Assembly: GCF_000425205.1 (NCBI RefSeq)
Contig: NZ_AULI01000001.1
Location: 1-64,000, forward strand
Direction: 5' to 3'
Origin: Pontibacillus halophilus JSM 076056 = DSM 19796
GTDB taxonomy: Bacteria > Bacillota > Bacilli > Bacillales > BH030062
DNA length: 64,000 bases
A program made the translations under genes and the position numbers. The notes under the pieces are model-generated. The model made no database searches and was not told the origin of the DNA. It saw only the letters and a list, made by a program, of their open reading frames with translations. The stretch's first letter is position 1. The number at the start of each line of letters is the position of its first letter. Positions 1-64,000 of this stretch are shown one piece after another.

Positions 1-81
1 ATATAAATCATCTTTGCGAAACATTCTTTTTAGAAGATAAGCAATACGTGTTGATAAAGAAATAAAGGATATTACACTATT

Positions 82-116
82 TAATTAACGGGTGCGATTG
101 TTGAATATGAGCGTCG
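82..116 (+). repeat. Cassette-flanking direct repeat, left copy
   Basis: The core TAACGGGTGC (86-95), followed by a TTGTTGAA-like extension, recurs exactly 700 bp downstream at 786-795, on the other side of the P-loop gene. Both copies read in the same direction. The first 20 or so bases after the core are similar but not identical. This looks like a boundary element of a small accessory cassette. The mechanism is unknown. Confidence 0.5.
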
Positions 117-201
117 CTTCTTTCATTAACGCGGCAGGTCATTTGTGGAAGAATAATTATTGACAACAAATGATAATCGAAATTATTTATGGAGGAAATT
201 T

Positions 202-759
202 ATGAAATTTGTACTTCTATTTGGACCTCAAGCAGTTGGTAAAATGACAATTGGGCAAGAGCTTGAAAAGGTTACTGAATTGAAATTGTTTCACAACCAT
301 ATGACCATAGAATTCCTACAACCATATTTCGGCTTTGGTCCAGAAATGTGGAGATTATCAACTCTATTTAGGACGGAAATATTTAAGGCGGTAGCTGAGA
401 GTGAAGAGGCAGGGCTGATATTTACTTATGTGTGGGCATTTGATCAACAAGAGGATTGGGACTTTGTAGAGAAGATATGTGAAATTTTTGAGAGTAAGGG
501 TTCAAGTATATATTTAGTTGAATTAGAAGCAGATATTGACGAGAGACTTGAACGAAATAAAAATCCTCACCGACTTGAACACAAGCCTACAAAAAGAAAC
601 ATTGAATGGTCAGAAAAAGAACTAAAGGAAACAATGAAAAAACATAGGTTGAACTCCAACGAGGGTGAGATTAAAAAAGAAAATTACATAAAAATAAATA
701 ATACCAACTTGAGTGCTATGGAAGTAGCTAAGATAATTTCTGAAAGGTTTAATTTATGA
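202..759 (+). CDS. P-loop NTPase, AAA/shikimate-kinase-like, accessory
   Basis: This 185-residue protein opens directly with a beta strand and a Walker A loop (GPQAVGKMT, residues 7-15), the layout of small P-loop kinases and AAA_33-type ATPases. No Walker B motif or substrate lid is certain, so the substrate is unknown. An upstream in-frame ATG exists at 160, but GGAGG at 191-195, seven bases ahead, supports the start at 202. The gene is visibly more AT-rich than its neighbours, and its second half is rich in lysine, glutamate and asparagine. It stands alone, has no operon partner and lies between two copies of a short repeat. These traits suggest a recently acquired gene. The ATPase fold is fairly sure; a specific function cannot be given. 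Confidence 0.8.
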   Translation: MKFVLLFGPQAVGKMTIGQELEKVTELKLFHNHMTIEFLQPYFGFGPEMWRLSTLFRTEIFKAVAESEEAGLIFTYVWAFDQQEDWDFVEKICEIFESKGSSIYLVELEADIDERLERNKNPHRLEHKPTKRNIEWSEKELKETMKKHRLNSNEGEIKKENYIKINNTNLSAMEVAKIISERFNL

Positions 760-782
760 TTATATGTATGACTATGCTCTGC

Positions 783-815
783 AACTAACGGGTGCTTTAG
801 TTGAAGAACAAGTCA
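783..815 (+). repeat. Cassette-flanking direct repeat, right copy
   Basis: This second copy of the TAACGGGTGC element has its core at 786-795, followed by TTTAGTTGAAGAACAAG. It lies 27 bp after the stop codon of the P-loop gene and directly ahead of the terminator. See the left copy at 82-116. Confidence 0.5.
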
Positions 816-825
816 ATAGAACATC

Positions 826-862
826 AAAAACGCAGAGGAACGTAAACCTCTGCGTTTTCTTG
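826..862. terminator. Bidirectional rho-independent terminator
   Basis: An 8-bp perfect stem (CGCAGAGG 831-838 with CCTCTGCG 847-854) has an A-run on the left and TTTT on the right. It can stop the P-loop gene on the plus strand and the ptsG-ptsH transcript arriving on the minus strand. Confidence 0.8.
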
Positions 863-974
863 TGTGATTTTGCTGTCCAAAGTTATGCGATTTACTTTGT
901 TATTTCGCTTGTGAATCGGTGTTTTCTACTTCACAACTGAACTACTTACACATGTGTGGGTGCTTCCTTTTTTA

Positions 975-1241
975 TTACTCACCAAGTTCTTGGTTTTTCA
1001 CAACGTCGATGATTGCTTTAAGAGCTGCTTCTTCATCTTCGCCTTCTGCAGCAAATGTAACCTCAGCGCCATTCGGGATTCCAAGAGACATGATTCCCAT
1101 GATGGACTTTAGGTTTACGCTTTTGCCATTGTACTCAAGCGTGATCTCTGAAGAGTACTTTCCAGCTTCTTGAACAAGTACTGTTGCTGGACGAGCGTGT
1201 ACGCCGTCTTTTGCTGTGATTGTTACTGTTTGGTTTGTCAT
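975..1241 (-). CDS. ptsH: Phosphocarrier protein HPr
   Basis: HPr carries phosphate from enzyme I to the sugar-specific EII proteins and, in Firmicutes, is also the catabolite-repression signal. The 88-residue length is normal. The catalytic His15 sits in GVHARPA, and the regulatory Ser46, target of HPr kinase/phosphatase and needed for CcpA co-repression, sits in KSIMGIMSL. It starts 15 bp after ptsG, with AGGAGT as ribosome binding site, so it is cotranscribed with ptsG. The ptsI gene, which usually follows in this family, is absent here. A terminator at 831-854 follows instead, and enzyme I must be encoded elsewhere. Confidence 0.97.
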   Translation of the reverse strand: MTNQTVTITAKDGVHARPATVLVQEAGKYSSEITLEYNGKSVNLKSIMGIMSLGIPNGAEVTFAAEGEDEEAALKAIIDVVKNQELGE

Positions 1242-1256
1242 TGTAAATCTACTCCT

Positions 1257-3284
1257 TTATTGTATCGAGATTATATTTTTCTGTCCTTGCGAAACGGTAC
1301 CTGCTTGATCGAGTTGAACGGATTGGCCTTCACCCAAGTTCGTGAATACTACTGGAGTAATCACAGAGCTTGCATGCTCTTTGATATAGTCAAGGTCTGC
1401 TTTAAGCAACAGTTGTCCTTGTTTAATTTCATCACCTTCAGAAACAAACGTTTCAAAGCCTTCCCCTTTCAGGCTGACAGTATCAATTCCAACGTGAATT
1501 AGAATCTCTGTACCATCCTCTGCAAGAATCCCCATCGCGTGCTTCGTTGGGAACACCGTCATGACTTTCCCGTTAACTGGAGATTGCACTTCACCCGAAG
1601 CAGGCTTCATCGCAAAACCATCGCCCATCATTTTACCAGAAAATACGGCGTCTGGCACTTCTGAAATCGGAAGAAGTTCCCCTTTCATCGGGCTTTCGAA
1701 ATCAAACTTCGTTCCAGCCTCTATAGTAGGGGCTACTTGCTGACCTCCAGCATCCACTTCTTCCTTCGCACGACGTGGAGCCTTGCCGTCAATAATATCC
1801 TGCATTTGACCTCTAATCGTGTCGGATACCCCACCATAAATGGCTTGGATGTTGTTCCCAACTTCCATAACACCAGAGGCACCGAGTTGCTTCAATCGGT
1901 TCTTATCCACTTTATCAATGGAGTCTACAGAAACACGTAGACGAGTAATACAAGCATCAAGGTGTGTGATATTAGCTTGTCCACCCATTGCTTCAAGTAT
2001 TTCATAAGGGCGGTCGTCGTTGGACGTTTCAGAAGCAGACTCTTCTGTATCTTGCTCACGCCCTGGTGTTGCTAGGTTAAATTTCGTAATCGCGAAACGG
2101 AAACCGAAGTAATAAATAACCGCAAATACAAGTCCGACTGGAATAACAAGCCACCAGTCCGTACGGTTTGGTAGAGCACCGAATAGCAAGTAGTCAATTA
2201 AACCACCTGAGAACGTCATCCCAATCTTAACGCCAAGAATTTGCATAATCATAAAGGATAGACCAGCGAATACAGCGTGAATTGCGAATAATACAGGAGC
2301 TACGAATAGGAATGAGAATTCAAGTGGCTCTGTAATACCTGTTAGGAATGATGTCAGCGCTGCAGAACCCATAATTCCCGCTACGACCTTCTTACGCTCT
2401 GGACGAGCTGTGTGATAAATCGCAAGCGCTGCTGCTGGTAGACCGAACATCATGAATGGATATTTACCTGTCATGAATGTTCCAGCAGTAAAGTCAACGC
2501 CATCCTTAAGCTGCGCCATGAAGATTTGTTGGTCCCCACGTACTGTTTCACCAGCTGCATTCACATAACTTCCAAATTCAAACCAGAATGGAGAATAGAA
2601 GATGTGGTGTAGACCAAATGGTACGAATGAACGTTCAAATAGACCGAAGATGAACGCTGCAAAGGTTGGACTTTGTTCTAACATAAAGTGAGAGAAAGAG
2701 TTTAGTCCGTTCTGAATTGGTGGCCAAACGAAAATAAGAGCCACACCTAAGAATAAAGAAGCAAATGCCGTCACAATTGGAACGAAACGTTTACCTGCAA
2801 AGAATCCAAGGTATTGTGGTAGTGATATATTAAAGAATCGTTTGTACATCATGGCGGCGAGCACACCCATGATAATCCCGCCGAACACCCCTGTTTGAAG
2901 CGTTGGTGTTCCGAGTACGTTCGCATATGCCGCTTCTGATGTCATTTGTGGTGTAACTTCTTTCAGAACACCCATCGTTTTGTTCATAATGAGATAACCG
3001 ATGATTGCCGCAAGTCCTGCAACACCGTCACTGGTTAACCCAATGGCTACACCAACGGCGAAGAGTAAGGCCAAGTTATCGAAGACTGCCCCACCTGACT
3101 CTTCCATGATGAGTGCTAGCTTTTGAACCCAGTCAGTCCCAAATGCCGGGAAACGATTTAAGAATGTTTCTTCCTGAAATGTTGTACCAAATGCGAGCAA
3201 TAGACCTGCAGCTGGCAATAGTGCAACAGGAAGCATAAGCGCTTTCCCCACACGCTGAAGTATACCAAATAGCTGTTTAAACAT
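1257..3284 (-). CDS. ptsG: Glucose-specific PTS transporter EIICBA
   Basis: This membrane permease phosphorylates glucose during import. The 675-residue protein has the order EIIC (about 1-400, multiple membrane helices), EIIB (about 425-505) and EIIA (about 535-675). The EIIB phosphocysteine is Cys445 in LDACITRL, and the EIIA phosphohistidine is His597 in LIHVGIDTV. The preferred start is the ATG at 3284, preceded by a GGGGGAA-type ribosome binding site. An in-frame extension to 3326 would add 14 residues not seen in the family. It is transcribed from beyond a GlcT-controlled terminator (3343-3443) and followed by ptsH. Substrate assignment rests on family resemblance and the GlcT target; N-acetylglucosamine paralogues are similar in layout. 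Confidence 0.95.
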
Positions 3285-3321
3285 AGTGGTTCCCCCTTTA
3301 TTATCGTGATGCAACCGATTC

Positions 3322-3335
3322 CACAAGCGCTTTCA
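3322..3335 (-). promoter_or_regulatory. Possible cre half-site (CcpA)
   Basis: The minus strand reads TGAAAGCGCTTGTG. Its first eleven bases match the CcpA operator core, but the last two differ from the consensus CA. It lies in the ptsG leader between the antitermination hairpin and the start codon. Binding is a weak inference. Confidence 0.3.
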
Positions 3336-3342
3336 TAAAGAA

Positions 3343-3443
3343 CATGAAAAAAGGCATGAGTGAGAAAAAGATACGACAATCCTAACAGGTATAGAGGTAC
3401 ACCTCTCCCCATTAGCAACTTGTCATCTTTCTTCACTCATGCC
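3343..3443 (-). terminator. ptsG leader terminator controlled by GlcT
   Basis: On the minus strand, GGCATGAGTGA (3433-3443) pairs with TCACTCATGCC (3353-3363), followed by a run of six T (3347-3352). The long loop holds a second small hairpin at 3394-3405. Without GlcT action this would stop transcription before ptsG. Confidence 0.88.
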
Positions 3444-3465
3444 TGATCGTGTCAGTAACACGTAA
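3436..3465 (-). promoter_or_regulatory. RAT, ribonucleic antiterminator for GlcT
   Basis: The minus strand reads ACGTGTTACTGACACGATCA, running into the left arm of the leader terminator. Sequence and position match my knowledge of the B. subtilis ptsG antiterminator. When GlcT binds, the RAT hairpin excludes the overlapping terminator stem and ptsG is read through. Confidence 0.82.
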
Positions 3466-3475
3466 AGATTAATGA

Positions 3476-4318
3476 TTATGATTGCTTTTGTAAGCGCTGT
3501 AAATGAATCGTTAAATAAATCGCTTCCGCATCACCAATTGGCTTACGAAGCGTTTGTTGCATCACTTTGATCAACTTCCAAGCTAAATTATAGCATACGG
3601 GATATTCCATTTTCAACAGATTATCTAATTTTTCAGCTTTTTCTACCTTTTCTCCATTTAGAACCCTGTCGATTGTGCGGCGAAGATGTTGAAGCAAACG
3701 ATGATACTCAATGCTCTTTCGGTCAAAGGTGATGTCCAAATGTTGTTCAATAAGAACAATTAGCTCTTGGATGAGCTTAGAGTGTCGATTCACTTCAGTT
3801 ACGTCCTTATCCGTTATCGCACTGTGAATATGAATGGCGATGAAACCGACTTCACCTTCTGGAAGTGTAACGCCTTGCTGTTCCTCAATCTTCTCGACAA
3901 TCTTTGCGGCAACTTCATACTCTTTCGGATATAGAGAGCTCAACTCATATAGGAACGGGTTCGAGAACTCCAAGCCTTCCTGGACCCGCTTAATGGCGAA
4001 CGCAATATGATCTGTTAACGCAATGTGGATATGCTCGTTAAGCGCCTGTCCCATTTCATCTTCAATAAAGGCGACTAAATGGTTCATCAAGTAGACAAAT
4101 TCTTCGTCCAAGAAAGGTAAAAGCTGTTTATATTTCTCTTGAGAACGTTCGTCCTGCAACACAAACGTCTTCTCCGCTGAATTAGAAGTCAATTCAGAAC
4201 CAGGTTTCTTTCCAAAACCGATTCCCTTTCCAATCAGGATGATTTCAGATTGGTTCCCATCCTCAGCAATGACCACGTTGTTATTTAATACTCGTTTAAC
4301 GGCGACTGTTTCCCCCAC
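3476..4318 (-). CDS. glcT: GlcT transcriptional antiterminator (BglG family)
   Basis: This RNA-binding antiterminator acts on the ptsG leader directly downstream. The 280-residue protein has an N-terminal CAT RNA-binding domain (about 1-60, VKRVLNNNVVIAEDG) and two PRD domains (about 65-170 and 171-280) with conserved histidines such as those in NEHIHIALTDH and GFIAIHIHSA. In this family, phosphorylation of PRD histidines by the EII and HPr proteins reports glucose flux. The start is a GTG at 4318 with GAGGGGG eight bases ahead. The immediate proximity of the RAT at 3436 makes the assignment firm. Confidence 0.95.
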   Translation of the reverse strand: MGETVAVKRVLNNNVVIAEDGNQSEIILIGKGIGFGKKPGSELTSNSAEKTFVLQDERSQEKYKQLLPFLDEEFVYLMNHLVAFIEDEMGQALNEHIHIALTDHIAFAIKRVQEGLEFSNPFLYELSSLYPKEYEVAAKIVEKIEEQQGVTLPEGEVGFIAIHIHSAITDKDVTEVNRHSKLIQELIVLIEQHLDITFDRKSIEYHRLLQHLRRTIDRVLNGEKVEKAEKLDNLLKMEYPVCYNLAWKLIKVMQQTLRKPIGDAEAIYLTIHLQRLQKQS

Positions 4319-4455
4319 CTAGGTAGCCCCCTCACATTAAGAAAATATTTCTCTTTTGAGATTACATTGTTTTCGTCTCTCATATCATTATAAAATGATT
4401 TTATGATATTTTTAAAATTTTTTACAGGGGATAATCAGGAAATGGGGGATTAAGC

Positions 4456-5256
4456 ATGATAAAAATGTTAGTATTTGACTTAGATGGAACGCTTCTTGAT
4501 TATGATAAAAATCTTGTTAAGAAAGATATAGAAGCAATTGGTTCAGCGGTTCAGCAAGGCATAGGACTGACCATTGCCACTGGACGGATGGACCATGAAA
4601 TACTGCATATACTTGATGTTCTAGGCCAGCCAGGTGTTGGGCATCGAGTCAGCCAGAACGGTTCTTTCGTCTACAACCGACAGGGAGAGCAAATTGCGTC
4701 TCACACATTTGACGAAGACACGGCCAAGCATCTCTATACCCTTGTGCCTGAGGATGAGGTCTTCTTGAGTGTATCGACTGAAACTGATACCTATGTTCGT
4801 GCTAAGAATGAGGGTACGAAGGAAATGGAAAAACGGATGTTTCATGAAATTCTTGAAGACGAACAGTTGTATACGAAGCTTGGGCAGGACATCTCCCCTT
4901 CCAAGATTTCAGTACACGGACCGACAGAAAGGCTGATCGAGAAACAGAAGGAAATTGATGAAGCTCTTGGTCACGCGCTCGATAGCTTCATATCAGACCC
5001 CTATTGTTTAGATATGGTTCCTAAGGGAGTGAGTAAGGGGGCGAGTCTCAGTGAGCTGCTGACACACTTAAACCTTAAGCCAGAAGAGGTGGCGTGTGTT
5101 GGAGATTCGTTCAATGATATTTCCATGTTCGAACTTACACCGTATAGTTTCGCGATGTCTCACGGTCATTCTGATGTAAAGAAGAAAGCCTCTCAAGTCG
5201 TAGACTATGCCTATGAAGCTGTAAATTTCGTATTCTCAACACAATCAACCAACTAA
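4456..5256 (+). CDS. HAD-superfamily sugar phosphatase (Cof type)
   Basis: This cytosolic phosphatase of the Cof/type IIB branch has 266 residues. Motif I is FDLDGTLLD (residues 7-15), with the nucleophile Asp8 and acid/base Asp10. Motif II is TIATGR, and motif IV is VGDSFNDISMF near residue 216. The large cap between them is typical of enzymes acting on sugar or flavin phosphates. It is divergent from glcT and has its own GGGGGA ribosome binding site. The exact substrate cannot be read from sequence. Confidence 0.9.
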   Translation: MIKMLVFDLDGTLLDYDKNLVKKDIEAIGSAVQQGIGLTIATGRMDHEILHILDVLGQPGVGHRVSQNGSFVYNRQGEQIASHTFDEDTAKHLYTLVPEDEVFLSVSTETDTYVRAKNEGTKEMEKRMFHEILEDEQLYTKLGQDISPSKISVHGPTERLIEKQKEIDEALGHALDSFISDPYCLDMVPKGVSKGASLSELLTHLNLKPEEVACVGDSFNDISMFELTPYSFAMSHGHSDVKKKASQVVDYAYEAVNFVFSTQSTN

Positions 5257-5272
5257 GCTAACATATACAAAG

Positions 5273-5302
5273 CGAGCGCCTAATTCTAGGCGCTCGTTCT
5301 TT
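5273..5302. terminator. Terminator between convergent genes
   Basis: GAGCGCCT (5274-5281) and AGGCGCTC (5288-5295) form a perfect stem followed by GTTCTTT. It separates the HAD gene from yfhH, which ends at 5301 on the opposite strand. Confidence 0.8.
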
Positions 5303-5651
5303 ATGATACTTTCGACCCCAAGATGGAGATTGGCAATGCCTCCCCATCAGGGTCACCAGTTAGGTTCTCCTGTACGGTCCCCGCCGCGTCCTGACGGTCC
5401 CCCCATGCGAATATGCCGTTCATGTAACGAACCTTAAAGAACAATCCTGGGTCACCTTGAATTTCATAGACTTCTCCAGGTCTAAAGCTTTGAGGATTTA
5501 ACATATACGATTTAGCCATTAGAATCTTACGCTCATAAACCGCGTATTCATTCACCATCCCCATTTGTTCAGCTTTTCGAGCCTTTTCGGTTAAGGATGC
5601 TACCTCCTGACGAAGCTCTTCCACTGTTAAATCACTATACCTACGTTCCAT
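5301..5651 (-). CDS. yfhH: YfhH, DUF1811 family
   Basis: This small cytosolic protein of unknown function (116 residues) has an N-terminal helical, charged half (about 1-45, YSDLTVEELRQEV) and a C-terminal half resembling a small beta barrel (GEVYEIQGDPGLFFKVRY, IFAWGDR). Both are typical of the DUF1811/YfhH family. It follows recX by 35 bp on the same strand, the same order as recX-yfhH in B. subtilis, so cotranscription is likely. No catalytic motif is visible. Confidence 0.85.
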   Translation of the reverse strand: MERRYSDLTVEELRQEVASLTEKARKAEQMGMVNEYAVYERKILMAKSYMLNPQSFRPGEVYEIQGDPGLFFKVRYMNGIFAWGDRQDAAGTVQENLTGDPDGEALPISILGSKVS

Positions 5652-5686
5652 GTCTCTCTCCCCCTTATGTTTAACTCTCTTCCGAA

Positions 5687-6505
5687 TTACTCATTCACGT
5701 ATTCGTCAAGAAATCGTTCAATCTGTTCAAATGGAAATCCTTTTCGGTAGAGAGCCCCTTTAATCTTGTGCTTAAGCTCAAATCCTTCCGCTTTAGCAGC
5801 ATATTTCCTAAGTGCCTTCTCCCCTTGATGAACAACGGCTTGCCACTCTGCATCATCGTCACCATCTTGGTCTTCTTTCAATTCTTGCATAACGTCTTGG
5901 ATCACATCTGAGGAGAACCCCTTTTGGAGCAGGGCTGCTTGTACCTTTTGCATCTGCTCACGATGAGACGTTCGACCATCTAGGCGAAACTTCTTGTGCG
6001 CAAGCTTCAGTGCTTTCTCAAACTCTTGCTCTCTTGGGTAGTGCATAAGCGCGTCTTCAATTGTATGCTTAGACACACCTTTCTCAATCAATTCCTGCTT
6101 CACGAGAACAGGCCCTTTACTTGATGTATTTACACGCGTACGTACGAGTGCTTCGGCAAATTCGCTGTCATTCAAGTACCCTTCATCAAGAAGACGTCCC
6201 ACTACATACTCAATTTTCTCTTCATCCACTTCTTTACCAATTAGATACGTACGTATCTCCTTTTGTGAACGCATTCTGTAGCTTAAGTAATTGAGCGCTA
6301 GGGTAAACGTTTTATGAAAGTCATCCTGCTCGATTAAAGTCTGAATGAGCTCCTCATCAAGCTCCATCCCTTTTCGAAGCACGGATTGAACGAGTATTTC
6401 CTCGGACACACTGAATGCAAAGGCTTCGCCATCGCCTCGGTCGAGGAATATATTATAGCGTTGTTTATTCTTTTTTTGTGTGGTGATACGTGTCAATTTC
6501 GCCAT
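5687..6505 (-). CDS. recX: Recombination regulator RecX
   Basis: RecX binds RecA filaments and modulates recombination and the SOS response. The 272-residue protein is made of three-helix repeats, seen as FTLALNYLSYRMRSQKEI, VVGRLLDEGYLNDSEFAEAL and VQAALLQKGFSSDVI. Length agrees with the roughly 260-residue Bacillus proteins, longer than the 150-residue enterobacterial form. The chosen start is the ATG at 6505 with GAGGTGAG just ahead; a longer reading frame to 6577 runs into the region upstream of yfhF. It is divergent from yfhF and 35 bp upstream of yfhH. Confidence 0.94.
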   Translation of the reverse strand: MAKLTRITTQKKNKQRYNIFLDRGDGEAFAFSVSEEILVQSVLRKGMELDEELIQTLIEQDDFHKTFTLALNYLSYRMRSQKEIRTYLIGKEVDEEKIEYVVGRLLDEGYLNDSEFAEALVRTRVNTSSKGPVLVKQELIEKGVSKHTIEDALMHYPREQEFEKALKLAHKKFRLDGRTSHREQMQKVQAALLQKGFSSDVIQDVMQELKEDQDGDDDAEWQAVVHQGEKALRKYAAKAEGFELKHKIKGALYRKGFPFEQIERFLDEYVNE

Positions 6506-6620
6506 GGAACTCACCTCTCGTATATTGTAACAAATGACGAATGGAAGCGGCATGTTTGGATGTCGATTTTTCCACATATTTACGATAAACTATTCTTAAT
6601 CAAGGACAGGAGGCGGTCAT

Positions 6621-7523
6621 ATGCGTATTGCTGTAACAGGTGGTACAGGATTTGTTGGAACTCATTTGACTCGAAAGCTTGTGGATGAGGGACATGAGCT
6701 CTTTATTCTAACAAGAAGTCCAGAGAAGCATCATGACACAAATAGAATCCACTACGTAGGTTGGCTAAAGGATCAATTTAAACCTGAAGACGAATTGCTG
6801 CACCTTGATGCCATTGTCAATCTTGCAGGTGAGAATCTGAACGAAGGACGCTGGACTGAAGAGCAAAAGAACAAGATACACAACAGTCGAATAGAAGCAA
6901 CCGATGCTGTCATTGAACTTATGAAACGACTAGAATCCCCCCCAAAAATTCTCGTTAATGCTTCGGCGGTAGGCTTTTATGGGACATCTCGTACCGAACA
7001 GTTTACTGAGGAAACAACGACTCCTGGGGATGATTTCTTGGCTCATGTAACGGCAGAGTGGGAGAACCGAGCGCAGCAAGCCGAAGAATTAGGCGTTCGT
7101 ACTTCCTACCTTCGTTTTGGTGTCATACTAGGCGAAGAAGGAGCGCTACAAAAGATGGTGCTTCCTTACAAATTGTATGCAGGAGGAAATATTGGGGATG
7201 GTGAGCAATGGATGTCATGGATTCATATTCAAGATGTTGTAGGATTACTCGTCTTCGCTCTAACCAATGAACATGTCTCTGGTCCGCTTAACGTGACTGC
7301 TCCAACTCCGAAGCGCAATAAAGATATGGGCAGAACCATTGCGACAGTACTCAACAAGCCACACTGGATTCCCGCGCCGGCGAAAGCATTGAAGCTGGCA
7401 TTAGGAGAAATGAGTACGCTCGTTCTGAATGGCCAATATGTCTATCCGAAGAAAGCATTAGAATTAGGTTATGAATTTAAGTATCCGAATCTCGAGCCTG
7501 CTCTTCAGAACATCTTAACGTAG
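6621..7523 (+). CDS. yfhF: YfhF, epimerase-like SDR (SDR39U1/TIGR01777)
   Basis: This 300-residue NAD(P)-binding protein has an N-terminal Rossmann motif VTGGTGFVGTHL (residues 5-16). It also carries the family signature VNLAGENLNEGRWTEEQK near 70-87 and a C-terminal DUF1731-like tail (LNVTAPTPKRNKDMGR to GYEFKYPNLEPAL). These place it in the SDR39U1/YfcH group, whose substrate is not settled. The start has AGGAGG at 6609-6614. It lies divergent to recX, as in B. subtilis. Confidence 0.92.
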   Translation: MRIAVTGGTGFVGTHLTRKLVDEGHELFILTRSPEKHHDTNRIHYVGWLKDQFKPEDELLHLDAIVNLAGENLNEGRWTEEQKNKIHNSRIEATDAVIELMKRLESPPKILVNASAVGFYGTSRTEQFTEETTTPGDDFLAHVTAEWENRAQQAEELGVRTSYLRFGVILGEEGALQKMVLPYKLYAGGNIGDGEQWMSWIHIQDVVGLLVFALTNEHVSGPLNVTAPTPKRNKDMGRTIATVLNKPHWIPAPAKALKLALGEMSTLVLNGQYVYPKKALELGYEFKYPNLEPALQNILT

Positions 7524-7539
7524 GAAAGGAAGCCTTCGA

Positions 7540-8676
7540 TTGAATACTACCTTACTGACAAATGTGAACCTTTATCCCGTCACTTCTTCACCCATCCCGG
7601 CTGGAGAAGTGCTGATTCAAAATGGAAAGATTCTAGCCTTTGGCCATGATGTTTCACCTCCGTCTGATGCGTGGATCATCGACGGTCAGGGGCTTTCTTT
7701 ATATCCAGGATTTATTGATGTGCATACGCATCTCGGCTTATACGATGAAGGAACGGGTTGGGCTGGGAACGATGCGAACGAAACCATCGAACCACTCTCC
7801 CCTCACATCCGTGCGAGGGACAGCGTTCATCCATTAGATTTCGGTTTCCATGATGCGAGGAAAAATGGGGTCACAGCGGTACATATTATGCCAGGCAGTG
7901 CTAACGTAATTGGCGGTACAACTTCTGTGATTAAAACGGCAGGGAAGAATGTCGACAAGATGATTATTCGGGAAACGGCAGGGCTAAAGATGGCACTTGG
8001 CGAAAATCCGAAACGAATACACTCGCAGTCGAACACGGACTCCATTACGCGGATGGGAATTATGGGCATGCTTCGTGAAGCGTTTATCAAAGCTCAGTGG
8101 TGCGAACATCCTGAAGACCCACGCAACAAACCAATCATTCAAGCATTGAAACGTGAAATCCCCGTTCGTATTCACGCCCATCGAGCGGACGATATTCTAA
8201 GCGCGGTTCGTCTAGCAGATGAGTTCAATCTCGACCTCCGTATTGAGCATTGCACAGAAGGCCATTTAATTGCTGATGAACTAACAGGGCGCGACCTCCA
8301 AGTATCCGTCGGGCCGACTCTCACTCGGAAATCGAAAATTGAATTAAGAAACAAAACATGGGAAACCTATCATGTGCTCGACGCAGCCGGTATTCGTGTG
8401 TCGATTACAACAGACCACCCGTATGTACCCATTCAATATTTAAATTTGTGTGCAGCACTGGCGGCACGAGAAGGACTACCTGTCCAACGTGCTCTTGAAG
8501 GAATCACAATCTTACCCGCCCGTAATCTCGGAATTGATGACAGGGTAGGAAGCATTGAAATTGGGAAAGACGCGGATCTTGTCCTATGGGACGGTCATCC
8601 GTTTGAATACATGTCGAAACCAAAGTGGACAATGGTCAACGGAGAAATCGTGTATAAACACTCGAATTCAAACTAA
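7540..8676 (+). CDS. Amidohydrolase, metal dependent
   Basis: This 378-residue cytosolic hydrolase belongs to the amidohydrolase superfamily, in the imidazolonepropionase/dihydroorotase-like branch. Visible metal-site elements are HTHLG near residue 62, HAHRADD near 212, EHCTEGH near 236 and TTDHPY near 290. The C-terminus has the usual small beta domain (GKDADLVLWDGHPFE). The start is a TTG at 7540 with AGGAAAGGA ahead. It follows yfhF by 16 bp and may be cotranscribed. The substrate is not identifiable; cyclic amides or N-acyl amino acids are plausible for this branch. Confidence 0.85.
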   Translation: MNTTLLTNVNLYPVTSSPIPAGEVLIQNGKILAFGHDVSPPSDAWIIDGQGLSLYPGFIDVHTHLGLYDEGTGWAGNDANETIEPLSPHIRARDSVHPLDFGFHDARKNGVTAVHIMPGSANVIGGTTSVIKTAGKNVDKMIIRETAGLKMALGENPKRIHSQSNTDSITRMGIMGMLREAFIKAQWCEHPEDPRNKPIIQALKREIPVRIHAHRADDILSAVRLADEFNLDLRIEHCTEGHLIADELTGRDLQVSVGPTLTRKSKIELRNKTWETYHVLDAAGIRVSITTDHPYVPIQYLNLCAALAAREGLPVQRALEGITILPARNLGIDDRVGSIEIGKDADLVLWDGHPFEYMSKPKWTMVNGEIVYKHSNSN

Positions 8677-8690
8677 TGTGCTCACTTTAG

Positions 8691-8714
8691 GTTTAAACTT
8701 CTGAAAAGGGGTAA
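8691..8714 (+). promoter_or_regulatory. SigB-type promoter candidate
   Basis: GTTTAA (8691-8696), a 12-bp spacer and GGGTAA (8709-8714) closely match the SigB consensus GTTTAA-N12-15-GGGTAT. It sits 66 bp ahead of the DUF4397 gene. A 7-bp inverted repeat (CTATGTA 8721-8727, TACATAG 8738-8744) follows in the leader. This suggests general-stress control of the anchor/sortase pair. Confidence 0.55.
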
Positions 8715-8779
8715 GTTAACCTATGTACAGCCTATTATACATAGATTGTACAAAACTTTATCAGAAGAGGGGTTTTCTA

Positions 8780-9580
8780 GTGAAGAAAGTATTATCCGTC
8801 GTAGCAGCATTTGTTTTAGCCATTACGTTTGCAGGTTCTACTGCATCCGCCGCACACCATGAAGGTATGGTTCGTGTCCTACACGCTTCTCCAGATGCAC
8901 CAGCAGTTGATGTTTATGTTGATGGAAACGCAGTTGTTGAAGGTGCAGAATTTAAAGATGCAACAGATTACTTAAACCTTGAAGGTGGAGAACACCAAGT
9001 TGAGGTGTACGCTGCAGGTACGAAAGGTTCTGAGGAGCCTGTTATTTCTACGAGCGTAAACGTTGAAGGTGGCATGGCTTACACAGTAGCTGCTGTCGGA
9101 ACACTAGATAGCATTCAACTTAAGGTTGTACAAGACAGCATGGATGTAACAGAAGGTAAATCTAAAGTACGCGTTGGTCACTTCTCTCCAGATGCACCAG
9201 CAGTTGACGTAGGTCCTATTGGTGGCGATGCCCTATTCAGTGGCGCTGAATTCCCAATGGTTACAGACTACAAAGAACTTGACCCAGGCACATACGACCT
9301 AGAAGTTCGCACAGCTGATGGTGGACAACAGGTACTTGATCTATCCGGTACGATGCTTGAGAAAAACACGGTTTACAGTGTATTCGCAGTGAACACTGCA
9401 GATAGCCTAGAAGCAATTGTTCTTAAAGATGCTACACTAATGCCAGATTCAATGCCTAAAACTGGTATGGGTGGCGCTTCTGAAACAACAAACTCTAACT
9501 CAGCTCTTTATGTAGCTGCTGGAGCTGTTGTTCTTGCTGCAGGTACATTCCTAGTATTCCGTCGTCGTTCAGAAGCGTAA
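8780..9580 (+). CDS. Secreted DUF4397 protein with sortase signal
   Basis: This 266-residue surface protein has a cleavable signal peptide (about 1-25, ending TASAAHH). Two tandem DUF4397 repeats follow, opening with VRVLHASPDAPAVDVYVDG (31-49) and VRVGHFSPDAPAVDV (130-144). The C-terminal cell-wall sorting signal has a non-canonical MPKTG (225-229), a hydrophobic helix (about 243-259) and the tail RRRSEA. DUF4397 is a beta-rich domain of unknown function found in secreted proteins. The start is GTG at 8780 with AGAAGAGGGG ahead; an upstream ATG at 8723 would put 19 non-signal residues in front and lies in a hairpin. The adjacent sortase gene begins 4 bp after its stop, so this is very likely its substrate. 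Confidence 0.9.
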   Translation: MKKVLSVVAAFVLAITFAGSTASAAHHEGMVRVLHASPDAPAVDVYVDGNAVVEGAEFKDATDYLNLEGGEHQVEVYAAGTKGSEEPVISTSVNVEGGMAYTVAAVGTLDSIQLKVVQDSMDVTEGKSKVRVGHFSPDAPAVDVGPIGGDALFSGAEFPMVTDYKELDPGTYDLEVRTADGGQQVLDLSGTMLEKNTVYSVFAVNTADSLEAIVLKDATLMPDSMPKTGMGGASETTNSNSALYVAAGAVVLAAGTFLVFRRRSEA

Positions 9581-9584
9581 CGGA

Positions 9585-10226
9585 ATGAGAGCATTTCTAC
9601 TTGCTTGTTGCAGCCTTGTATTCCTAGCGAGCTGTGGAAGCGGAGAGTCTTCCTCCTCTTCCTCAGCTTCACAGGCTGCTACACCTAAACAAGCCACAAC
9701 CCTTTCAAGTAAATCCACGATGGAATCCAAAGAACCTGCAACTGAAACCATGTCTGAAACACTTCAACCGGAACAATTAGGCATCGTACCCGAAAGGATT
9801 ATTATCCCTGCCATAGATGTAGACGCCCCGATAGTGAAAGAGGGACTAAATCAGAATGGAGATATGGAAGTACCAGATAACTCAGTAGACGTAGGTTGGT
9901 TTGAACCTGGAACAGAACCAGGCAACGCAGGTAGCTCCGTATTAGCTGGTCACGTGGATGACTACACGGGTCCCGCCGTTTTCTTTGATCTGAAAGACTT
10001 GGAGAAAGGCGATGAAGTGATTATTGTTGGAGAAGGTGGAGAAGAACTTACATTCGAAGTTCAGAAGGTGGAAAGCTATCCATGGGATGATGCACCTATC
10101 CGCGAAATCTTCGGTCCAACAGACGAACGCCGACTAAATCTACTTACTTGTACTGGATTATACGACAAGGGCACGAACAATCATCAAGAACGATTAGCCG
10201 TCTATACTGAACTTGTCACCGAGTAA
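9585..10226 (+). CDS. Lipoprotein-type sortase (class F-like)
   Basis: This 213-residue transpeptidase is predicted to attach the preceding MPKTG protein to the cell wall. Catalytic residues are visible as His123 (AGHVDD), Cys189 (LLTCTG) and Arg203 (ERLAVY). The fold starts near residue 68 with RIIIPAIDVDAPIV, close to class F sortases. Instead of a plain membrane anchor the N-terminus carries a lipobox, FLASC with Cys17, followed by a Ser/Thr-rich linker, so the enzyme may be held by a lipid on the outer membrane face. It has no strong ribosome binding site and starts 4 bp after the substrate gene, implying translational coupling. A terminator follows at 10226-10250. Confidence 0.88.
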   Translation: MRAFLLACCSLVFLASCGSGESSSSSSASQAATPKQATTLSSKSTMESKEPATETMSETLQPEQLGIVPERIIIPAIDVDAPIVKEGLNQNGDMEVPDNSVDVGWFEPGTEPGNAGSSVLAGHVDDYTGPAVFFDLKDLEKGDEVIIVGEGGEELTFEVQKVESYPWDDAPIREIFGPTDERRLNLLTCTGLYDKGTNNHQERLAVYTELVTE

Positions 10227-10258
10227 GAACAGCCTTATAGTTGCTGTTCTTTTTTTGT
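10226..10258 (+). terminator. Terminator after sortase gene
   Basis: AGAACAGC (10226-10233) and GCTGTTCT (10243-10250) form a perfect 8-bp stem followed by a run of T. Confidence 0.88.
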
Positions 10259-10394
10259 GTTCTAGCCTGTTCCGACCAAGTAATTTGCTAACAAGAAGTA
10301 CCCTTGATGGCCTCCCTCTTAGGTGCCTGACCAATTACAAAAATTTATAAAAAAACTGATTCCGTTTTCGTATGTCCTTTAGTATGATAAGAGT

Positions 10395-10611
10395 AAGTAA
10401 GTTGATGTTACCGGATCTTAAGTTTTTTGAATAGCAAGTGACTAGGGAAGGCAAATGGTGCGCCACCAGTTTACTGGTTCTAGTGGGTTCGATTCCCACC
10501 CCGGATTTTTGTGAGCAATTGATAAAAATTCGAGGGTGGAACGGTACCACTGTGCAACTAGGCACATCCCTGGTCGGTTTCTGCCCTCTTGTAACCAGGA
10601 GGGATTTTTTT
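10395..10611 (+). promoter_or_regulatory. T-box-like leader, atypical
   Basis: AGGGTGGAAC at 10533-10542 is close to the T-box consensus AGGGTGGNACCGCG. It is followed by a TGTGC/GCACA helix (10551-10555, 10562-10566) and CCCT (10568-10571), which can pair with AGGG to form the antiterminator. The competing terminator uses ATCCC-TGGT (10566-10574) with ACCA...GGGAT (10594-10605) and then a T-run. GTGAGCAATTG at 10511-10521 resembles the linker before the T-box in known leaders. Unusual points: the bulge region carries an extra GGTACC, stem I is not canonical, and a T-arm-like hairpin (GTGGG 10483-10487, loop TTCGATT, CCCAC 10495-10499) lies in the middle. A possible -10 TATGAT is at 10383-10388. 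TGGA in the bulge would favour a tRNA with U73, such as Gly or Cys. The specifier could not be assigned. Confidence 0.6.
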
Positions 10612-11166
10612 ATGTTAAAAAAGCGTGATTTGCACGATTGTCCTGCTCTTTATGATTTGCTTGTCCATCCTTCTGTGTTCCCTTATGTACGTCACAAGGC
10701 GAACTCCACTGACGAGTACTACTTCGTCACTCGGAAGCTATTGGAAGCTGAGGACCGGGGGGAGCTTGTCTCTCGAACAATCGTCGACGAATGGAACCAA
10801 CCAATTGGAACGATCAATCTCTTTGATATTTACGAGAATAAAGGCTTTCTTGCTACTTGGCTTGGGAAAGAGTTTCATGGGAAAGGCTACAACCAACCCG
10901 CGAAAGAAGCATTCTTTGAAGAGTTATTCTTTGAACTCGGGATTGAAGTCATCTTTATGAAGATCCGAAGCAGCAACATTCGCTCTCAAAAGGCCGCAAG
11001 CAAACTCCCTTACGCCATCTTAGCCAACGATGACTATCCGGATGTGTACGAATGGGTAAATCGCAACGAAAACACGTTTGACCTTTATGCTGTCACGAAA
11101 GAAAACTACTTGTTCCACTATGACCAAACGACACTTGCCAACGAAGAAGAAGCCCAAGAAGCTTGA
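10612..11166 (+). CDS. GNAT-family N-acetyltransferase
   Basis: This 184-residue protein of the RimJ/RimL-like branch has an acyl-CoA-binding core with ATWLGKEFHGKGYNQPAKEAF (residues 84-104) as motif A and IRSSNIRSQKAASKL near 120 as the conserved asparagine-containing motif. It ends in an acidic tail. The start is the ATG at 10612; its AGGAGGG ribosome binding site is embedded in the 3' arm of the leader terminator, so termination and translation could both be affected by the T-box-like leader. The acceptor substrate is unknown; an amino acid, its derivative or an aminoacyl group would fit T-box control. Confidence 0.85.
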   Translation: MLKKRDLHDCPALYDLLVHPSVFPYVRHKANSTDEYYFVTRKLLEAEDRGELVSRTIVDEWNQPIGTINLFDIYENKGFLATWLGKEFHGKGYNQPAKEAFFEELFFELGIEVIFMKIRSSNIRSQKAASKLPYAILANDDYPDVYEWVNRNENTFDLYAVTKENYLFHYDQTTLANEEEAQEA

Positions 11167-11176
11167 AAGAACCAAA

Positions 11177-11232
11177 AGGGACCGTCTTTATGCGTACTCG
11201 AACGAGTATGTATAAAGACGGTCCTTTTTTTA
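11177..11232 (+). terminator. Strong terminator after GNAT gene
   Basis: A 13-bp perfect stem (GGACCGTCTTTAT 11179-11191 with ATAAAGACGGTCC 11212-11224) has an inner TACTCG/CGAGTA helix and seven T after it. Confidence 0.92.
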
Positions 11233-11320
11233 TGCGCTCCTTTATACCTGAAAGGCAAAGTATGAATAAAATCACCCATTCTTACTAAAACTAGAAAAAA
11301 GCAGGATAAGGAGGATGGAT

Positions 11321-11449
11321 ATGAATAACAAAGCAAAGGAAGCCAAGAAACGAAAAGGAAACCTCACGAAAGCACAGGAGATTTCCTATCTAAAGGATTT
11401 TAAACGCGCAAACAAAGCAACACTCCAATTTCCACCGAACGAACGTTAA
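11321..11449 (+). CDS. yfhE: YfhE-family small protein
   Basis: This 42-residue, lysine-rich, soluble peptide resembles the YfhE family, whose short members share a basic N-terminus and a core like LTKAQEISYLKDFKRAN (residues 15-31 here). The start is supported by AAGGAGGA at 11308-11315. YfhE lies near yfhF, recX and yfhH in B. subtilis, as it roughly does here. Function is unknown. Small size and stand-alone position make the family call likely rather than certain. Confidence 0.72.
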   Translation: MNNKAKEAKKRKGNLTKAQEISYLKDFKRANKATLQFPPNER

Positions 11450-11454
11450 TGACC

Positions 11455-11638
11455 TGTGAATAAGACTTATCCACATCCTTGTGCACAATGTTGGTAACTT
11501 TCAAAAAGACCAGAATTGAGAGAAAACTTTATCCACTGTCATTTTGTGGATGAATCCCTCTTTAATTGTGGAAAAAGTGGATAAAGTTTCTGAATGCTGT
11601 GTATATTACATCAAGTATGTGGATAAAATTGTGAATAA
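11455..11638. repeat. DnaA-box cluster (non-oriC)
   Basis: Nine nonamers in 184 bp match the DnaA box TTATNCACA/TGTGNATAA. Perfect matches are 11455-11463, 11467-11475, 11618-11626 and 11630-11638. Single-mismatch copies are 11480-11488, 11529-11537, 11545-11553, 11567-11575 and 11576-11584. The outer pairs are each spaced exactly 12 bp. The stretch 11450-11720 holds no gene. No dnaA, dnaN or AT-rich unwinding region is near, so this resembles the DnaA-titration clusters known outside oriC in B. subtilis. Confidence 0.75.
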
Positions 11639-11724
11639 CAGATTGCTCATCTCATCATTCCTTTCTGGGTTACACATGATTCCTCCCCTTTTCACGTGTA
11701 AATCGAGTTTGAGCAATCCGTTCA

Positions 11725-11760
11725 AAAAGAGGCCTGACATTCGTGTCAGACCTCTTTTTT
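11725..11760. terminator. Terminator after DUF3298 gene
   Basis: AAAGAGGCCTGACA and TGTCAGACCTCTTT pair around a TTCG tetraloop (11740-11743), with one internal mismatch. A-run and T-run on the two sides allow use on either strand; it abuts the stop of the minus-strand gene. Confidence 0.88.
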
Positions 11761-12410
11761 TATTGGATTTCGTCGAGGGGAATCGTGAATTCTGGTGTCC
11801 CTACGTACCCTGGTGCAATCTCATACTTGTTGAAAATCACAGTAATCTTTCCATCCTCTACGTAATAGGGTTGATTATCTCGTACACCTTTAAATCCTTC
11901 ATCCCCAGTAAAGAACTCGTTCGGTCGCTGGTCAATTTGTCGCTTTATAGCTTTGTTAAGCTCATCGACGTTAGGTACATACTCCTTAATTGGAACAAAT
12001 GAGGCTTCATCGATGTTCTCAAAGTTATAAGAGTGAACACGTTGGTCGAAGTTATTCCCTCTGGACGTTTCCTCTCTTAGGACTACAGAGTAGAAGTGAA
12101 CATCCTGCTTCACGTCGTACGTCATATATAGAATATATGGAAAACCGGGGGTTTCATCCGCTTCTTCTTTAACGTCCGCAATGGTCTGTTTCACACGTTT
12201 CTCTATCCGCTTGTTCAGCTTCTTCTGAAAGGCTTCATCCTCTAAACCAATAAAGTGTGGATAAGTTACGTTTACCTCCAATTGAGAAGACGTTTCTTTG
12301 TATACTTTCTCTTCCCAGAGACGATTCGCTTCCTCAGCTGCAGATGTGAAGGTCATCCAGATTGCTGATCCTACAATCGCCATGAGTGCAACATACACGA
12401 ACTTTCTCAT
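11760..12410 (-). CDS. Secreted DUF3298 protein
   Basis: This 216-residue protein has an N-terminal hydrophobic signal (about 3-24) and an extracellular part of the DUF4163/DUF3298 type. The first unit contains VNVTYPHFIGLEDEAFQKKLN (47-67). The C-terminal DUF3298 unit ends in the characteristic YEIAPGYVGTPEFTIPL. Related domains occur in RsiV and in peptidoglycan deacetylases of the PdaC type; here there is no deacetylase domain and no anti-sigma tail. It is a single gene with GGAGGAG ahead. A role at the cell surface is likely, but the ligand is unknown. Confidence 0.82.
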   Translation of the reverse strand: MRKFVYVALMAIVGSAIWMTFTSAAEEANRLWEEKVYKETSSQLEVNVTYPHFIGLEDEAFQKKLNKRIEKRVKQTIADVKEEADETPGFPYILYMTYDVKQDVHFYSVVLREETSRGNNFDQRVHSYNFENIDEASFVPIKEYVPNVDELNKAIKRQIDQRPNEFFTGDEGFKGVRDNQPYYVEDGKITVIFNKYEIAPGYVGTPEFTIPLDEIQ

Positions 12411-12465
12411 CTCGACTCCTCCTTCTAGAATGTTCTAATTCTAGTTTGAGTCAAAATGGTCGATT

Positions 12466-13416
12466 TCATGAATAATGCTTTTCTGTTTCATTCAACGTAT
12501 CCAGGGTTTTCGTCACGGCTTCTTCAAAGGGTGTATGGAAGAGTGGTCCGATTCGTTCTCTATATTTCGTTCCATCCAACTTAACAGGATAGCGTGTTAA
12601 ATCCATCATCTCTACTAATTCCCTCATCATTGGGTCCCCCCAGCCCATCATACGAATGACTTCCTTACGGATAGGGAATAGCCATTTTCTCCGTCCGTAG
12701 TATCGTCTTATAATTTGGTTGATCTCGTGGCCTGAGATTGTGTTCGGACCTGGGATGTTCCATGTTTCTCCATAGGAAGAAGGACGAAGAGTTACTTCGA
12801 GTAAAGCTTTCGCTGCGTCTGGTGTGTAGATGTATTCGCGTTTGGCACGCATATTCCCAATAAAGATTCCGACTGGACGGCGTAACGTCGAGGAGAAGGT
12901 TTGATGAAGCATTGTAGGAGTAGCATGTGGCCCAAAGAAATCTGGGAAGTGGCAGATGAGCGAATCCACACCTTCTTGATGTGCATCCCATATTTGTTTC
13001 TCTAAGCGATTACGAAGGGCACCTTTCTTCGTATTCGGCCGCTTCTCCGCTTCCTCACTAACAGGTTGTGCGTGAAGTCCGTATCCATAGATGTTCTCCA
13101 CCATGACGAACTTAGCTCTATGCTCTTTCGCACAATCAATCACATTCTGGGTGACAGCTTCTAAATGTTCCTCCCACTCATAATAAGGTAAATTTAGAGC
13201 ATGGATGATAAGGTCAGCTCCTCTTGTCGCTTGCTTGAGTTGCTGGAAACGATGCGCATCTGCAGCAGCTAAGGAGACGAGGTGTTCCTCTTCAAAGCGC
13301 TGAAGCAATCGTTCTTGATTTCGCGCAATGGCGATTACTTCTATCCCTCTTCCCACACATTCACGAACAATTGCAGTACCAATGCTACCTGTTGCACCAA
13401 CTACGGCTACTCTCAT
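12466..13416 (-). CDS. NAD-dependent epimerase/dehydratase-family protein
   Basis: This 316-residue atypical SDR has an N-terminal Rossmann motif VVGATGSIGTAI (residues 4-15) and nucleotide-binding HALNLPYYEWEEHL near 70. The usual YxxxK is not clear; ENIYGYG (107-113) occupies the corresponding area. It may act on a small nucleotide-linked or lactone substrate, or simply bind NADP as NmrA-like proteins do. It follows a TetR gene by 23 bp on the same strand and is presumably controlled by it. Confidence 0.82.
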   Translation of the reverse strand: MRVAVVGATGSIGTAIVRECVGRGIEVIAIARNQERLLQRFEEEHLVSLAAADAHRFQQLKQATRGADLIIHALNLPYYEWEEHLEAVTQNVIDCAKEHRAKFVMVENIYGYGLHAQPVSEEAEKRPNTKKGALRNRLEKQIWDAHQEGVDSLICHFPDFFGPHATPTMLHQTFSSTLRRPVGIFIGNMRAKREYIYTPDAAKALLEVTLRPSSYGETWNIPGPNTISGHEINQIIRRYYGRRKWLFPIRKEVIRMMGWGDPMMRELVEMMDLTRYPVKLDGTKYRERIGPLFHTPFEEAVTKTLDTLNETEKHYS

Positions 13417-13439
13417 TTCCTTCTCCCCTATCGTATAGT

Positions 13440-13991
13440 TTAAGACACGGCTTCACTAAGAAAAGTGGCGTGGGCTTTAACGATTTCTTCAAGCTCTTCA
13501 TAGGATTGTCCCCGCTTTAAATAATGGGTAACAAATCCATGTAAACTAAGGTAAAGAGACCATATTTCCTGGATGGACAACGTTTTGGTTGTATGAAATT
13601 GTACTGCTTTAGCAAGTACTCGGTAGCTTTCATTCGTTTCATCTACCATATAATTCTGTACATCATCATTCTGTAGAAGGAACATAACTTCATAATGACT
13701 CCGATACGTGAGTCCAAAACGCATGTACGCAATAAAAACGTCTTGTAGGGAACCGCGGCTTACAAATGGCTCGACTTCCTTTGTTAACGATGCAAAGTCT
13801 TCTTTGACGAGCGCAAAGAATAATTCCGCTTTGTTCTGGAAATGGTAGTAAATCGACCCATGGCTATAGCCAAGTTTCTTAGCTAGCTTCCTCATTGACA
13901 GCTGTTCGTAGCCTTCTGTAACAAATAGTTCACGCGCCGTCTCTAAAATCCGTTCTTTAGACAACTCCTCCTGTACTTTACGCCTTGGCAT
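13440..13991 (-). CDS. TetR-family transcriptional repressor
   Basis: This 183-residue regulator has an N-terminal HTH (about 12-58: RILETARELFVTEGYEQLSMRKLAKKLGYSHGSIYYHF) and a helical ligand-binding domain containing a C-terminal WHG/TetR_C-like segment. The start at 13991 has GGAGGAGG ahead; 14015 is also possible. It is the first gene of a two-gene unit with the epimerase. A perfect palindrome overlies its own -35 region (14045-14058), which indicates autoregulation. Confidence 0.92.
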   Translation of the reverse strand: MPRRKVQEELSKERILETARELFVTEGYEQLSMRKLAKKLGYSHGSIYYHFQNKAELFFALVKEDFASLTKEVEPFVSRGSLQDVFIAYMRFGLTYRSHYEVMFLLQNDDVQNYMVDETNESYRVLAKAVQFHTTKTLSIQEIWSLYLSLHGFVTHYLKRGQSYEELEEIVKAHATFLSEAVS

Positions 13992-14030
13992 GCGACCTCC
14001 TCCTTTATTAACCACTGTTCAATTAATTTT

Positions 14031-14059
14031 ATCATACGTTATTCTGACGTAAACGTCAA
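14031..14059 (-). promoter_or_regulatory. tetR promoter with palindromic operator
   Basis: On the minus strand TTGACG (14054-14059), a 17-bp spacer and TATGAT (14031-14036) form a SigA-type promoter. The perfect 14-bp palindrome TGACGTAAACGTCA (14045-14058) overlaps the -35 box. A dimeric repressor bound there would block the promoter. Confidence 0.7.
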
Positions 14060-14060
14060 A

Positions 14061-14090
14061 GAAGCCCACTAACAACTTAGTGGGCTTCTG
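14061..14090. terminator. Hairpin after membrane MCP gene
   Basis: GAAGCCCACTAA (14061-14072) and TTAGTGGGCTTC (14078-14089) pair. On the minus strand the hairpin is followed by TTTGACG, so it is a moderate terminator just upstream of the tetR promoter. Confidence 0.65.
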
Positions 14091-14093
14091 TAT

Positions 14094-15539
14094 TTATCCT
14101 TGACTCAATTCTTTTAAATCTCTTAGTTGAGACGTATTGTCTTGAATCATTGTTGTCATTTGCGAATTACCTGAGAGCAATGTTTCTGAAGTGGACGTCA
14201 ATTGTTGCAAGCTAGCTTGAGACTCTTCCATTAGCGCTGCCAAGCGATTAACAGCGTCCCCAATTGTATGCATCGATTGTTGCAACGTATCCACGGACGC
14301 TTCATACCCTTTTGTATAACTTGTCGTTTGTTCAATCGATTGCTGAATATGGTCAAACATGGTTGTAGACTGGTCTGTAGTTTGTTTACTCATCTCCATC
14401 TGTTCCATATTTTCAGCCATCTTCTGTTGTACAGCTGTTGATTTTTGCTCCACAGATGTAAGATTTTGATTGATTTGACTCGCTGATTGGTTGGACGTTT
14501 CAGCAAGCTTCCGTATTTCCTCCGCAACCACAGCAAAGCCTTTTCCATGTTCCCCTGCCCGTGCTGCTTCTATAGAAGCATTTAGTGCGAGCAAGTTCGT
14601 TTGTTCAGCAATCTCCTGTATTTTACTAGTGAATTGTCCAACTTCTTTAATCTTTCCAGTGAGGTCGTGAATGTCTGTTGCCATTTCACTTAAATCATCC
14701 CCAAATTGTCCAATTGCTTCGCTAAGCTGCTCAATTGTGACTTTCCCTTCTCGGGACAAGTCATTTGTTTCTTGCATGTCAGAAGCAAGCTTCCCTGTCT
14801 TATGCTTCATTTCTCCGTACAATTCGTTTGATTGCTGCACTTCTTCCGTAATGCCATTGATGTCACGAACCTGATCCTCAAAAGCACGGGTCAATTCTTG
14901 ATAGGCTTTCGAGATATCTTGAAAGTGAGTATGATGCTCATCGCTACGCGCGCGCATCCCTTCCATACTCGAGAATGAGTTCTCAATGGAAGATGCAAGC
15001 TGTTGCTGGAGTTGTGCTTGACCTTCAAGAAGGTGCTGTACTTCTTCCTTCTGCGTGATCATTTCCTTCATGTATTCCTTTGAATACTTTACGACACCGA
15101 ACAACATGACTGCTGACATCGTATAGTAATACATGACTTTTAGACTTTCTTGTGAGAATCCAATTACGCTTAGTCCATAGAAAGAGACTCCGTACCCAAT
15201 GACGAGCGAAGTAAAGAAGACCCGATAATTCTGATAAATGCCAGATAGTATTAACACAAAGATTGTTAAGAAGAACGTGGATGTTGTTGGACTGACCGTC
15301 AAGATAACCACTTCAATGATGGACATGGCAACGATAATAATATACGCTGCGAGCCACTCCACTTTCTGAGTTAAATGAATCGTAACAAGTGCGGCCACCA
15401 TGACGATATCTAACCCTAAAATTGAAACTAACAACGGCGTCGAATAACCCGCCTGAAACATGGCATATGTGGACAAGAAGGCTCCAATTACAAATATCCA
15501 CAAGACCATTCCATTCTTCCGATGTAGTGCTTGATCCAT
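14094..15539 (-). CDS. Membrane methyl-accepting chemotaxis protein
   Basis: This 481-residue chemoreceptor has about six closely packed N-terminal membrane helices (about 10-175, for example [17 protein letters not shown] and [20 protein letters not shown]). A cytoplasmic coiled coil follows, with the MA signalling domain and the highly conserved hairpin [30 protein letters not shown]. There is no large extracellular sensor domain and no clear HAMP, so the membrane bundle itself is the likely input module. It should act through CheA/CheW encoded elsewhere. The start has GAGGG ahead. Confidence 0.92.
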
Positions 15540-15628
15540 TCCCTTTTCCCTCTCCCTTTGCTAGAACGAGTGTTATGATGACAGAGCTAAGATGAAAAAT
15601 GGCAAACACAGTTCCATAATCTTATATG

Positions 15629-16258
15629 CTACAATTTACCTATTAAATCTTCTAGGATTTCTAGGTCTTTTATAATATCGTCACGAACCCGCGGATTATA
15701 AAATACAGCAGCTGGGTGATAGAGAGGGAAAAGGGTATAACGTTCCTTGCTATCTGTGTATTCCCATGCATTTTCATCTTTTAATAATTTTATTTCTGTC
15801 GTAAATGGCCGACCGTGTATGTCACTCATTTTATCTTTTCTACCTGTCAATCGCTCATAGGCCACACCACCAAGCGTCACAATTAACTTTGGCTGAATCT
15901 GTTGAAGTTGGTAATCCAATAATGGTGCGTGCGCTAACATTTCTTTCTCATTAGGCTTTCGATTGGCTTTACGTCTACCTTTCTTCTTGGAATCCACCCA
16001 TTTATATGGACGACTACGTACTACACTCGTAATGTACACGTCTTCCCGCGTAATTCCAATCGCTTCGAAATACCCTGTCAGCTCTTTCCCCGCTCGGCCA
16101 ATGAACGGTTGATTCTGTTCAATTTCATTCTCACCAGGAGCCTCTCCAACCACTACAATGTCCGCCTCTTCGTCTCCTGCACCAATGACAAGGCCTTCGA
16201 CATCATAAGGCTGTATACGTTGCTGGCTCAATTGAATGAGATGCTCAGGTATCTTCAT
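15629..16258 (-). CDS. Uracil-DNA glycosylase family 4-like protein without Fe-S cysteines
   Basis: This 209-residue protein of the UDG superfamily shows VVGEAPGENE (motif 1, residues 36-45), PFIGRAGKELT, VYITSVVRSRP and the C-terminal LYHPAAVFYNPR. All match family 4/5-type enzymes that remove uracil from DNA. It contains no cysteine at all, so the four ligands of the 4Fe-4S cluster of classical family 4 are missing (SVVRSRP where VVKCRPP is usual, for example). It is either a cluster-free variant or a divergent subfamily. Single gene with GGAAGGTG ahead. Confidence 0.82.
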   Translation of the reverse strand: MKIPEHLIQLSQQRIQPYDVEGLVIGAGDEEADIVVVGEAPGENEIEQNQPFIGRAGKELTGYFEAIGITREDVYITSVVRSRPYKWVDSKKKGRRKANRKPNEKEMLAHAPLLDYQLQQIQPKLIVTLGGVAYERLTGRKDKMSDIHGRPFTTEIKLLKDENAWEYTDSKERYTLFPLYHPAAVFYNPRVRDDIIKDLEILEDLIGKL

Positions 16259-16324
16259 GTTCTTACACCTTCCTTCTTTCTATACCATCTCCTGAATCAT
16301 AAGGGCCAAAACGATTCATCCCAC

Positions 16325-16352
16325 AAGAAAACCCCATCACTTGGATAGGGTT
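16325..16352 (-). terminator. Terminator for the 16.4-17.6 kb gene
   Basis: On the minus strand AACCCTATC (16344-16352) pairs with GATGGGGTT (16330-16338), one G-U pair, followed by TTTTC. It overlaps the stop codon. Confidence 0.7.
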
Positions 16353-17610
16353 ACAGAAAGAGATCATTAACAGTGACGCGTTCTCCATTGTCGGCTCTTA
16401 TGCCGTATTCACAATCGAGCTTCCCGCAAATCTCGTACGTGTTTGACTTTGGATTGTACACATACCAAGGTTCTAATGTAGCACAGTCCCATAGTTGTTC
16501 GAACGCATGAACACCATTAATTTTAGCTTCTTTAGATGGCTTCAGGTCATTATACATGGATAGAAACAGTTGACTATCCATATAGTTGATGGCCTTATAG
16601 GTCACACAATCGATGTATACAGCTAATTTACGCTTAATTAGTCGATTATCATTTGCTCGATGTAAGTGAGCAATGACGTATTCTTTATCCATATGTACAC
16701 GACCAAGCTCCCATTTACCAGAATCATAAGGATATGCTCTTCGTAGAAACTCGCGCGTTGCTTCCTCTACCCTCTTTAACTCATTCTCTGTGAAGACAAT
16801 CTTAAGAGGATGGGGTTTCTCCGCTGGCCAACCCTTCTTCAAGATTTCTGATTTAAACAACACACCTTCTTTAAATTCTTCCTCTAAAGGTTCGTCCCAC
16901 ATCATCTTCTTATGAACAGGGACACTCGTCCGTACGTCCATCAAGTAGTCCGATGTGTTCTGACCGTCATTATGTACGTAAACTTCATCGAACACATACG
17001 CAGCTACCCACTCTTTGTTCTTAACAGAAGGAATTTGCACTAGTGAAACTTGCTCAGCAGCCTGGTGCTTCATATGCTCATCAAGCTTCAACTGATAATC
17101 TTCCTTCTGAACCATCGCACTTGGTGGGAAACTACCAAATTTCGCGTAGGAGGTGAGTTCTTGTCGTTCATTTACTTTCACTTCTATTAATCCACCAGGG
17201 GATAACGGGATCCCATCCACATAAGTCTGAAGCATATACAAGTTGCATTCACTCTTCTGTACTTGAAGCGGAAGCATATCCTTAGTGGGTTGAGCTTCCA
17301 GAACCCAACGTTTCACTTCATCCTCATTTGGAAGCAGTATAGGAGTACCAGTTCTTACTCCACTTACATAGAGCATGGACAGCACCTCCCCTGAATAGAC
17401 ATCGATATCAATGACCGCCGTGCCATCGGGGTTCGAATCCTCGATACGCTCGAATTCTCCAGGAGGAAAGAATTCAAGTGATAAGACATGTGTCTGCTCC
17501 AGTGGGAGGCGACCATCCTTCTTAAATATGCCATAGTCATAGAGTAGATGCTGTTGTAAGCCAAACCTCTTTCTTACGATTTCCTCGAACTGCTCAACCT
17601 TTTCGTACAT
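16351..17610 (-). CDS. Uncharacterised 419-residue protein
   Basis: I do not recognise this gene with certainty. The protein is soluble, acidic and has no signal peptide. It looks built of two repeated alpha/beta units reminiscent of PepSY/YcdB-like folds, for example GTAVIDIDVYSGEVLSMLYVSG (64-85) and PLSPGGLIEVKVNERQELTSYAKFG (135-159). A helical region (about 260-300) and a tail containing WYVYNPKSNTYEICGKLDCEYGI follow. A strong GGGAGGGGGA site precedes the ATG. It lies alone between the UDG-like and PAP2 genes, so context does not help. A resemblance to the Bacillus DUF4901/YcdB group is possible. Confidence 0.75.
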   Translation of the reverse strand: MYEKVEQFEEIVRKRFGLQQHLLYDYGIFKKDGRLPLEQTHVLSLEFFPPGEFERIEDSNPDGTAVIDIDVYSGEVLSMLYVSGVRTGTPILLPNEDEVKRWVLEAQPTKDMLPLQVQKSECNLYMLQTYVDGIPLSPGGLIEVKVNERQELTSYAKFGSFPPSAMVQKEDYQLKLDEHMKHQAAEQVSLVQIPSVKNKEWVAAYVFDEVYVHNDGQNTSDYLMDVRTSVPVHKKMMWDEPLEEEFKEGVLFKSEILKKGWPAEKPHPLKIVFTENELKRVEEATREFLRRAYPYDSGKWELGRVHMDKEYVIAHLHRANDNRLIKRKLAVYIDCVTYKAINYMDSQLFLSMYNDLKPSKEAKINGVHAFEQLWDCATLEPWYVYNPKSNTYEICGKLDCEYGIRADNGERVTVNDLFL

Positions 17611-17733
17611 GAAGATCCCCCTCCCTATCTATCACCTAATTTACCAAATCTTTCATATATAATCCACTCTACTACTTTGAAAAATAAGAACGATCTATGA
17701 ATAAATAGGGAAGGTTCATGGTTTCGTCAGGCA

Positions 17734-18426
17734 TTAATTTTTTTGTCTTCTTCGTTGTCTCCATACTGTCCACTCTAAGGAAGAGATACAAATAAGCAGC
17801 CAAGAAAGCCCAAATGCAAATCCTGCCATCACATCCGTGAAATAATGCACCCCAAGATACACTCGGCTTAGCCCGATGAACACAATTGCTGCAATGAGTA
17901 AGGATACAATCAACACTTTCCAACCCTTCCGAAGGTGGTGAAGAAGAACGTAATACAGAATAAATCCATAGAAAACAATTGAACCCGTAGAATGGCCACT
18001 AGGAAAGCTGAATCCAGTTCCATCATATTCTTCTAGTACAGATGGACGTTGGCGCTCAAAAGTCAGTTTCAGTAACTTTGTTAAGAGACTAATTCCTAAC
18101 ATCGAGACCGCAAAATAAATTGCTATCCAACGACTCTTACTTGAGAAGAATAATAGATAAGCAAAGAACAGAATGGAAGCCACTGTAATCCAAATCACAG
18201 ATCCCGCATCTGTAATCCATCCCATTGCCACACTAAGCCATGGGGTCTGAATCTGCCGTACAAGTTCAGTTACATATTGATCCACCGCAAACTTCTCTTG
18301 TTCAAGTACTTCCCCAGCAAGTTCTGCGAAGGCATAAAACGCCCCACCAGTTGCGATGAAGCCGATTAGAATAATAAGTACCGATCGCTTGGATAAATCT
18401 TTTAGAGTTGTACCACTAAATATCAA
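17734..18426 (-). CDS. PAP2-family membrane phosphatase
   Basis: This 230-residue integral membrane protein has about six helices and the three phosphatase motifs: KLTFERQRPS (motif 1, near 107-116), SFPSGHS (motif 2, near 130) and SRVYLGVHYFTDV (motif 3, near 188). Such enzymes hydrolyse undecaprenyl-pyrophosphate, phosphatidic acid or related lipids on the outer face. The start is a TTG at 18426 with GGAGGAG seven bases ahead. It is divergent from the phosphonate operon. Confidence 0.92.
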   Translation of the reverse strand: MIFSGTTLKDLSKRSVLIILIGFIATGGAFYAFAELAGEVLEQEKFAVDQYVTELVRQIQTPWLSVAMGWITDAGSVIWITVASILFFAYLLFFSSKSRWIAIYFAVSMLGISLLTKLLKLTFERQRPSVLEEYDGTGFSFPSGHSTGSIVFYGFILYYVLLHHLRKGWKVLIVSLLIAAIVFIGLSRVYLGVHYFTDVMAGFAFGLSWLLICISSLEWTVWRQRRRQKN

Positions 18427-18706
18427 CGTAACTCCTCCTTTACTCTCCTATTTCGCTGTAGGTAGTATTCCTCCATTCAGCACTTCTCCAAACGTTTTGT
18501 AAGAAACACCTCTATAAAACAACATAAAAACAACAAATAACAACTAAAAACACAACATTTACTTGGTATTAATCTCTATTTTACACTATCCGTTTATAGT
18601 GAAACGTGAGGAAACATACAGGAGGGATTCATGGATAAAGTGGAGATGATTGGTATTTTCGAGGGAATCTTAGGGCCATTAACAAACATAAAAGAGGTGT
18701 CCAGGA

Positions 18707-19753
18707 ATGAAATTAATGAAAAAGGGAATGTTGTTTTCCTTTGTACTTACTCTATTACTTGTGATAACGGCTTGTGCTGGTGGGGATGCCGAGACGACAG
18801 ATAAAGAAATTACGGTATACACAGCTGTTGAGGACGACATGATTGAACCTTACCTTAGTTCATTTAAAGAAAAGTACCCAGATATCACCGTTAATATTGT
18901 TCGAGATTCAACTGGTGTCATCACGTCCAAGCTTCTAGCAGAGAAAGACAATCCGAAAGCCGATGTGGTGTGGGGCCTTGCTGCTACAAGTCTACTTGTA
19001 GCCGACCAAGAAGGAATGCTTGAAGCCTATGCTCCTGAAGGAATTGAACGGATTGCGGACCAATATAAAGATACAACGAACGAGCAGCCCCATTGGGTCG
19101 GCATTGATGCATGGTTAACAGGAATCGCAGTTAACACAGTGGAGCTTGAAGAGAAAGGTCTAGAGATTCCAAGAACGTACGAAGACTTACTAGACCCGCA
19201 ATATGAAGGGATGATTACGATGCCAAACCCAGCTTCATCAGGAACAGGCTTTCTATCCGTATCTGGTCTGATGCAACTTATGGGTGAAGACGACGCATGG
19301 AATTACATGGACAAGCTTCATCAGAATATTGGCATGTATACACACTCTGGCTCAAAGCCTGGGAAACTTGCTGCTCAAGGTGAATATCCAATCGGCATTA
19401 CCCAAGGCTACCGCGGCATTATTGAAGCACAAAAAGGTGCCCCAATTGAAACCATCTTCCCTGAACAAGGCTCTGGTTGGGACTTGGAAGCAAACGCCCT
19501 TGTGAAGAAAGAAACCATCAAGGAGGAAGCAAAGCTATTCCTAGACTGGGCGATTTCAGATGAGGCGATGAAAGAGTACAGCGAGAACTTTGCTATTACA
19601 ACAGTTCCTACAGACAAGCCTGTACCAGAAGGCTTCCCTGAGAACCCTGCCTCTCAACTAATCGAGAATGACTTCAACTGGGCAGCAGAGAACCGCGACA
19701 CCATCCTTGATGAGTGGACAAAACGATATGACGGGAAGAGCGCACCTAAATAA
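18707..19753 (+). CDS. phnS: 2-Aminoethylphosphonate ABC transporter, binding lipoprotein
   Basis: This 348-residue extracytoplasmic binding protein has a lipoprotein signal (TACAGG, Cys near 23). An iron(III)/thiamine-type type-2 periplasmic fold follows, with [31 protein letters not shown]. The closest family is the 2-aminoethylphosphonate binding proteins of the PhnS type, inferred from the gene order phnS-T-UV-X-pbfA-W. A short overlapping frame (18631-18804) has its own AGGAGGG and may couple translation. A 6-bp hairpin (GCACCT 19742-19747, AGGTGC 19753-19758) spans the stop and may protect the upstream mRNA. Confidence 0.88.
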
Positions 19754-19788
19754 GGTGCCTCTCCTCTCTTCATAAAGGAGGAAAATCC

Positions 19789-20805
19789 ATGATGAGTCAT
19801 CTGAGCATCCGCAATGTCGAAAAACGCTTCGGCTCGTTTACAGCATTAGACCAACTGTCCATGGACGTGGAAAAAGGCGAATTCGTCTGTTTACTAGGCC
19901 CAAGTGGGTGCGGCAAAACCACACTTCTTCGCATCATAGCTGGACTTGAGCAACCGAACTCAGGCGCAGTTGTGATGAATGGGCAGCCGATTACACATTT
20001 CCCCCCTGCTAAGCGCAATTTCGGAATTGTCTTTCAGTCTTATGCCTTGTTTCCAAATTTGACAGCGTACCAAAACGTTGCGTACGGGTTGAAAACAAAG
20101 AAGTTGCCGAAGAAAGAAATCAGAGAAAAAGTGAACGAAACACTCGAACTCGTCAACCTTTCTCATATTGCGGACCGCTACCCTTCTCAACTATCAGGTG
20201 GACAGCAGCAACGAATCGCATTAGCGCGTGCAATCGCCCTTTCTCCAGATTTCCTATTACTGGATGAACCGTTATCTGCTCTTGATGCGAAGGTCCGTCT
20301 CAAGCTAAGAAATGAGATGAAGCGAATCCAGCAAAAGCTTGGCATTACAACGATCATGGTGACACATGACCAGGAAGAGGCTCTTTCTCTAGCTGACCGG
20401 ATTGTGGTCATGAACCACGGAACCATTGAACAAGTAGGAGAGCCAGAAGCTGTGTACGAACAACCAACATCCTCCTTCGTTGCAGACTTTATTGGTACGG
20501 CGAACTTTGTTCCTTCCGTTCAAGATAATCAAGTAGCTGCCATTCGCCCTGAGCACGTTCACATGGGGCTATCCCCGTCTGCTACATCCATGCCCGCGGT
20601 TGTGGAGCACATGGAATTTAGAGGGCACACGTATCGCTGTTTCGTGCAGGCCAATGGAACAGCCATGTGCGTAGACGTGAATACACAGTGGCTACACGAA
20701 CATCCATTAGCAATTGGTCAACAGGTTCACATTGAATTACAGACACATAAGATGATGGTCTTCCATAACCCAACAGAAACGAAGTCCATTTCAGCAACAA
20801 GTTAG
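19789..20805 (+). CDS. phnT: 2-Aminoethylphosphonate ABC transporter, ATPase
   Basis: This 338-residue ATP-binding subunit has Walker A GPSGCGKTT (about 38-46), Q-loop VFQSYALFPN, signature LSGGQQQRIALARA (about 140-153), Walker B LLLDEPLSALD and a TOBE-like C-terminal domain (about 245-330). It belongs to the Fe3+/putrescine-type import ATPases. It energises the two-domain permease encoded 10 bp downstream. Two adjacent ATG codons (19789, 19792) both fit the AAAGGAGG site. Confidence 0.9.
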   Translation: MMSHLSIRNVEKRFGSFTALDQLSMDVEKGEFVCLLGPSGCGKTTLLRIIAGLEQPNSGAVVMNGQPITHFPPAKRNFGIVFQSYALFPNLTAYQNVAYGLKTKKLPKKEIREKVNETLELVNLSHIADRYPSQLSGGQQQRIALARAIALSPDFLLLDEPLSALDAKVRLKLRNEMKRIQQKLGITTIMVTHDQEEALSLADRIVVMNHGTIEQVGEPEAVYEQPTSSFVADFIGTANFVPSVQDNQVAAIRPEHVHMGLSPSATSMPAVVEHMEFRGHTYRCFVQANGTAMCVDVNTQWLHEHPLAIGQQVHIELQTHKMMVFHNPTETKSISATS

Positions 20806-20815
20806 GAGTTTCATT

Positions 20816-22597
20816 ATGATGACTACGGTAAGAAACTGGTTCTTAAATGAGCCTACAATCCCACAGCAATCTGGTCCTGTTGAACGGTTGCAGAAGACTC
20901 TCATCGTCATGATGATGCTCGCATTACTGATTACGATTGTGTTACCTGTATGGGAGTTACTACAACGAGCGATGCAGAACCGTTCTGAGGAATTTGTTGG
21001 TCTTCAAAACTTTGTGACGTACTTCTCCTCACCATCCTTGTTTCAATCAGCAACCCATACGTTAACCGTCGCATCCGTAACGACCGTCATCTCAGTCGTA
21101 ATTGCTTTCCTATTCGCATATGCCTTAACGCGCACTCAAATTAAAGGAAAGACCTTCTTCACGTACGTCGCGTTGTTGCCCTTGTTCGCCCCAACAATGA
21201 TGTATGGAATTGGGTTAATCTATTTATTCGGGAATAACGGATTACTAACAACTGGCTTCTTTGGAGCATTGGAATCGATTGGTTTCACCGAGTTTGATTT
21301 CAACCTTTATGGATTTAAAGGAATTGTCATATCGGAGATTATCTTTACGTTTCCACAAGCCTTTCTCATCTTGAAAGTCGCGTTGTCTACAGCAGACCAA
21401 CGATTATATGAAGCAGCAGACACAATGGGGGCATCAACTGTACGTAAGTTCTTTACTATTACATTGCCTAACATTAAATACGGCCTTGTCAGTGCGATGT
21501 TCGTCTGCTTCACGTTAAGCTTCACAGACTTTGGAGCCCCGAAGGTCGTTGGCGGTCAGTACAACGTTCTTGCAACAGATGTGTACAAGCAGGTTATTGG
21601 TCAACAGAACTTCTCCATGGGAGCGACGGTAGGAATTATTCTTACGTTCCCTGCCATTATCGCTTTCATCGTAGATCAAACGATTCAACGGAAACAAGGA
21701 AATGGCTTGTCGGCGAAATCGGTCCCCTACCGTACACCAGCTAACCGCTCACGGGATCGTTGGTTCTTAACCTTCTGTCTCCTTGTAACAAGCTTTCTCT
21801 TCCTTCTATTTGGAGCGGTAGTAGGTGCAGCGTTTGTAAACGTATGGCCTTATGATTTCTCTCTTACATGGAAGCACTTTGGTTTCGGGAACGTTGCAGG
21901 AGACGGCTTACAACCTTATTGGAATAGCCTGCTTGTCTCAAGTGTAACGGCAGTTCTCGGCACAGCCATTATTTTCTTTGGAGCTTACTTAATTGAGAAG
22001 TCCCGCTACTTGAGATCTGTTCGGAAGATGGCCTACTTCCTATCCATCTTACCTATCGCTCTGCCTGGATTGGTCATTGGATTGGCATTTATCTTCTTCT
22101 TTAATCAACCAACGCTGACCATCCCGTTCATAGGAGTTGACGTGTACAACCCACTTCAACACCTTTATGGCACGATGGCGATTCTTGTATTAGCGAACGT
22201 AATCCATTTTTACTCGGTTTCCTTTATTACCGCGAATACATCGCTTAAGAAACTGGATAACGAATTTGAATCTGTGTCAGAAGCAATGCGTGTGCCTTTC
22301 TATAAGACATTTACACGTGTCACAGTTCCGATGTCACTTCCCGCTATTTTAGAGATGATGATGTACCTCTTCGTCAATTCTATGACGACCATTTCGGCCG
22401 TTGTCTTTCTCTATTCAGCCGATTGGAAGCTCGCATCCATCGCCATCGTCAATATGGATGACGCCGGAGATATTGCTCCAGCTGCGGCAATGGCATTACT
22501 AATTATCGGAACGAATATTCTTGTTCGCGTCGCTTATGAATTCGGACTACGCAACATCCGCAAAAAAACATCCGCTTGGCAAAACCAAGCACAGTAA
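20816..22597 (+). CDS. phnU: 2-Aminoethylphosphonate ABC transporter, fused permease
   Basis: This 593-residue membrane protein has two BPD_transp_1 permease units in one chain. The first EAA-type loop is DQRLYEAADTMGASTVRKFFTITLPNIKYGL (about 197-227), the second DNEFESVSEAMRVPFYKTFTRVTVPMSLPAI (about 481-511). About twelve helices are expected. In some bacteria PhnU and PhnV are separate; here they are a fusion, as in FbpB-type systems. It works with the phnS and phnT products. Confidence 0.9.
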   Translation: MMTTVRNWFLNEPTIPQQSGPVERLQKTLIVMMMLALLITIVLPVWELLQRAMQNRSEEFVGLQNFVTYFSSPSLFQSATHTLTVASVTTVISVVIAFLFAYALTRTQIKGKTFFTYVALLPLFAPTMMYGIGLIYLFGNNGLLTTGFFGALESIGFTEFDFNLYGFKGIVISEIIFTFPQAFLILKVALSTADQRLYEAADTMGASTVRKFFTITLPNIKYGLVSAMFVCFTLSFTDFGAPKVVGGQYNVLATDVYKQVIGQQNFSMGATVGIILTFPAIIAFIVDQTIQRKQGNGLSAKSVPYRTPANRSRDRWFLTFCLLVTSFLFLLFGAVVGAAFVNVWPYDFSLTWKHFGFGNVAGDGLQPYWNSLLVSSVTAVLGTAIIFFGAYLIEKSRYLRSVRKMAYFLSILPIALPGLVIGLAFIFFFNQPTLTIPFIGVDVYNPLQHLYGTMAILVLANVIHFYSVSFITANTSLKKLDNEFESVSEAMRVPFYKTFTRVTVPMSLPAILEMMMYLFVNSMTTISAVVFLYSADWKLASIAIVNMDDAGDIAPAAAMALLIIGTNILVRVAYEFGLRNIRKKTSAWQNQAQ

Positions 22598-22611
22598 AGG
22601 AGACAGATATA

Positions 22612-23418
22612 ATGAAACATCTTCAAGGAGTTCTATTCGATTGGGCAGGTACTACAGTGGACTATGGCTGCTTCTCACCTGTGAACGTGTTTGTAGAGGT
22701 ATTTCGCATGCGTGGAGTTGAGATTACGATGAAAGAAGCAAGAGAACCGATGGGGTTATTGAAGATTGACCATATCCGTGCGATTTGTGAAATGGACCGC
22801 GTCGCTGAAGCATGGGAAGACGTGCACGGATCTCGACCAAATGAACAAGACGTGGTGGAAATGTATGAAGAGTTTGAGCCACTCCTGTTCAGCACGCTTA
22901 AAGATTATACAGAGCCGCTGCCACACGTCGTTGAAGCTGTTCAATCCCTACGAGAAGCTGGGTTAAAGATTGGTTCCACCACTGGATTCACAAGAGAAAT
23001 GATTGAAGTTGTGGCTGAAGAAGCTAAGAAACACGGCTATATGCCTGATGCCATCGTCACGTCAACGGATGTTCCAGCAGGACGCCCATACCCTTGGATG
23101 GCATTCACAAATGCAATGGAATTGAACATCTATCCGATGAGTTCAATGGTGAAGGTTGGCGACACCGTTTCTGATATGAAAGAAGGTGTTCATGCTGGGA
23201 TGTGGACAGTTGGCGTGGTACTAGGAAGTAGTACGCTTGGGTTATCAAAGGACGACGTCGCTCGACTTGATGAAACAACATTAGAAGCACACATTCAAGA
23301 AGCGAGACGCCGATTAGTTGAAGCTGGAGCAGATTATGTCATTCGGGATATGAGCGAACTGATGGGGATTCTTCACGAAATTGATGAGCGTTATGAAACG
23401 GACGTCCTCCATGCATAA
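22612..23418 (+). CDS. phnX: Phosphonoacetaldehyde hydrolase (phosphonatase)
   Basis: PhnX cleaves phosphonoacetaldehyde to acetaldehyde and phosphate. The 268-residue HAD enzyme has nucleophile Asp10 in FDWAGTTVDYG, a Schiff-base lysine (Lys51) in the cap segment REPMGLLKIDHIRAI, and VKVGDTVSDMKEGVHAGMWTVGV near 180-202. Length matches the family. The ATG at 22612 is preceded by AAAGGAGA; an in-frame ATG at 22576 lies inside phnUV. It overlaps the next gene by 8 bp. Confidence 0.96.
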   Translation: MKHLQGVLFDWAGTTVDYGCFSPVNVFVEVFRMRGVEITMKEAREPMGLLKIDHIRAICEMDRVAEAWEDVHGSRPNEQDVVEMYEEFEPLLFSTLKDYTEPLPHVVEAVQSLREAGLKIGSTTGFTREMIEVVAEEAKKHGYMPDAIVTSTDVPAGRPYPWMAFTNAMELNIYPMSSMVKVGDTVSDMKEGVHAGMWTVGVVLGSSTLGLSKDDVARLDETTLEAHIQEARRRLVEAGADYVIRDMSELMGILHEIDERYETDVLHA

Positions 23419-24790
23419 TGTACCTCGAGGCGAGGGGGACATTAATTTGTCCTCTCTTCGTACCTCTTGGCAAGAGGACACGTTAAGCGAAGATTCGTAC
23501 GACCTATTGCGTAGAGATGAAGAGGCATTTCTCCATCAATCCTTATCAACGCCATGCCTCAATGTCATTGAACGCGCTGAAGGGCCCTTTCTGATTGACC
23601 AAGATGGGAGACGGACGTATGACTTCCACGGAAACGCCGTCCACCAAGTAGGCTATGGACATCCAGAAGTCGTGAAAGCCGTTCAAGAACAGTTGGTACA
23701 GCTCCCTTTCTCCCCACGGAGATATACAAATGAACAAGCCGTAACGTTAGCTGAACGGCTCCTTGAGATTGCACCTACTCCACTTTCTAAGGTACTCTTT
23801 GCTCCTGGTGCAACGTCGGCGGTCGGAATGGCGTTAAAGTTAGCAAGAATAGCTACCGGACGACACAAGACGATGTCCATGTGGGAATCCTTTCATGGCG
23901 CATCCCTAGATGCTTTATCCGTTGGAGGTGAAGCTCACTTCCGTCGCCAAATAGGCCCGCTCCTTCCCGGTGCGATTCATATTCCCCCGCTATCCACCTA
24001 TCGACCTCTATGGGAAGGGGCGAGCCTTGATGACCGACAGCTTGCTGCTTATATCGAGTATACGATGGAGCAAGATGGGGAGATTGGGGCCTTTATTATG
24101 GAACCGATTCGGAACACCGATGTTCAATTGCCTTCACAAGCGTTTATGAATAAACTACGAGAGCTTTGCACGAAACATGGCGTCCAACTCATATTTGATG
24201 AGACTGCAACGGCATTTGGACGTACTGGCAAGTGGTTTGCGTTTCAGCATTATGACGTCGTACCAGATATGGTCATTATCGGCAAAGGCCTTGGAGGCGG
24301 AGTATTCCCGATGGCTGGTCTTTTAGCTGCCGACAACCTGAACGTTGCTACGGATACTTCTATTGGCCATTACACACACGAGAAAAGCCCAGTCGGTGCT
24401 GCTGCCTCACTAGCGATGATCCATGTCATTCAACAGGAGCAGCTGCTAGAAAAGACAGCCACCCTCTCTCAACTGATGAGAGAACAACTCGAATCGTTGG
24501 CATCACGTTATGAACAAATTGGTGATTGCCGCATCATTGGTCTCTTATGCGGAGTAGAACTTGTGACAGACCGCAACACGAAGGAAAAAGCAACGAATTT
24601 AGCGGAACGCGTTCTATACAACTGCCTATCAAGAGGATTGAGCTTCAAACTATCGAAAGGAAACGTTCTTCAACTCTGCCCTCCCCTTACGATTACAAAG
24701 GAGCAGCTACTTGAAGCGTTGAACCTATTGGAACTAGCTTTACAAGATGAGATTGAAAAGGAGACAGATTCCGATGCGAGCTACACATGA
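23411..24790 (+). CDS. pbfA: PLP enzyme, probable (R)-1-hydroxy-2-aminoethylphosphonate ammonia-lyase
   Basis: This protein of about 459 residues has a class III aminotransferase fold. The PLP lysine is Lys292 in VIIGKGLGGGVFP, the cofactor aspartate is in LIFDETATAFGRTGKW, and the N-terminus GDINLSSLRTSW plus HQSLSTPCL resemble the PbfA group. PbfA enzymes, often encoded beside phnW and phnX, remove ammonia from (R)-1-hydroxy-2-aminoethylphosphonate to give phosphonoacetaldehyde, which feeds PhnX. A true aminotransferase role cannot be excluded from sequence. The start is uncertain: ATG 23411 overlaps phnX by 8 bp without a good ribosome site, and in-frame starts at 23384 and 23393 exist. 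Confidence 0.78.
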   Translation: MHNVPRGEGDINLSSLRTSWQEDTLSEDSYDLLRRDEEAFLHQSLSTPCLNVIERAEGPFLIDQDGRRTYDFHGNAVHQVGYGHPEVVKAVQEQLVQLPFSPRRYTNEQAVTLAERLLEIAPTPLSKVLFAPGATSAVGMALKLARIATGRHKTMSMWESFHGASLDALSVGGEAHFRRQIGPLLPGAIHIPPLSTYRPLWEGASLDDRQLAAYIEYTMEQDGEIGAFIMEPIRNTDVQLPSQAFMNKLRELCTKHGVQLIFDETATAFGRTGKWFAFQHYDVVPDMVIIGKGLGGGVFPMAGLLAADNLNVATDTSIGHYTHEKSPVGAAASLAMIHVIQQEQLLEKTATLSQLMREQLESLASRYEQIGDCRIIGLLCGVELVTDRNTKEKATNLAERVLYNCLSRGLSFKLSKGNVLQLCPPLTITKEQLLEALNLLELALQDEIEKETDSDASYT

Positions 24791-25919
24791 TGAGCGAAAC
24801 CCATACTTATTGTTAACACCTGGACCACTTACGACGACGTCGACTGTGAAAGAAGCAATGCTTAAGGATTGGTGTACGTGGGATGACGATTATAAACATG
24901 TCGTCCAGTCCATCCGTCAACAATTGTTACAGATTGGCCACGTATCAGACGATGTCTATACCTCCGTACTTATGCAAGGAAGCGGTACATTTACAGTTGA
25001 ATCGGTCATAGGAACTGTCATCCCGAATGACGGCAAACTCCTCGTGCTTGTAAATGGGGTTTATGGAGCTAGAATCGCAGAAATCAGCGAGCGTCTCGGC
25101 ATTGAAACCATTCGGTTCGAACAAGATGAGACGGAGCCGATTGACCTTGAAGCATTTGAGCGACACCTTCAAGTCCATAAAGACCTCACACACGTTGCGG
25201 TCGTTCATTGTGAGACGACGACCGGTATGCTTAATCCCCTTCAAGAGATTAGCAAACTTGTAAAAGCTCACGACAAAACATTGATCGTGGATGCAATGAG
25301 TAGTTTTGGAGGGATTCCAATTCACGTTCCCGATTTACAAGCCGATTATTTAATTAGCAGTGCAAATAAGTGCATCCAAGGCGTCCCAGGCTTTGGGTTT
25401 GTCCTTGCTCGTAGAGAAGCATTAAAGCAATGCAAAGGCCAAGCTCGCTCCCTGTCGCTCGATTTATACGATCAGTGGGAGGTCATGGAGCATCAATCAG
25501 GAAAATGGCGCTTCACGTCTCCTACCCACACGGTACGTGCCTTTCAAGTCGCACTTGAGGAGCTCGAAGCAGAAGGTGGCGTGACCAAGCGATATGAACG
25601 CTATACCGCGAACCAGCGCACCCTTGTTCATGGTATGCGGACACTCGGCTTTTCTCCTGTATTAGAAGACGACTGGCAATCGCCCTTTATTACGTCTTAC
25701 TACTATCCAGAACACGAAGAGTTTACGTTTGAAGCTTTCTATTCCAGACTAAAGGAAAAGGGATTTGTTATTTACCCAGGCAAAGTAACGAACATTCAAT
25801 CCTTCCGCATTGGAACAATTGGCAACATAGACAAAGAAGATGTACACGCTCTTCTTTCTGCCATTGAAGCCTCCATGTACTGGACGGATGAAAGAATAGA
25901 AATAGAATCTAGAATATAA
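24774..25919 (+). CDS. phnW: 2-Aminoethylphosphonate-pyruvate transaminase
   Basis: PhnW converts 2-aminoethylphosphonate and pyruvate to phosphonoacetaldehyde and alanine, the substrate of PhnX. The 381-residue PLP enzyme of the class V group has the N-terminal signature YLLLTPGPLTTTSTVKEAM, HCETTTGMLNP (145-155), IVDAMSSFGG (171-180) and Lys199 in SSANKCIQG as the PLP lysine. The ATG at 24774 with AAGGAGA nine bases ahead is preferred over 24747. It overlaps the preceding gene by 17 bp. Confidence 0.95.
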   Translation: MRATHDERNPYLLLTPGPLTTTSTVKEAMLKDWCTWDDDYKHVVQSIRQQLLQIGHVSDDVYTSVLMQGSGTFTVESVIGTVIPNDGKLLVLVNGVYGARIAEISERLGIETIRFEQDETEPIDLEAFERHLQVHKDLTHVAVVHCETTTGMLNPLQEISKLVKAHDKTLIVDAMSSFGGIPIHVPDLQADYLISSANKCIQGVPGFGFVLARREALKQCKGQARSLSLDLYDQWEVMEHQSGKWRFTSPTHTVRAFQVALEELEAEGGVTKRYERYTANQRTLVHGMRTLGFSPVLEDDWQSPFITSYYYPEHEEFTFEAFYSRLKEKGFVIYPGKVTNIQSFRIGTIGNIDKEDVHALLSAIEASMYWTDERIEIESRI

Positions 25920-25993
25920 GAAGGGGCCTTCTATATCCCTTTCCCCTCTTACGATAGAATAAGAAGAAATGTAAGAATAGAGGTGTACGAGCT

Positions 25994-26782
25994 TTGTCCC
26001 TACTAGCCGAAGAACGAAAGAAAGAGATTACCCAGCTGCTTGAACATCAAGGAAGAGTAAAGGTCAACGAACTTGCAGATCGATTGAATGTCTCAACCGA
26101 AACCATCCGTCGTTACCTGGATGACCTTGAAGGAGAGCAGAAGCTGAAGAAAGTATACGGAGGGGCAATCCCTGTCGAACAGGAGAAGGAACTTCCTCAC
26201 TACGAACGGACGTCGCTTCATTCTGAGGCGAAGAAGCTAATTGGAAAGCTTGCAGCAGATGAAGTAAACGACCATGACCGCATCGTCATTGATGAAGGAA
26301 GCACTCCTCTTCATATGATTCCGTTTCTATCAACGAAGAAGAATCTTACCATTATGACATGCTCCATCCCGGCATTGAACCAACTCGTAGACTATCAGAA
26401 ACGCCAGCAGCTCGATGCACGCATCCTCTTCATAGGTGGTGAAGTGAGTGTAGAACATTTACGTGTGTCTGGATCGATTGCTGAGAAGATGATGGAGGAC
26501 TTCTACGTGAACAAGGCCTTCATTGCAGCAGATGGTGTGCATATTGACCACGGCGTAACGAGCTACGATCCGAACAAAGCCTTATTTACGAAGAAGCTAA
26601 TGGAGCAATCTGAACAGAACTACATTATGGCCGACTCTTCTAAGGTCGGGCTACGCACCTACGTAAAGATGGCTACACTTGATGACATTCATACCATCGT
26701 AAGCAATGAAGCACCTCCTAGTAACTGGACTGCTTCTCTAGAGTCAACAGCTACCAACTGGCTCTATCCTAAGAACGCTTAA
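25994..26782 (+). CDS. DeoR-family regulator, probable phosphonate-operon repressor
   Basis: This 262-residue regulator has an N-terminal HTH (about 5-55: EERKKEITQLLEHQGRVKVNELADRLNVSTETIRRYLDDLE) and a C-terminal DeoRC sensor domain with the conserved IVIDEGST, GGEV and ADSSKVG. DeoR proteins usually respond to phosphorylated intermediates. The gene begins 74 bp after phnW on the same strand with a TTG start and AGAGGTG ahead. A role in controlling the phosphonate operon is inferred from position only. Confidence 0.88.
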   Translation: MSLLAEERKKEITQLLEHQGRVKVNELADRLNVSTETIRRYLDDLEGEQKLKKVYGGAIPVEQEKELPHYERTSLHSEAKKLIGKLAADEVNDHDRIVIDEGSTPLHMIPFLSTKKNLTIMTCSIPALNQLVDYQKRQQLDARILFIGGEVSVEHLRVSGSIAEKMMEDFYVNKAFIAADGVHIDHGVTSYDPNKALFTKKLMEQSEQNYIMADSSKVGLRTYVKMATLDDIHTIVSNEAPPSNWTASLESTATNWLYPKNA

Positions 26783-26785
26783 AAC

Positions 26786-26827
26786 GAAAAAAGGGAACTT
26801 CCTTGGTTAAGGAAGTTCCCTTTCGTT
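26786..26827. terminator. Terminator between deoR and BCCT genes
   Basis: A 15-bp perfect stem (AAAGGGAACTTCCTT 26790-26804 with AAGGAAGTTCCCTTT 26809-26823) has an A-rich left side, so it serves both convergent genes. Confidence 0.93.
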
Positions 26828-26840
26828 GTTTCATAGTTAC

Positions 26841-28364
26841 TTAAGAGCTTTGTTGATAAGATTCTTTTGATTCTTGCTGATACTGCATTTTCTGATGGTC
26901 TTCTTTCAATGCAACGGACAGCGACCAAACCATCATAAGGAGTATGATGGTGAATGGAAAGGCAGACACGATGGACGCCGTTTGCAGAGCACCGAGACCT
27001 CCTGAGTAAAGAAGCACTCCTGCTGTCGCTGCTTGAATCACACCCCAGCTTAGTTTAACGACATTTGGTGGATTTAAGCTTCCGTTAGTCGTTTGCATAC
27101 CAAGTACGAACGTTGCAGAGTCCGCTGAAGTAATGAAGAACGTGCTGATTAGCACAATCGCAATAATCGTTAGTACAATCCCGAATGGGAATGACTCAAA
27201 TGTACCGAATAAAGCAGATTCAGTTGCTAAATCCGTAAGTCCAGTGTTCACTCCGTCAAGTTCTTGCTTCAGACTAGAACCACCGAATACGGCGAACCAG
27301 AACATACTGAATAGACTTGGAACGAGAAGAACGCCTGTGACGAATTCACGAATCGTACGTCCTTTCGATACACGGGCAATGAACGTTCCTACGAATGGAG
27401 ACCAAGCAATAAACCATGCCCAATAGAATACTGTCCATCCTTGAATCCATTCATTGTAATCTGACGTTAACGGTGCCATTTGGAAACTTTGAATCGGTAG
27501 GTTCTGGAAATAAGAACCTAACGTAGAAGAAAAGATATCCATGATGAACACAGACGGTCCAAGAATAATCGTTAGTAGAATTAATCCAAGCGCCAGAACA
27601 ATATTTGTGTTACTCAAATATTTAATCCCTTTGCTTAGACCTGTCCAAGCAGAAATCATAAATAGAACCGTAACGATGGCAATAATTACGAACTGAGTCG
27701 AGATGTTGTTCTCAATGTCAGTGATGAACGCAAGTCCGCCCCCAATCTGGGAAGCTCCAAGACCTAGTGATGTCGCTACACCAAAGATTGTGGCAAATAC
27801 CGCAATGACATCAATCGTTTTCCCGATTGGGCCGTATACGCGGTCTCCAAGGATCGGCTTGAATGTGGCACTGATGACGCCAGGTGCACCGCGACGGAAT
27901 TTAAAGTAGGCAATCCCAAGCGCAATTACGGTGTAAATGGCCCATGTATGGAAGCCCCAGTGGAAGAAGGAGTAACGCAACGCGTCACGAGCAGCTTCAA
28001 CCGATTCTGGCTCAGCCTGTGGAGGAGTGGCAAAGTGAGCAAGTGGTTCTGCAGATCCCCAGAACACAAGCCCTATTCCCATACCTGCACTGAATAGCAT
28101 GGCAAACCAGGTAACCTTGTTGTACTCCGGTCGGTCGTCTGGCTTTCCTAGACGAATCTTACCATAAGGACTGAATATTAAATAAATCGAAAAGACCAAG
28201 AAAACTGTTACGGATAGTAGATAGAACCATCCAAACTTAGAAGTAAGAAATCCTTGAATATCACTTGATACTTCACCAAGATGAGTTGGAGCAAATGCAC
28301 CCCACAGTACGAAAATGGCGGAAATTGCAAGTGAAATCCAAAATACACTTGTTACTTTCTTCAT
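26841..28364 (-). CDS. BCCT-family osmolyte transporter
   Basis: This 507-residue secondary transporter has about twelve membrane helices and the BCCT signature GMGIGLVFWGSAEPL (about 87-101). The substrate-box-like tryptophan segment ISAWTGLSKGIKYLSNTN lies near residue 245. These carriers import glycine betaine, choline or related trimethylammonium solutes with sodium; in Bacillus the counterpart is OpuD. The start at 28364 has AAAGGGGA ahead. A SigA-like promoter lies at 28430-28457 on the minus strand. Substrate choice between betaine and choline is not decided by sequence. Confidence 0.93.
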   Translation of the reverse strand: MKKVTSVFWISLAISAIFVLWGAFAPTHLGEVSSDIQGFLTSKFGWFYLLSVTVFLVFSIYLIFSPYGKIRLGKPDDRPEYNKVTWFAMLFSAGMGIGLVFWGSAEPLAHFATPPQAEPESVEAARDALRYSFFHWGFHTWAIYTVIALGIAYFKFRRGAPGVISATFKPILGDRVYGPIGKTIDVIAVFATIFGVATSLGLGASQIGGGLAFITDIENNISTQFVIIAIVTVLFMISAWTGLSKGIKYLSNTNIVLALGLILLTIILGPSVFIMDIFSSTLGSYFQNLPIQSFQMAPLTSDYNEWIQGWTVFYWAWFIAWSPFVGTFIARVSKGRTIREFVTGVLLVPSLFSMFWFAVFGGSSLKQELDGVNTGLTDLATESALFGTFESFPFGIVLTIIAIVLISTFFITSADSATFVLGMQTTNGSLNPPNVVKLSWGVIQAATAGVLLYSGGLGALQTASIVSAFPFTIILLMMVWSLSVALKEDHQKMQYQQESKESYQQSS

Positions 28365-28429
28365 AAGTATCCCCTTTCTTTGTTTCATTTATAAAGTTTA
28401 ATCTGTACAAACGTTTCATTCCGAAAATA

Positions 28430-28457
28430 ATTTTATCACTTATATCACAAAATGCAA
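28430..28457 (-). promoter_or_regulatory. Promoter candidate for BCCT gene
   Basis: On the minus strand TTGCAT (28452-28457), a 16-bp spacer and TAAAAT (28430-28435) form a SigA-like promoter 66 bp ahead of the start codon. Confidence 0.5.
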
Positions 28458-28860
28458 TGAATAAACTTCTTTTTTCAACAAAATTTTGCGTGGGTACTCC
28501 TCACTAAACCTTCTTTTTCTTTATGTGGAATAGACTTCATCCTTCTCTTGAACTAGTGATGTTTTATCGGTGGGGCATTCGGTGAACCCTTGTGGGAGAC
28601 TGGATGTTCAATGGTAAATTCTATCCCTTTCTGCTCCCCTTCTCATCTCTCACCTAGCAACTTACACATCGTCCATTCTTACAATCATCAAAGCCCTCTT
28701 CCCTTACCATTAAATCTAAATTTGTAGAACCTTGTAACATTATAAGAACCTTCGTCGAATCCCCTATTAAAGCTTAAGAAAACGGGAAAGGTTTGTTACT
28801 TTAAGATAGATAAGGGTTCCTTTATTTGGGACTGATTACTTTCCTAAGGGAGTGGATGGC
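28458..28860. other. Intergenic stretch, no gene seen
   Basis: This region between the divergent BCCT and ATP-grasp genes is AT-rich and pyrimidine-rich in parts. It contains no reading frame with a credible ribosome binding site and no strong hairpin. It should hold the ATP-grasp promoter, but no convincing -35/-10 pair was found. Confidence 0.5.
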
Positions 28861-30129
28861 ATGAAGCTCGACGAACTAGATCTTGATTCATCTGTACAGG
28901 AAACCGAAGACCGACCAAAGACGAAGCCATATTTGACTGCGTTAATCGGATGGAGCATTCCAGCAATAGAGGCTGCCCATCGCTTAAACCGACCATTCGT
29001 AGTGGTAGGTCCAATTGGGTTCGAAGAATATGCGGAGAAGCATGACATTGCCTTTATCGGTTGGGACTTTAACCGAATGAACGATAGTTCTGACCGCCTT
29101 TATTTGCAACTGAAAGACATGGGGGTAGAGCTTGCGGTGCCTCTTTATGAAGAGTGTGTAGAATGGGCTGGTGCGTTGAATGCACGCTTCCGGGAAGAAC
29201 CAAGATTGTTCAACCGTTCCCTCCTTCTACGAGACAAGGGGCTTATGAAGCGTAAAGCACAAATCGCCGGGATTAAAGTTGGTGTATTTGAAGAGGCAAG
29301 AAGCACAGAAGATGTTAAACGCTTCTTAAAGCGAGTGAATGATGCACTACTCAAGATGGATGGGGATTACTATGAGCCAATCCACGTTAAACCGCTAGAC
29401 AAAGCAGGATCTGTTGGCCACTTAGCCATTGATCGATTAGAAGATGTTGCGAAACTAACAGAAGAAGATTTCCCTTTGTTAATGGAAAGTCATCTAGACG
29501 GACAGGAATTCTCCTGTGAGGCTTTCGTTCATAAAGGTAAAATCCAATTCCTGAACATTACAGAGTACATTCGCCTTGGCTATTCAAACTTTGTGCCTGC
29601 TTCCGCATCCTTAGAAGAGAAGCGTCCACTCATTCATAAAGCGATTGAACAGCTTATTGAAGCGTTTGAAATTGAATATGGAGTTATCCACCCAGAGTAT
29701 TTCATCATGCCTGATGGAACGCTTCATTTTGGTGAGGTTGCTGCGCGTGTACCGGGTGGCCATATCTTCGACCTTATTGAGAAGGCTCATGGATTTAATG
29801 CCTATGAAGCCCAAATTCTGTGTAGTGATCCGAACACAACTGAAGAAGAGCTCGCACAATTCTTCCCTTCCCCTACGGACTCAAGCGAATATGCAGGATG
29901 TCTGATGGTTCATCCACATGTGGATTATGTAGAAGAATTAACGGTACCAGAAGAACTTGAACAGCATCCGTATTTTGAGAAGCATGACATGTTTACACCT
30001 CCACAAGGAAAAGTTGCTCAGACAGATGGCTTTGGAAACCACTACGGCACCATCTTCTTTAAAGGGGAAGACCCAGAAGAGATGCGTAACCTACTTAAGA
30101 TGTACGAAGAGTACAACTTCTTTAGGTAA
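28861..30129 (+). CDS. ATP-grasp ligase of unknown substrate
   Basis: This 422-residue protein has a preATP-grasp N-terminal domain (about 20-110). Its ATP-grasp core contains a nucleotide-binding segment HVKPLDKAGSVGHLAIDRLEDV (about 176-197), LLMESHLDGQEFSCEAFVHKG (about 207-227) and the metal-binding FGEVAARVPGGHIFDLIEKAHG (about 295-316). This matches carboxylate-amine ligases such as those joining amino acids. The start is the ATG at 28861 with AAGGGAGTGG ahead; a GTG at 28852 is inside that site. It is followed 15 bp later by a 652-residue gene and the two form one operon. The product is unknown; a peptide or amino-acid conjugate is a reasonable inference. Confidence 0.85.
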   Translation: MKLDELDLDSSVQETEDRPKTKPYLTALIGWSIPAIEAAHRLNRPFVVVGPIGFEEYAEKHDIAFIGWDFNRMNDSSDRLYLQLKDMGVELAVPLYEECVEWAGALNARFREEPRLFNRSLLLRDKGLMKRKAQIAGIKVGVFEEARSTEDVKRFLKRVNDALLKMDGDYYEPIHVKPLDKAGSVGHLAIDRLEDVAKLTEEDFPLLMESHLDGQEFSCEAFVHKGKIQFLNITEYIRLGYSNFVPASASLEEKRPLIHKAIEQLIEAFEIEYGVIHPEYFIMPDGTLHFGEVAARVPGGHIFDLIEKAHGFNAYEAQILCSDPNTTEEELAQFFPSPTDSSEYAGCLMVHPHVDYVEELTVPEELEQHPYFEKHDMFTPPQGKVAQTDGFGNHYGTIFFKGEDPEEMRNLLKMYEEYNFFR

Positions 30130-30144
30130 GAAAGGAGAGTCACT

Positions 30145-32103
30145 ATGGCTGAACCTACTCAAATTAAAGAAGAGCGGTTTACGACTGCGTTGGAACAGTT
30201 GAAGCAGTCCCCGCCATTTGCGAAAGCGAAATATCAGACGGATGTCTACCAAGAAGCGAATCGGCTTCTACAGACGAAAGCTGGTTTAGAGCTTTTATAC
30301 CAGTATGCTGACCAGTATGACGAGAGCGGCGTGTTTCAAGATGGGCCTTGGGAGAAAGCCGAAAAGCTCCAACCCCCACTTGTTGCAGGTTCTCTCCAAG
30401 CCAAAGGATTGCCGATGATTATTGAAGTGCTTAGCGAGCTGCGAATGTTGGCACTCGCTAAGGACAAATATTCCCACCCTGTTGTCACACCATCGATGGC
30501 GGAAGAATTTCTGAACGAAGTCATGGTACTCAACTTAGACCTTCTCTTTCCGAATGCCTCGGAAAGCTCTCGGATTGAGAAACGAGAGAACCTACACCTA
30601 TCCCAACAACTGCTGCAATTTATTATCAAATACCTCTCCCCTAAAGCCATTGTGACCACACTTGTGAAAGAAATACAGCGCTTAACCGCCCAACGTCCGA
30701 TTATGATTAACCGTACCGTCTCCATGATTGCCATGGCGAAGGAATTACTCGCATCAGGAGACGAATCGTATGAAGCTGAAACGTTGAAGGAATACATTTC
30801 AGCCATTGAAGGTCCTTCCCTGCTGAGCCGCCAATATCCACAGGTACAGCGGTATCGGATTCAACTGAAGGACTTGTCTAAACAAGAGTTAATTTCTGAA
30901 AGTAAATCCTTTGCTACCTCCATGAGGCATACGGGTCTCGTAGCGCCACAGCATGCGACGTTAGTTCGGTTCTTAAACCGTCATGCGCCTGAAGTGCTCC
31001 CCTTTGCCCTTGGGCTTAATAGCAAAGGAAAAGCAAATTTAGAGGAACATGCAGAACTTGTTGGTCAGGTAATCAAGACCGCAATCTACCCTGCGACGAA
31101 ACAGTCGATTTACGGGCTTGCACTCATGCTTGAACGAGGCGTGCTCTCATCGGCACCTGTTACACCTGGACTCCGTCGACTCATCGAACTTGATATTCGT
31201 GCAGACGTTCGTAACACTTTGTTCCAGGCTGCACATCAAGGGGACGGACTTACAGCAAATACACTGCTCCTATCAGGCGTAATTAACGTACTCGGACAGC
31301 CGCTAGGCGTTGGCCAAGGCATGAATCCAACGTGTCAGGCTGCACGGGGTATTAGTCTATGGGCTCAGCACGCTCCTGGAATGCTCCTAGAACTGATTCC
31401 GCGTGCGGCGCGAGATGGTGACCTTGACTTTACATTTGAGGGAGTCCAAATCCATTCGAAGGATTTATCAGGTGGGCTGGCTCCGGAATTACATAAGGAG
31501 CTTGACCCTGTGTCTCTCGTTCTCGTCCCTCACCTCGACCGTATTTACAGTGAGATGATGACCCGCGTTTCGTTACGTGGAGAAGACGGGCATCGATGGG
31601 TCAATCCTTCTTTCTATGGAAGCTGGGTACAGCGGGGGTTCTCGACTGCCATTGATCCTATTACAGGCAACATCGTAGATTATGCCGGCTTTGTCCGCTT
31701 GTTCTATGCCACACATCACCCAGAGTACAACGATGACTATGAGTTGATCTATCCGAACCCTGTTGGCATATTCATTACGAATGTCCATGGGAAAATGCTC
31801 GGATTCCATGCTGTGTCCATCCAGCGAATTGCGAAGTTTAACGAACAGTATCGCATTTACTTCTATAACCCGAACAACGACAGCTCCCAAAACTGGGGAC
31901 AAGGAATCGAACCGACCGTACTCGGACATGGCGAGCTAGAAGGCGAATGCTCGCTTCCTTTCCATGAGTTCGTGTCTCGACTCTATGCGTATCATTACAA
32001 CCCGTACGAACAAGGCGAGTCCTATGCTGTCGAGGATGAACATGTCCATCAAGTTCAACAACTCGCAAAAGCTAGCTGGGGACAAGAATATACGTGGATG
32101 TAG
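30145..32103 (+). CDS. Uncharacterised 652-residue partner of the ATP-grasp gene
   Basis: I do not recognise this family by name. The protein is soluble with no signal peptide. The first 340 residues are mainly helical. The C-terminal part has features of a papain- or transglutaminase-like fold: Cys397 at a helix start in GMNPTCQAARGISLWAQ, His555 in KMLGFHAVSIQRI on a strand, and Asn575-Asn578/Asp579 in IYFYNPNNDSSQNWG on the next strand. That order (Cys, His, Asn/Asp) is the one expected of a catalytic triad, but this is my reading, not a domain hit. It is cotranscribed with the ATP-grasp ligase, which suggests it makes, modifies or cleaves the ligase product. A terminator follows. Confidence 0.8.
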   Translation: MAEPTQIKEERFTTALEQLKQSPPFAKAKYQTDVYQEANRLLQTKAGLELLYQYADQYDESGVFQDGPWEKAEKLQPPLVAGSLQAKGLPMIIEVLSELRMLALAKDKYSHPVVTPSMAEEFLNEVMVLNLDLLFPNASESSRIEKRENLHLSQQLLQFIIKYLSPKAIVTTLVKEIQRLTAQRPIMINRTVSMIAMAKELLASGDESYEAETLKEYISAIEGPSLLSRQYPQVQRYRIQLKDLSKQELISESKSFATSMRHTGLVAPQHATLVRFLNRHAPEVLPFALGLNSKGKANLEEHAELVGQVIKTAIYPATKQSIYGLALMLERGVLSSAPVTPGLRRLIELDIRADVRNTLFQAAHQGDGLTANTLLLSGVINVLGQPLGVGQGMNPTCQAARGISLWAQHAPGMLLELIPRAARDGDLDFTFEGVQIHSKDLSGGLAPELHKELDPVSLVLVPHLDRIYSEMMTRVSLRGEDGHRWVNPSFYGSWVQRGFSTAIDPITGNIVDYAGFVRLFYATHHPEYNDDYELIYPNPVGIFITNVHGKMLGFHAVSIQRIAKFNEQYRIYFYNPNNDSSQNWGQGIEPTVLGHGELEGECSLPFHEFVSRLYAYHYNPYEQGESYAVEDEHVHQVQQLAKASWGQEYTWM

Positions 32104-32106
32104 AAG

Positions 32107-32140
32107 AAGACCGTCAGTGGCATACTGACGGTCTTTCTGT
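32107..32140 (+). terminator. Terminator after ATP-grasp operon
   Basis: AAGACCGTCAGT (32107-32118) and ACTGACGGTCTT (32124-32135) form a perfect 12-bp stem followed by TCTGT. The T-run is short but the hairpin is strong. Confidence 0.8.
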
Positions 32141-32198
32141 ATCCTATGTATAAGACAACCTTCATTCTCCGTATGTATGGTATAAAGGGGGGAGAATG

Positions 32199-32762
32199 AT
32201 GGACATTCTACTTGCATCTGGAGGTTGCTTAGCAGCTGGGATCTACATTGGATATCGACTATCAACGTCAAGGCGCAAATCGAAACAAACCGAGACCCTC
32301 CACGTGTTCTTCTCAAGAACCTCCCCATCATTGAAGCCATCCATTACCGATACCATCTCTCAGGCTGAGGCTACGATTGAGGTGGCCACCTCCCTACTGA
32401 CCGACCGAAATATTATTGGTGAACTGTGCCACGCTTCGAAACGCGGGGTCCGTGTAAGAGTACTAGTAGACCGACATCAACTCACAGATGACAGCGACTG
32501 TATTAAGCTCGCCCGCCTCCTTCACGACTACGGTGTTCAAATCAAGACGCATCAACATGAAGGGACATTGAATCTATCCCTCCTCTTGTGTGATAAGCAG
32601 CAACTGCTTACGGGCTCTCCTCCTTTTAGTCGGCACGCCTTCCAACACAACGATGAAATTCTCTTTCTATGCAAAGAATCCTCCGCCATCCATACGTGTT
32701 CACGCCGCTTTGAAGAAATGTGGGATGAAGCGGTGAGCTATGCCTTTTACTCCTATAAATAA
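32199..32762 (+). CDS. Membrane-anchored PLD-like protein, single degenerate HKD
   Basis: This 187-residue protein has an N-terminal membrane helix (about 3-20). A single phospholipase-D-like half domain follows, with FSRTSPSLKPSITDTISQAEATIEVATSLLTDRNIIGEL and RGVRVRVLVDRHQLTD. The HKD region reads HQHEGTLNLSLLLCDKQQLLTGSPPFS: the histidine, aspartate and GS are present, but the lysine two places after the histidine is replaced. Single-HKD proteins such as Nuc dimerise to form one site; with this change it may bind rather than cleave. Start at 32199 (or 32196) with AAAGGGGGGAG ahead. Confidence 0.75.
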   Translation: MDILLASGGCLAAGIYIGYRLSTSRRKSKQTETLHVFFSRTSPSLKPSITDTISQAEATIEVATSLLTDRNIIGELCHASKRGVRVRVLVDRHQLTDDSDCIKLARLLHDYGVQIKTHQHEGTLNLSLLLCDKQQLLTGSPPFSRHAFQHNDEILFLCKESSAIHTCSRRFEEMWDEAVSYAFYSYK

Positions 32763-32841
32763 TGAATATCCTATTGAAAATCGAAACACATGACCTTTCT
32801 TCTAAACTTTGATACATTGAAGTAGAAATGAGGTGGAAAAA

Positions 32842-33759
32842 ATGAACATTACAATTCTTGGCGCAGGGGCTTTAGGCGCTTATTTCGGAGCCCGTTGGCA
32901 GGAAGCGGGCGCACATGTCCAGTTCCTCGTTCGACCCGGGCGAGCACGACAATTACGTACATATGGCATGCACGTTGTAAGTGTACATGGTGATGTGACC
33001 ATTAAGGATCCAACTATTGTGGAAAAGACTGAGAACCTTGATGAGACCGACCTTGTCGTAGTAGGCGTGAAAGGCTATCACCTGCAAGGAGCATTGCCCA
33101 CGCTGAAGACTCTCGTTGAAGGCGGAGCGAAAGTATTGCCACTCCTAAATGGGATTGAACATTTGTATACGCTGCAGAAGGAACTTGGGGAAGAGAACGT
33201 TCTTGGCGGGCTTTCGTATATCATTGCAACGTTAGATGATCGTGGACATGTTGTTCATACGAGCGACTTGCACGACATTCACTTCGGCCCACTTCATCCA
33301 TCTCAACATGACGTATGCCGGAAGTTAACGGAAGTGAGTAATGGAGCAACGATGCGAACGCTAGAAAGTGAACATATTCTAACTGACATGTGGCAGAAGT
33401 ATATGTTCATTACCGCATTCAGTGGGATTACGACTGCAAGTGATCTTGAGATTGGTAAAGTACGCGCGGAACCTTCGACGCTACAAGCAGCGAAGAAAGT
33501 GCTTCAAGAAATGAAACAGTTAGCTTTAGGATACGAAATTCCATTGACGGACAAGCACGTAGCAGCTGGTCTCTCTAAGATCGATACACTCCCAGCTGAA
33601 GCGACTTCTTCCATGCATCAAGACAAACGAAAAGGCCTCCCTTTAGAGGTCGACCATTTACACGGCGGTGCGCTTCGGCTAGCAGAGAACATCGGAATTT
33701 CCTTACCATCTATTGAAATGATTCATGCCTTAATTAAGCCGTATGAACGCGGGGACTAA
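32842..33759 (+). CDS. panE: 2-Dehydropantoate 2-reductase family protein
   Basis: This 305-residue NADPH-dependent reductase is of the ketopantoate reductase (ApbA/PanE) family, which acts in pantothenate synthesis. The N-terminal Rossmann motif is ILGAGALGAYFGARW (residues 4-18), and LLNGIEHL (about 98-105) matches the conserved asparagine-containing NGV/I segment. The C-terminal helical domain contains MWQKYMFITAFSGITTASD with the family lysine. Bacillus genomes carry more than one paralogue, so the true substrate may differ. Start ATG 32842 with AGGTGG ahead. Confidence 0.87.
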   Translation: MNITILGAGALGAYFGARWQEAGAHVQFLVRPGRARQLRTYGMHVVSVHGDVTIKDPTIVEKTENLDETDLVVVGVKGYHLQGALPTLKTLVEGGAKVLPLLNGIEHLYTLQKELGEENVLGGLSYIIATLDDRGHVVHTSDLHDIHFGPLHPSQHDVCRKLTEVSNGATMRTLESEHILTDMWQKYMFITAFSGITTASDLEIGKVRAEPSTLQAAKKVLQEMKQLALGYEIPLTDKHVAAGLSKIDTLPAEATSSMHQDKRKGLPLEVDHLHGGALRLAENIGISLPSIEMIHALIKPYERGD

Positions 33760-33762
33760 TTT

Positions 33763-33788
33763 ATGAGAGGGCACCCCCCTCTCATTTA
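33763..33788. terminator. Hairpin between convergent genes
   Basis: ATGAGAGGG (33763-33771) and CCCTCTCAT (33777-33785) form a 9-bp stem with short T/A runs on either side. It overlaps the end of the HpaB-type gene. Confidence 0.65.
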
Positions 33789-35209
33789 GTATCCTTCAAC
33801 AGTTGACTTACCAACGCTAGGCCATCATCCTTTGGATAGATATCATAGATCATCTTCGCCAAGCGGACCGCATCTCCAAAGAAGAAGCGTTCATAGAGTG
33901 TTTGCCTCGTTCCAAATGGGCTCATGCATATATCCCATGCTAAGCGAAACAAACGAACCTTCTCTTTCCCATCAGCAACATCTGTTTGCAAATAATACGA
34001 TAGCTTCTCCCCAACTTCAGACTCGAAATCTTTCTCTGAGAACAACGTAATCATTCCGCTTGCCCCTAGTTGTTCAATGATTTCTGTGAACCTTGGGTAT
34101 GTCTCTTGAAAGGTGTTCACCGCCACTAATAGAGGAATTCGATTCGGAATATAATAGCCATCCATCTTCTCTCCAGATTGTTCTGCGTAATGTAACAACG
34201 CACGCATGCTCTCTAGCCCTTTCGCTATTTGTGCGACCTTTAGTTGAACGTGCTCATATTCCCCAATCCCGATGGCGTCTACAACAGACTGAGCAATCCC
34301 AAGTAGTAGTTCTGTCTTCACGACCTGTCTCGATACAATTGTATGAAGGGTAAGTGGTGTGAAGTACCCTTTCACATATAGCTGATGAGTCGCCAGAATG
34401 TCCTCATAAATAAACACACGCTCCCACGGTACAAGCACCTCATCAAATACAACAAGTGCATCATTTTCATCGAAGCGTGAGGACAGGGGCGCATTATACT
34501 GAATATCGTCCCATTTAAATGACTCTCGACAATGATAGGAGATGCCTTTCGTATTCGTTGGCACCGAGAATAAATAAGCATGGCGCTTATCTGCAACACC
34601 TGGGGCAGAATAGACGAGCAATTCATCCGTCATCCCACCTTGCGTCGCCAAGAGCTTGGCGCCTTTCACAACAATGCCTTCTTGGTTCGTCTTTACCACA
34701 TGCGCATTCATACAATCATCATCAAGCATCGCCAACTGTGAACGATTTCGTTGTGGGTTCATAAACGTATGGGTGAAGGAATAATCCTTCTCACACGCTT
34801 CTTCGTAGAAAGCAACAAGACGGTCAGGATGGACGGTTTCACTCTTCTGAAGGTGAATCGTTGACATGCGGAAGGCCGTTAACACCGTATTCATGTAATC
34901 CGGGCTTCTTCCCATCAATCCCCCTGTATGCCTAGCCCAAGCCTCCGTTAACTTTCGTCTAGCGATGAGGTCTTCAATTGTAAGAGGGATTTTGTACGAA
35001 TTGCTGACCCGCTTCCCTGTCGTGTCTTGGCGGAAGGAAAGTTCAGGACTGGCATGTTGAATGTCGTACAACTCTGCCTGTGTACGCATCACCCCGCTAA
35101 ATGCACGATGACTGGATAGCTCCCCTACAATGCGTTCCCCATCCATCCAGATGTCCGCCTTCAACCTATTGATTCGCCAAAGATACTCTTTGCCTGTAAT
35201 AATCGACAT
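33782..35209 (-). CDS. 4-Hydroxyphenylacetate 3-monooxygenase-type oxygenase (HpaB family)
   Basis: This 475-residue flavin-dependent hydroxylase is of the acyl-CoA-dehydrogenase-like HpaB group. Visible signatures are TFMNPQRNRSQ (about 127-137), VKGAKLLATQGGMTDELLV and the VFDEVLVPWERVFIYED segment near 265-281. It resembles B. subtilis YoaI. These oxygenases need reduced FAD from a separate reductase (HpaC), which is not adjacent here. The start at 35209 (AAGGGGG then ATGAGT then ATG) is preferred because the upstream in-frame starts are too close to, or ahead of, the ribosome site. Substrate is probably a phenolic compound. Confidence 0.87.
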   Translation of the reverse strand: MSIITGKEYLWRINRLKADIWMDGERIVGELSSHRAFSGVMRTQAELYDIQHASPELSFRQDTTGKRVSNSYKIPLTIEDLIARRKLTEAWARHTGGLMGRSPDYMNTVLTAFRMSTIHLQKSETVHPDRLVAFYEEACEKDYSFTHTFMNPQRNRSQLAMLDDDCMNAHVVKTNQEGIVVKGAKLLATQGGMTDELLVYSAPGVADKRHAYLFSVPTNTKGISYHCRESFKWDDIQYNAPLSSRFDENDALVVFDEVLVPWERVFIYEDILATHQLYVKGYFTPLTLHTIVSRQVVKTELLLGIAQSVVDAIGIGEYEHVQLKVAQIAKGLESMRALLHYAEQSGEKMDGYYIPNRIPLLVAVNTFQETYPRFTEIIEQLGASGMITLFSEKDFESEVGEKLSYYLQTDVADGKEKVRLFRLAWDICMSPFGTRQTLYERFFFGDAVRLAKMIYDIYPKDDGLALVSQLLKDTK

Positions 35210-35401
35210 ACTCATCCCCCTTACATACGTCCCTTTTAGTGTATACATAGGAAACTTGTATCGTTCCAAAACCTTCCTTTATTGTGACTTTTCGTCGTTT
35301 TCAAGGTGGAATGTCATTTCCATTACTTTGTTATGAATGAATTGTACGATACAATGTCATTATTGTATTAGGAGCGTTTTAGTAAAGGAGTCCTTGAAGA
35401 T

Positions 35402-38400
35402 ATGATTGATTTAACGGCACCAGAAGTATTGGAGCTTAGTGGCTGGACGGTCTATAAGCGTGGTGAATCGTATTACGATGCTGGAGCTGTAACACGTTAT
35501 AGCCGTTATACCACTTCCGACCAACTGCATACTCGCATTTTCGCTGAAGTGGCCGGTAGTCCAAATCAGTACGAAGTGCAGCTTACCTTTGCCAACCAAT
35601 CTGGCGCCTACATGCACGGTCAATGTACCTGTCCTGCATTCCAGGAAGGTATGAGCGTATGTAAGCACATGGTTGCTGCACTGCTCGAGACGATTAAGCG
35701 GTATACAGATAACCAGACGCCTGGGGCAAGAAGAGCGACACTGAAAGGGAACGAACCCTCTCAGCAGGAGCTTCAGAAAGCTTCGACTTTCGTGGATACA
35801 TTACTTGAACAGGTAACGGAATCTGAGAACAATTACGTACAAGAAGAAACGGAACCCTTGCATCTTCAATTCGAATTGGAAGGCGTATTCACCCGTTTCT
35901 CTAAACCAAGTGACTTAGAACTTAGTATCAAGGCTGGCACCTCAAAGTTATACGTGGTGAAGGACCCCGCTCAGTTCGTGGACGCATGGTATAACGGAGA
36001 GCCTTTGTATTTCACTTCTAAATTCACGTATGAACCGGACACACAGCTTATTAACGAAGACGACGCACGAGTGCTTGAGTTTCTTTATCCCATCATTAAG
36101 AGTCAGCAATATTTCAGTGAAAGCGATTTGTATTTACGAAGTGCGAAAAAGAATATTCAACTCCCGAACCACTTCCTTTCACAGCTCTTCCCGTTACTTG
36201 AAGAGTGTGATTCGGTCGTGTTGAAGGGGCAGATGGAAGATGTTCCGTTGCATATTGAACAGAATCACTTCCCTGAATCATTCCGCCTCGCATCAGATAA
36301 CAGACACTATTCATTAACCATTGTAGACAATGGATTCTTAAGTGAACAAATTGCCGACACACCTTATTTCGTGAAGAAAAATCAATTGTATAAAGTCAGC
36401 AGAGACATCGCCCAATCTGTCATTCCTTTGTATAACCATTTGGCAGAGCAGCCTGAGCGTACGCAAGTCCTTGAACAGGACCATGTCGAACAACTAGCTG
36501 GAACGGTGTTTCCTGTTCTAGAAGAACACGAACTCCTTGTTATTGAGGACGACATTACATCCAACTTGAAGCGCTATGAATGCGAACCGAAACTACATCT
36601 TCAGGAAGAAGATCACGTGTTAATGGCTAACCTAACCTTCCACTACGGCGAAGAAGTAATCGACCCATTTCGCCCGAGTCAGCGGCAATCCAATCAAGTG
36701 ATCACCCGTAATATGAAAGTGGAGCGCCAACTGATGGACCTAATCACACAAGCGAATTTCCACTGGAACGGATCGGTACTTTCATTACGCGGCAGCGAAG
36801 ACCTTGGTCGTTTCTTCTACGTCATTCTTCCTGAGTTAGAGAAACAAGCAGAAATCACGATGTCTGACGGTGTTCAAGACATGTACGGGGAGTTACCAGA
36901 AGAGGTGCCATTGGCGCTAGACGTAGACGAGAATTATGGATGGTTTGAAGTTCGTTTCCCGACAGAGGATTTGTCTGATGACCAGATTACATCCCTCTTC
37001 CAATCCCTAAAGGAAAGGGCAAGCTACCACCAGCTCGATAACGGGCGGGTTGTAGACTTGAATGAGGACAACTGGGAACACATACGGAAGTTATTCGACC
37101 AGCTCGACCTTGACCCTGAGGCATTCGAAGGTGGCGTGATGCATCTTCCGAAATATCGCGCTCTCCAAGTCGACACATCCGCAGGGGTTCAACAAAGTGA
37201 AGCGTTTATGAAACTCATTGAAGCCGTGAAGCACCCTGAAACGTTGCAAGAAGAGCCACCTGAGGCGTTACAGGCAACTATGCGGGATTATCAGCTGCGT
37301 GGTTTTCAGTGGTTACGGTCCCTTTCTCGCCATGGGTTCGGAGGCGTACTAGCCGATGAGATGGGACTTGGGAAGACGTTGCAAAGCTTAGCCTACATCT
37401 TGGCTAGCCGCTTGGAGCGTCCAGACGCTGAGCCGTTTCTTGTCGTGACTCCTGCCTCTCTCATCTACAACTGGGAACAGGAGGCAGCTAAATTCACCCC
37501 GACACTTAACGTACGCATCGTATCCGGAACGAAGGAAGCGCGGCGAAAACAGCTCGAAGACCTCTCAAATGTAGATATGATTATTACGTCTTATCCAATT
37601 ATGAGAAGGGATGTGGACTTATATCAGTCTCATTTCTTTCAAGGCATGCTATTGGATGAGGCACAGTCGTTCAAGAACCATACATCGCTTACGTACAAGT
37701 CAGTCCGTACCATTCGAGCCGAGACTGCATTTGCCTTAACAGGTACACCGGTTGAGAACCGCGCCGAAGAGCTTTGGTCCTTATTCTCGATTGTCATGCC
37801 AGGTCTCTTGTATGACCGACAATCGTTCAAGGGACTTTCCCAACCGCTCATCCAGCGTAAAATTTCACCATTCGTGCTACGCCGGACGAAGAAGAACGTC
37901 CTAACCGAACTTCCGGACAAAATCCAAACCGTTCGGTATACCGATTTAACGAAAGAGCAACGCGAGCTGTACGTCGGATACCTTAGAGAGATTCAACAGC
38001 AGACGAAACGCCAGCTTGCAACAGGAACGTTCCAGCAAAATAGGATGCAGATTCTAAGTAACCTGACCCGACTAAGACAGCTGTGCTGTCACCCTGGACT
38101 ATTCGTCGAAGATTACGAAGGGCAATCTGGGAAGCTTGAAGAACTGCGTACCTTTGTACGAGAAGCCCATGAGAATGGCCAGCGACTGCTGATCTTCTCC
38201 CAATTCACATCCATGCTCGACTTGATTGCAGACATGGTGAAAGAAGAAGGTCTCACCTACTTTTATCTTGACGGAGAAACGCCTGCACAAGACCGCGTTA
38301 CGATGGCAACCCGATTCAACGAAGGGGAAAATGATTTATTCCTTATTTCCTTGAAAGCAGGCGGAACCGGTCTCAACCTTGTCGGAGCAGATACCGTCGT

Positions 38401-38638
38401 GCTGTACGATCTGTGGTGGAACCCTGCTGTTGAACAACAAGCAGCCGACCGTGCCCACCGCATCGGACAGAAGAAATCCGTTCAAGTCGTCAAAATGATT
38501 GCGAAAGGTACGATTGAAGAGAAAATTCAATCGCTTCAAGAGCAAAAGCAGAACTTATTCGACACACTGATTCAGTCCGGAGAAGGCAACTTATCCGCTC
38601 TAACAGAAGACGATATTCGCGATATCTTAAGCATTTAA
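35402..38638 (+). CDS. SNF2-family helicase with SWIM zinc finger
   Basis: This 1078-residue DNA translocase-type ATPase has an N-terminal SWIM zinc finger with CTCPAFQEG then CKHMVAAL (about 78-97). A long middle region (about 140-600) resembles the bacterial SNF2 N-terminal helper domain. The SNF2 motor follows (about 620-1075) with ADEMGLGKTLQ (Walker A), DEAQSFKN (motif II), LTGTPVENR (motif III), SLKAGGTGLNLVGAD (motif V) and QAADRAHRIGQ (motif VI). Bacterial members remodel protein-nucleic acid complexes; exact targets are unknown. It has its own AAAGGAG site and terminator and is a single gene, not part of an obvious defence island. Confidence 0.93.
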   Translation: MIDLTAPEVLELSGWTVYKRGESYYDAGAVTRYSRYTTSDQLHTRIFAEVAGSPNQYEVQLTFANQSGAYMHGQCTCPAFQEGMSVCKHMVAALLETIKRYTDNQTPGARRATLKGNEPSQQELQKASTFVDTLLEQVTESENNYVQEETEPLHLQFELEGVFTRFSKPSDLELSIKAGTSKLYVVKDPAQFVDAWYNGEPLYFTSKFTYEPDTQLINEDDARVLEFLYPIIKSQQYFSESDLYLRSAKKNIQLPNHFLSQLFPLLEECDSVVLKGQMEDVPLHIEQNHFPESFRLASDNRHYSLTIVDNGFLSEQIADTPYFVKKNQLYKVSRDIAQSVIPLYNHLAEQPERTQVLEQDHVEQLAGTVFPVLEEHELLVIEDDITSNLKRYECEPKLHLQEEDHVLMANLTFHYGEEVIDPFRPSQRQSNQVITRNMKVERQLMDLITQANFHWNGSVLSLRGSEDLGRFFYVILPELEKQAEITMSDGVQDMYGELPEEVPLALDVDENYGWFEVRFPTEDLSDDQITSLFQSLKERASYHQLDNGRVVDLNEDNWEHIRKLFDQLDLDPEAFEGGVMHLPKYRALQVDTSAGVQQSEAFMKLIEAVKHPETLQEEPPEALQATMRDYQLRGFQWLRSLSRHGFGGVLADEMGLGKTLQSLAYILASRLERPDAEPFLVVTPASLIYNWEQEAAKFTPTLNVRIVSGTKEARRKQLEDLSNVDMIITSYPIMRRDVDLYQSHFFQGMLLDEAQSFKNHTSLTYKSVRTIRAETAFALTGTPVENRAEELWSLFSIVMPGLLYDRQSFKGLSQPLIQRKISPFVLRRTKKNVLTELPDKIQTVRYTDLTKEQRELYVGYLREIQQQTKRQLATGTFQQNRMQILSNLTRLRQLCCHPGLFVEDYEGQSGKLEELRTFVREAHENGQRLLIFSQFTSMLDLIADMVKEEGLTYFYLDGETPAQDRVTMATRFNEGENDLFLISLKAGGTGLNLVGADTVVLYDLWWNPAVEQQAADRAHRIGQKKSVQVVKMIAKGTIEEKIQSLQEQKQNLFDTLIQSGEGNLSALTEDDIRDILSI

Positions 38639-38684
38639 CAAAAGCCACCCACTCCTTATGGTAGGAGTAGGTGGCTTTTCCTTT
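38639..38684 (+). terminator. Terminator after SNF2 gene
   Basis: AAAAGCCACC and GGTGGCTTTT flank an inner ACTCCT/AGGAGT helix, one mismatch between them; TTTTCCTTT follows. Confidence 0.88.
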
Positions 38685-38771
38685 GCAGAACTTTACAGAA
38701 GAAAAGATTTTGATTTTTCAGAATATATTGTATAATCTCCCTTAACTTGCACAAAAAGGGAGGAACATTCA

Positions 38772-39734
38772 TTGAAACAACTCGAACGCATCAGTCAATT
38801 TGTAGGGAGTACATTCGCGATTTGGGTCTTACTCTTTGCGGTCTTATCATTCTTCATTCCAGAAGGATTTACGTGGATTGCCCCTTACATCGTCACCTTA
38901 CTTGGTATCATCATGTTCGGAATGGGATTATCGTTGTCGAAGGACGATTTCAAAGAAGTCGGCAAACGCCCGAAAGATGTCGCGGTTGGAGTCGGAGCAC
39001 AGTTTCTTATCATGCCGCTACTCGCATTCGGATTGGTTACGTTACTACCCGTATCCAATGAAGTCGCTGCAGGCGTCATCCTAGTCGGCTGTTGCCCAGG
39101 AGGAACCTCTTCAAATGTGATGACCTATTTATCGAAGGGTGATACAGCTCTTTCTGTATCCATCACTGCTGTATCGACGTTATTAGCCCCCATCCTTACG
39201 CCGGCACTCGTCCTGCTGTTTGCAAGTCAATGGATGCCCGTCTCTGCTGGGGCGCTCTTCATGTCTATCTTGAAGATTGTCATTGTACCAATTGGCCTTG
39301 GACTGCTAGTTAAGGCAATACTCGGCTCTAAAGTAGACGCAGGTGTGAAAGCCCTCCCGCTAGTTAGCGTCGTTGGAATTGTTGCAATCGTCGCAGCTGT
39401 CGTCAGCGTCAACCAACCGAAGATTGCCGAGACAGGCGCCTTGATCTTCGCCATTGTGGTGCTACATAACTTACTCGGCTACGCCATTGGTTATACTTTC
39501 GGGAAGTTATTTGGAATGAACCCATCAAAACAACGCGCCCTCTCCATTGAAGTCGGCATGCAGAACTCCGGACTCGGTGCCACGCTCGCAAGCGTACACT
39601 TAAGCCCTCTAGCCGCTGTCCCAAGTGCCATCTTTAGTGTATGGCACAACATTTCAGGACCAATCCTTGCCACGATATTCAGGAAACAGAAGGAACGGAC
39701 GGAACGAAAGACGCAATCATCTGCTTCCGCCTAA
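38772..39734 (+). CDS. BASS-family sodium-dependent transporter
   Basis: This 320-residue membrane protein of the bile acid:sodium symporter family resembles B. subtilis YocS. Signatures include GMGLSLSKDDF (about 51-61), GCCPGGTSSNVMTYLSKGDTALSV (about 106-129) and IEVGMQNSGLGATLA (about 258-272), where sodium-binding residues lie in this fold. About ten helices. The substrate in bacteria is often an organic anion and not bile acid. Start is TTG 38772 with GGGAGGAAC ahead. A TATAAT box lies at about 38730-38735. Confidence 0.9.
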   Translation: MKQLERISQFVGSTFAIWVLLFAVLSFFIPEGFTWIAPYIVTLLGIIMFGMGLSLSKDDFKEVGKRPKDVAVGVGAQFLIMPLLAFGLVTLLPVSNEVAAGVILVGCCPGGTSSNVMTYLSKGDTALSVSITAVSTLLAPILTPALVLLFASQWMPVSAGALFMSILKIVIVPIGLGLLVKAILGSKVDAGVKALPLVSVVGIVAIVAAVVSVNQPKIAETGALIFAIVVLHNLLGYAIGYTFGKLFGMNPSKQRALSIEVGMQNSGLGATLASVHLSPLAAVPSAIFSVWHNISGPILATIFRKQKERTERKTQSSASA

Positions 39735-39742
39735 TTGACCTA

Positions 39743-39773
39743 AACCTCGTTGAATAGTTCAACGGGGTTTTAT
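39743..39773 (+). terminator. Terminator after BASS transporter gene
   Basis: AACCTCGTTGAA and TTCAACGGGGTT pair around a 3-base loop, with one G-U pair, followed by TTATT. Confidence 0.8.
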
Positions 39774-39921
39774 TAATTATTCATTCCTTTATATTAATAA
39801 TTTATGGATTAGGTTTAGGACTTAAGTTTTAGTGGTATTTACCCATGTTGCACATCAAGCAAGAATATGTGCAAACGTTATGGTTAACCACCATACCGTT
39901 ACCTATTAAGGAGGAATTATA

Positions 39922-40470
39922 TTGTCGTTAAACAACCTATCCCTATTTAAAGAATGCTTCGGTGACGTCGTCGGCGAGGTACAAGAATTAAGCAACGCCC
40001 CACTTACCCAGATGAATTCACGCTCCCTCAAGTACGAAACGAAAGTACCACAGCTCGAGTACATGTGTCTTATGATGGAGAACATGGTGATTACAAAGAA
40101 ACTGAAAGGCAATGTGTATGCTGGTTTCCAGAAATTCTCTCGTGCTGAGAATGTCATTGACCGCTTCCGTGCGATGACAGAATACTCCAATGTGTATATC
40201 TTCGGAGAAGACGATGCCCCTACCGATCCAACAGATGGGATCAACTACATCTCTCTTCCACCCCAAAGTGAACTGATGCGTGAATGGTTCCTCGTTATTG
40301 ATAGCCCAGTATTTAAATCCATGATGGTCGCTTATGACATGGAAGGTTTCGGTATTCAAGAGATTGAAGAGGACCGTAAATTTAAAGGCGTCAAAACGTC
40401 CAATCCACAAACCATCCAAAAGGCAAACGACCTTTTAGCCCCTCACGTTAACGCAACCCCGATTGGCTAA
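39922..40470 (+). CDS. Stand-alone DICT-domain sensory protein
   Basis: This 182-residue cytosolic protein corresponds over most of its length to a DICT domain, the sensory module otherwise found fused to GGDEF cyclases and two-component proteins. Diagnostic segments are LEYMCLMMENMVITKKLKGNVYAGFQKFSR (about 45-74), RFRAMTEYSNVYIFGEDD and WFLVIDSPVFKSMMVAYD. No output domain is attached and no partner gene is adjacent. The start is TTG 39922 with AAGGAGG. The leader holds two consecutive hairpins (39848-39874 and 39879-39895). The family call is fairly good; the ligand is unknown. Confidence 0.72.
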   Translation: MSLNNLSLFKECFGDVVGEVQELSNAPLTQMNSRSLKYETKVPQLEYMCLMMENMVITKKLKGNVYAGFQKFSRAENVIDRFRAMTEYSNVYIFGEDDAPTDPTDGINYISLPPQSELMREWFLVIDSPVFKSMMVAYDMEGFGIQEIEEDRKFKGVKTSNPQTIQKANDLLAPHVNATPIG

Positions 40471-40472
40471 TG

Positions 40473-40508
40473 ACTACAGGTAGCCACTGCATGTGGCTAC
40501 CTGTATTA
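40473..40508 (+). terminator. Terminator after DICT gene
   Basis: A 12-bp perfect stem (TACAGGTAGCCA 40475-40486 with TGGCTACCTGTA 40494-40505) is followed by TTATG. The T-run is weak but the hairpin is strong. Confidence 0.75.
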
Positions 40509-40542
40509 TGATTACAATTAATAGTACATACCAGTTTATAAT

Positions 40543-40833
40543 GGGTGCGCACGTACAATAAAATTAGTGGTCAGGGGAAAGGGGTCGCTTTCCTGTTACC
40601 CCATACGATGTGGGGTAGTTCGGTGTTATCCCAGGAGGGGATGAACTTAACCGAACTTCTAACAAGAAGCCTCCTCGTTCGCTTTCGCTCTCTGTGGGGT
40701 CTCAGAAGCACGTACTTCCACGGGGCCCTGCGGGATGCAGGGTCGTTCGATGTTGGCACAGGACGTGCCGATTTTAATCGAACTTCCTTAAGTCACCTTT
40801 TCCCTACCCCCTAGCTAACATCTATGCGCACCT
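40543..40833 (+). ncRNA. Candidate structured RNA, about 290 nt, unknown class
   Basis: The region between the DICT and RibU-like genes folds as one closed unit. The outer helix is GGTGCGCA (40544-40551) with TGCGCACC (40825-40832). Next comes AGGGGAAAGG (40573-40582) with CCTTTTCCCT (40796-40805). Internal hairpins are TACCCCA/TGGGGTA (40597-40603/40611-40617), AGTTCGGT/ACCGAACT (40617-40624/40650-40657) with inner ATCCC/GGGAT, CCCTGC/GCAGGG (40726-40731/40737-40742), and GTTCGAT/ATCGAAC (40745-40751/40777-40783) with inner TTGGCAC/GTGCCGA. GGAAAG (40576-40581) could instead pair with CTTTCC (40588-40593), so alternative folds exist. A TATAAT at about 40537-40542 sits just ahead. The helices pair equally on the minus strand, but gene direction favours plus. 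It may be a riboswitch-like leader of the gene at 40897 or a free RNA. A transposon-like inverted-repeat element is a less likely alternative. Confidence 0.6.
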
Positions 40834-40896
40834 AAATTTATTTTATAGAAACCGTATGACCACGTTTGAAGACATAATTAAAGGAGACGACTTCCT

Positions 40897-41502
40897 ATGA
40901 GTCTATTACAAAAACGGATTACAGTTGGGATTCTGGCTGCCCTCAGCATCATTCTATTCTATTGGAAAATTCCTCTTCCTTTCTTCCCAAGTGTTCTTAC
41001 GCTGGATTTGAGTGATCTTCCTTCTCTAGTTGGAGCGATTATTCTCGGGCCCGTTGCAGGGATTCTCATTCAGCTTCTTAAGAACATCGTCGATTTCCTC
41101 ACTCACGGGAGTTACGTTGGCTTACCAATTAACCAGATTGCAAATTTCTTATCAGGGTCCATCATGGTCGGCATGGTAGGAGTCTTCTACCATTATAAAC
41201 AACGCCTGAACTGGCAGAGCATTCTTGTCTCCATTAGCGTATTCCTAGCTGCGATGTACGCATTGAATTATTACTTTATCCTTCCTTCCATCATGAATTT
41301 GTTAGGCCTAAATCTAGAGCAATATATCGTAACTTTCTCCTCCGTGAATCCGTACGCGACTACGTTCAGCAAAGCTGTCCTCTTGGTCATCGTACCGTTT
41401 AACTTAATTAAAGTCTTAATCGTCTACGGCGTTGGCTTGCCGTTCGCTATGCGACTACAACGTGTAACTAAACTGAACGAAAAAAGGAGCTTTGCTGCAT
41501 GA
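40897..41502 (+). CDS. ribU: RibU-like ECF transporter S-component
   Basis: This 201-residue membrane protein of about six helices closely follows the RibU riboflavin-binding pattern: [35 protein letters not shown] (about 30-64), [18 protein letters not shown] (about 71-88), [16 protein letters not shown] and [12 protein letters not shown]-components bind vitamins with high affinity and normally pair with the shared EcfA-A'-T module, which in Bacillus is encoded elsewhere. The stop codon overlaps the ATG of a chemoreceptor gene (ATGA, 41499-41502), an unusual partner. Riboflavin is the best guess, but the upstream RNA is not the classical FMN riboswitch. Confidence 0.87.
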
Positions 41503-42728
41503 AACACATCTTCTCTACATTGACTACAGTAACGAAAGCACAATGGACACAAATTACAGCAGGTACAATTATGGCCCTACTCATTGCCTTATTCTCGTAC
41601 TTCGTCCCAAATTTAGCGGTTGTCCTTCCTGTCACCGGGCTCCTTATACTCTCACTTCTCATCGCAATTATGGCATACCAGACGCCTTCTACAAGTGATG
41701 ATGCCACAGATGACGTTGCGACTGTAACAGAGGACTACGTCAGAGCTTCCCTTGAAGAGATGCGCCATGTTGAAGCACATGCTGGACATCTTCAGTCCAT
41801 GAGTGGTGCAGTGAATGGTGCTGCTGATGAGATTAATACAGTCATGATGGATATGGTAAATGAAATCACGAGCCAGAAGACGTATATCGCTGATTTCTCC
41901 GAGCAAATGGATCGGATTGACGCGATGATTCAGAACTTGAACGCCATGATTGAAGTAACAAACGACACGACTGAAAACATCACCTCCCTATCCAATAACG
42001 GGAAGAAGCAAATTGACGATTTCGGGGATGTGTTCCAAGGGATTATTTCTCTTACGGAGCAATTTGCAAGCTACAATCAAGAACTGTTCGATAAGATGAA
42101 AGCCGTTACGGAATCACTAGGTTCAATTGAATACATATCAAATCAAACGAACCTTCTTGCCTTGAATGCTTCCATTGAAGCTGCTAGAGCTGGTGAACAC
42201 GGGAAAGGGTTCGGTGTCGTGGCACAGGAAATTCGCAAATTATCTAACCAAGTGAAAGAAAGCGCCGATTCCATTAACGACATCGTTAACAACGTACACG
42301 AAAGCATCCGTCAGCAGGAGGAGTCCTATCAACGAGACATTGGGATCTTAGAAGTGGGACGTGAGAAGGGCGATGCTGTCGTTCAAATCTTCGACGACGT
42401 CATTACGAATATCCACAGCCTGCACGAGCAGTCACAGCAAATGGAACAAAGCTCTCAAGAAGTCGAACGAGAGAACCAAAAAGTTGTCGCCCAAATGAGT
42501 GAATTGAACGACCTCACAGGGGAACTGTACAGTAAAACAGAAGGTACATCCGGACTTGCGATGGAGCAACAGTCTAGCATGATGGAATTAGACATGACGG
42601 CCACCACCATGACCGAGCACATCAAGAAGGTCCAAGAAAATCTGAAAGAACATTTAAATGGCGAAGATGCAGGGTGGGTTCGCCCTGCTGAAATGAGTAA
42701 GCGGGATCATTTGAAGGCTGTGAATTAA
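41499..42728 (+). CDS. Methyl-accepting chemotaxis protein coupled to RibU-like gene
   Basis: This 409-residue chemoreceptor has two adjacent N-terminal membrane helices (about 18-36 and 40-58) joined by only a few residues, so it has no extracellular ligand domain. No HAMP is obvious. A coiled coil and the MA signalling domain follow, with the hairpin tip [35 protein letters not shown] (about 210-244). It is translationally coupled to the RibU-like S-component by a 4-bp overlap with AAAAAGGAGC ahead. This suggests that the S-component acts as its ligand-binding partner. That functional link is inference. Confidence 0.93.
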
Positions 42729-42730
42729 TA

Positions 42731-42765
42731 AAACAAAGCCTGGCTATAACGCCAGGCTTTGTTTT
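42731..42765. terminator. Terminator after RibU-MCP operon
   Basis: A 13-bp perfect stem (AACAAAGCCTGGC 42732-42744 with GCCAGGCTTTGTT 42751-42763) is followed by TTATTG. Confidence 0.92.
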
Positions 42766-42870
42766 ATTGTTATTTATGTAATACGTAAAAGATTACTAAT
42801 GCTAGATGACATAGTAATAAGCTGGGATGGGAGCTAGTCATCTAGAGAATAGTTATCAAAATAAAATATA

Positions 42871-42902
42871 AAAAACCCATTGCAGTTCTGCAATGGGTTT
42901 CG
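42871..42902 (-). terminator. Terminator downstream of tRNA-Ala
   Basis: AAACCCATTGCA and TGCAATGGGTTT form a 12-bp stem around GTTC. On the minus strand it is followed by TT and AT-rich sequence. It lies just 3' of the tRNA gene. Confidence 0.85.
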
Positions 42903-42906
42903 TCTA

Positions 42907-42979
42907 TGGAGCATAGCGGGCTCGAACCGCTGACCTCTACACTGCCAGTGTAGCGCTCTCCCAGCTGAGCTAATGCCCC
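42907..42979 (-). tRNA. tRNA-Ala (anticodon GGC)
   Basis: The minus strand folds as a full cloverleaf: acceptor GGGGCAT/ATGCTCC, D-arm GCTC...GAGC, anticodon stem CTACA/TGTAG with loop CTGGCAG (anticodon GGC), and T-arm AGCGG-TTCGAGC-CCGCT. The discriminator is A and CCA is not encoded. It is a solitary tRNA gene. Confidence 0.95.
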
Positions 42980-43060
42980 GTATGGAGTTGTCTTATTCCG
43001 TAATGAAGATTATACCATCTCCACGAAATAAATTCAATAACTTTCCAACTCCATAACTCT

Positions 43061-43291
43061 TTATAGATTTGTAATCAGGTAATAAACCATGAATAGAAAC
43101 ATCCCCAAGAAGATCAACATGGATGTGATTCGATTACGTTGGTAATCAACGATGGCGTAGAGCAAGCACGCCACGCTGCCGAATAGGGCAATAAAGAGAG
43201 ACTCATCATAGGTGAACCAGAATTGTCCGAGCAACGCTCCTACCGTTAACAGGGAAAATAGTATAGCAAGCCAAAGTACACTTTCTTTCAT
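43061..43291 (-). CDS. Small membrane protein, 76 residues
   Basis: This unrecognised protein has two or three membrane helices (about 4-22, 31-47, 57-73) with a short basic loop DYQRNR between the second and third. AGGACGTG precedes the ATG at a suitable distance. It is flanked by the tRNA gene and MsrAB. No functional motif is seen. Confidence 0.65.
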   Translation of the reverse strand: MKESVLWLAILFSLLTVGALLGQFWFTYDESLFIALFGSVACLLYAIVDYQRNRITSMLIFLGMFLFMVYYLITNL

Positions 43292-43475
43292 AGTTACACG
43301 TCCTAACGAATCTTATAATTATTATAGTATGAGAGCTTTCTTTCTACTAATTAGCTTTGTGGGGCTCATTCTCTCCAGCCCCAATCCCTCCACACCCTCT
43401 CACTTTACTAGACCAGTTAAAATTTAACAACAACAGACAACAAAAAGACGAGAGCACTCGCTCCCGCCTTCTTCG

Positions 43476-44600
43476 TTACTTCTCTTCATCTTCAAACAAG
43501 TACAGATATTCCCCATACCCTTCTTCTTCCATTTCCTCTTTCGGAATAAAGTCCATAGCCGCTGAGTTCATGCAATAACGAAGGCCGGTTGGTTCTGGGC
43601 CGTCTTCGAACACGTGACCTAAGTGGGAGTCCGCGTTTTTGCTGCGTACTTCGGTTCTCATGCCGAAGATGCCTGGGTCATCTTTCAGGACAATGTTCTC
43701 TTCGACAAGTGGTTTCGTGAAGCTAGGCCAGCCGGTACCTGATTTATATTTGTCTGTTGAGCTAAAGAGTGGCTCTCCTGAGACGATGTCAACGTAGATC
43801 CCTTCGTCTTTGTTGTCCCAGTATTCGTTGTCGAACGCTGGTTCTGTTGCGTCTTCTTGGGTTACGTTGTATTGCATGTCGGTCAGCATTTCTTTCAGTT
43901 CTTCATCCGTATAACTAGTTCCGGACCCTGTCTGTTTAGGAACGTCATACTTTAGGTCCTCTCCCCATGCGTTCTCAAGGAACTGGTCACGTCCAGAGTT
44001 GCTGCGGTATACGTTGTAGCGTACCGGATTTTTGTCGTAATAGTTCTGGTGATAATCTTCTGCTTTATAGAAGGTAGAGGCTTCGACGATTGGTGTTACA
44101 ATTTCTGATTCGAAGCGGTTCGAATCAATTAAGTCTTGCTTCGATTGTTCGGCTAGCTGCTTCTGTTCTTCATTGTGATAGAAGATTCCAGTTGTATATT
44201 GGTAGCCGCGGTCCACAAATTGCCCTTCATCATCGGTTGGATCAATTTGGCGCCAGAAGATTTGGAGCAGTGTTTCATAGCTGATGACGTCTGGGTCATA
44301 GTGGACTTGCACCGCTTCAACGTGCTCGGTTGATCCGGATGAAACGTCGTTGTAAGAAGGGTTCTCCATCTCTCCGCCTGTATAGCCAGAGATTACATCC
44401 CCTACTCCATCTAATTTCTCAAATGGGGGCTCCATGCACCAGAAGCACCCTCCTGCAAAGGTCGCAACGGCTTCGTAGTCAGCAGCGTTCACAGCCGTGC
44501 TTCCTGTGGAGCGTTCGAACATATATTTGTATAGCATTGGCCCACCGAATGCAGCGATTAGGACGGCTGCACTGATCGACAGGATCCATCGTTTCTTCAT
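43476..44600 (-). CDS. msrAB: Membrane-anchored methionine sulfoxide reductase MsrAB
   Basis: This 374-residue fusion repairs oxidised methionine of both stereoisomers. An N-terminal membrane anchor (about 4-24) places it on the outer face. The MsrA domain (about 42-200) has [10 protein letters not shown] with catalytic Cys52, and the MsrB domain (about 225-365) has [18 protein letters not shown] and the catalytic cysteine in [10 protein letters not shown]. It is the last gene of an operon with a two-component system and a DM13 protein; its ATG overlaps the kinase stop by 4 bp. The context points to repair of surface proteins under oxidative stress. Confidence 0.94.
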
Positions 44601-45646
44601 GAACCTTCACCTCTCTGTTGATTGTGTAGGGTAAACGTAAAGCGCGAACCTGCACCAGCTTCGCTTTCAACATTTAGCGTTCCACCATGCTGCTCGACGA
44701 TTTCCTTACAGATGGCAAGACCTAGTCCAGAGCCTCCATAGCTCTTGTTGCGGGATGGTTCCACGCGGTAGAATCGTTCAAATATGGCCTCTTGATGTTC
44801 CTCACGAATACCCGGTCCATCGTCTAGAACCGTGAACGTTGTCGTGGCATCATCTTGTTGAACAGATATGGTGATTTCACCCTGTTGTGACGTATAGCGA
44901 ACTGCGTTGTCGAGCAAGTTACTCAACACACGCTTCATCTGATTCGGCATCACTTCAATGGGTTCCAGAACATTAGGGAGCTCTACCTGTGCATCGAGCT
45001 CTTTCTCACGGAGCAACAGCTCAAACTGTTGGAGTGTCTCCAGTAACAGTTGATCGATATGAACAAGTTCATACTCTCCTTTACTCTGTTCCTGTTCAAG
45101 ACGGGACAAGTCGAGCAGCTCTTGGATGAGCGCGGACAGTCGGTCTGTTTCTGTATGGATGGTGTGCAAGTAGGCTTTCTTCGTCTCCTCATCCGTAATG
45201 ATGTCATCCTGCATAGCCTCGACGTAGGATTTAATCGACGCGACAGGTGTCTTTAAGTCGTGTGACATGTTCGCAATGAGGTCTCGCTTGAACTTCTCAG
45301 ATGCTTTCACTTTATGGAACAGGTCATCCAAGTTCGTAGACATATGGTTGAAATGTTGTGCAAGTTCTTTAAACTCTTTCGGCCCTGTCTCTTCTACTTT
45401 GACATCGAATTGTCCTTCTGCGACAACTTTGGATGTTTCCGATAGCTGTCGCACCCCTTTCAACAATGGGTGCGTGACGGCAAGGTGCAGCAAGACAGAC
45501 AACAACCCCGCTCCAACTGTAATACTTGAGAGCAAGATAATCACGTCAGTTGAGAGAAACATGCGAACGTAGCTTATAATCAAGAATCCAATAATAATCG
45601 AAATGGACAGCAAATTAGATAGGATTAGAATCGTACGTAGCTTCAT
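44597..45646 (-). CDS. Sensor histidine kinase, minimal extracellular loop
   Basis: This 349-residue kinase has two membrane helices (about 6-27 and 36-58) with less than ten residues outside, a HAMP domain (about 59-112), HisKA with His129 in NMSHDLKTP, and HATPase_c with [19 protein letters not shown] and [14 protein letters not shown]. Lacking a sensor loop, it may sense within the membrane or through a partner protein such as the DM13 product. Its start directly abuts the response regulator stop. Confidence 0.93.
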
Positions 45647-46336
45647 TTACATTCGTCCTTCAAACTTATAGCCAATGCCCCATACCGTCTTTAAATAGAC
45701 AGGATTCGCAGGGTCTGGCTCAATTTTCTCACGTAGTCGGCGGATATGAACGTTAATCGTGTTCGTATCTCCTTCATAGTCATATCCCCAGATTCGCTCA
45801 AGCAGCTGAGAGCGTGAAAACACTTGCGATTCGTTCTTTACAAGAAACCACAATAGATCGAATTCCTTCACTGTTGTCTCAATGACCGCTTCGTCCTTTA
45901 GGAGCCTCCGCTGCTTCTGATTCATATGAAACGCGCCGAAAGACACGTCGTCTGATGAAGATTGCGGGGTTCGTTCATACCGTCTCATGACATTCTTCAG
46001 TCTTAACACAAGCTCTCGAGGACTGAACGGCTTCGTCATGTAATCATCGACTCCAATGGACAAGCCAAATAATTTGTCTTTCTCCTGACTGAGAGCCGTC
46101 AACAGAATAACAGGGATATCGTCGGCGAATCGAATCTCCTCTGCCACATCGAGCCCACTCTTAAAGGGCATCATGATGTCTAAGATAACGGCGTCGGGTC
46201 GATCTTTCTGCCACCGTTCTATGGCTTCTTCCCCGTCTCTTGCAATTATGACCTCGTAGCCCTCTCGCTCTAGATAGCGTCGGCACACATCAATGATATT
46301 TTCATCGTCTTCTGCAACCAGTACGGTATAACTCAA
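45647..46336 (-). CDS. OmpR/PhoB-family response regulator
   Basis: This 229-residue regulator has a receiver domain with acidic pocket EDDE, phospho-acceptor Asp53 in VILDIMMP and Lys in YMTKPFSP. A winged-helix DNA-binding domain (about 130-227) ends TVWGIGYKFEG. It is the partner of the kinase encoded next, and their reading frames touch. Likely targets include its own operon with msrAB and the DM13 gene. Confidence 0.95.
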   Translation of the reverse strand: MSYTVLVAEDDENIIDVCRRYLEREGYEVIIARDGEEAIERWQKDRPDAVILDIMMPFKSGLDVAEEIRFADDIPVILLTALSQEKDKLFGLSIGVDDYMTKPFSPRELVLRLKNVMRRYERTPQSSSDDVSFGAFHMNQKQRRLLKDEAVIETTVKEFDLLWFLVKNESQVFSRSQLLERIWGYDYEGDTNTINVHIRRLREKIEPDPANPVYLKTVWGIGYKFEGRM

Positions 46337-46353
46337 AGAATCACGTTCCTTGC

Positions 46354-46875
46354 TTAGAATTGAGCGTGACCGAAGCTGACGCCAAAGGCTTTACACCAAA
46401 TGACGATTCGGTCCCCTTCCTCTACTGTTAATTGTACAGGAATTTCATAGTTTTGATTCCCTTTGTTGCCCTTTAATGTGCCAAGAGACGTTCCATCTTT
46501 CGTTTCCTGTCCATCCTTTACAAGGTAGACATACAAATCTGGTCTGTTTGTCGTCGCAAACTCGCTTAGTCGGAGAATGTTCCCATCCTCACTTTCGAAT
46601 ACTTCTGCATTTCCTTCAATCGAGTGAACGTTGTCGACCTCTTCGAACTCTCCTGCTAGGATAGGAGAAGGTGTTTCTTCTTGAGCACTTGACTCTCCCG
46701 TATCTTTATTCGGCGCGGTTTCTTCATTTGGTTCAGTTGAGGCGTTCGATTCTGTCGCAACGGGGAAGGCTTCATCCACTTCCTTATCAATAAATAATGG
46801 GGATAGTAGCCACCATCCCACTATAAGTAGAGCGACAACAGCAACGCTCAGGAACCAATAGATCCTTTTCTTCAC
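46354..46875 (-). CDS. Membrane-anchored DM13-domain protein
   Basis: This 173-residue protein has an N-terminal membrane anchor (about 5-27) and an acidic Ser/Thr/Glu-rich linker (about 38-78). A DM13 domain (about 80-173) follows with LRLSEFATTNRPDLYVYLV, LGTLKGNKGNQNYEIP and IVIWCKAFGVSFGHAQF. DM13 is proposed in the literature to act in extracellular redox or electron transfer through its conserved cysteine (here in IWCKAF). The start is GTG 46875 with AAGGAGAG. It is the first gene of the DM13-regulator-kinase-MsrAB operon. Confidence 0.87.
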   Translation of the reverse strand: MKKRIYWFLSVAVVALLIVGWWLLSPLFIDKEVDEAFPVATESNASTEPNEETAPNKDTGESSAQEETPSPILAGEFEEVDNVHSIEGNAEVFESEDGNILRLSEFATTNRPDLYVYLVKDGQETKDGTSLGTLKGNKGNQNYEIPVQLTVEEGDRIVIWCKAFGVSFGHAQF

Positions 46876-46985
46876 TAGGCATTCTCTCCTTCTAGAACGT
46901 ATGTCTAGCATAAGAAAGAGTCATTATAAACCTATAACGAAAAGATAAACTTTTTATAAACTCTTTGTAGAAAGGAGGAAATGTT

Positions 46986-47249
46986 ATGTCACGTGCCCAA
47001 TTTGGCTTACTCTCTGGTGCCATTATGCTCCTGTGCGTCGTACTTACTATTAAAGTAAGTCCGAAAGGTTCACTTGGCGAACTACTCTTCCAAGCTGATA
47101 TTCGCAATCTCGTAATCGGTGCATTCATCTTTTGTTTTATCGTATGGAGACGCTTGGAGAAAGACGTTCAGCAAGCATGGGTGAACCGAGTTCGCTCTAG
47201 CTTGTCCATGTTGTTTATTGTAGCGGTGGTGTCCTATTTCATCTTGTAA
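46986..47249 (+). CDS. Small membrane protein, 87 residues
   Basis: This unrecognised protein has three predicted membrane segments (about 6-23, 39-53, 70-86) and a charged stretch WRRLEKDVQQAWVNRVR between the last two. A strong AAAGGAGGA site precedes the ATG. It is divergent from the DM13 operon and followed by its own terminator. Confidence 0.75.
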   Translation: MSRAQFGLLSGAIMLLCVVLTIKVSPKGSLGELLFQADIRNLVIGAFIFCFIVWRRLEKDVQQAWVNRVRSSLSMLFIVAVVSYFIL

Positions 47250-47253
47250 TGGA

Positions 47254-47286
47254 AGAAGGCTCAGAAATGAGTCTTCTTTTTTTACG
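47254..47286 (+). terminator. Terminator after small membrane gene
   Basis: GAAGAAGGCTCA and TGAGTCTTCTT pair imperfectly, followed by a run of T (47278-47284). Confidence 0.75.
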
Positions 47287-47582
47287 TCTTCTTATAGGAA
47301 TGTCATCCCTTAACCCCACTTTCACCCCTCTCAAACTAATTCATCCCACTCAATTTGTATTAAGTTTATATTAAGAAACATCCAACTTCTTACTTATTTT
47401 CTATATCACTACCACTTGTTAAAAAAGCCAACAATTACGCAATGAAAGCGTATTAAATAATGCTAAACAACCATAAAAAATTGATATATCACTCCATTGA
47501 CGCTGGTTAATCTGACGAGCTACGCTTAACAGGCATTAATTTGTATTATTTTTGCTTTAATTCGAAAAAGAGGTGATTGCAG
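47287..47582. other. Leader region of the GH31 gene
   Basis: No gene is seen. The region is AT-rich and should contain the promoter of the alpha-glucosidase gene. A possible -35 TTGACG occurs at about 47498. A cre-like site is listed separately. Confidence 0.4.
47443..47456 (+). promoter_or_regulatory. cre-like site ahead of alpha-glucosidase
   Basis: TGAAAGCGTATTAA matches the CcpA operator consensus TGNAANCGNWNNCA except at the last C. Position upstream of a carbohydrate hydrolase fits catabolite control. Weak evidence. Confidence 0.35.
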
Positions 47583-50348
47583 ATGAGCAAGTCGAAAACG
47601 TTAACCAGTTTTGCCGTTGCATCAATGGCAGCAACAGCCCTAATCCCAACAGCCGCTCCACAACAAGTTGAAGCCGTTGCGGATACGTATCCGGAGAAGG
47701 AATTGGATAAGAGTAAAGCCGAGAAGGAAAAACTCCAAGTTCAATCTGTGAACACAGTAGAGAATGGTATTGAACTTAGCCTAAACGACGATTATCAAGC
47801 CTTTATTCGATTGAAAGCTGAGGACTTAGCGAAAGTGACCCTTCTTAAACAAGGGGAGAAAGAAGAAGACACAATCGCTGTTGACAACAAAGAATGGGAC
47901 ACGCCTTCCTTTGAAGTGGAAGAAGATGAAGAAACGATTACACTAAAGACATCTGAAATTACGGTCAAGATACATAAGGAGCCGTTTGGCGTCAAATTCC
48001 TAGACAAAGAAGGCAATGTCATTAATGAAGACAATGAACAATATGGCATGGGGTATGAAGAAGGCAAACCTTACGTGTTTAGAAACACGACCGAACAGGA
48101 AGCCTTCTATGGATTTGGTGAGCAGACAGGCGGTTTGAACAAGCGCGGCGAAAGCATTGGCATGTGGAACAACGATGCTTATGACTATAGTAAAGATACG
48201 AAATATTTATATACAACCGTGCCTTTCTTCATTGGACTGAAAGAAGAGAAAGCTTACGGAATCTTCTTTGATAATAGTCACCGCTCTTACTATGAGATGG
48301 CGAGTGAGAGTGACGATTACTACTACTTTTATGCGAATGATGGTCAGCTAACCTATTACTTTGCTTATGGACCAGAGGTAGAAGATGTAGTGGAGCGTTA
48401 CACGGAGTTAACGGGAACGGTTCAGCGCCCTCCTAAATGGTCACTTGGTCTTCACCAAAGTAAGTGGGGCTATAAGACAGCAGATGAGATTAAAGGCATT
48501 GTAGATACATATCGAGAGAAGGACATCCCTCTTGACGCTGTTCATTTAGATATCGACCATATGAACGGATTCCGTAATTTCACTTGGGGTGAGGACTTCA
48601 CTAAAGACCCTGCTCAATTTAATGAGTACCTTGATGAGCAAGGCGTTCAATCCGTAGCAGTAAGTGACCCTGGAATTAAGAAAGACCCAGGCTATCATAT
48701 GTATGACGAAGGTACCGAGAAGGAGTATTGGGCAACAAATCCTGATGGCAGTCCTTATGTAGGAGAAGTGTGGCCAGGAGATTCAGTCTTCCCTGACTTT
48801 GCACGTGAAGAAGTTCGCGATTGGTGGGCAGACAGCCACGATGTATTAATGGATGCAGGCGTTGATGGCGTATGGAATGACATGAACGAGCCAGCTGTAT
48901 TCGATACTCCTACGAAAACCCAGCCATTGGATGTTCAATATGGGGACATGGACCATTCTGAATTTCATAATATGTTCGCTCATTACGAAGCGATCGCAAC
49001 GGACAAAGCATTTGATGTCAACCAACCGAACAAGCGTCCATTTGTATTAACACGTGATATGTATGCTGGTTCTCAGAAGTATGCAACACTTTGGACGGGT
49101 GACAATGCGAGTACATGGGAAGCGCTGCAAATGACTACGCCAATGAATAACAACGTTGGTCTATCCGGTATTTCATTCGTAGGTAACGATATCGGCGGCT
49201 TTGCCAAGCGACCTTCCGGTGAATTATTTGCGCGTTGGATCCAAATGGGCGTCTTCAATCCGTTCGCTCGTATTCACGCAGATAATGGAAGTACAGTCGC
49301 TTTCGATACAGAAGCTAAAGACATTCCTGGACAAGAACCATGGCAATATGGCCAAGATGTAGAGGACATTAGCAAGAAATACATTGAGATGCGCTATAAG
49401 CTTATGCCTTACTTATACAACGCGTTTATTCAAGCTAGTAAAGATGGTACACCGGTGCAGCAGCCTCTTGTGTATCAGTTCCAAGAAGACGAGAAGACAC
49501 ACAACTTGGACCAACAGTTTATGTTTGGGGATTCCATGATGGTGGCGCCAATCGTTGAGGAAGGTGCTAACTCTAAAGAAGTCTACTTGCCAGAAGGTCA
49601 GCAATGGATTGATTATTGGACCGGGGAAGTACATGATGGTGGACAGACAATTACGAAGGAAGCTGATTTAAGTACCTTACCTCTATATGTGAAACAAGAT
49701 TCCATTGTGCCTCATCGAAATGTGCAGCAGTATACAGGAGAGAAGCAGCTTCAGAACCTTCTACTCGACGCACACGTGAAGAATGAATCCACGTATACCT
49801 TTATTGAAGATGATGGTTCAACTGAAGATTATAAGGATGGCGAGTATAACGAAACGACCTTCCATATTGAGAAGAAGAACGACTTCATGTACCGATTTAA
49901 ACAAGAAAAACACGTAACGGATTATGACTCAGAACTAGAATCTTATACCCTAAAGCTCCATGATGTAGAAGCTCCAAAATTCGTTCGTGCAGGCGGAGCC
50001 TTATATAAAGAGGTCACTAGCGTCGAAGAAGTGAAAGCACAACAAGAGAGTTACTATTACGACGAAGAAGCAAAGACCCTTTATACAACAATCCCCGCTG
50101 ACGAACAACATCACGTAACCATGTTCGTTGATGGGAAAGAGAACTTGAAAAAACGCATCCAAAAGAAGATTGAGAAGTTTGAACAACTGAAAGACCAGAA
50201 CTCAACTTCCCTCTCTAGTTGGAATCAAGAAACAAGCTTCTCGTTCGCTCAGCACGTTAGACAGAAAGTTAAAGAGCGATTCCGCTCAGTTGGTGTGCGT
50301 GACGAGCACGACTTGGCACGCGATATTGAAGAACTCATGGAAGATTAG
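47583..50348 (+). CDS. Secreted GH31 alpha-glucosidase
   Basis: This 921-residue glycoside hydrolase has a signal peptide (about 1-31, ending near TAAPQQVEA), an N-terminal GH31 beta-sandwich (about 60-280) and a catalytic barrel (about 285-640). The nucleophile is Asp433 in VWNDMNEPAVF, and the second acidic segment is TLWTGDNASTW near 510. Proximal and distal beta domains follow. It would release glucose from alpha-glucans or maltose outside the cell, feeding the glucose PTS. The last hundred or so residues form an extra charged, helical tail (KKRIQKKIEKFEQLKD ... RDIEELMED) beyond the usual C-terminus. Start ATG 47583 with AGAGGTGA. Confidence 0.93.
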   Translation: MSKSKTLTSFAVASMAATALIPTAAPQQVEAVADTYPEKELDKSKAEKEKLQVQSVNTVENGIELSLNDDYQAFIRLKAEDLAKVTLLKQGEKEEDTIAVDNKEWDTPSFEVEEDEETITLKTSEITVKIHKEPFGVKFLDKEGNVINEDNEQYGMGYEEGKPYVFRNTTEQEAFYGFGEQTGGLNKRGESIGMWNNDAYDYSKDTKYLYTTVPFFIGLKEEKAYGIFFDNSHRSYYEMASESDDYYYFYANDGQLTYYFAYGPEVEDVVERYTELTGTVQRPPKWSLGLHQSKWGYKTADEIKGIVDTYREKDIPLDAVHLDIDHMNGFRNFTWGEDFTKDPAQFNEYLDEQGVQSVAVSDPGIKKDPGYHMYDEGTEKEYWATNPDGSPYVGEVWPGDSVFPDFAREEVRDWWADSHDVLMDAGVDGVWNDMNEPAVFDTPTKTQPLDVQYGDMDHSEFHNMFAHYEAIATDKAFDVNQPNKRPFVLTRDMYAGSQKYATLWTGDNASTWEALQMTTPMNNNVGLSGISFVGNDIGGFAKRPSGELFARWIQMGVFNPFARIHADNGSTVAFDTEAKDIPGQEPWQYGQDVEDISKKYIEMRYKLMPYLYNAFIQASKDGTPVQQPLVYQFQEDEKTHNLDQQFMFGDSMMVAPIVEEGANSKEVYLPEGQQWIDYWTGEVHDGGQTITKEADLSTLPLYVKQDSIVPHRNVQQYTGEKQLQNLLLDAHVKNESTYTFIEDDGSTEDYKDGEYNETTFHIEKKNDFMYRFKQEKHVTDYDSELESYTLKLHDVEAPKFVRAGGALYKEVTSVEEVKAQQESYYYDEEAKTLYTTIPADEQHHVTMFVDGKENLKKRIQKKIEKFEQLKDQNSTSLSSWNQETSFSFAQHVRQKVKERFRSVGVRDEHDLARDIEELMED

Positions 50349-50355
50349 CAGAACG

Positions 50356-50388
50356 GCCCGCTTTCTCACGTAGAAGCGGGCTTTCCTT
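50356..50388 (+). terminator. Terminator after GH31 gene
   Basis: GCCCGCTTTC and GAAGCGGGC pair around a short loop, followed by TTTCCTTT. Confidence 0.85.
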
Positions 50389-50470
50389 TAAGCTCTACTT
50401 TGACTTCCCCTTCTCTATCCCTTATGTTAAACGTATACTGTACGATTCTTCCTTATAGAGGTGACCAATA

Positions 50471-51247
50471 ATGAAACCAACTGTTCTAATTACAGGTGCA
50501 TCTAGCGGACTCGGCTACGAATTTGCTAAGCTATTTGGGTTAAACGGCTACGATCTTGTCGTAGTGGCTCGTAACGAACAGAAACTAGAAGAACTAAAGG
50601 CATCCCTTCCGCATGTGACGGTAACGGTCTTACCGAAAGACTTATCTCTTCCCCATGCGGCAGAAGAGATTTACCGCACGCTTGTCGACAAAGACATCGA
50701 GATTCATTACCTTGTGAATAATGCTGGCTTTGGCTTGAATGGAGAGTTTGAGAAGCTTTCCCTTAGACAGCAGCAAGAGATGATCCAGGTCAATATCACA
50801 GCACTAACCGATTTGACCTATTGGTTCTTGCCTGACATGAAGAAACACGCCAACAATGGCCTTGATACAGGAATCTTAAATGTGGCAAGCACAGCCGCAT
50901 TCCTACCTGGTCCACATATGGCTGTCTACTATGCGTCTAAGGCGTACGTATTGTCCTTCTCAGAAGGATTAAATGGTGAACTAGGTCGTACAAATGTGCA
51001 TGTCTCAACGCTATGCCCAGGCCCTACGTCGACAAACTTCTTTACGGCTGCCAAGGCAGACAATATGAAGATTGCCGAAAGCAGTGCCATGACTGCACAG
51101 AAAGTAGCTAAGATTGGCTTTGAAGGATTCCAGAAGAAGCAATCCGTTATCATTCCTGGCGCATCTAATAAAGCGAGCGCTTATGCAGCGAAGTTCATTC
51201 CACGAAAGCTAGCGGCCACGTTCGCTAAGAAATTCAACGGTGCCTAA
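50471..51247 (+). CDS. Short-chain dehydrogenase/reductase
   Basis: This 258-residue classical SDR has an N-terminal TGASSGLGYEFAKLF (residues 8-22) for cofactor binding, NNAGFGLNG (about 86-94), the catalytic serine in NVASTAAFLPG and the YASKAYV (Tyr-x-x-x-Lys) pair near 156-162. It is close to the DltE/YqjQ-like group of NADP-dependent oxidoreductases. Substrate unknown. Single gene with TAGAGGTGA ahead. Confidence 0.92.
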   Translation: MKPTVLITGASSGLGYEFAKLFGLNGYDLVVVARNEQKLEELKASLPHVTVTVLPKDLSLPHAAEEIYRTLVDKDIEIHYLVNNAGFGLNGEFEKLSLRQQQEMIQVNITALTDLTYWFLPDMKKHANNGLDTGILNVASTAAFLPGPHMAVYYASKAYVLSFSEGLNGELGRTNVHVSTLCPGPTSTNFFTAAKADNMKIAESSAMTAQKVAKIGFEGFQKKQSVIIPGASNKASAYAAKFIPRKLAATFAKKFNGA

Positions 51248-51273
51248 CCCGCGGGGGTGGCACCGTTTTTTTA
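51236..51273 (+). terminator. Terminator overlapping the SDR stop codon
   Basis: AACGGTGCC (51236-51244) and GGCACCGTT (51259-51267) form a 9-bp stem followed by TTTTT. The left arm contains the last SDR codons. Confidence 0.9.
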
Positions 51274-51283
51274 ATGGGTGACG

Positions 51284-51496
51284 CTATTCATCCTCATCCT
51301 GCTTTGGAAATTCTGTTGGAGGTTTTTCTTTTTCAGGGTTGTTAATTATTCCTGCTAAGATGAGGATCGATAAGATCGCTTCCGTGTAGCCATCGAACTG
51401 CTCGACCATGTTAATGACCCCTAGGTCTTTCAACAGCATACTCACTAAAGCCATGATCGATACCCAGAGCGTATAACTTCTCCATCTATTCGTCAT
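51284..51496 (-). CDS. Holin-like small membrane protein
   Basis: This 70-residue protein has two membrane helices (about 8-28, 38-52) and a C-terminal charged, proline-rich tail. The segment GYTEAILSILILAGIINNP resembles phage holins of the phi-LC3/XhlB type, where a similar sequence precedes a short hydrophilic tail. No endolysin or other phage gene is near, so it is an orphan. It may be a remnant or a domesticated protein. Confidence 0.62.
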   Translation of the reverse strand: MTNRWRSYTLWVSIMALVSMLLKDLGVINMVEQFDGYTEAILSILILAGIINNPEKEKPPTEFPKQDEDE

Positions 51497-51546
51497 CCCT
51501 CTCCCTCCTCACATTCCTATTAAAAGGAGACTTTCATCCCCTTTGT

Positions 51547-51668
51547 TCCCATGCTATGTCGCATGGGAGGATTCTGCTTGTACAGGTGCACAGTTCGACG
51601 AAATCTCCCCTGTCTATCCTCCGCGGAATGGATTCCATGTTGACAGGACTAGGAGAACGTGTACAATA
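51547..51668. other. Nested inverted repeats upstream of peptide ABC operon
   Basis: There are two structures. The first is a hairpin TCCCATGC (51547-51554)/GCATGGGA (51561-51568). The second is a nested set TTGTACA (51578-51584)/TGTACAA (51660-51666), TCTCC (51604-51608)/GGAGA (51652-51656) and CCTGTC (51609-51614)/GACAGG (51642-51647). The right arms overlap the SigA-like promoter. It may be an operator region or a structured transcript of unknown class. Confidence 0.45.
51640..51667 (+). promoter_or_regulatory. SigA promoter of the peptide ABC operon
   Basis: TTGACA (51640-51645), a 16-bp spacer and TACAAT (51662-51667) lie about 120 bp ahead of the first ABC gene. Confidence 0.7.
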
Positions 51669-51790
51669 AAATTTATAGAATTATTTGAAAATTTTACCCT
51701 TTAAAGGAAGCGGGTGATTCTTTCACACCATTGTCGTAGTATTGGAAGTTACATACCGTACTAGAAAACTAGAAGTAAAGAGGTGACGTC

Positions 51791-52810
51791 ATGCCACATT
51801 CATCGACTCCGCTTCTGGAGGTCAAAGATTTATCCACCTCGTTTTTCACAGACGAAGGTCGAGTTCCTGCTGTGGACCATGTTAATTTCACGATTCATGA
51901 AGGTGAAATTCTTGGCGTGGTCGGCGAGTCCGGGTGCGGGAAGAGCGTAACCTCCCTATCCATCATGGGTCTCATCCCTTCTCCACCAGGAAAAATCGAA
52001 AACGGTGAAATTCTATTTCAAGGCAAAGATTTAGTAAAGACAAAGGAAAAAGATATGCGTTCCCTTCGCGGGAATGATATCGCTATGATCTTCCAAGAAC
52101 CAATGACCTCTTTGAATCCTCTCTTCACCATTGGAAATCAGCTTGTAGAAGCCATTAAGACACATAACAAATGGAGCACGAAGAAAGCGAAAGAGCGCGC
52201 CATTGAAATGCTACAGCTCGTCGGACTACCTCGCGCGAAAGAGTTATTAAATGAATACCCTCACCAACTATCAGGCGGAATGCGTCAGCGTGTCATGATT
52301 GCCATGGCTATGATTTGCGACCCAAAGCTACTCATTGCTGATGAGCCAACAACTGCCTTAGATGTCACCATCCAGAAGCAAATCCTTAAATTGATGAAAT
52401 CACTGAACGACAAATTGAAAACATCCATTATGCTCGTCACCCATGACCTTGGAGTTGTCGCCGAAGTGTGCGATCGCTTGATTGTCATGTATGCCGGCAA
52501 AGTTGTGGAACAAGGAACGGTTGAGACGATATTCGCCAACCCACAACACCCATACACACAAGGTCTGCTCGCCTCAGTTCCTGACATTCGGAATAAGCAG
52601 GACCGTCTGTACTCAATTCCAGGTCAAGTACCTAAGCCTGGTTCTATAGAAGTTGGCTGTCGTTTTGCTCCTCGTTGCCAACATGCATTTGATGCATGTA
52701 CAGCGAGCACCCCGCCCCTATACGTTACAGAAGAAGAGCACCACGTCCGCTGCTTCTTGTATGAGAAAGAAGGTGAACCGCTCGATGACCGAGTCACTAC
52801 TAAGAGTTAA
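51791..52810 (+). CDS. Oligopeptide/dipeptide ABC transporter ATPase 1 (OppD/DppD type)
   Basis: This 339-residue cytosolic ATPase has Walker A GESGCGKS (about 44-51), Q-loop MIFQEPMTSLNP, signature LSGGMRQRVMIAMA (about 160-173) and Walker B LLIADEPTTALD. The C-terminal oligopeptide-transporter extension has the four-cysteine pattern (VGCRFAPRCQHAFDAC ... HHVRC), an iron-sulfur-type signature of this family. It is the first gene of a five-gene operon and overlaps the next by 26 bp. Confidence 0.95.
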   Translation: MPHSSTPLLEVKDLSTSFFTDEGRVPAVDHVNFTIHEGEILGVVGESGCGKSVTSLSIMGLIPSPPGKIENGEILFQGKDLVKTKEKDMRSLRGNDIAMIFQEPMTSLNPLFTIGNQLVEAIKTHNKWSTKKAKERAIEMLQLVGLPRAKELLNEYPHQLSGGMRQRVMIAMAMICDPKLLIADEPTTALDVTIQKQILKLMKSLNDKLKTSIMLVTHDLGVVAEVCDRLIVMYAGKVVEQGTVETIFANPQHPYTQGLLASVPDIRNKQDRLYSIPGQVPKPGSIEVGCRFAPRCQHAFDACTASTPPLYVTEEEHHVRCFLYEKEGEPLDDRVTTKS

Positions 52811-53786
52811 TGGACTAAAGAAGTACTTTCCGATTACAGGTGGCGTATTAAATCGAAAGAAGGGCGATGTGAAAGCGGTCGACGACGTTTCGTTCACTGT
52901 CTATAAGGGCGAAACGCTTGGACTTGTTGGGGAAAGCGGATGTGGGAAATCAACCACAGGACGCGTCCTCCTTCAGCTCCTCCAAGCAACAGAAGGGGAA
53001 ATCCTGTTCGAAGACCAAGATGTGACGAAGCTTTCTTCTAAAGAGTTAAAGCAGCTCCGTAAAGAAATGCAGCTTGTCTTTCAAGACCCATACGCCTCCC
53101 TCAATCCACGTCATACAGTTGAGAAGATTCTTGAAGAGCCGTTAAAAGTCCACGGCATAAAGGATAAAAAAGAACGAAAGCAGCGTGTGCACGATATGCT
53201 TGAAACGGTTGGCTTAAGTTCTTATCACGCCAAGCGGTATCCCCACCAGTTCAGCGGTGGACAGCGTCAACGAATTGGCATCGCCAGAGCCTTAATGACT
53301 CATCCAAAGCTCATCATTGCGGATGAACCCGTTTCAGCTCTTGATGTATCCATACAAGCACAAGTACTTAACTTGTTGAAAGACCTGCAGAAAGATTTTC
53401 ACCTAACGTACTTATTTATTGCTCATGACCTAGGGGTTGTTAGACATATCAGTGACCGAGTAGGCGTAATGTATTTGGGGAGGCTTGTAGAGCTTACTGA
53501 AAGTGAAACACTCTATGCTCGCCCGCTCCACCCTTACACACAATCACTGCTTGCTTCAGTTCCAATCCCTGACCCTACTTATCTAAGTGAAGAAGCAGAA
53601 GAGCTTACCGGAGAGATGCCATCACCAGCTAACCCACCATCCGGATGTGCCTTCCACACGAGATGCCATGCTTGCATGGATATTTGCAAAACCGAACGAC
53701 CAGTCTTTCGGGAAGTTGAACAAGGTCATTACGTCGCTTGCCATCTCTATAACGATCAGCAGGCGCTTGATGAAATAAATTCTTAG
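52785..53786 (+). CDS. Oligopeptide/dipeptide ABC transporter ATPase 2 (OppF/DppF type)
   Basis: This 333-residue second ATPase forms a heterodimer with the preceding one. It shows Walker A GESGCGKST, Q-loop VFQDPYASLNPR, signature FSGGQRQRIGIARAL and Walker B LIIADEPVSALD. The C-terminal cysteine-rich extension (GCAFHTRCHACMDIC ... HYVAC) is present. The start at 52785 lies inside the end of the upstream gene with AGGTGA ahead; a longer in-frame extension would overlap far more. Confidence 0.94.
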   Translation: MTESLLRVNGLKKYFPITGGVLNRKKGDVKAVDDVSFTVYKGETLGLVGESGCGKSTTGRVLLQLLQATEGEILFEDQDVTKLSSKELKQLRKEMQLVFQDPYASLNPRHTVEKILEEPLKVHGIKDKKERKQRVHDMLETVGLSSYHAKRYPHQFSGGQRQRIGIARALMTHPKLIIADEPVSALDVSIQAQVLNLLKDLQKDFHLTYLFIAHDLGVVRHISDRVGVMYLGRLVELTESETLYARPLHPYTQSLLASVPIPDPTYLSEEAEELTGEMPSPANPPSGCAFHTRCHACMDICKTERPVFREVEQGHYVACHLYNDQQALDEINS

Positions 53787-53799
53787 GGGGAATTCATAC

Positions 53800-55458
53800 A
53801 TGAAGAAACGTTCATGGCTATTTGCACTTGTCAGTATCCTGATGTTATCCATTTTCCTAGTCGCATGTAACAACGGCGACGAAGACGAAGCATCAAATGA
53901 AGCCGATGACACAGAAGAAACCAACACGGAAGAAACGACAGACACAGAAGAAGCTTCAAGCGGCGAAAGCCAAGACACACTAGTCTACGCACGAGGCGGG
54001 GACTCTACTTCTCTTGACCCTATTACAACAACTGAAGGAGAAGCATTCCGTGTTACGGAGAATATCTTTGAAACGCTTGTAAACTATGAAGAAGATAGCA
54101 CTGAGCTTACACAAGGCCTCGCCAACGATTGGCAGATTTCAGAAGATGGCCTTACGTACACGTTCACATTAGAGGAAGGCGTGAAATTCCATGACGGTAC
54201 AGATTTCAACGCTGAAGCGGTTGTATTTAACTTCGAGCGTTGGATGAATGGAAATGACGAACAATTCCCTTACTACACGATGTTTGGTGGATTCAAGGGC
54301 GATGAAGGCCATGTCATCGAATCCGTTACGGCAGTTGACGAAACAACCGTTGAATTTAAACTAAAACGTCCACAAGCGCCATTCATTAAGAACTTAGCGA
54401 TGTCTCCATTCGGTATCGCTAGTCCAACCGCTGTTGAAGAGTCTGGTGATTCATTTAAAGAAAATCCGGTTGGAACAGGTCCATTTAAGTTCGTCGAATG
54501 GAAACGTGAAGAGAAAATTACACTTGAGAAGAACGAAGAGTACTGGAAAGAAGGAGTACCAAAGCTTAACAGAGTCATCTACACCGTTATCCCAGAAAAC
54601 TCCGCTCGTCTAAACGCGTTGAAGACAGGTGAAGTTGACCTAATCGATGGCGTGAACCCTTCTGATGTAGAAGGCATCAAGGGCGATGACAGCCTACAAA
54701 TTCTAGAGCGTCCATCCATGAACGTTGGGTACTTAGGATTCACAATGAACCGCGACACACCACTTGCCGATCAGAAAGTACGTCAGGCACTAAGCCACGC
54801 CGTACCTAAAGACCAGCTTATTGAAGCCTTCTATGCAGGTCTTGCTGAGCCAGCATCAACGGTTATCCCTCCTAGCATTGAAGGGTATAACGACGAATTA
54901 AATGGCTATGAGTATGACATTGAGAAAGCGAAGTCTCTTCTTGAAGAAGCTGGATATGCAGATGGATTCGAATTTGAACTATGGTATATGCCAATTGCAC
55001 GCCCTTACATCCCTGAAGGCCAGAAGATTGCTGAAGTTCTTCAACAATCCTTCGCTGAAGTGGGTGTGACAGCTAACCTTCAAACGGCTGACTGGTCCAC
55101 TTATCTTGAGAAAGCACGTGCCGGTGATTTCGATGCATTCCTTCTTGGCTGGACTGGAGACAACGGAGATCCAGACAACTTTATCTACACGCTTCTTGAT
55201 AAAGATAGCATCGGAAGTAACAACTACACGTACTACTCCAATGACGAGCTTCACGACGTTCTAATTGAAGCCCAGACCATTACGGACCAAGAGCAACGTA
55301 ACGAACTTTATAAACAAGCACAAGAAATCATTCAAGATGACGCACCTTGGGTTCCACTTGTACACTCAACTCCTGTCGTTGCTGCTAAAGCAAATCTATC
55401 AGGCTATGTTCCACATCCAACTGGTTCTGAGCCTGTCACAAACGTCGAGTTTAAGTAA
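53800..55458 (+). CDS. Peptide ABC transporter binding lipoprotein
   Basis: This 552-residue solute-binding protein (SBP_bac_5) has a lipoprotein signal ending LVACNN (Cys near 23) and a strongly acidic Glu/Thr/Asp linker (about 25-60). The SBP_bac_5 fold follows, with LTYTFTLEEGVKFHDGTDFNAEAVVFNFERW. The acidic linker suits a salt-adapted surface. The ligand may be di- or oligopeptides, or glutathione or nickel complexes as in related systems. The gene is followed by an intercistronic hairpin. Confidence 0.93.
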   Translation: MKKRSWLFALVSILMLSIFLVACNNGDEDEASNEADDTEETNTEETTDTEEASSGESQDTLVYARGGDSTSLDPITTTEGEAFRVTENIFETLVNYEEDSTELTQGLANDWQISEDGLTYTFTLEEGVKFHDGTDFNAEAVVFNFERWMNGNDEQFPYYTMFGGFKGDEGHVIESVTAVDETTVEFKLKRPQAPFIKNLAMSPFGIASPTAVEESGDSFKENPVGTGPFKFVEWKREEKITLEKNEEYWKEGVPKLNRVIYTVIPENSARLNALKTGEVDLIDGVNPSDVEGIKGDDSLQILERPSMNVGYLGFTMNRDTPLADQKVRQALSHAVPKDQLIEAFYAGLAEPASTVIPPSIEGYNDELNGYEYDIEKAKSLLEEAGYADGFEFELWYMPIARPYIPEGQKIAEVLQQSFAEVGVTANLQTADWSTYLEKARAGDFDAFLLGWTGDNGDPDNFIYTLLDKDSIGSNNYTYYSNDELHDVLIEAQTITDQEQRNELYKQAQEIIQDDAPWVPLVHSTPVVAAKANLSGYVPHPTGSEPVTNVEFK

Positions 55459-55471
55459 ACCTAGTGGGAGT

Positions 55472-55503
55472 AAACCCTTTCCGTCCTGGTGCGGAGAGGG
55501 TTT
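55472..55503 (+). other. Intercistronic stem-loop
   Basis: AAACCCTTTCCG (55472-55483) and CGGAGAGGGTTT (55492-55503) form a 12-bp stem with one T-G pair but no T-run after it. It lies between the binding-protein and permease genes and may protect the upstream mRNA, giving more binding protein than permease. Confidence 0.7.
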
Positions 55504-55527
55504 CTCTACGATTTAGGAGGTGGGCAT

Positions 55528-56532
55528 ATGGCAGCTTATACAATCCGCCGTCTGTTGTTATTAATCCCCGTACTATTCGGAATGAGTTTGTTGGTCTTTT
55601 CTATTATTTATCTAATCCCCGGCAACCCTGCACAAGTCGTTCTTGGTCAACGCGCGACTGCTGAAGCGATTGCTGAGGTTGAGAAACAGCTAGGCCTTGA
55701 CCAGCCTTGGTATATCCAATACTTCGATTATGTGGGTGGCCTGCTGACAGGTGATTTAGGTACTTCTATTAAGACGAAGACAGCTATCGCAAATGAAATT
55801 TGGCCCTACCTAGCGGCTACGATTGAACTCACGTTAATTGCCATGGTTATTGCCATCGTTGTAGGCGTAAATGCCGGCATTATTAGTGCTTGGTTCCAGA
55901 ATTCCTGGTTTGATTACGTTGCTATGGTATTCGCCCTCATTGGGGTTTCCATGCCAATCTTCTGGCTTGGGTTGATGGAACAATATATCTTCTCTGTTGA
56001 ATTACAATGGCTACCGTCTACAGGACGGGTCGATGCTTCAACTGTTGTAGATTCAGTAACAGGCTTATACTTAATTGACACCATGATTCATGGAGAATGG
56101 GAGCAGTTTGTAAATGTCATTCGACACCTGATTCTCCCAGGAATTGCACTCGCAACCATTCCAATGGCCATCATCGCCCGGATTACGCGCTCGAGCATGC
56201 TCGAGGTCATGAAGTCCGATTTCATCCGCACCGCTCGTGCGAAAGGATTGAACAGCTTCTTCGTAGTGTACAAGCACTCATTGAAAAATGCTGTCATCCC
56301 GGTTCTCACCGTCATTGGATTACAAGCAGGACTGTTACTTGGTGGTGCCATCCTAACAGAAACCATCTTCGGCTGGCCTGGCATTGGTCGCTACATATAC
56401 GACGCCATTTCTTTCCGGGATTATCCGGTCATTCAGTCTGGCATCCTTGTCGTAGCTACGATCTTTGTTGTCATCAACCTAGTTGTGGACTTGCTCTATG
56501 CCGCTGTAGACCCGCGCATTAAATACGATTAA
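55528..56532 (+). CDS. Peptide ABC transporter permease 1 (DppB type)
   Basis: This 334-residue membrane subunit has six helices. The N-terminus YTIRRLLLLIPVLFGMSLLVFSIIYLIPGNPA is diagnostic of OppB/DppB, and the EAA-type loop MKSDFIRTARAKGLNSFFVVYKHSLKNAVIPVLT (about 229-262) contacts the ATPases. The ATG at 55528 with AGGAGGTGG is chosen; an earlier in-frame start lies inside the hairpin. Confidence 0.95.
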   Translation: MAAYTIRRLLLLIPVLFGMSLLVFSIIYLIPGNPAQVVLGQRATAEAIAEVEKQLGLDQPWYIQYFDYVGGLLTGDLGTSIKTKTAIANEIWPYLAATIELTLIAMVIAIVVGVNAGIISAWFQNSWFDYVAMVFALIGVSMPIFWLGLMEQYIFSVELQWLPSTGRVDASTVVDSVTGLYLIDTMIHGEWEQFVNVIRHLILPGIALATIPMAIIARITRSSMLEVMKSDFIRTARAKGLNSFFVVYKHSLKNAVIPVLTVIGLQAGLLLGGAILTETIFGWPGIGRYIYDAISFRDYPVIQSGILVVATIFVVINLVVDLLYAAVDPRIKYD

Positions 56533-56546
56533 AAGGAGGCACATCC

Positions 56547-57440
56547 ATGAATGTAGCAAAGGAAACACAAACGTCCACTCCACCTGCAAAGTCAGATGTG
56601 TCCTCTCCGTGGCGCGAGGCGTGGCGTACGTTCAAGAAGAATAAAATAGCACTTGTTGGTGCATCCATTGTCGGCTTTTTCATTGTGCTCGCTCTATTTG
56701 CTCCGTTGATTATGCCGTATGATTACACGAAGCCAGATTTACTCAACCGATTAAAAGGGCCATCTGCCGATCACTGGTTCGGTACGGATGATTTCGGACG
56801 AGACATTTTATCCCGAGTTATCTATGGCGCACGCATATCGCTATGGGTCGGGTTCTCATCCGTCGCAGGGTCGATTATTGTAGGCTGTACACTCGGAATC
56901 ATCGCTGGGTATTACGGGAAATGGGTAGACATTCTAATCTCGCGTGTCTTCGATATTCTACTCGCTTTCCCAAGTATTCTATTAGCCATTGCGATTGTAG
57001 CCATTCTAGGCCCTGACTTGCAGAATGCCTTAATTGCAATTGCCATCATTAACGTCCCGAACTTTGGTCGTCTTATCCGGTCTAAAGTATTAAGCGTGAA
57101 AGAAGAAGAGTACATTACCGCTGCCAAGTCGGTTGGCATGAGTGATTTCCGTCTTCTCTTTCAACATATACTTCCTAACAGTATGACGCCAATTATCGTA
57201 CAAGGGACACTCGCTGTTGCAACAGCAATCATTGAGATTGCTGCACTAAGCTTCCTTGGCCTCGGTGCTCAATCTCCTGATGTTGATTGGGGGAAAATGC
57301 TTGCCGACTCCAAGCAATACCTTGTGAACGCTCCTTGGACGATGATTTTCCCTGGACTCGCGATTATGCTTACAGTCCTCGGATTTAACTTGATGGGAGA
57401 CGGTCTCCGAGATGCACTCGATCCGAAAATGAAACAATAG
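56547..57440 (+). CDS. Peptide ABC transporter permease 2 (DppC type)
   Basis: This 297-residue membrane subunit has the OppC-type N-terminal segment WREAWRTFKKNKIALVGASIVGFFI, the signature GTDDFGRDILSRVIYGARISL (about 79-99) and EAA loop KEEEYITAAKSVGMSDFRLLFQHILPNSMTPII (about 185-217). It forms the channel with permease 1 and ends the operon at a terminator. Confidence 0.95.
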   Translation: MNVAKETQTSTPPAKSDVSSPWREAWRTFKKNKIALVGASIVGFFIVLALFAPLIMPYDYTKPDLLNRLKGPSADHWFGTDDFGRDILSRVIYGARISLWVGFSSVAGSIIVGCTLGIIAGYYGKWVDILISRVFDILLAFPSILLAIAIVAILGPDLQNALIAIAIINVPNFGRLIRSKVLSVKEEEYITAAKSVGMSDFRLLFQHILPNSMTPIIVQGTLAVATAIIEIAALSFLGLGAQSPDVDWGKMLADSKQYLVNAPWTMIFPGLAIMLTVLGFNLMGDGLRDALDPKMKQ

Positions 57441-57444
57441 AATG

Positions 57445-57474
57445 AGACGCCTCCAATTGGGGGCGTCTTTTCTA
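57445..57474 (+). terminator. Terminator of the peptide ABC operon
   Basis: AGACGCCTCC (57445-57454) and GGGGGCGTCT (57459-57468) pair around AATT, one G-U pair, followed by TTTCT. Confidence 0.88.
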
Positions 57475-57581
57475 TCCGACGTTTTTATGACAAAACTAGA
57501 AGAATTCTCCTAATCCATCTATTTTCTGCTAAACTATGGATGTACTTATATTATTTTTCATTAAAAGTTAGAGGTGAACAA

Positions 57582-58883
57582 ATGGGGATTATGGGGTTTA
57601 AGAAAAGAGAGAAACCTTCCATATACGAGGAAAGTCATCACGTGCAGTACGGGTACGGGTTAGACCGCTACCACGAACTATCTAGTCAGCTTGATTTCAT
57701 GAAATTTACAGAAGAAGAACTACGCACTGCCAAATGGCTCTATCCGATTGTAGAGAAACATATTGACCGAATTGTGAACGAGTTCTATGAACAAATAGAA
57801 AAAAAGCCAGAGTTGAACGCAATCGTGAACAAACACTCTTCAATTGATCGACTGAAGAACACACTGAAGAAGCACATTTTAGAACTGTTTCAAGTCGAGA
57901 TTAACGAGGAATTTCTAGAGAAGCGTCTTATGATTGCAAAGAAACATATTCATATCCACCTTCCGACTCATTGGTATATGGGGTCATTTCAGAATCTTGT
58001 CTCCTCCCTCTCCACTATTCTCAGAGAGGAATTCAGTGACGATATCGATCAAGCATTTGAAGCATTCAAAGTTGTTCAGAAATACATGAGCATTGAGCAA
58101 CTCATTGTATTAAAAGCCTACGAAGATGAAAACAAACGACTCCGAGAAGTCAGTGAAGCAACCCAACAGGAAATCGTCAACCAAGTGGAGCACTATTCCA
58201 ATGGACTTGTACAGTATGGCGAAGAAAATTCGTCTAGAGTTCAAGAGCTAGTCGCGGGGGTTGAAAGTGTTGCAAATCACGCCCAAACAGGGCTATCTAT
58301 TTCCACAGAAGCCCAGAAGCTCGCTACAGAAGGGAAAGAGAACCTGGAGCAACAAGCAAAAAGCGCCCAATCTATCCTAGACCAATCCACGAGCGTCCAT
58401 AACAGTGTAGCAGCACTAGAGCGTTCGTCGGAGAAGGTAACAGAGTTTGTTGGCTACATGAGTAATATCGCTTCCCAAACGAATTTACTAGCATTAAATG
58501 CTTCCATAGAGGCATCAAGAGCTGGTGAGGCTGGTAAAGGCTTTTCAGTTGTGGCAGAAGAAGTAAGAAAGTTAGCAGCCCAATCACGAGAAATGGCTGA
58601 AACGATTACCGAAACGATTGAAGAGAATAAAACGAGCGTAACGAGAATCTCGACGTCCGTTGATGAGATGAAGCATTCTGTCGAGCATAACGCCAATCAG
58701 CTTAGTCAGACGATTGAGCATGTTGAACGCATTTTCCATGCCTTAGGAAGAAGTTATGAACAAGGGCAAAGTATTGAGAATGAAACGAAGGAAATCATGC
58801 ATATGGTTCAAGCCATCGGTGTTGAAAGTGAAAAGATTGTTTCTTCATTAGAACAACTGCATGAGGACATCCAACAGTTGTAA
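57582..58883 (+). CDS. hemAT: HemAT, globin-coupled oxygen chemoreceptor
   Basis: This 433-residue soluble receptor has an N-terminal globin-like sensor domain (about 15-175) and an MA signalling domain (about 250-430) with [28 protein letters not shown]. The probable proximal haem ligand is His122 in [19 protein letters not shown], matching the position of His123 in B. subtilis HemAT; the segment is unusually histidine-rich. It mediates aerotaxis through CheA/CheW. The start at 57582 with AGAGGTGA is preferred over 57540. Single gene. Confidence 0.95.
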
Positions 58884-58884
58884 A

Positions 58885-58912
58885 GGAGGGCGCACTCGTG
58901 CGCTCTTTTTTG
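58885..58912 (+). terminator. Terminator after hemAT
   Basis: GCGCA and TGCGC pair around CTCG with flanking GAG/CTC, followed by six T. Confidence 0.75.
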
Positions 58913-58919
58913 AGGTTAT

Positions 58920-59249
58920 TTATTCAATATGCTTTAACTTGTTGTAAACGACTTTCTCCCCTGTGCCAGCGACAGGAACATAGCCTTTTTGTTTTATTTT
59001 TCCATTGAATGGGGTATAGGTGTAGTGGACATACAATTCGTCGACGAAGGTAACGGTTGCGGAGACACGAAGCCGATTTGATCGTGTCTCAATCGAATGA
59101 ATGTCTTCAGGGGCATACCCCTTCTCCTCAATCAAGTACGTCTCAACCCGATCGTGAAGCATCCACTCACGCACCTCGACGGTTATAAATGAAATAATAG
59201 GAAAGAGCATTAGAAAAAAGACTAGTAGGGCTCGTAAAGGAGCTTTCAC
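58920..59249 (-). CDS. DUF3139-like membrane-anchored protein
   Basis: This 109-residue protein has one N-terminal membrane helix (about 6-25). A small extracellular alpha/beta domain follows, with YLIEEKGYAPEDIHSIETR (about 38-56), similar to the DUF3139 family of Bacillus. Function unknown. It lies convergent with hemAT and upstream of nothing obvious. Confidence 0.65.
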   Translation of the reverse strand: MKAPLRALLVFFLMLFPIISFITVEVREWMLHDRVETYLIEEKGYAPEDIHSIETRSNRLRVSATVTFVDELYVHYTYTPFNGKIKQKGYVPVAGTGEKVVYNKLKHIE

Positions 59250-59367
59250 ATCTATTCATCCTCTCTATTACCCATTACCCAGATTATTTCCCATTTACAC
59301 GTGAAAATTCTGAAGTAATAGAGTCCTGTAGTTCGCATTGATACCACAATCGAATACAACAAACGAC

Positions 59368-59404
59368 AAAGAACGCTTGGATTTACTATCTCCAAGCGTT
59401 CTTT
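59368..59404. terminator. Terminator of the trp operon
   Basis: A 14-bp perfect stem (AAAGAACGCTTGGA 59368-59381 with TCCAAGCGTTCTTT 59391-59404) has a flanking TTTG on the minus strand after trpG. Confidence 0.9.
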
Positions 59405-59430
59405 CTATACTAGAGGATTGGTTAACATCC

Positions 59431-60027
59431 TTACGATTTCACTGTGAGCTGCTCCCCTACCTGGTAATACTCTAAGAAATTCTTGAGCATTTGTTTCCCG
59501 TAATCCGTGAGAATGGATTCAGGGTGAAACTGCACGCCTTCCACTGCATAGTCTTTATGGCGGACGCCCATAATCTCTCCATCAGGTGTGTAAGCCGTTT
59601 GTTCTAACACGTCTGGCAGCGTGTCGATTTCGGCGATAAGAGAATGATAGCGCCCAACCGTAATGGGTTTAGGCAGCTTGTTGAACATGGAACGTCCGTC
59701 ATGGATAATTTGCGAAGTCTTGCCATGGTACAGTTCTTTCACACGGCCAATCTTCCCACCAAATGCTTGTACAATAGTCTGGTGGCCTAAGCAGACACCT
59801 AAGATTGGAATCTTTCCAGCGAATGCCTGTACGACACGCAAGCAGACTCCTGCTTCATTTGGACTGCATGGACCTGGAGAAAGCACAATAGCATCTGGTG
59901 CCATCTCTTTAATTTCCTCAATGGTCACTTCATCGTTACGTCTCACGACCACATCTGATTCAAGTTCCCCCAGGTATTGGACAAGATTAAACGTAAAGGA
60001 ATCGTAGTTATCAATCATCAAAATCAT
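59431..60027 (-). CDS. trpG: Anthranilate synthase glutamine amidotransferase subunit
   Basis: This 198-residue class I glutamine amidotransferase supplies ammonia to anthranilate synthase (TrpE), and possibly to aminodeoxychorismate synthase (PabB). The triad is visible: Cys in LGVCLGHQTI and His-Glu in VQFHPESIL. Other signatures are MIDNYDSFTFNL and VLSPGPCSPNEAG. In B. subtilis this subunit is encoded in the folate operon and shared; here it is the last gene of the trp operon, 37 bp after trpA. The ATG at 60027 with GAGGAGA fits better than the TTG at 60033. Confidence 0.93.
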   Translation of the reverse strand: MILMIDNYDSFTFNLVQYLGELESDVVVRRNDEVTIEEIKEMAPDAIVLSPGPCSPNEAGVCLRVVQAFAGKIPILGVCLGHQTIVQAFGGKIGRVKELYHGKTSQIIHDGRSMFNKLPKPITVGRYHSLIAEIDTLPDVLEQTAYTPDGEIMGVRHKDYAVEGVQFHPESILTDYGKQMLKNFLEYYQVGEQLTVKS

Positions 60028-60064
60028 GCTCAACTCTCCTCTGCTCTCTCTTCTATTCTAGACT

Positions 60065-60886
60065 CTACTCATCTGTTGAAATCAAAGCTTCTATTTCTTG
60101 TTGGAAGGCTTGCAATGCTTCTTCTCTCGTATCCTCTTGAACCAACGCATCTGCACGGGCTTCTATAAGCTTCACAATCTTACTCCCGATAATGACTCCG
60201 TCGCAGTACTGGTTCAATAAGCGTACTTGATCGTTCGTAGATACACCGAAACCGACCGCAACAGGGACAGAACTATAGGATTTCACACGATTTAAGAAGT
60301 CTTCAATATTAGGCTGGATTGTAGCCCGCTCACCAGTCACTCCAAGACTTGATACACAGTACAGGAACCCTCTTGCTTGTTCCGCAATTCGCATCACTCG
60401 GTCCTCCGAGTTAGGAGCTACAAGAGAAATGAGCTCAATTCCGTACTCATTAGAAAGCTTACGAAGTTCTTCGCTCTCTTCGTAAGGAATGTCTGGAATT
60501 AATAGCGCATCGGCTCCATTCTCTCCTAATTCCTTGAATAGTCGTTCCAGACCATATTGCATAACAGGGTTATAATACGTGAAGATTACGACAGGAATCT
60601 CTAATCCACGTTCTCTCATCTTTGGAACAAGGCGAATGGCGCTCGTAAGATTCATCCCCTGCTCTATCGCGCGAGCAGCTGCTTCTTGGATGGTCGGACC
60701 GTCTGCTAACGGATCAGAATAAGGAACGCCAAGCTCAAGAACATCAGCCCCACTTTGTTGGAGACGGTACGCAAGTTCTACCGTGACATCAGGATGAGGA
60801 TCGCCTCCCATAATAAATGGGATAAACAGATTCTCCGTCTTTTTCAAACGCTGTTGGAATGTCGTTTCCGTGCTCGTCTTAGTCAA
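60065..60886 (-). CDS. trpA: Tryptophan synthase alpha subunit
   Basis: TrpA cleaves indole-3-glycerol phosphate to indole and glyceraldehyde 3-phosphate and passes indole to TrpB. The 273-residue barrel has [16 protein letters not shown], the catalytic Glu in [21 protein letters not shown] and the catalytic Asp in [14 protein letters not shown]. The likely start is TTG 60886 with GGAGGTGA; it overlaps the trpB stop by 8 bp, giving translational coupling. An upstream ATG at 60904 lies within the ribosome-site region. Confidence 0.96.
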
Positions 60887-62081
60887 GAGAATCACCTCCG
60901 TCAAAGTATTCCATAATCGTATTCATATCTTTATCTCCGCGACCGGATAGGTTAATCAACACCGTTTCGTCGGATTTCATCGATTTCGCTTCTTCAAAGG
61001 CTTGTGCCAATGCGTGGGCGCTTTCAATGGCTGGAATAATGCCTTCTGTTTGAGAAAGAAGTTTCAACGCATCTAATGCTTCGTCGTCCGTAACAGACTC
61101 GTAGCGAACTTGACCTGAGGAATGAAGGTACGCATGCTCTGGACCAATTCCAGGATAATCAAGCCCAGCTGACACGGAATACGGCTCGGTAATCTGTCCG
61201 TGCTCATCTTGGAGCAAGTACGTGAGTGACCCGTGGATAATGCCATGATTCCCTTTCGCCAAGGTGGCGGCATGCTCTGGACTTGTAATGCCGTGACCTG
61301 CCGCTTCAATGCCAACTAATTCTGTATCAAGGTTTAGGAATGGGTAGAACATCCCCATGGCATTTGAGCCACCTCCTACACAAGCGTAGATACGCGTTGG
61401 AAGCGCTCCCTCTATATCGGTAAATTGTGATTTAGCTTCATCTCCGATTACACGTTGGAAATCACGCACCATTTTAGGATAAGGGTGTGGACCTACAACA
61501 GACCCAATCAAATAATAATGATCTTCACAGTTTGCGACCCAATATCGAATAGCTTCATTCGTAGCATCCTTAAGCGTTTTACTACCAGAAGATACAGGCA
61601 CAACTTCTGCCCCTAGCAGCTGCATGCGAAAGACGTTGAGCTGTTGACGTTCAATATCCTTCTCCCCCATAAACACTTTACATTGAAGTCCAAGCTTGGC
61701 AGCAACAGTCGCGGATGCAACACCATGCTGACCTGCACCTGTCTCGGCAATGATTTTGTCCTTGCCCATACGCTTTGCTAGTAGCGCTTGGCCAAGCGCG
61801 TTATTAATCTTGTGTGCGCCCGTGTGGTTTAAATCTTCACGCTTCAAGTAAATCTTCGCTCCACCAAGTTGTTTCGTAAGCTGTTCAGCATACGTTAATG
61901 CCGTTGGGCGGCCACTATAGTCGTGCAATTCTTTCTCATAAGCCTTAACAAATCCCTCATCATTCAAGGCTTCCTCTAGTGCGTCTTCAATTTCCTTAAG
62001 TGGAGCCATTAATGTCTCTGGTACGAACTGGCCTCCGTATTCTCCGAATCTTCCGCGTGCATCAGGATAAATGACTGACAT
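60879..62081 (-). CDS. trpB: Tryptophan synthase beta subunit
   Basis: TrpB is the PLP enzyme joining indole and serine to tryptophan. The 400-residue protein has the family start [22 protein letters not shown] lysine in [18 protein letters not shown], the phosphate loop [12 protein letters not shown] and the C-terminal [11 protein letters not shown]. It overlaps trpF by 20 bp. Confidence 0.97.
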
Positions 62082-62712
62082 GGATAGACCTCCTTACAAT
62101 ACTCTCAATCTTCTTCGTGTCTTTCTGTTCATCTGTTTCTGTTCCACTTGATACGTCTATTCCAAACGGCTCATAGCCTAACAATTCATCTACATTTTCG
62201 GGGCGAACGCCTCCTGCAATAAAGCATGGAACCCCTTGTCGCTTTCCTTCATTAATGTAGGTTGGAACATGACTCCAATCAAAGGAAATACCCGTTCCAC
62301 CGAATGCTCCTTGCACTTTGGCATCAATGACATACCCATCAATGATTCCTTCGTATAATTTCATTTGTTGCACGGCTTTTTCGTGATGAGGAATAGCCTT
62401 CCACACCGGTAAAGGAAAACGTTCTTTAATTGCAAGAATAGTTGCTTCCGTTTCATTACCATGAAGCTGTAGGATATCTAGGCGCGTTAACGATAAGACC
62501 TCCTCAATTCGTTGAATCGATGGATTCACAAATACTCCTACTATGCGTTGATGCGGCTTTGGTGGATGGTTCTTGATCCACTCATTGACAGCTTCCGGTA
62601 AGACTTGTCGCTTACTTTCAGCAAAGATAACGCCAATGTAAGGGGCACCGGATTCAACTGATTTCTTATAATCAGCCTGTGACCGATTTCCACACAGCTT
62701 CACTTCTGTCAT
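62062..62712 (-). CDS. trpF: Phosphoribosylanthranilate isomerase
   Basis: This 216-residue barrel enzyme converts phosphoribosylanthranilate to its carboxyphenylamino-deoxyribulose phosphate. It has the general base Cys7 in [12 protein letters not shown], and phosphate-binding [15 protein letters not shown] and IDVSSGTE near the C-terminus. It overlaps trpC by 4 bp (ATGA). Confidence 0.95.
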
Positions 62713-63470
62713 GTCTGTTCACGTCCCATCATCTGATTGATGACATCAGCCGGATGAGCTTCACGCATAAGTGCCTCACCGACAAGCACCGCTTTCGCTC
62801 CAGCTTGCTTCACACGATTGATGTCTTCATGATTGTAAATGCCGCTCTCACTTACAAGGAGACTCCCTTCCGGAACTGCTTTCGCAATAGTCTCTGTATG
62901 GGCAACCGTTGTATGAAAGTTTGTTAAATCCCGGTTATTAATGCCGATGATTTTCGGTTGGAACACCGCTAAGATCCCTTCAAGCGTCTCTTTGGCATGC
63001 ACTTCAACGAGGGATTCAAGCCCTAGGGAAGCAGCATAACGATACAACTCATATAGACGTTCAGGTTGTAACGCTTCACCAATAAGCAGGATGGCGTCTG
63101 CCCCTATACGAGCACTTTCTTCTACTTGCTTCTCATCGATAATAAAGTCCTTACGCAGGACAGGGAGCTTTGTCGCCTGTTTGACTGCAGTCAAATAATC
63201 TCGATGACCTTGAAAGTACATCTCATCAGTTAGAACAGAAATGGCGCTCGCTCCACCTTCTTCATAGAGCTTGGCGATTTCCACCGGTCGGAAATCCTCA
63301 CGAATCACCCCTTTAGAAGGAGAAGCCTTCTTCACCTCTGCGATTAATCCTACCGTCAACGGACTGTTCAATAACGCATCATACAATGAACGCGAATCCG
63401 TCTCGACTTGCTCGGGTTGTTGGTATCTCGTAATTTCGTCTTTCTTCGTCTCAAGAATCTGATGAAGCAT
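62709..63470 (-). CDS. trpC: Indole-3-glycerol phosphate synthase
   Basis: This 253-residue barrel enzyme has LIAEVKKASPSKGVIREDF with the catalytic lysine, VLRKDFIIDEKQV with the second lysine, IIGINNRDLTNF and LVSESGIYNHED. Length is normal. It overlaps trpD by 20 bp on the upstream side. Confidence 0.96.
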   Translation of the reverse strand: MLHQILETKKDEITRYQQPEQVETDSRSLYDALLNSPLTVGLIAEVKKASPSKGVIREDFRPVEIAKLYEEGGASAISVLTDEMYFQGHRDYLTAVKQATKLPVLRKDFIIDEKQVEESARIGADAILLIGEALQPERLYELYRYAASLGLESLVEVHAKETLEGILAVFQPKIIGINNRDLTNFHTTVAHTETIAKAVPEGSLLVSESGIYNHEDINRVKQAGAKAVLVGEALMREAHPADVINQMMGREQT

Positions 63471-64000
63471 ACTCTAGACCTTCTCCCTTCTTCTGCTGAA
63501 GTTTCTTAAAGTACGTTGCAACCGTCCCAGAGGCTAATGCTGTCTGGACCAAGGAAACCCCTGTCTCAATGGAAGGCGTTTCACCAGCTACGTAAAGCCC
63601 AGCCGCTGCGTTCAACGTGACGATATTCGTTGCTGTCTTGTTCGCCGTCCCTTCGAAGATCTCTTGAATCATCCGCGCACTTTGAAGTGGGTTCTGAACC
63701 TGAATGTCTTCAATCTTGCCTCGTTCAAGCCCAACTTCTTCAGGAGCAACCGTGTAACGGTGGATAGTTTCGTCTTTCAACTCAACGACATCAGTCGGTT
63801 CAGAGATTGAGAACTCGTCTAGACCGTCTCTACCCGTCACAAGAAGCACATGTTGAGAGCCGAGTTTATTTAACGTTTCAGCAAGTGTCTCGCCTAAATT
63901 TGTATCGTAAATTCCAATCACTTGATGGCGGGAATTGGCCGGATTCGATAGTGGCCCTAGCATGTTGAACATGGTACGGAAGCCAAGTTCACGGCGCGCG
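63451..64000 (-). CDS. trpD: Anthranilate phosphoribosyltransferase, C-terminal part
   Basis: TrpD transfers phosphoribose to anthranilate. The reading frame is open to the window edge; the visible part begins with ARRELGFRTMFNMLGPLSNPA, which is the middle of the family, so the start lies beyond 64000. It contains GRDGLDEFSISEPTDVVEL and the C-terminal NAAAGLYVAG. About half of the usual 340 residues are present. This is truncation by the window, not a broken gene. Confidence 0.95.
   Translation of the reverse strand, partial: ARRELGFRTMFNMLGPLSNPANSRHQVIGIYDTNLGETLAETLNKLGSQHVLLVTGRDGLDEFSISEPTDVVELKDETIHRYTVAPEEVGLERGKIEDIQVQNPLQSARMIQEIFEGTANKTATNIVTLNAAAGLYVAGETPSIETGVSLVQTALASGTVATYFKKLQQKKGEGLEYASSDS

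Follow-up and report, generated by a model that had tools for sequence, protein, structure and literature searches.

A conserved DICT protein, ECF S-component and MCP unit in Pontibacillus halophilus and relatives, and its possible dependence on the deazaflavin FO

In this work, we describe a three-gene unit of Pontibacillus halophilus JSM 076056 = DSM 19796 that may encode a taxis receptor dependent on FO (7,8-didemethyl-8-hydroxy-5-deazariboflavin, or 8-HDF), a 5-deazariboflavin and a near-UV/blue chromophore. The unit consists of a DICT-domain protein, a RibU-like ECF S-component that we call RibU2, and an MCP signalling protein. On balance, we lean towards a reading in which RibU2 would serve mainly to supply FO to a receptor made of the DICT protein and the MCP, and would not itself be the sensor. 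We consider it probable that the small molecule handled by RibU2 is FO; that light is the stimulus we put forward tentatively, as a guess rather less likely to hold than to fail. At the level of sequence, four observations stand behind the proposal: the conserved trio of genes, the coupling of two of them through an ATGA overlap, the separation of RibU2 from other RibU in both phylogeny and riboswitch control, and the presence of cofG-cofH in place of the S-component gene in three genomes. The first-pass annotation of this DNA had paired the S-component with the MCP as a system for chemotaxis toward riboflavin or a related compound. The unit is larger than was seen then, since the DICT gene, a second, canonical RibU and the operon variant with FO synthase had all been missed.

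A conserved trio with a translationally coupled pair

The window analysed here comprises 64,000 nucleotides (positions 1-64,000 of contig NZ_AULI01000001.1, assembly GCF_000425205.1). Within it, the DICT gene (39922-40470, + strand; 182 aa) has a TTG start preceded by AGGAGG and is followed on the same strand by the genes for RibU2 (40897-41502; 201 aa) and the MCP (41499-42728; 409 aa). The stop codon of the S-component gene overlaps the start codon of the MCP gene in the sequence ATGA, as the first-pass annotation had noted. A terminator-like hairpin with a T run (42731-42768, +; identified by eye and unscored) lies behind the MCP gene. Between the DICT gene and that of the S-component there are 426 bp, in which two Bacillaceae-1 RNA elements lie on the minus strand (40600-40666 and 40727-40793; Rfam RF01690, 49.7 and 66.5 bits), and an Rfam scan of the other 12 trio loci gave no RF01690 match. 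A further Bacillaceae-1 RNA element occurs near a canonical RibU locus (L018, 1142-1208). A simple pattern search of 13 upstream stretches found no SigD-type promoter.

Three other genomes from the family carry close homologues of the S-component, as do Halobacillus litoralis, Halobacillus sp. Nhm2S1, Bacillus sp. SJS and Metabacillus mangrovi. When a RibU2 profile was run over 299 genomes of the order, ten matched at an E value of 6.4e-99 or better and the next match was at 2.2e-45. The genes for the DICT protein, the S-component and the MCP occur in the same order and on the same strand in all 13 distinct loci, the window included, and the ATGA overlap is kept in every one of them (13/13), so that the pairing noticed in a single genome proves to be retained in others; these loci span at least three families. 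An MCP gene adjoins RibU2 in each of the ten RibU2 genomes of the order sample, and the DICT profile matched 13 of the 299 genomes, all ten RibU2 genomes among them (co-occurrence p=2e-16, a value that ignores relatedness). Mean column identity over the first eight loci was 83% for the DICT protein, 75% for the S-component and 64% for the MCP. No genome entered the counts more than once (L030-L032, L035 and L060-L069 come from genomes already counted, and L034 repeats L026), and results for the order sample (299 genomes) and a class sample (348 genomes) are given apart, as the two overlap in part. On plasmids, the DICT protein was unmatched and the S-component was matched only distantly (25-34% identity in 11 records). 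By these sequence comparisons, the trio is a real and conserved unit, its S-component and MCP genes are translationally coupled, and this S-component clade is tied to the receptor.

The MCP of this unit has a single Pfam match over cut-off, to the signalling domain PF00015 (9.9e-26), which identifies it as an MCP signalling protein, and neither HAMP nor a ligand-binding domain is among its Pfam matches. Typical MCPs usually, though not obligatorily, carry HAMP or a ligand-binding domain of their own, whereas here neither was matched, in keeping with the description of the receptor as sensor-less. The two membrane helices with almost no outside loop are likewise as first described: in the AlphaFold model, predicted membrane helices at residues 13-35 (41535-41603, +) and 43-60 (41625-41678, +), both hydrophobic by eye, are separated by approximately 7 residues. 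After helix 2, the AF2 model has a linker (residues 61-75) with pLDDT < 50 and then a long coiled coil. Given that this linker is also poorly conserved and that no HAMP was matched, a signal from the membrane would have an awkward route to the signalling domain. Near the C-terminus lies a W-x-R-P tail (residues 393-396; 42675-42686, +), in which the W, R and P are unchanged across all 18 DICT-linked MCPs, suggesting a docking peptide for a partner. Twelve matches to the MCP signalling domain are present in the whole window genome, and the tail occurs in one of these 12 MCPs. Elsewhere in the window, a soluble MCP (57540-58883, +) has an N-terminal half that by eye resembles a globin-coupled (HemAT-type) sensor, and another MCP (14094-15539, - strand) seems, also by eye, to have several hydrophobic helices at its N-terminus, with little of the protein exposed beyond the membrane.

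The DICT gene product matches PF10069 at 51.3 bits (cut-off 23.8; 1.4e-13), and all 18 of 18 homologues match the profile. Its AF2 model (pLDDT 79.9, pTM 0.81) resembles phospholipase-D-like folds (NucT, Foldseek 9.1e-6; PPK1, Z 12.1) and also matches the sugar-binding domain of TrmB (Z 11.6). The catalytic HxKxxxxD motif of such folds is absent in all 18 homologues, as would be expected of a ligand sensor, and the model thus predicts a non-catalytic phospholipase-D-like fold. No known flavin sensor is among the matches listed for this fold, and we know of no flavin- or light-sensing role for phospholipase-D-like folds. A role in light response has nevertheless been predicted for the DICT domain, as stated in the available text of PMC8612252; the protein described here shares the domain and differs in being a stand-alone protein beside an MCP.

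RibU2 compared with other RibU proteins

The S-component belongs by sequence to the ECF S-component family, with matches to PF12822 (ECF_trnsprt; 3e-24, 86.4 bits, cut-off 30.7) and PF07155 (ECF-ribofla_trS; 6.8e-7), and its best PDB sequence match is RibU of S. aureus (3p5n, 1.6e-18), in agreement with its initial description as RibU-like. It shares with that protein its family, its length, the small residues for docking to EcfT and a set of 22 positions that are near-invariant in RibU2 and other RibU alike. N124, N169 and K172, which we take to be flavin contacts, are among the 22. The available text of PMC4860826 and PMC4525288 does not give the contact residues of 3p5n.

RibU2 is nonetheless, as judged from its sequences, a separate clade and not ordinary RibU. 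On a tree with a midpoint root only, the 13 RibU2 sequences stand apart from 28 other RibU with a branch support of 100/100 and do not group within them, and the stem branch of RibU2 is 1.94 changes per column. The comparison of positions (28 sequences from 29 other RibU loci, L042 having no ORF that passed the filter) gave 27 clade-specific positions, for example Q59 in RibU2 versus E in 28 of 28 other RibU. The two groups also differ in regulation. An FMN riboswitch was found at none of the 13 RibU2 loci, in contrast to 20 of 20 among the other RibU loci, where the scan covered 20 out of 29, and the window genome has a second RibU on another contig, which is canonical and carries an FMN riboswitch.

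One outcome that would have suited a sensor, the loss of the residues that contact EcfT, did not materialize. Helix-1 docking positions 11 and 15, which alignment and the arrangement in ThiT would map to AXXXA, hold A, G or S in all 13 RibU2, and each of the 13 genomes tested has an EcfT-family gene (PF02361). Together, the retained small residues and the EcfT gene suggest that RibU2 is able to act as a carrier. The AXXXA motif has been tied to EcfT docking, and is lacking in 5TMR receptors and MreD, in the available text of PMC11109136. The same source describes fusions of 5TMR to MCP domains, which qualifies the earlier remark that no system of this kind has been described, since these too link an S-component fold to an MCP signalling domain. 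In the unit described here, by contrast, the two proteins are encoded by unfused ORFs, the S-component is of the vitamin type by sequence, and its AXXXA-type residues are kept.

FO synthase genes in place of the S-component

In the three remaining DICT genomes of the order (G113, G135 and G296), the RibU2 profile finds nothing at 1e-30. In each of them, the genes for the MCP, cofG and cofH lie on one strand, with 10 nt (G113 and G135) or 27 nt (G296) between MCP and cofG, and the DICT gene is divergent alongside. Their MCPs have two helices, a similar linker motif and the identical W-x-R-P tail type; thus the two helices are not special to receptors that have an S-component. NCBIfam CofH scored 473-478 bits in the three genomes (cut-off 374) and CofG 433 and 438 bits in the two that were scored (cut-off 213), cofG of G135 being assigned by eye. 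Since cofG-cofH lie in the MCP operon precisely where the S-component is missing, the S-component seems to be replaceable by FO synthesis. It is chiefly for this reason, that a flavin-type S-component stands where relatives keep enzymes for a flavin analogue, that FO is named as the ligand.

The MCP gene of G296 (L078, 7700-8095, -) is split by a frameshift that falls on six consecutive C, between the two predicted membrane helices, and two hydrophobic stretches lie upstream of the MCP ORF in other frames; the frameshift may be an assembly error or real. This genome also has a selenocysteine tRNA (L078, 9738-9830, -) near its FO synthase-MCP-DICT cluster.

CofH was over cut-off in four of the 299 genomes of the order, namely these three and G174, while all ten RibU2 genomes of that sample fell short of it; the genomes of loci L027, L028 and L029 lie outside the CofH search. 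The overlap of CofH with DICT has p=2.5e-4 when relatedness is ignored, a value that overstates independence, as the three cofGH operons may share one transfer. CofD, tested in 18 genomes, passed its cut-off in two (G174 and G466), neither with a DICT match. None of the order's 13 DICT genomes passed, G135 giving a weak match of 25 bits against a cut-off of 257. With no CofD over cut-off, synthesis in these genomes probably stops at FO and does not proceed to F420. In two Bacilli genomes, at L132 and L133 (G174 and G466), both CofH and CofD are over cut-off, and these probably make F420.

Some of the distribution speaks against a link between DICT and FO. In the class sample (348 genomes), DICT matched three genomes, those being the window genome, G448 and G467, and CofH was over cut-off in two others (G466 and G530), so that the two do not overlap there. 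In G448 and G467, which belong to another order of the class, DICT adjoins a soluble MCP ending in W-x-R-P, and the search for an FO source in these two genomes, which covered CofH alone, found none. DICT-MCP pairs thus occur without CofH, and three genomes (G174 in the order sample, G466 and G530) have CofH without DICT; both observations count against the main reading. Soluble W-x-R-P MCPs beside DICT are seen at L079 (7015-8058, -) and L075 (268-1317, +), with no S-component or cofGH seen nearby. Among 14 named control genomes, DICT was found in Synechococcus elongatus and Haloferax volcanii; the CofH match of the former passes the cut-off and that of the latter does not.

A proposed FO-dependent receptor and its alternatives

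In the mechanism that we propose, the MCP would be anchored in the membrane and control the kinase but have no sensor itself, and the cytoplasmic DICT protein would be its sensory partner, probably docked on the MCP and perhaps at the W-x-R-P tail. The DICT protein would probably also be the FO-dependent part, with FO as its cofactor or chromophore; from the sequence patterns described above, RibU2 and the DICT protein are both putative binders of FO. RibU2, specialised for FO and working with the shared ECF module, would import FO leaked by other organisms, and this import would stand in for the cofG-cofH genes with which the MCP gene shares an operon in three relatives. FO synthase and FO-dependent photolyases offer a close comparison; here too FO synthase genes are present, in those three relatives, but CofD is not found over cut-off and the neighbour is a taxis receptor and not a photolyase. 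The stimulus would plausibly be light, given that FO is a near-UV/blue chromophore, the alternative being redox state. In the available text of PMC8498797, FO is said to cross membranes by diffusion and to be a photolyase chromophore, and 8-HDF is named solely as a photolyase chromophore in that of PMC3546692. A diffusible photolyase chromophore, together with the predicted involvement of DICT in light response, makes light our first guess, while the same diffusion through membranes means that an importer would not be strictly required.

The best-surviving alternative, unlikely though we judge it, is that RibU2 is itself an outside sensor of FO, packed against the helix pair of the MCP in the manner of sensory rhodopsin II on HtrII, so that cells would swim by FO gradients, a cue of FO-leaking neighbours. 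Sensory rhodopsin II and HtrII are a multi-helix membrane protein and a transducer of two helices that has hardly any domain outside, and the resemblance to RibU2 and its MCP extends that far; here, unlike there, the multi-helix protein is an ECF S-component and not a rhodopsin, a DICT protein belongs to the unit, HAMP is unmatched and the transducer also occurs without the S-component. The constant adjacency of MCP and RibU2 fits such a sensor, and the ATGA overlap in 13 of 13 loci would suit a physical S-component-MCP receptor complex equally well. The S-component fold does serve elsewhere as a receptor domain fused to MCP domains (PMC11109136, in its available text). Against this, three genomes keep the two-helix MCP and the DICT gene with FO synthase and without any S-component, which fits supply better than sensing, the low-confidence linker without HAMP would have to carry the signal, and the EcfT-docking residues are kept. 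For the same reasons, the initial proposal that the S-component transduces the signal finds no support.

It is less probable still, and to our minds quite improbable, that RibU2 imports FO mainly as a photolyase antenna and that the operon is shared because all of its products answer to light or FO, the receptor making no use of FO. FO-type photolyases are known, as the available portions of PMC8498797 and PMC9178010 attest, and the photolyase domain PF03441 was found in 11 of the order's 13 DICT genomes compared with 12 of 30 others tested. Two genomes (G146 and G284), however, have the trio with no photolyase match, and photolyases therefore do not explain the trio; moreover, cofG-cofH lie behind the MCP gene, and not behind a photolyase gene, in three of three cases.

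The reading with which the annotation of this locus began, that the S-component is a riboflavin or FMN sensor through which the MCP directs riboflavin chemotaxis, fares a shade worse again. RibU homology, the conserved pair and the retention of the 22 RibU-wide positions are all in keeping with it, but riboflavin as the ligand is hard to square with the replacement of the S-component by FO synthase, with the contrast in FMN riboswitches, with the long separate branch of RibU2 or with the canonical, riboswitch-controlled RibU that the window genome already owns. Riboflavin chemotaxis was set aside on these grounds. That RibU2 is an ordinary second riboflavin transporter and a chance neighbour of the MCP, as its helix-1 small residues and the presence of EcfT would allow, is hardly credible, being already contradicted by the conservation of the trio across at least three families.

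Returning to the FO-dependent receptor, in which RibU2 supplies FO to the DICT protein and the MCP, the presumed cofactor of the receptor would be either made by genes of the operon or scavenged by a carrier encoded at the same place. We know of no earlier report of such a system, and a search of open-access literature by titles and abstract openings, most subscription journals falling outside it, showed none among the papers listed. The boldest form of the proposal is a possibility that we raise with clear reservation: a new class of photoreceptor, in which DICT with an FO chromophore steers an MCP in blue or near-UV taxis and the FO is stolen through a dedicated S-component.

Altogether, this analysis describes a conserved receptor unit in which a vitamin-type S-component and an FO synthase appear to alternate. 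If the proposal is true, it would provide an FO-specific carrier of the vitamin type, show a deazaflavin at work in signalling and give the orphan DICT domain a concrete ligand to test. In the boldest form, the light vision of bacteria unable to make FO would hang on a scavenged pigment, and the same relationship might also explain the occurrence of DICT in cyanobacteria and haloarchaea.
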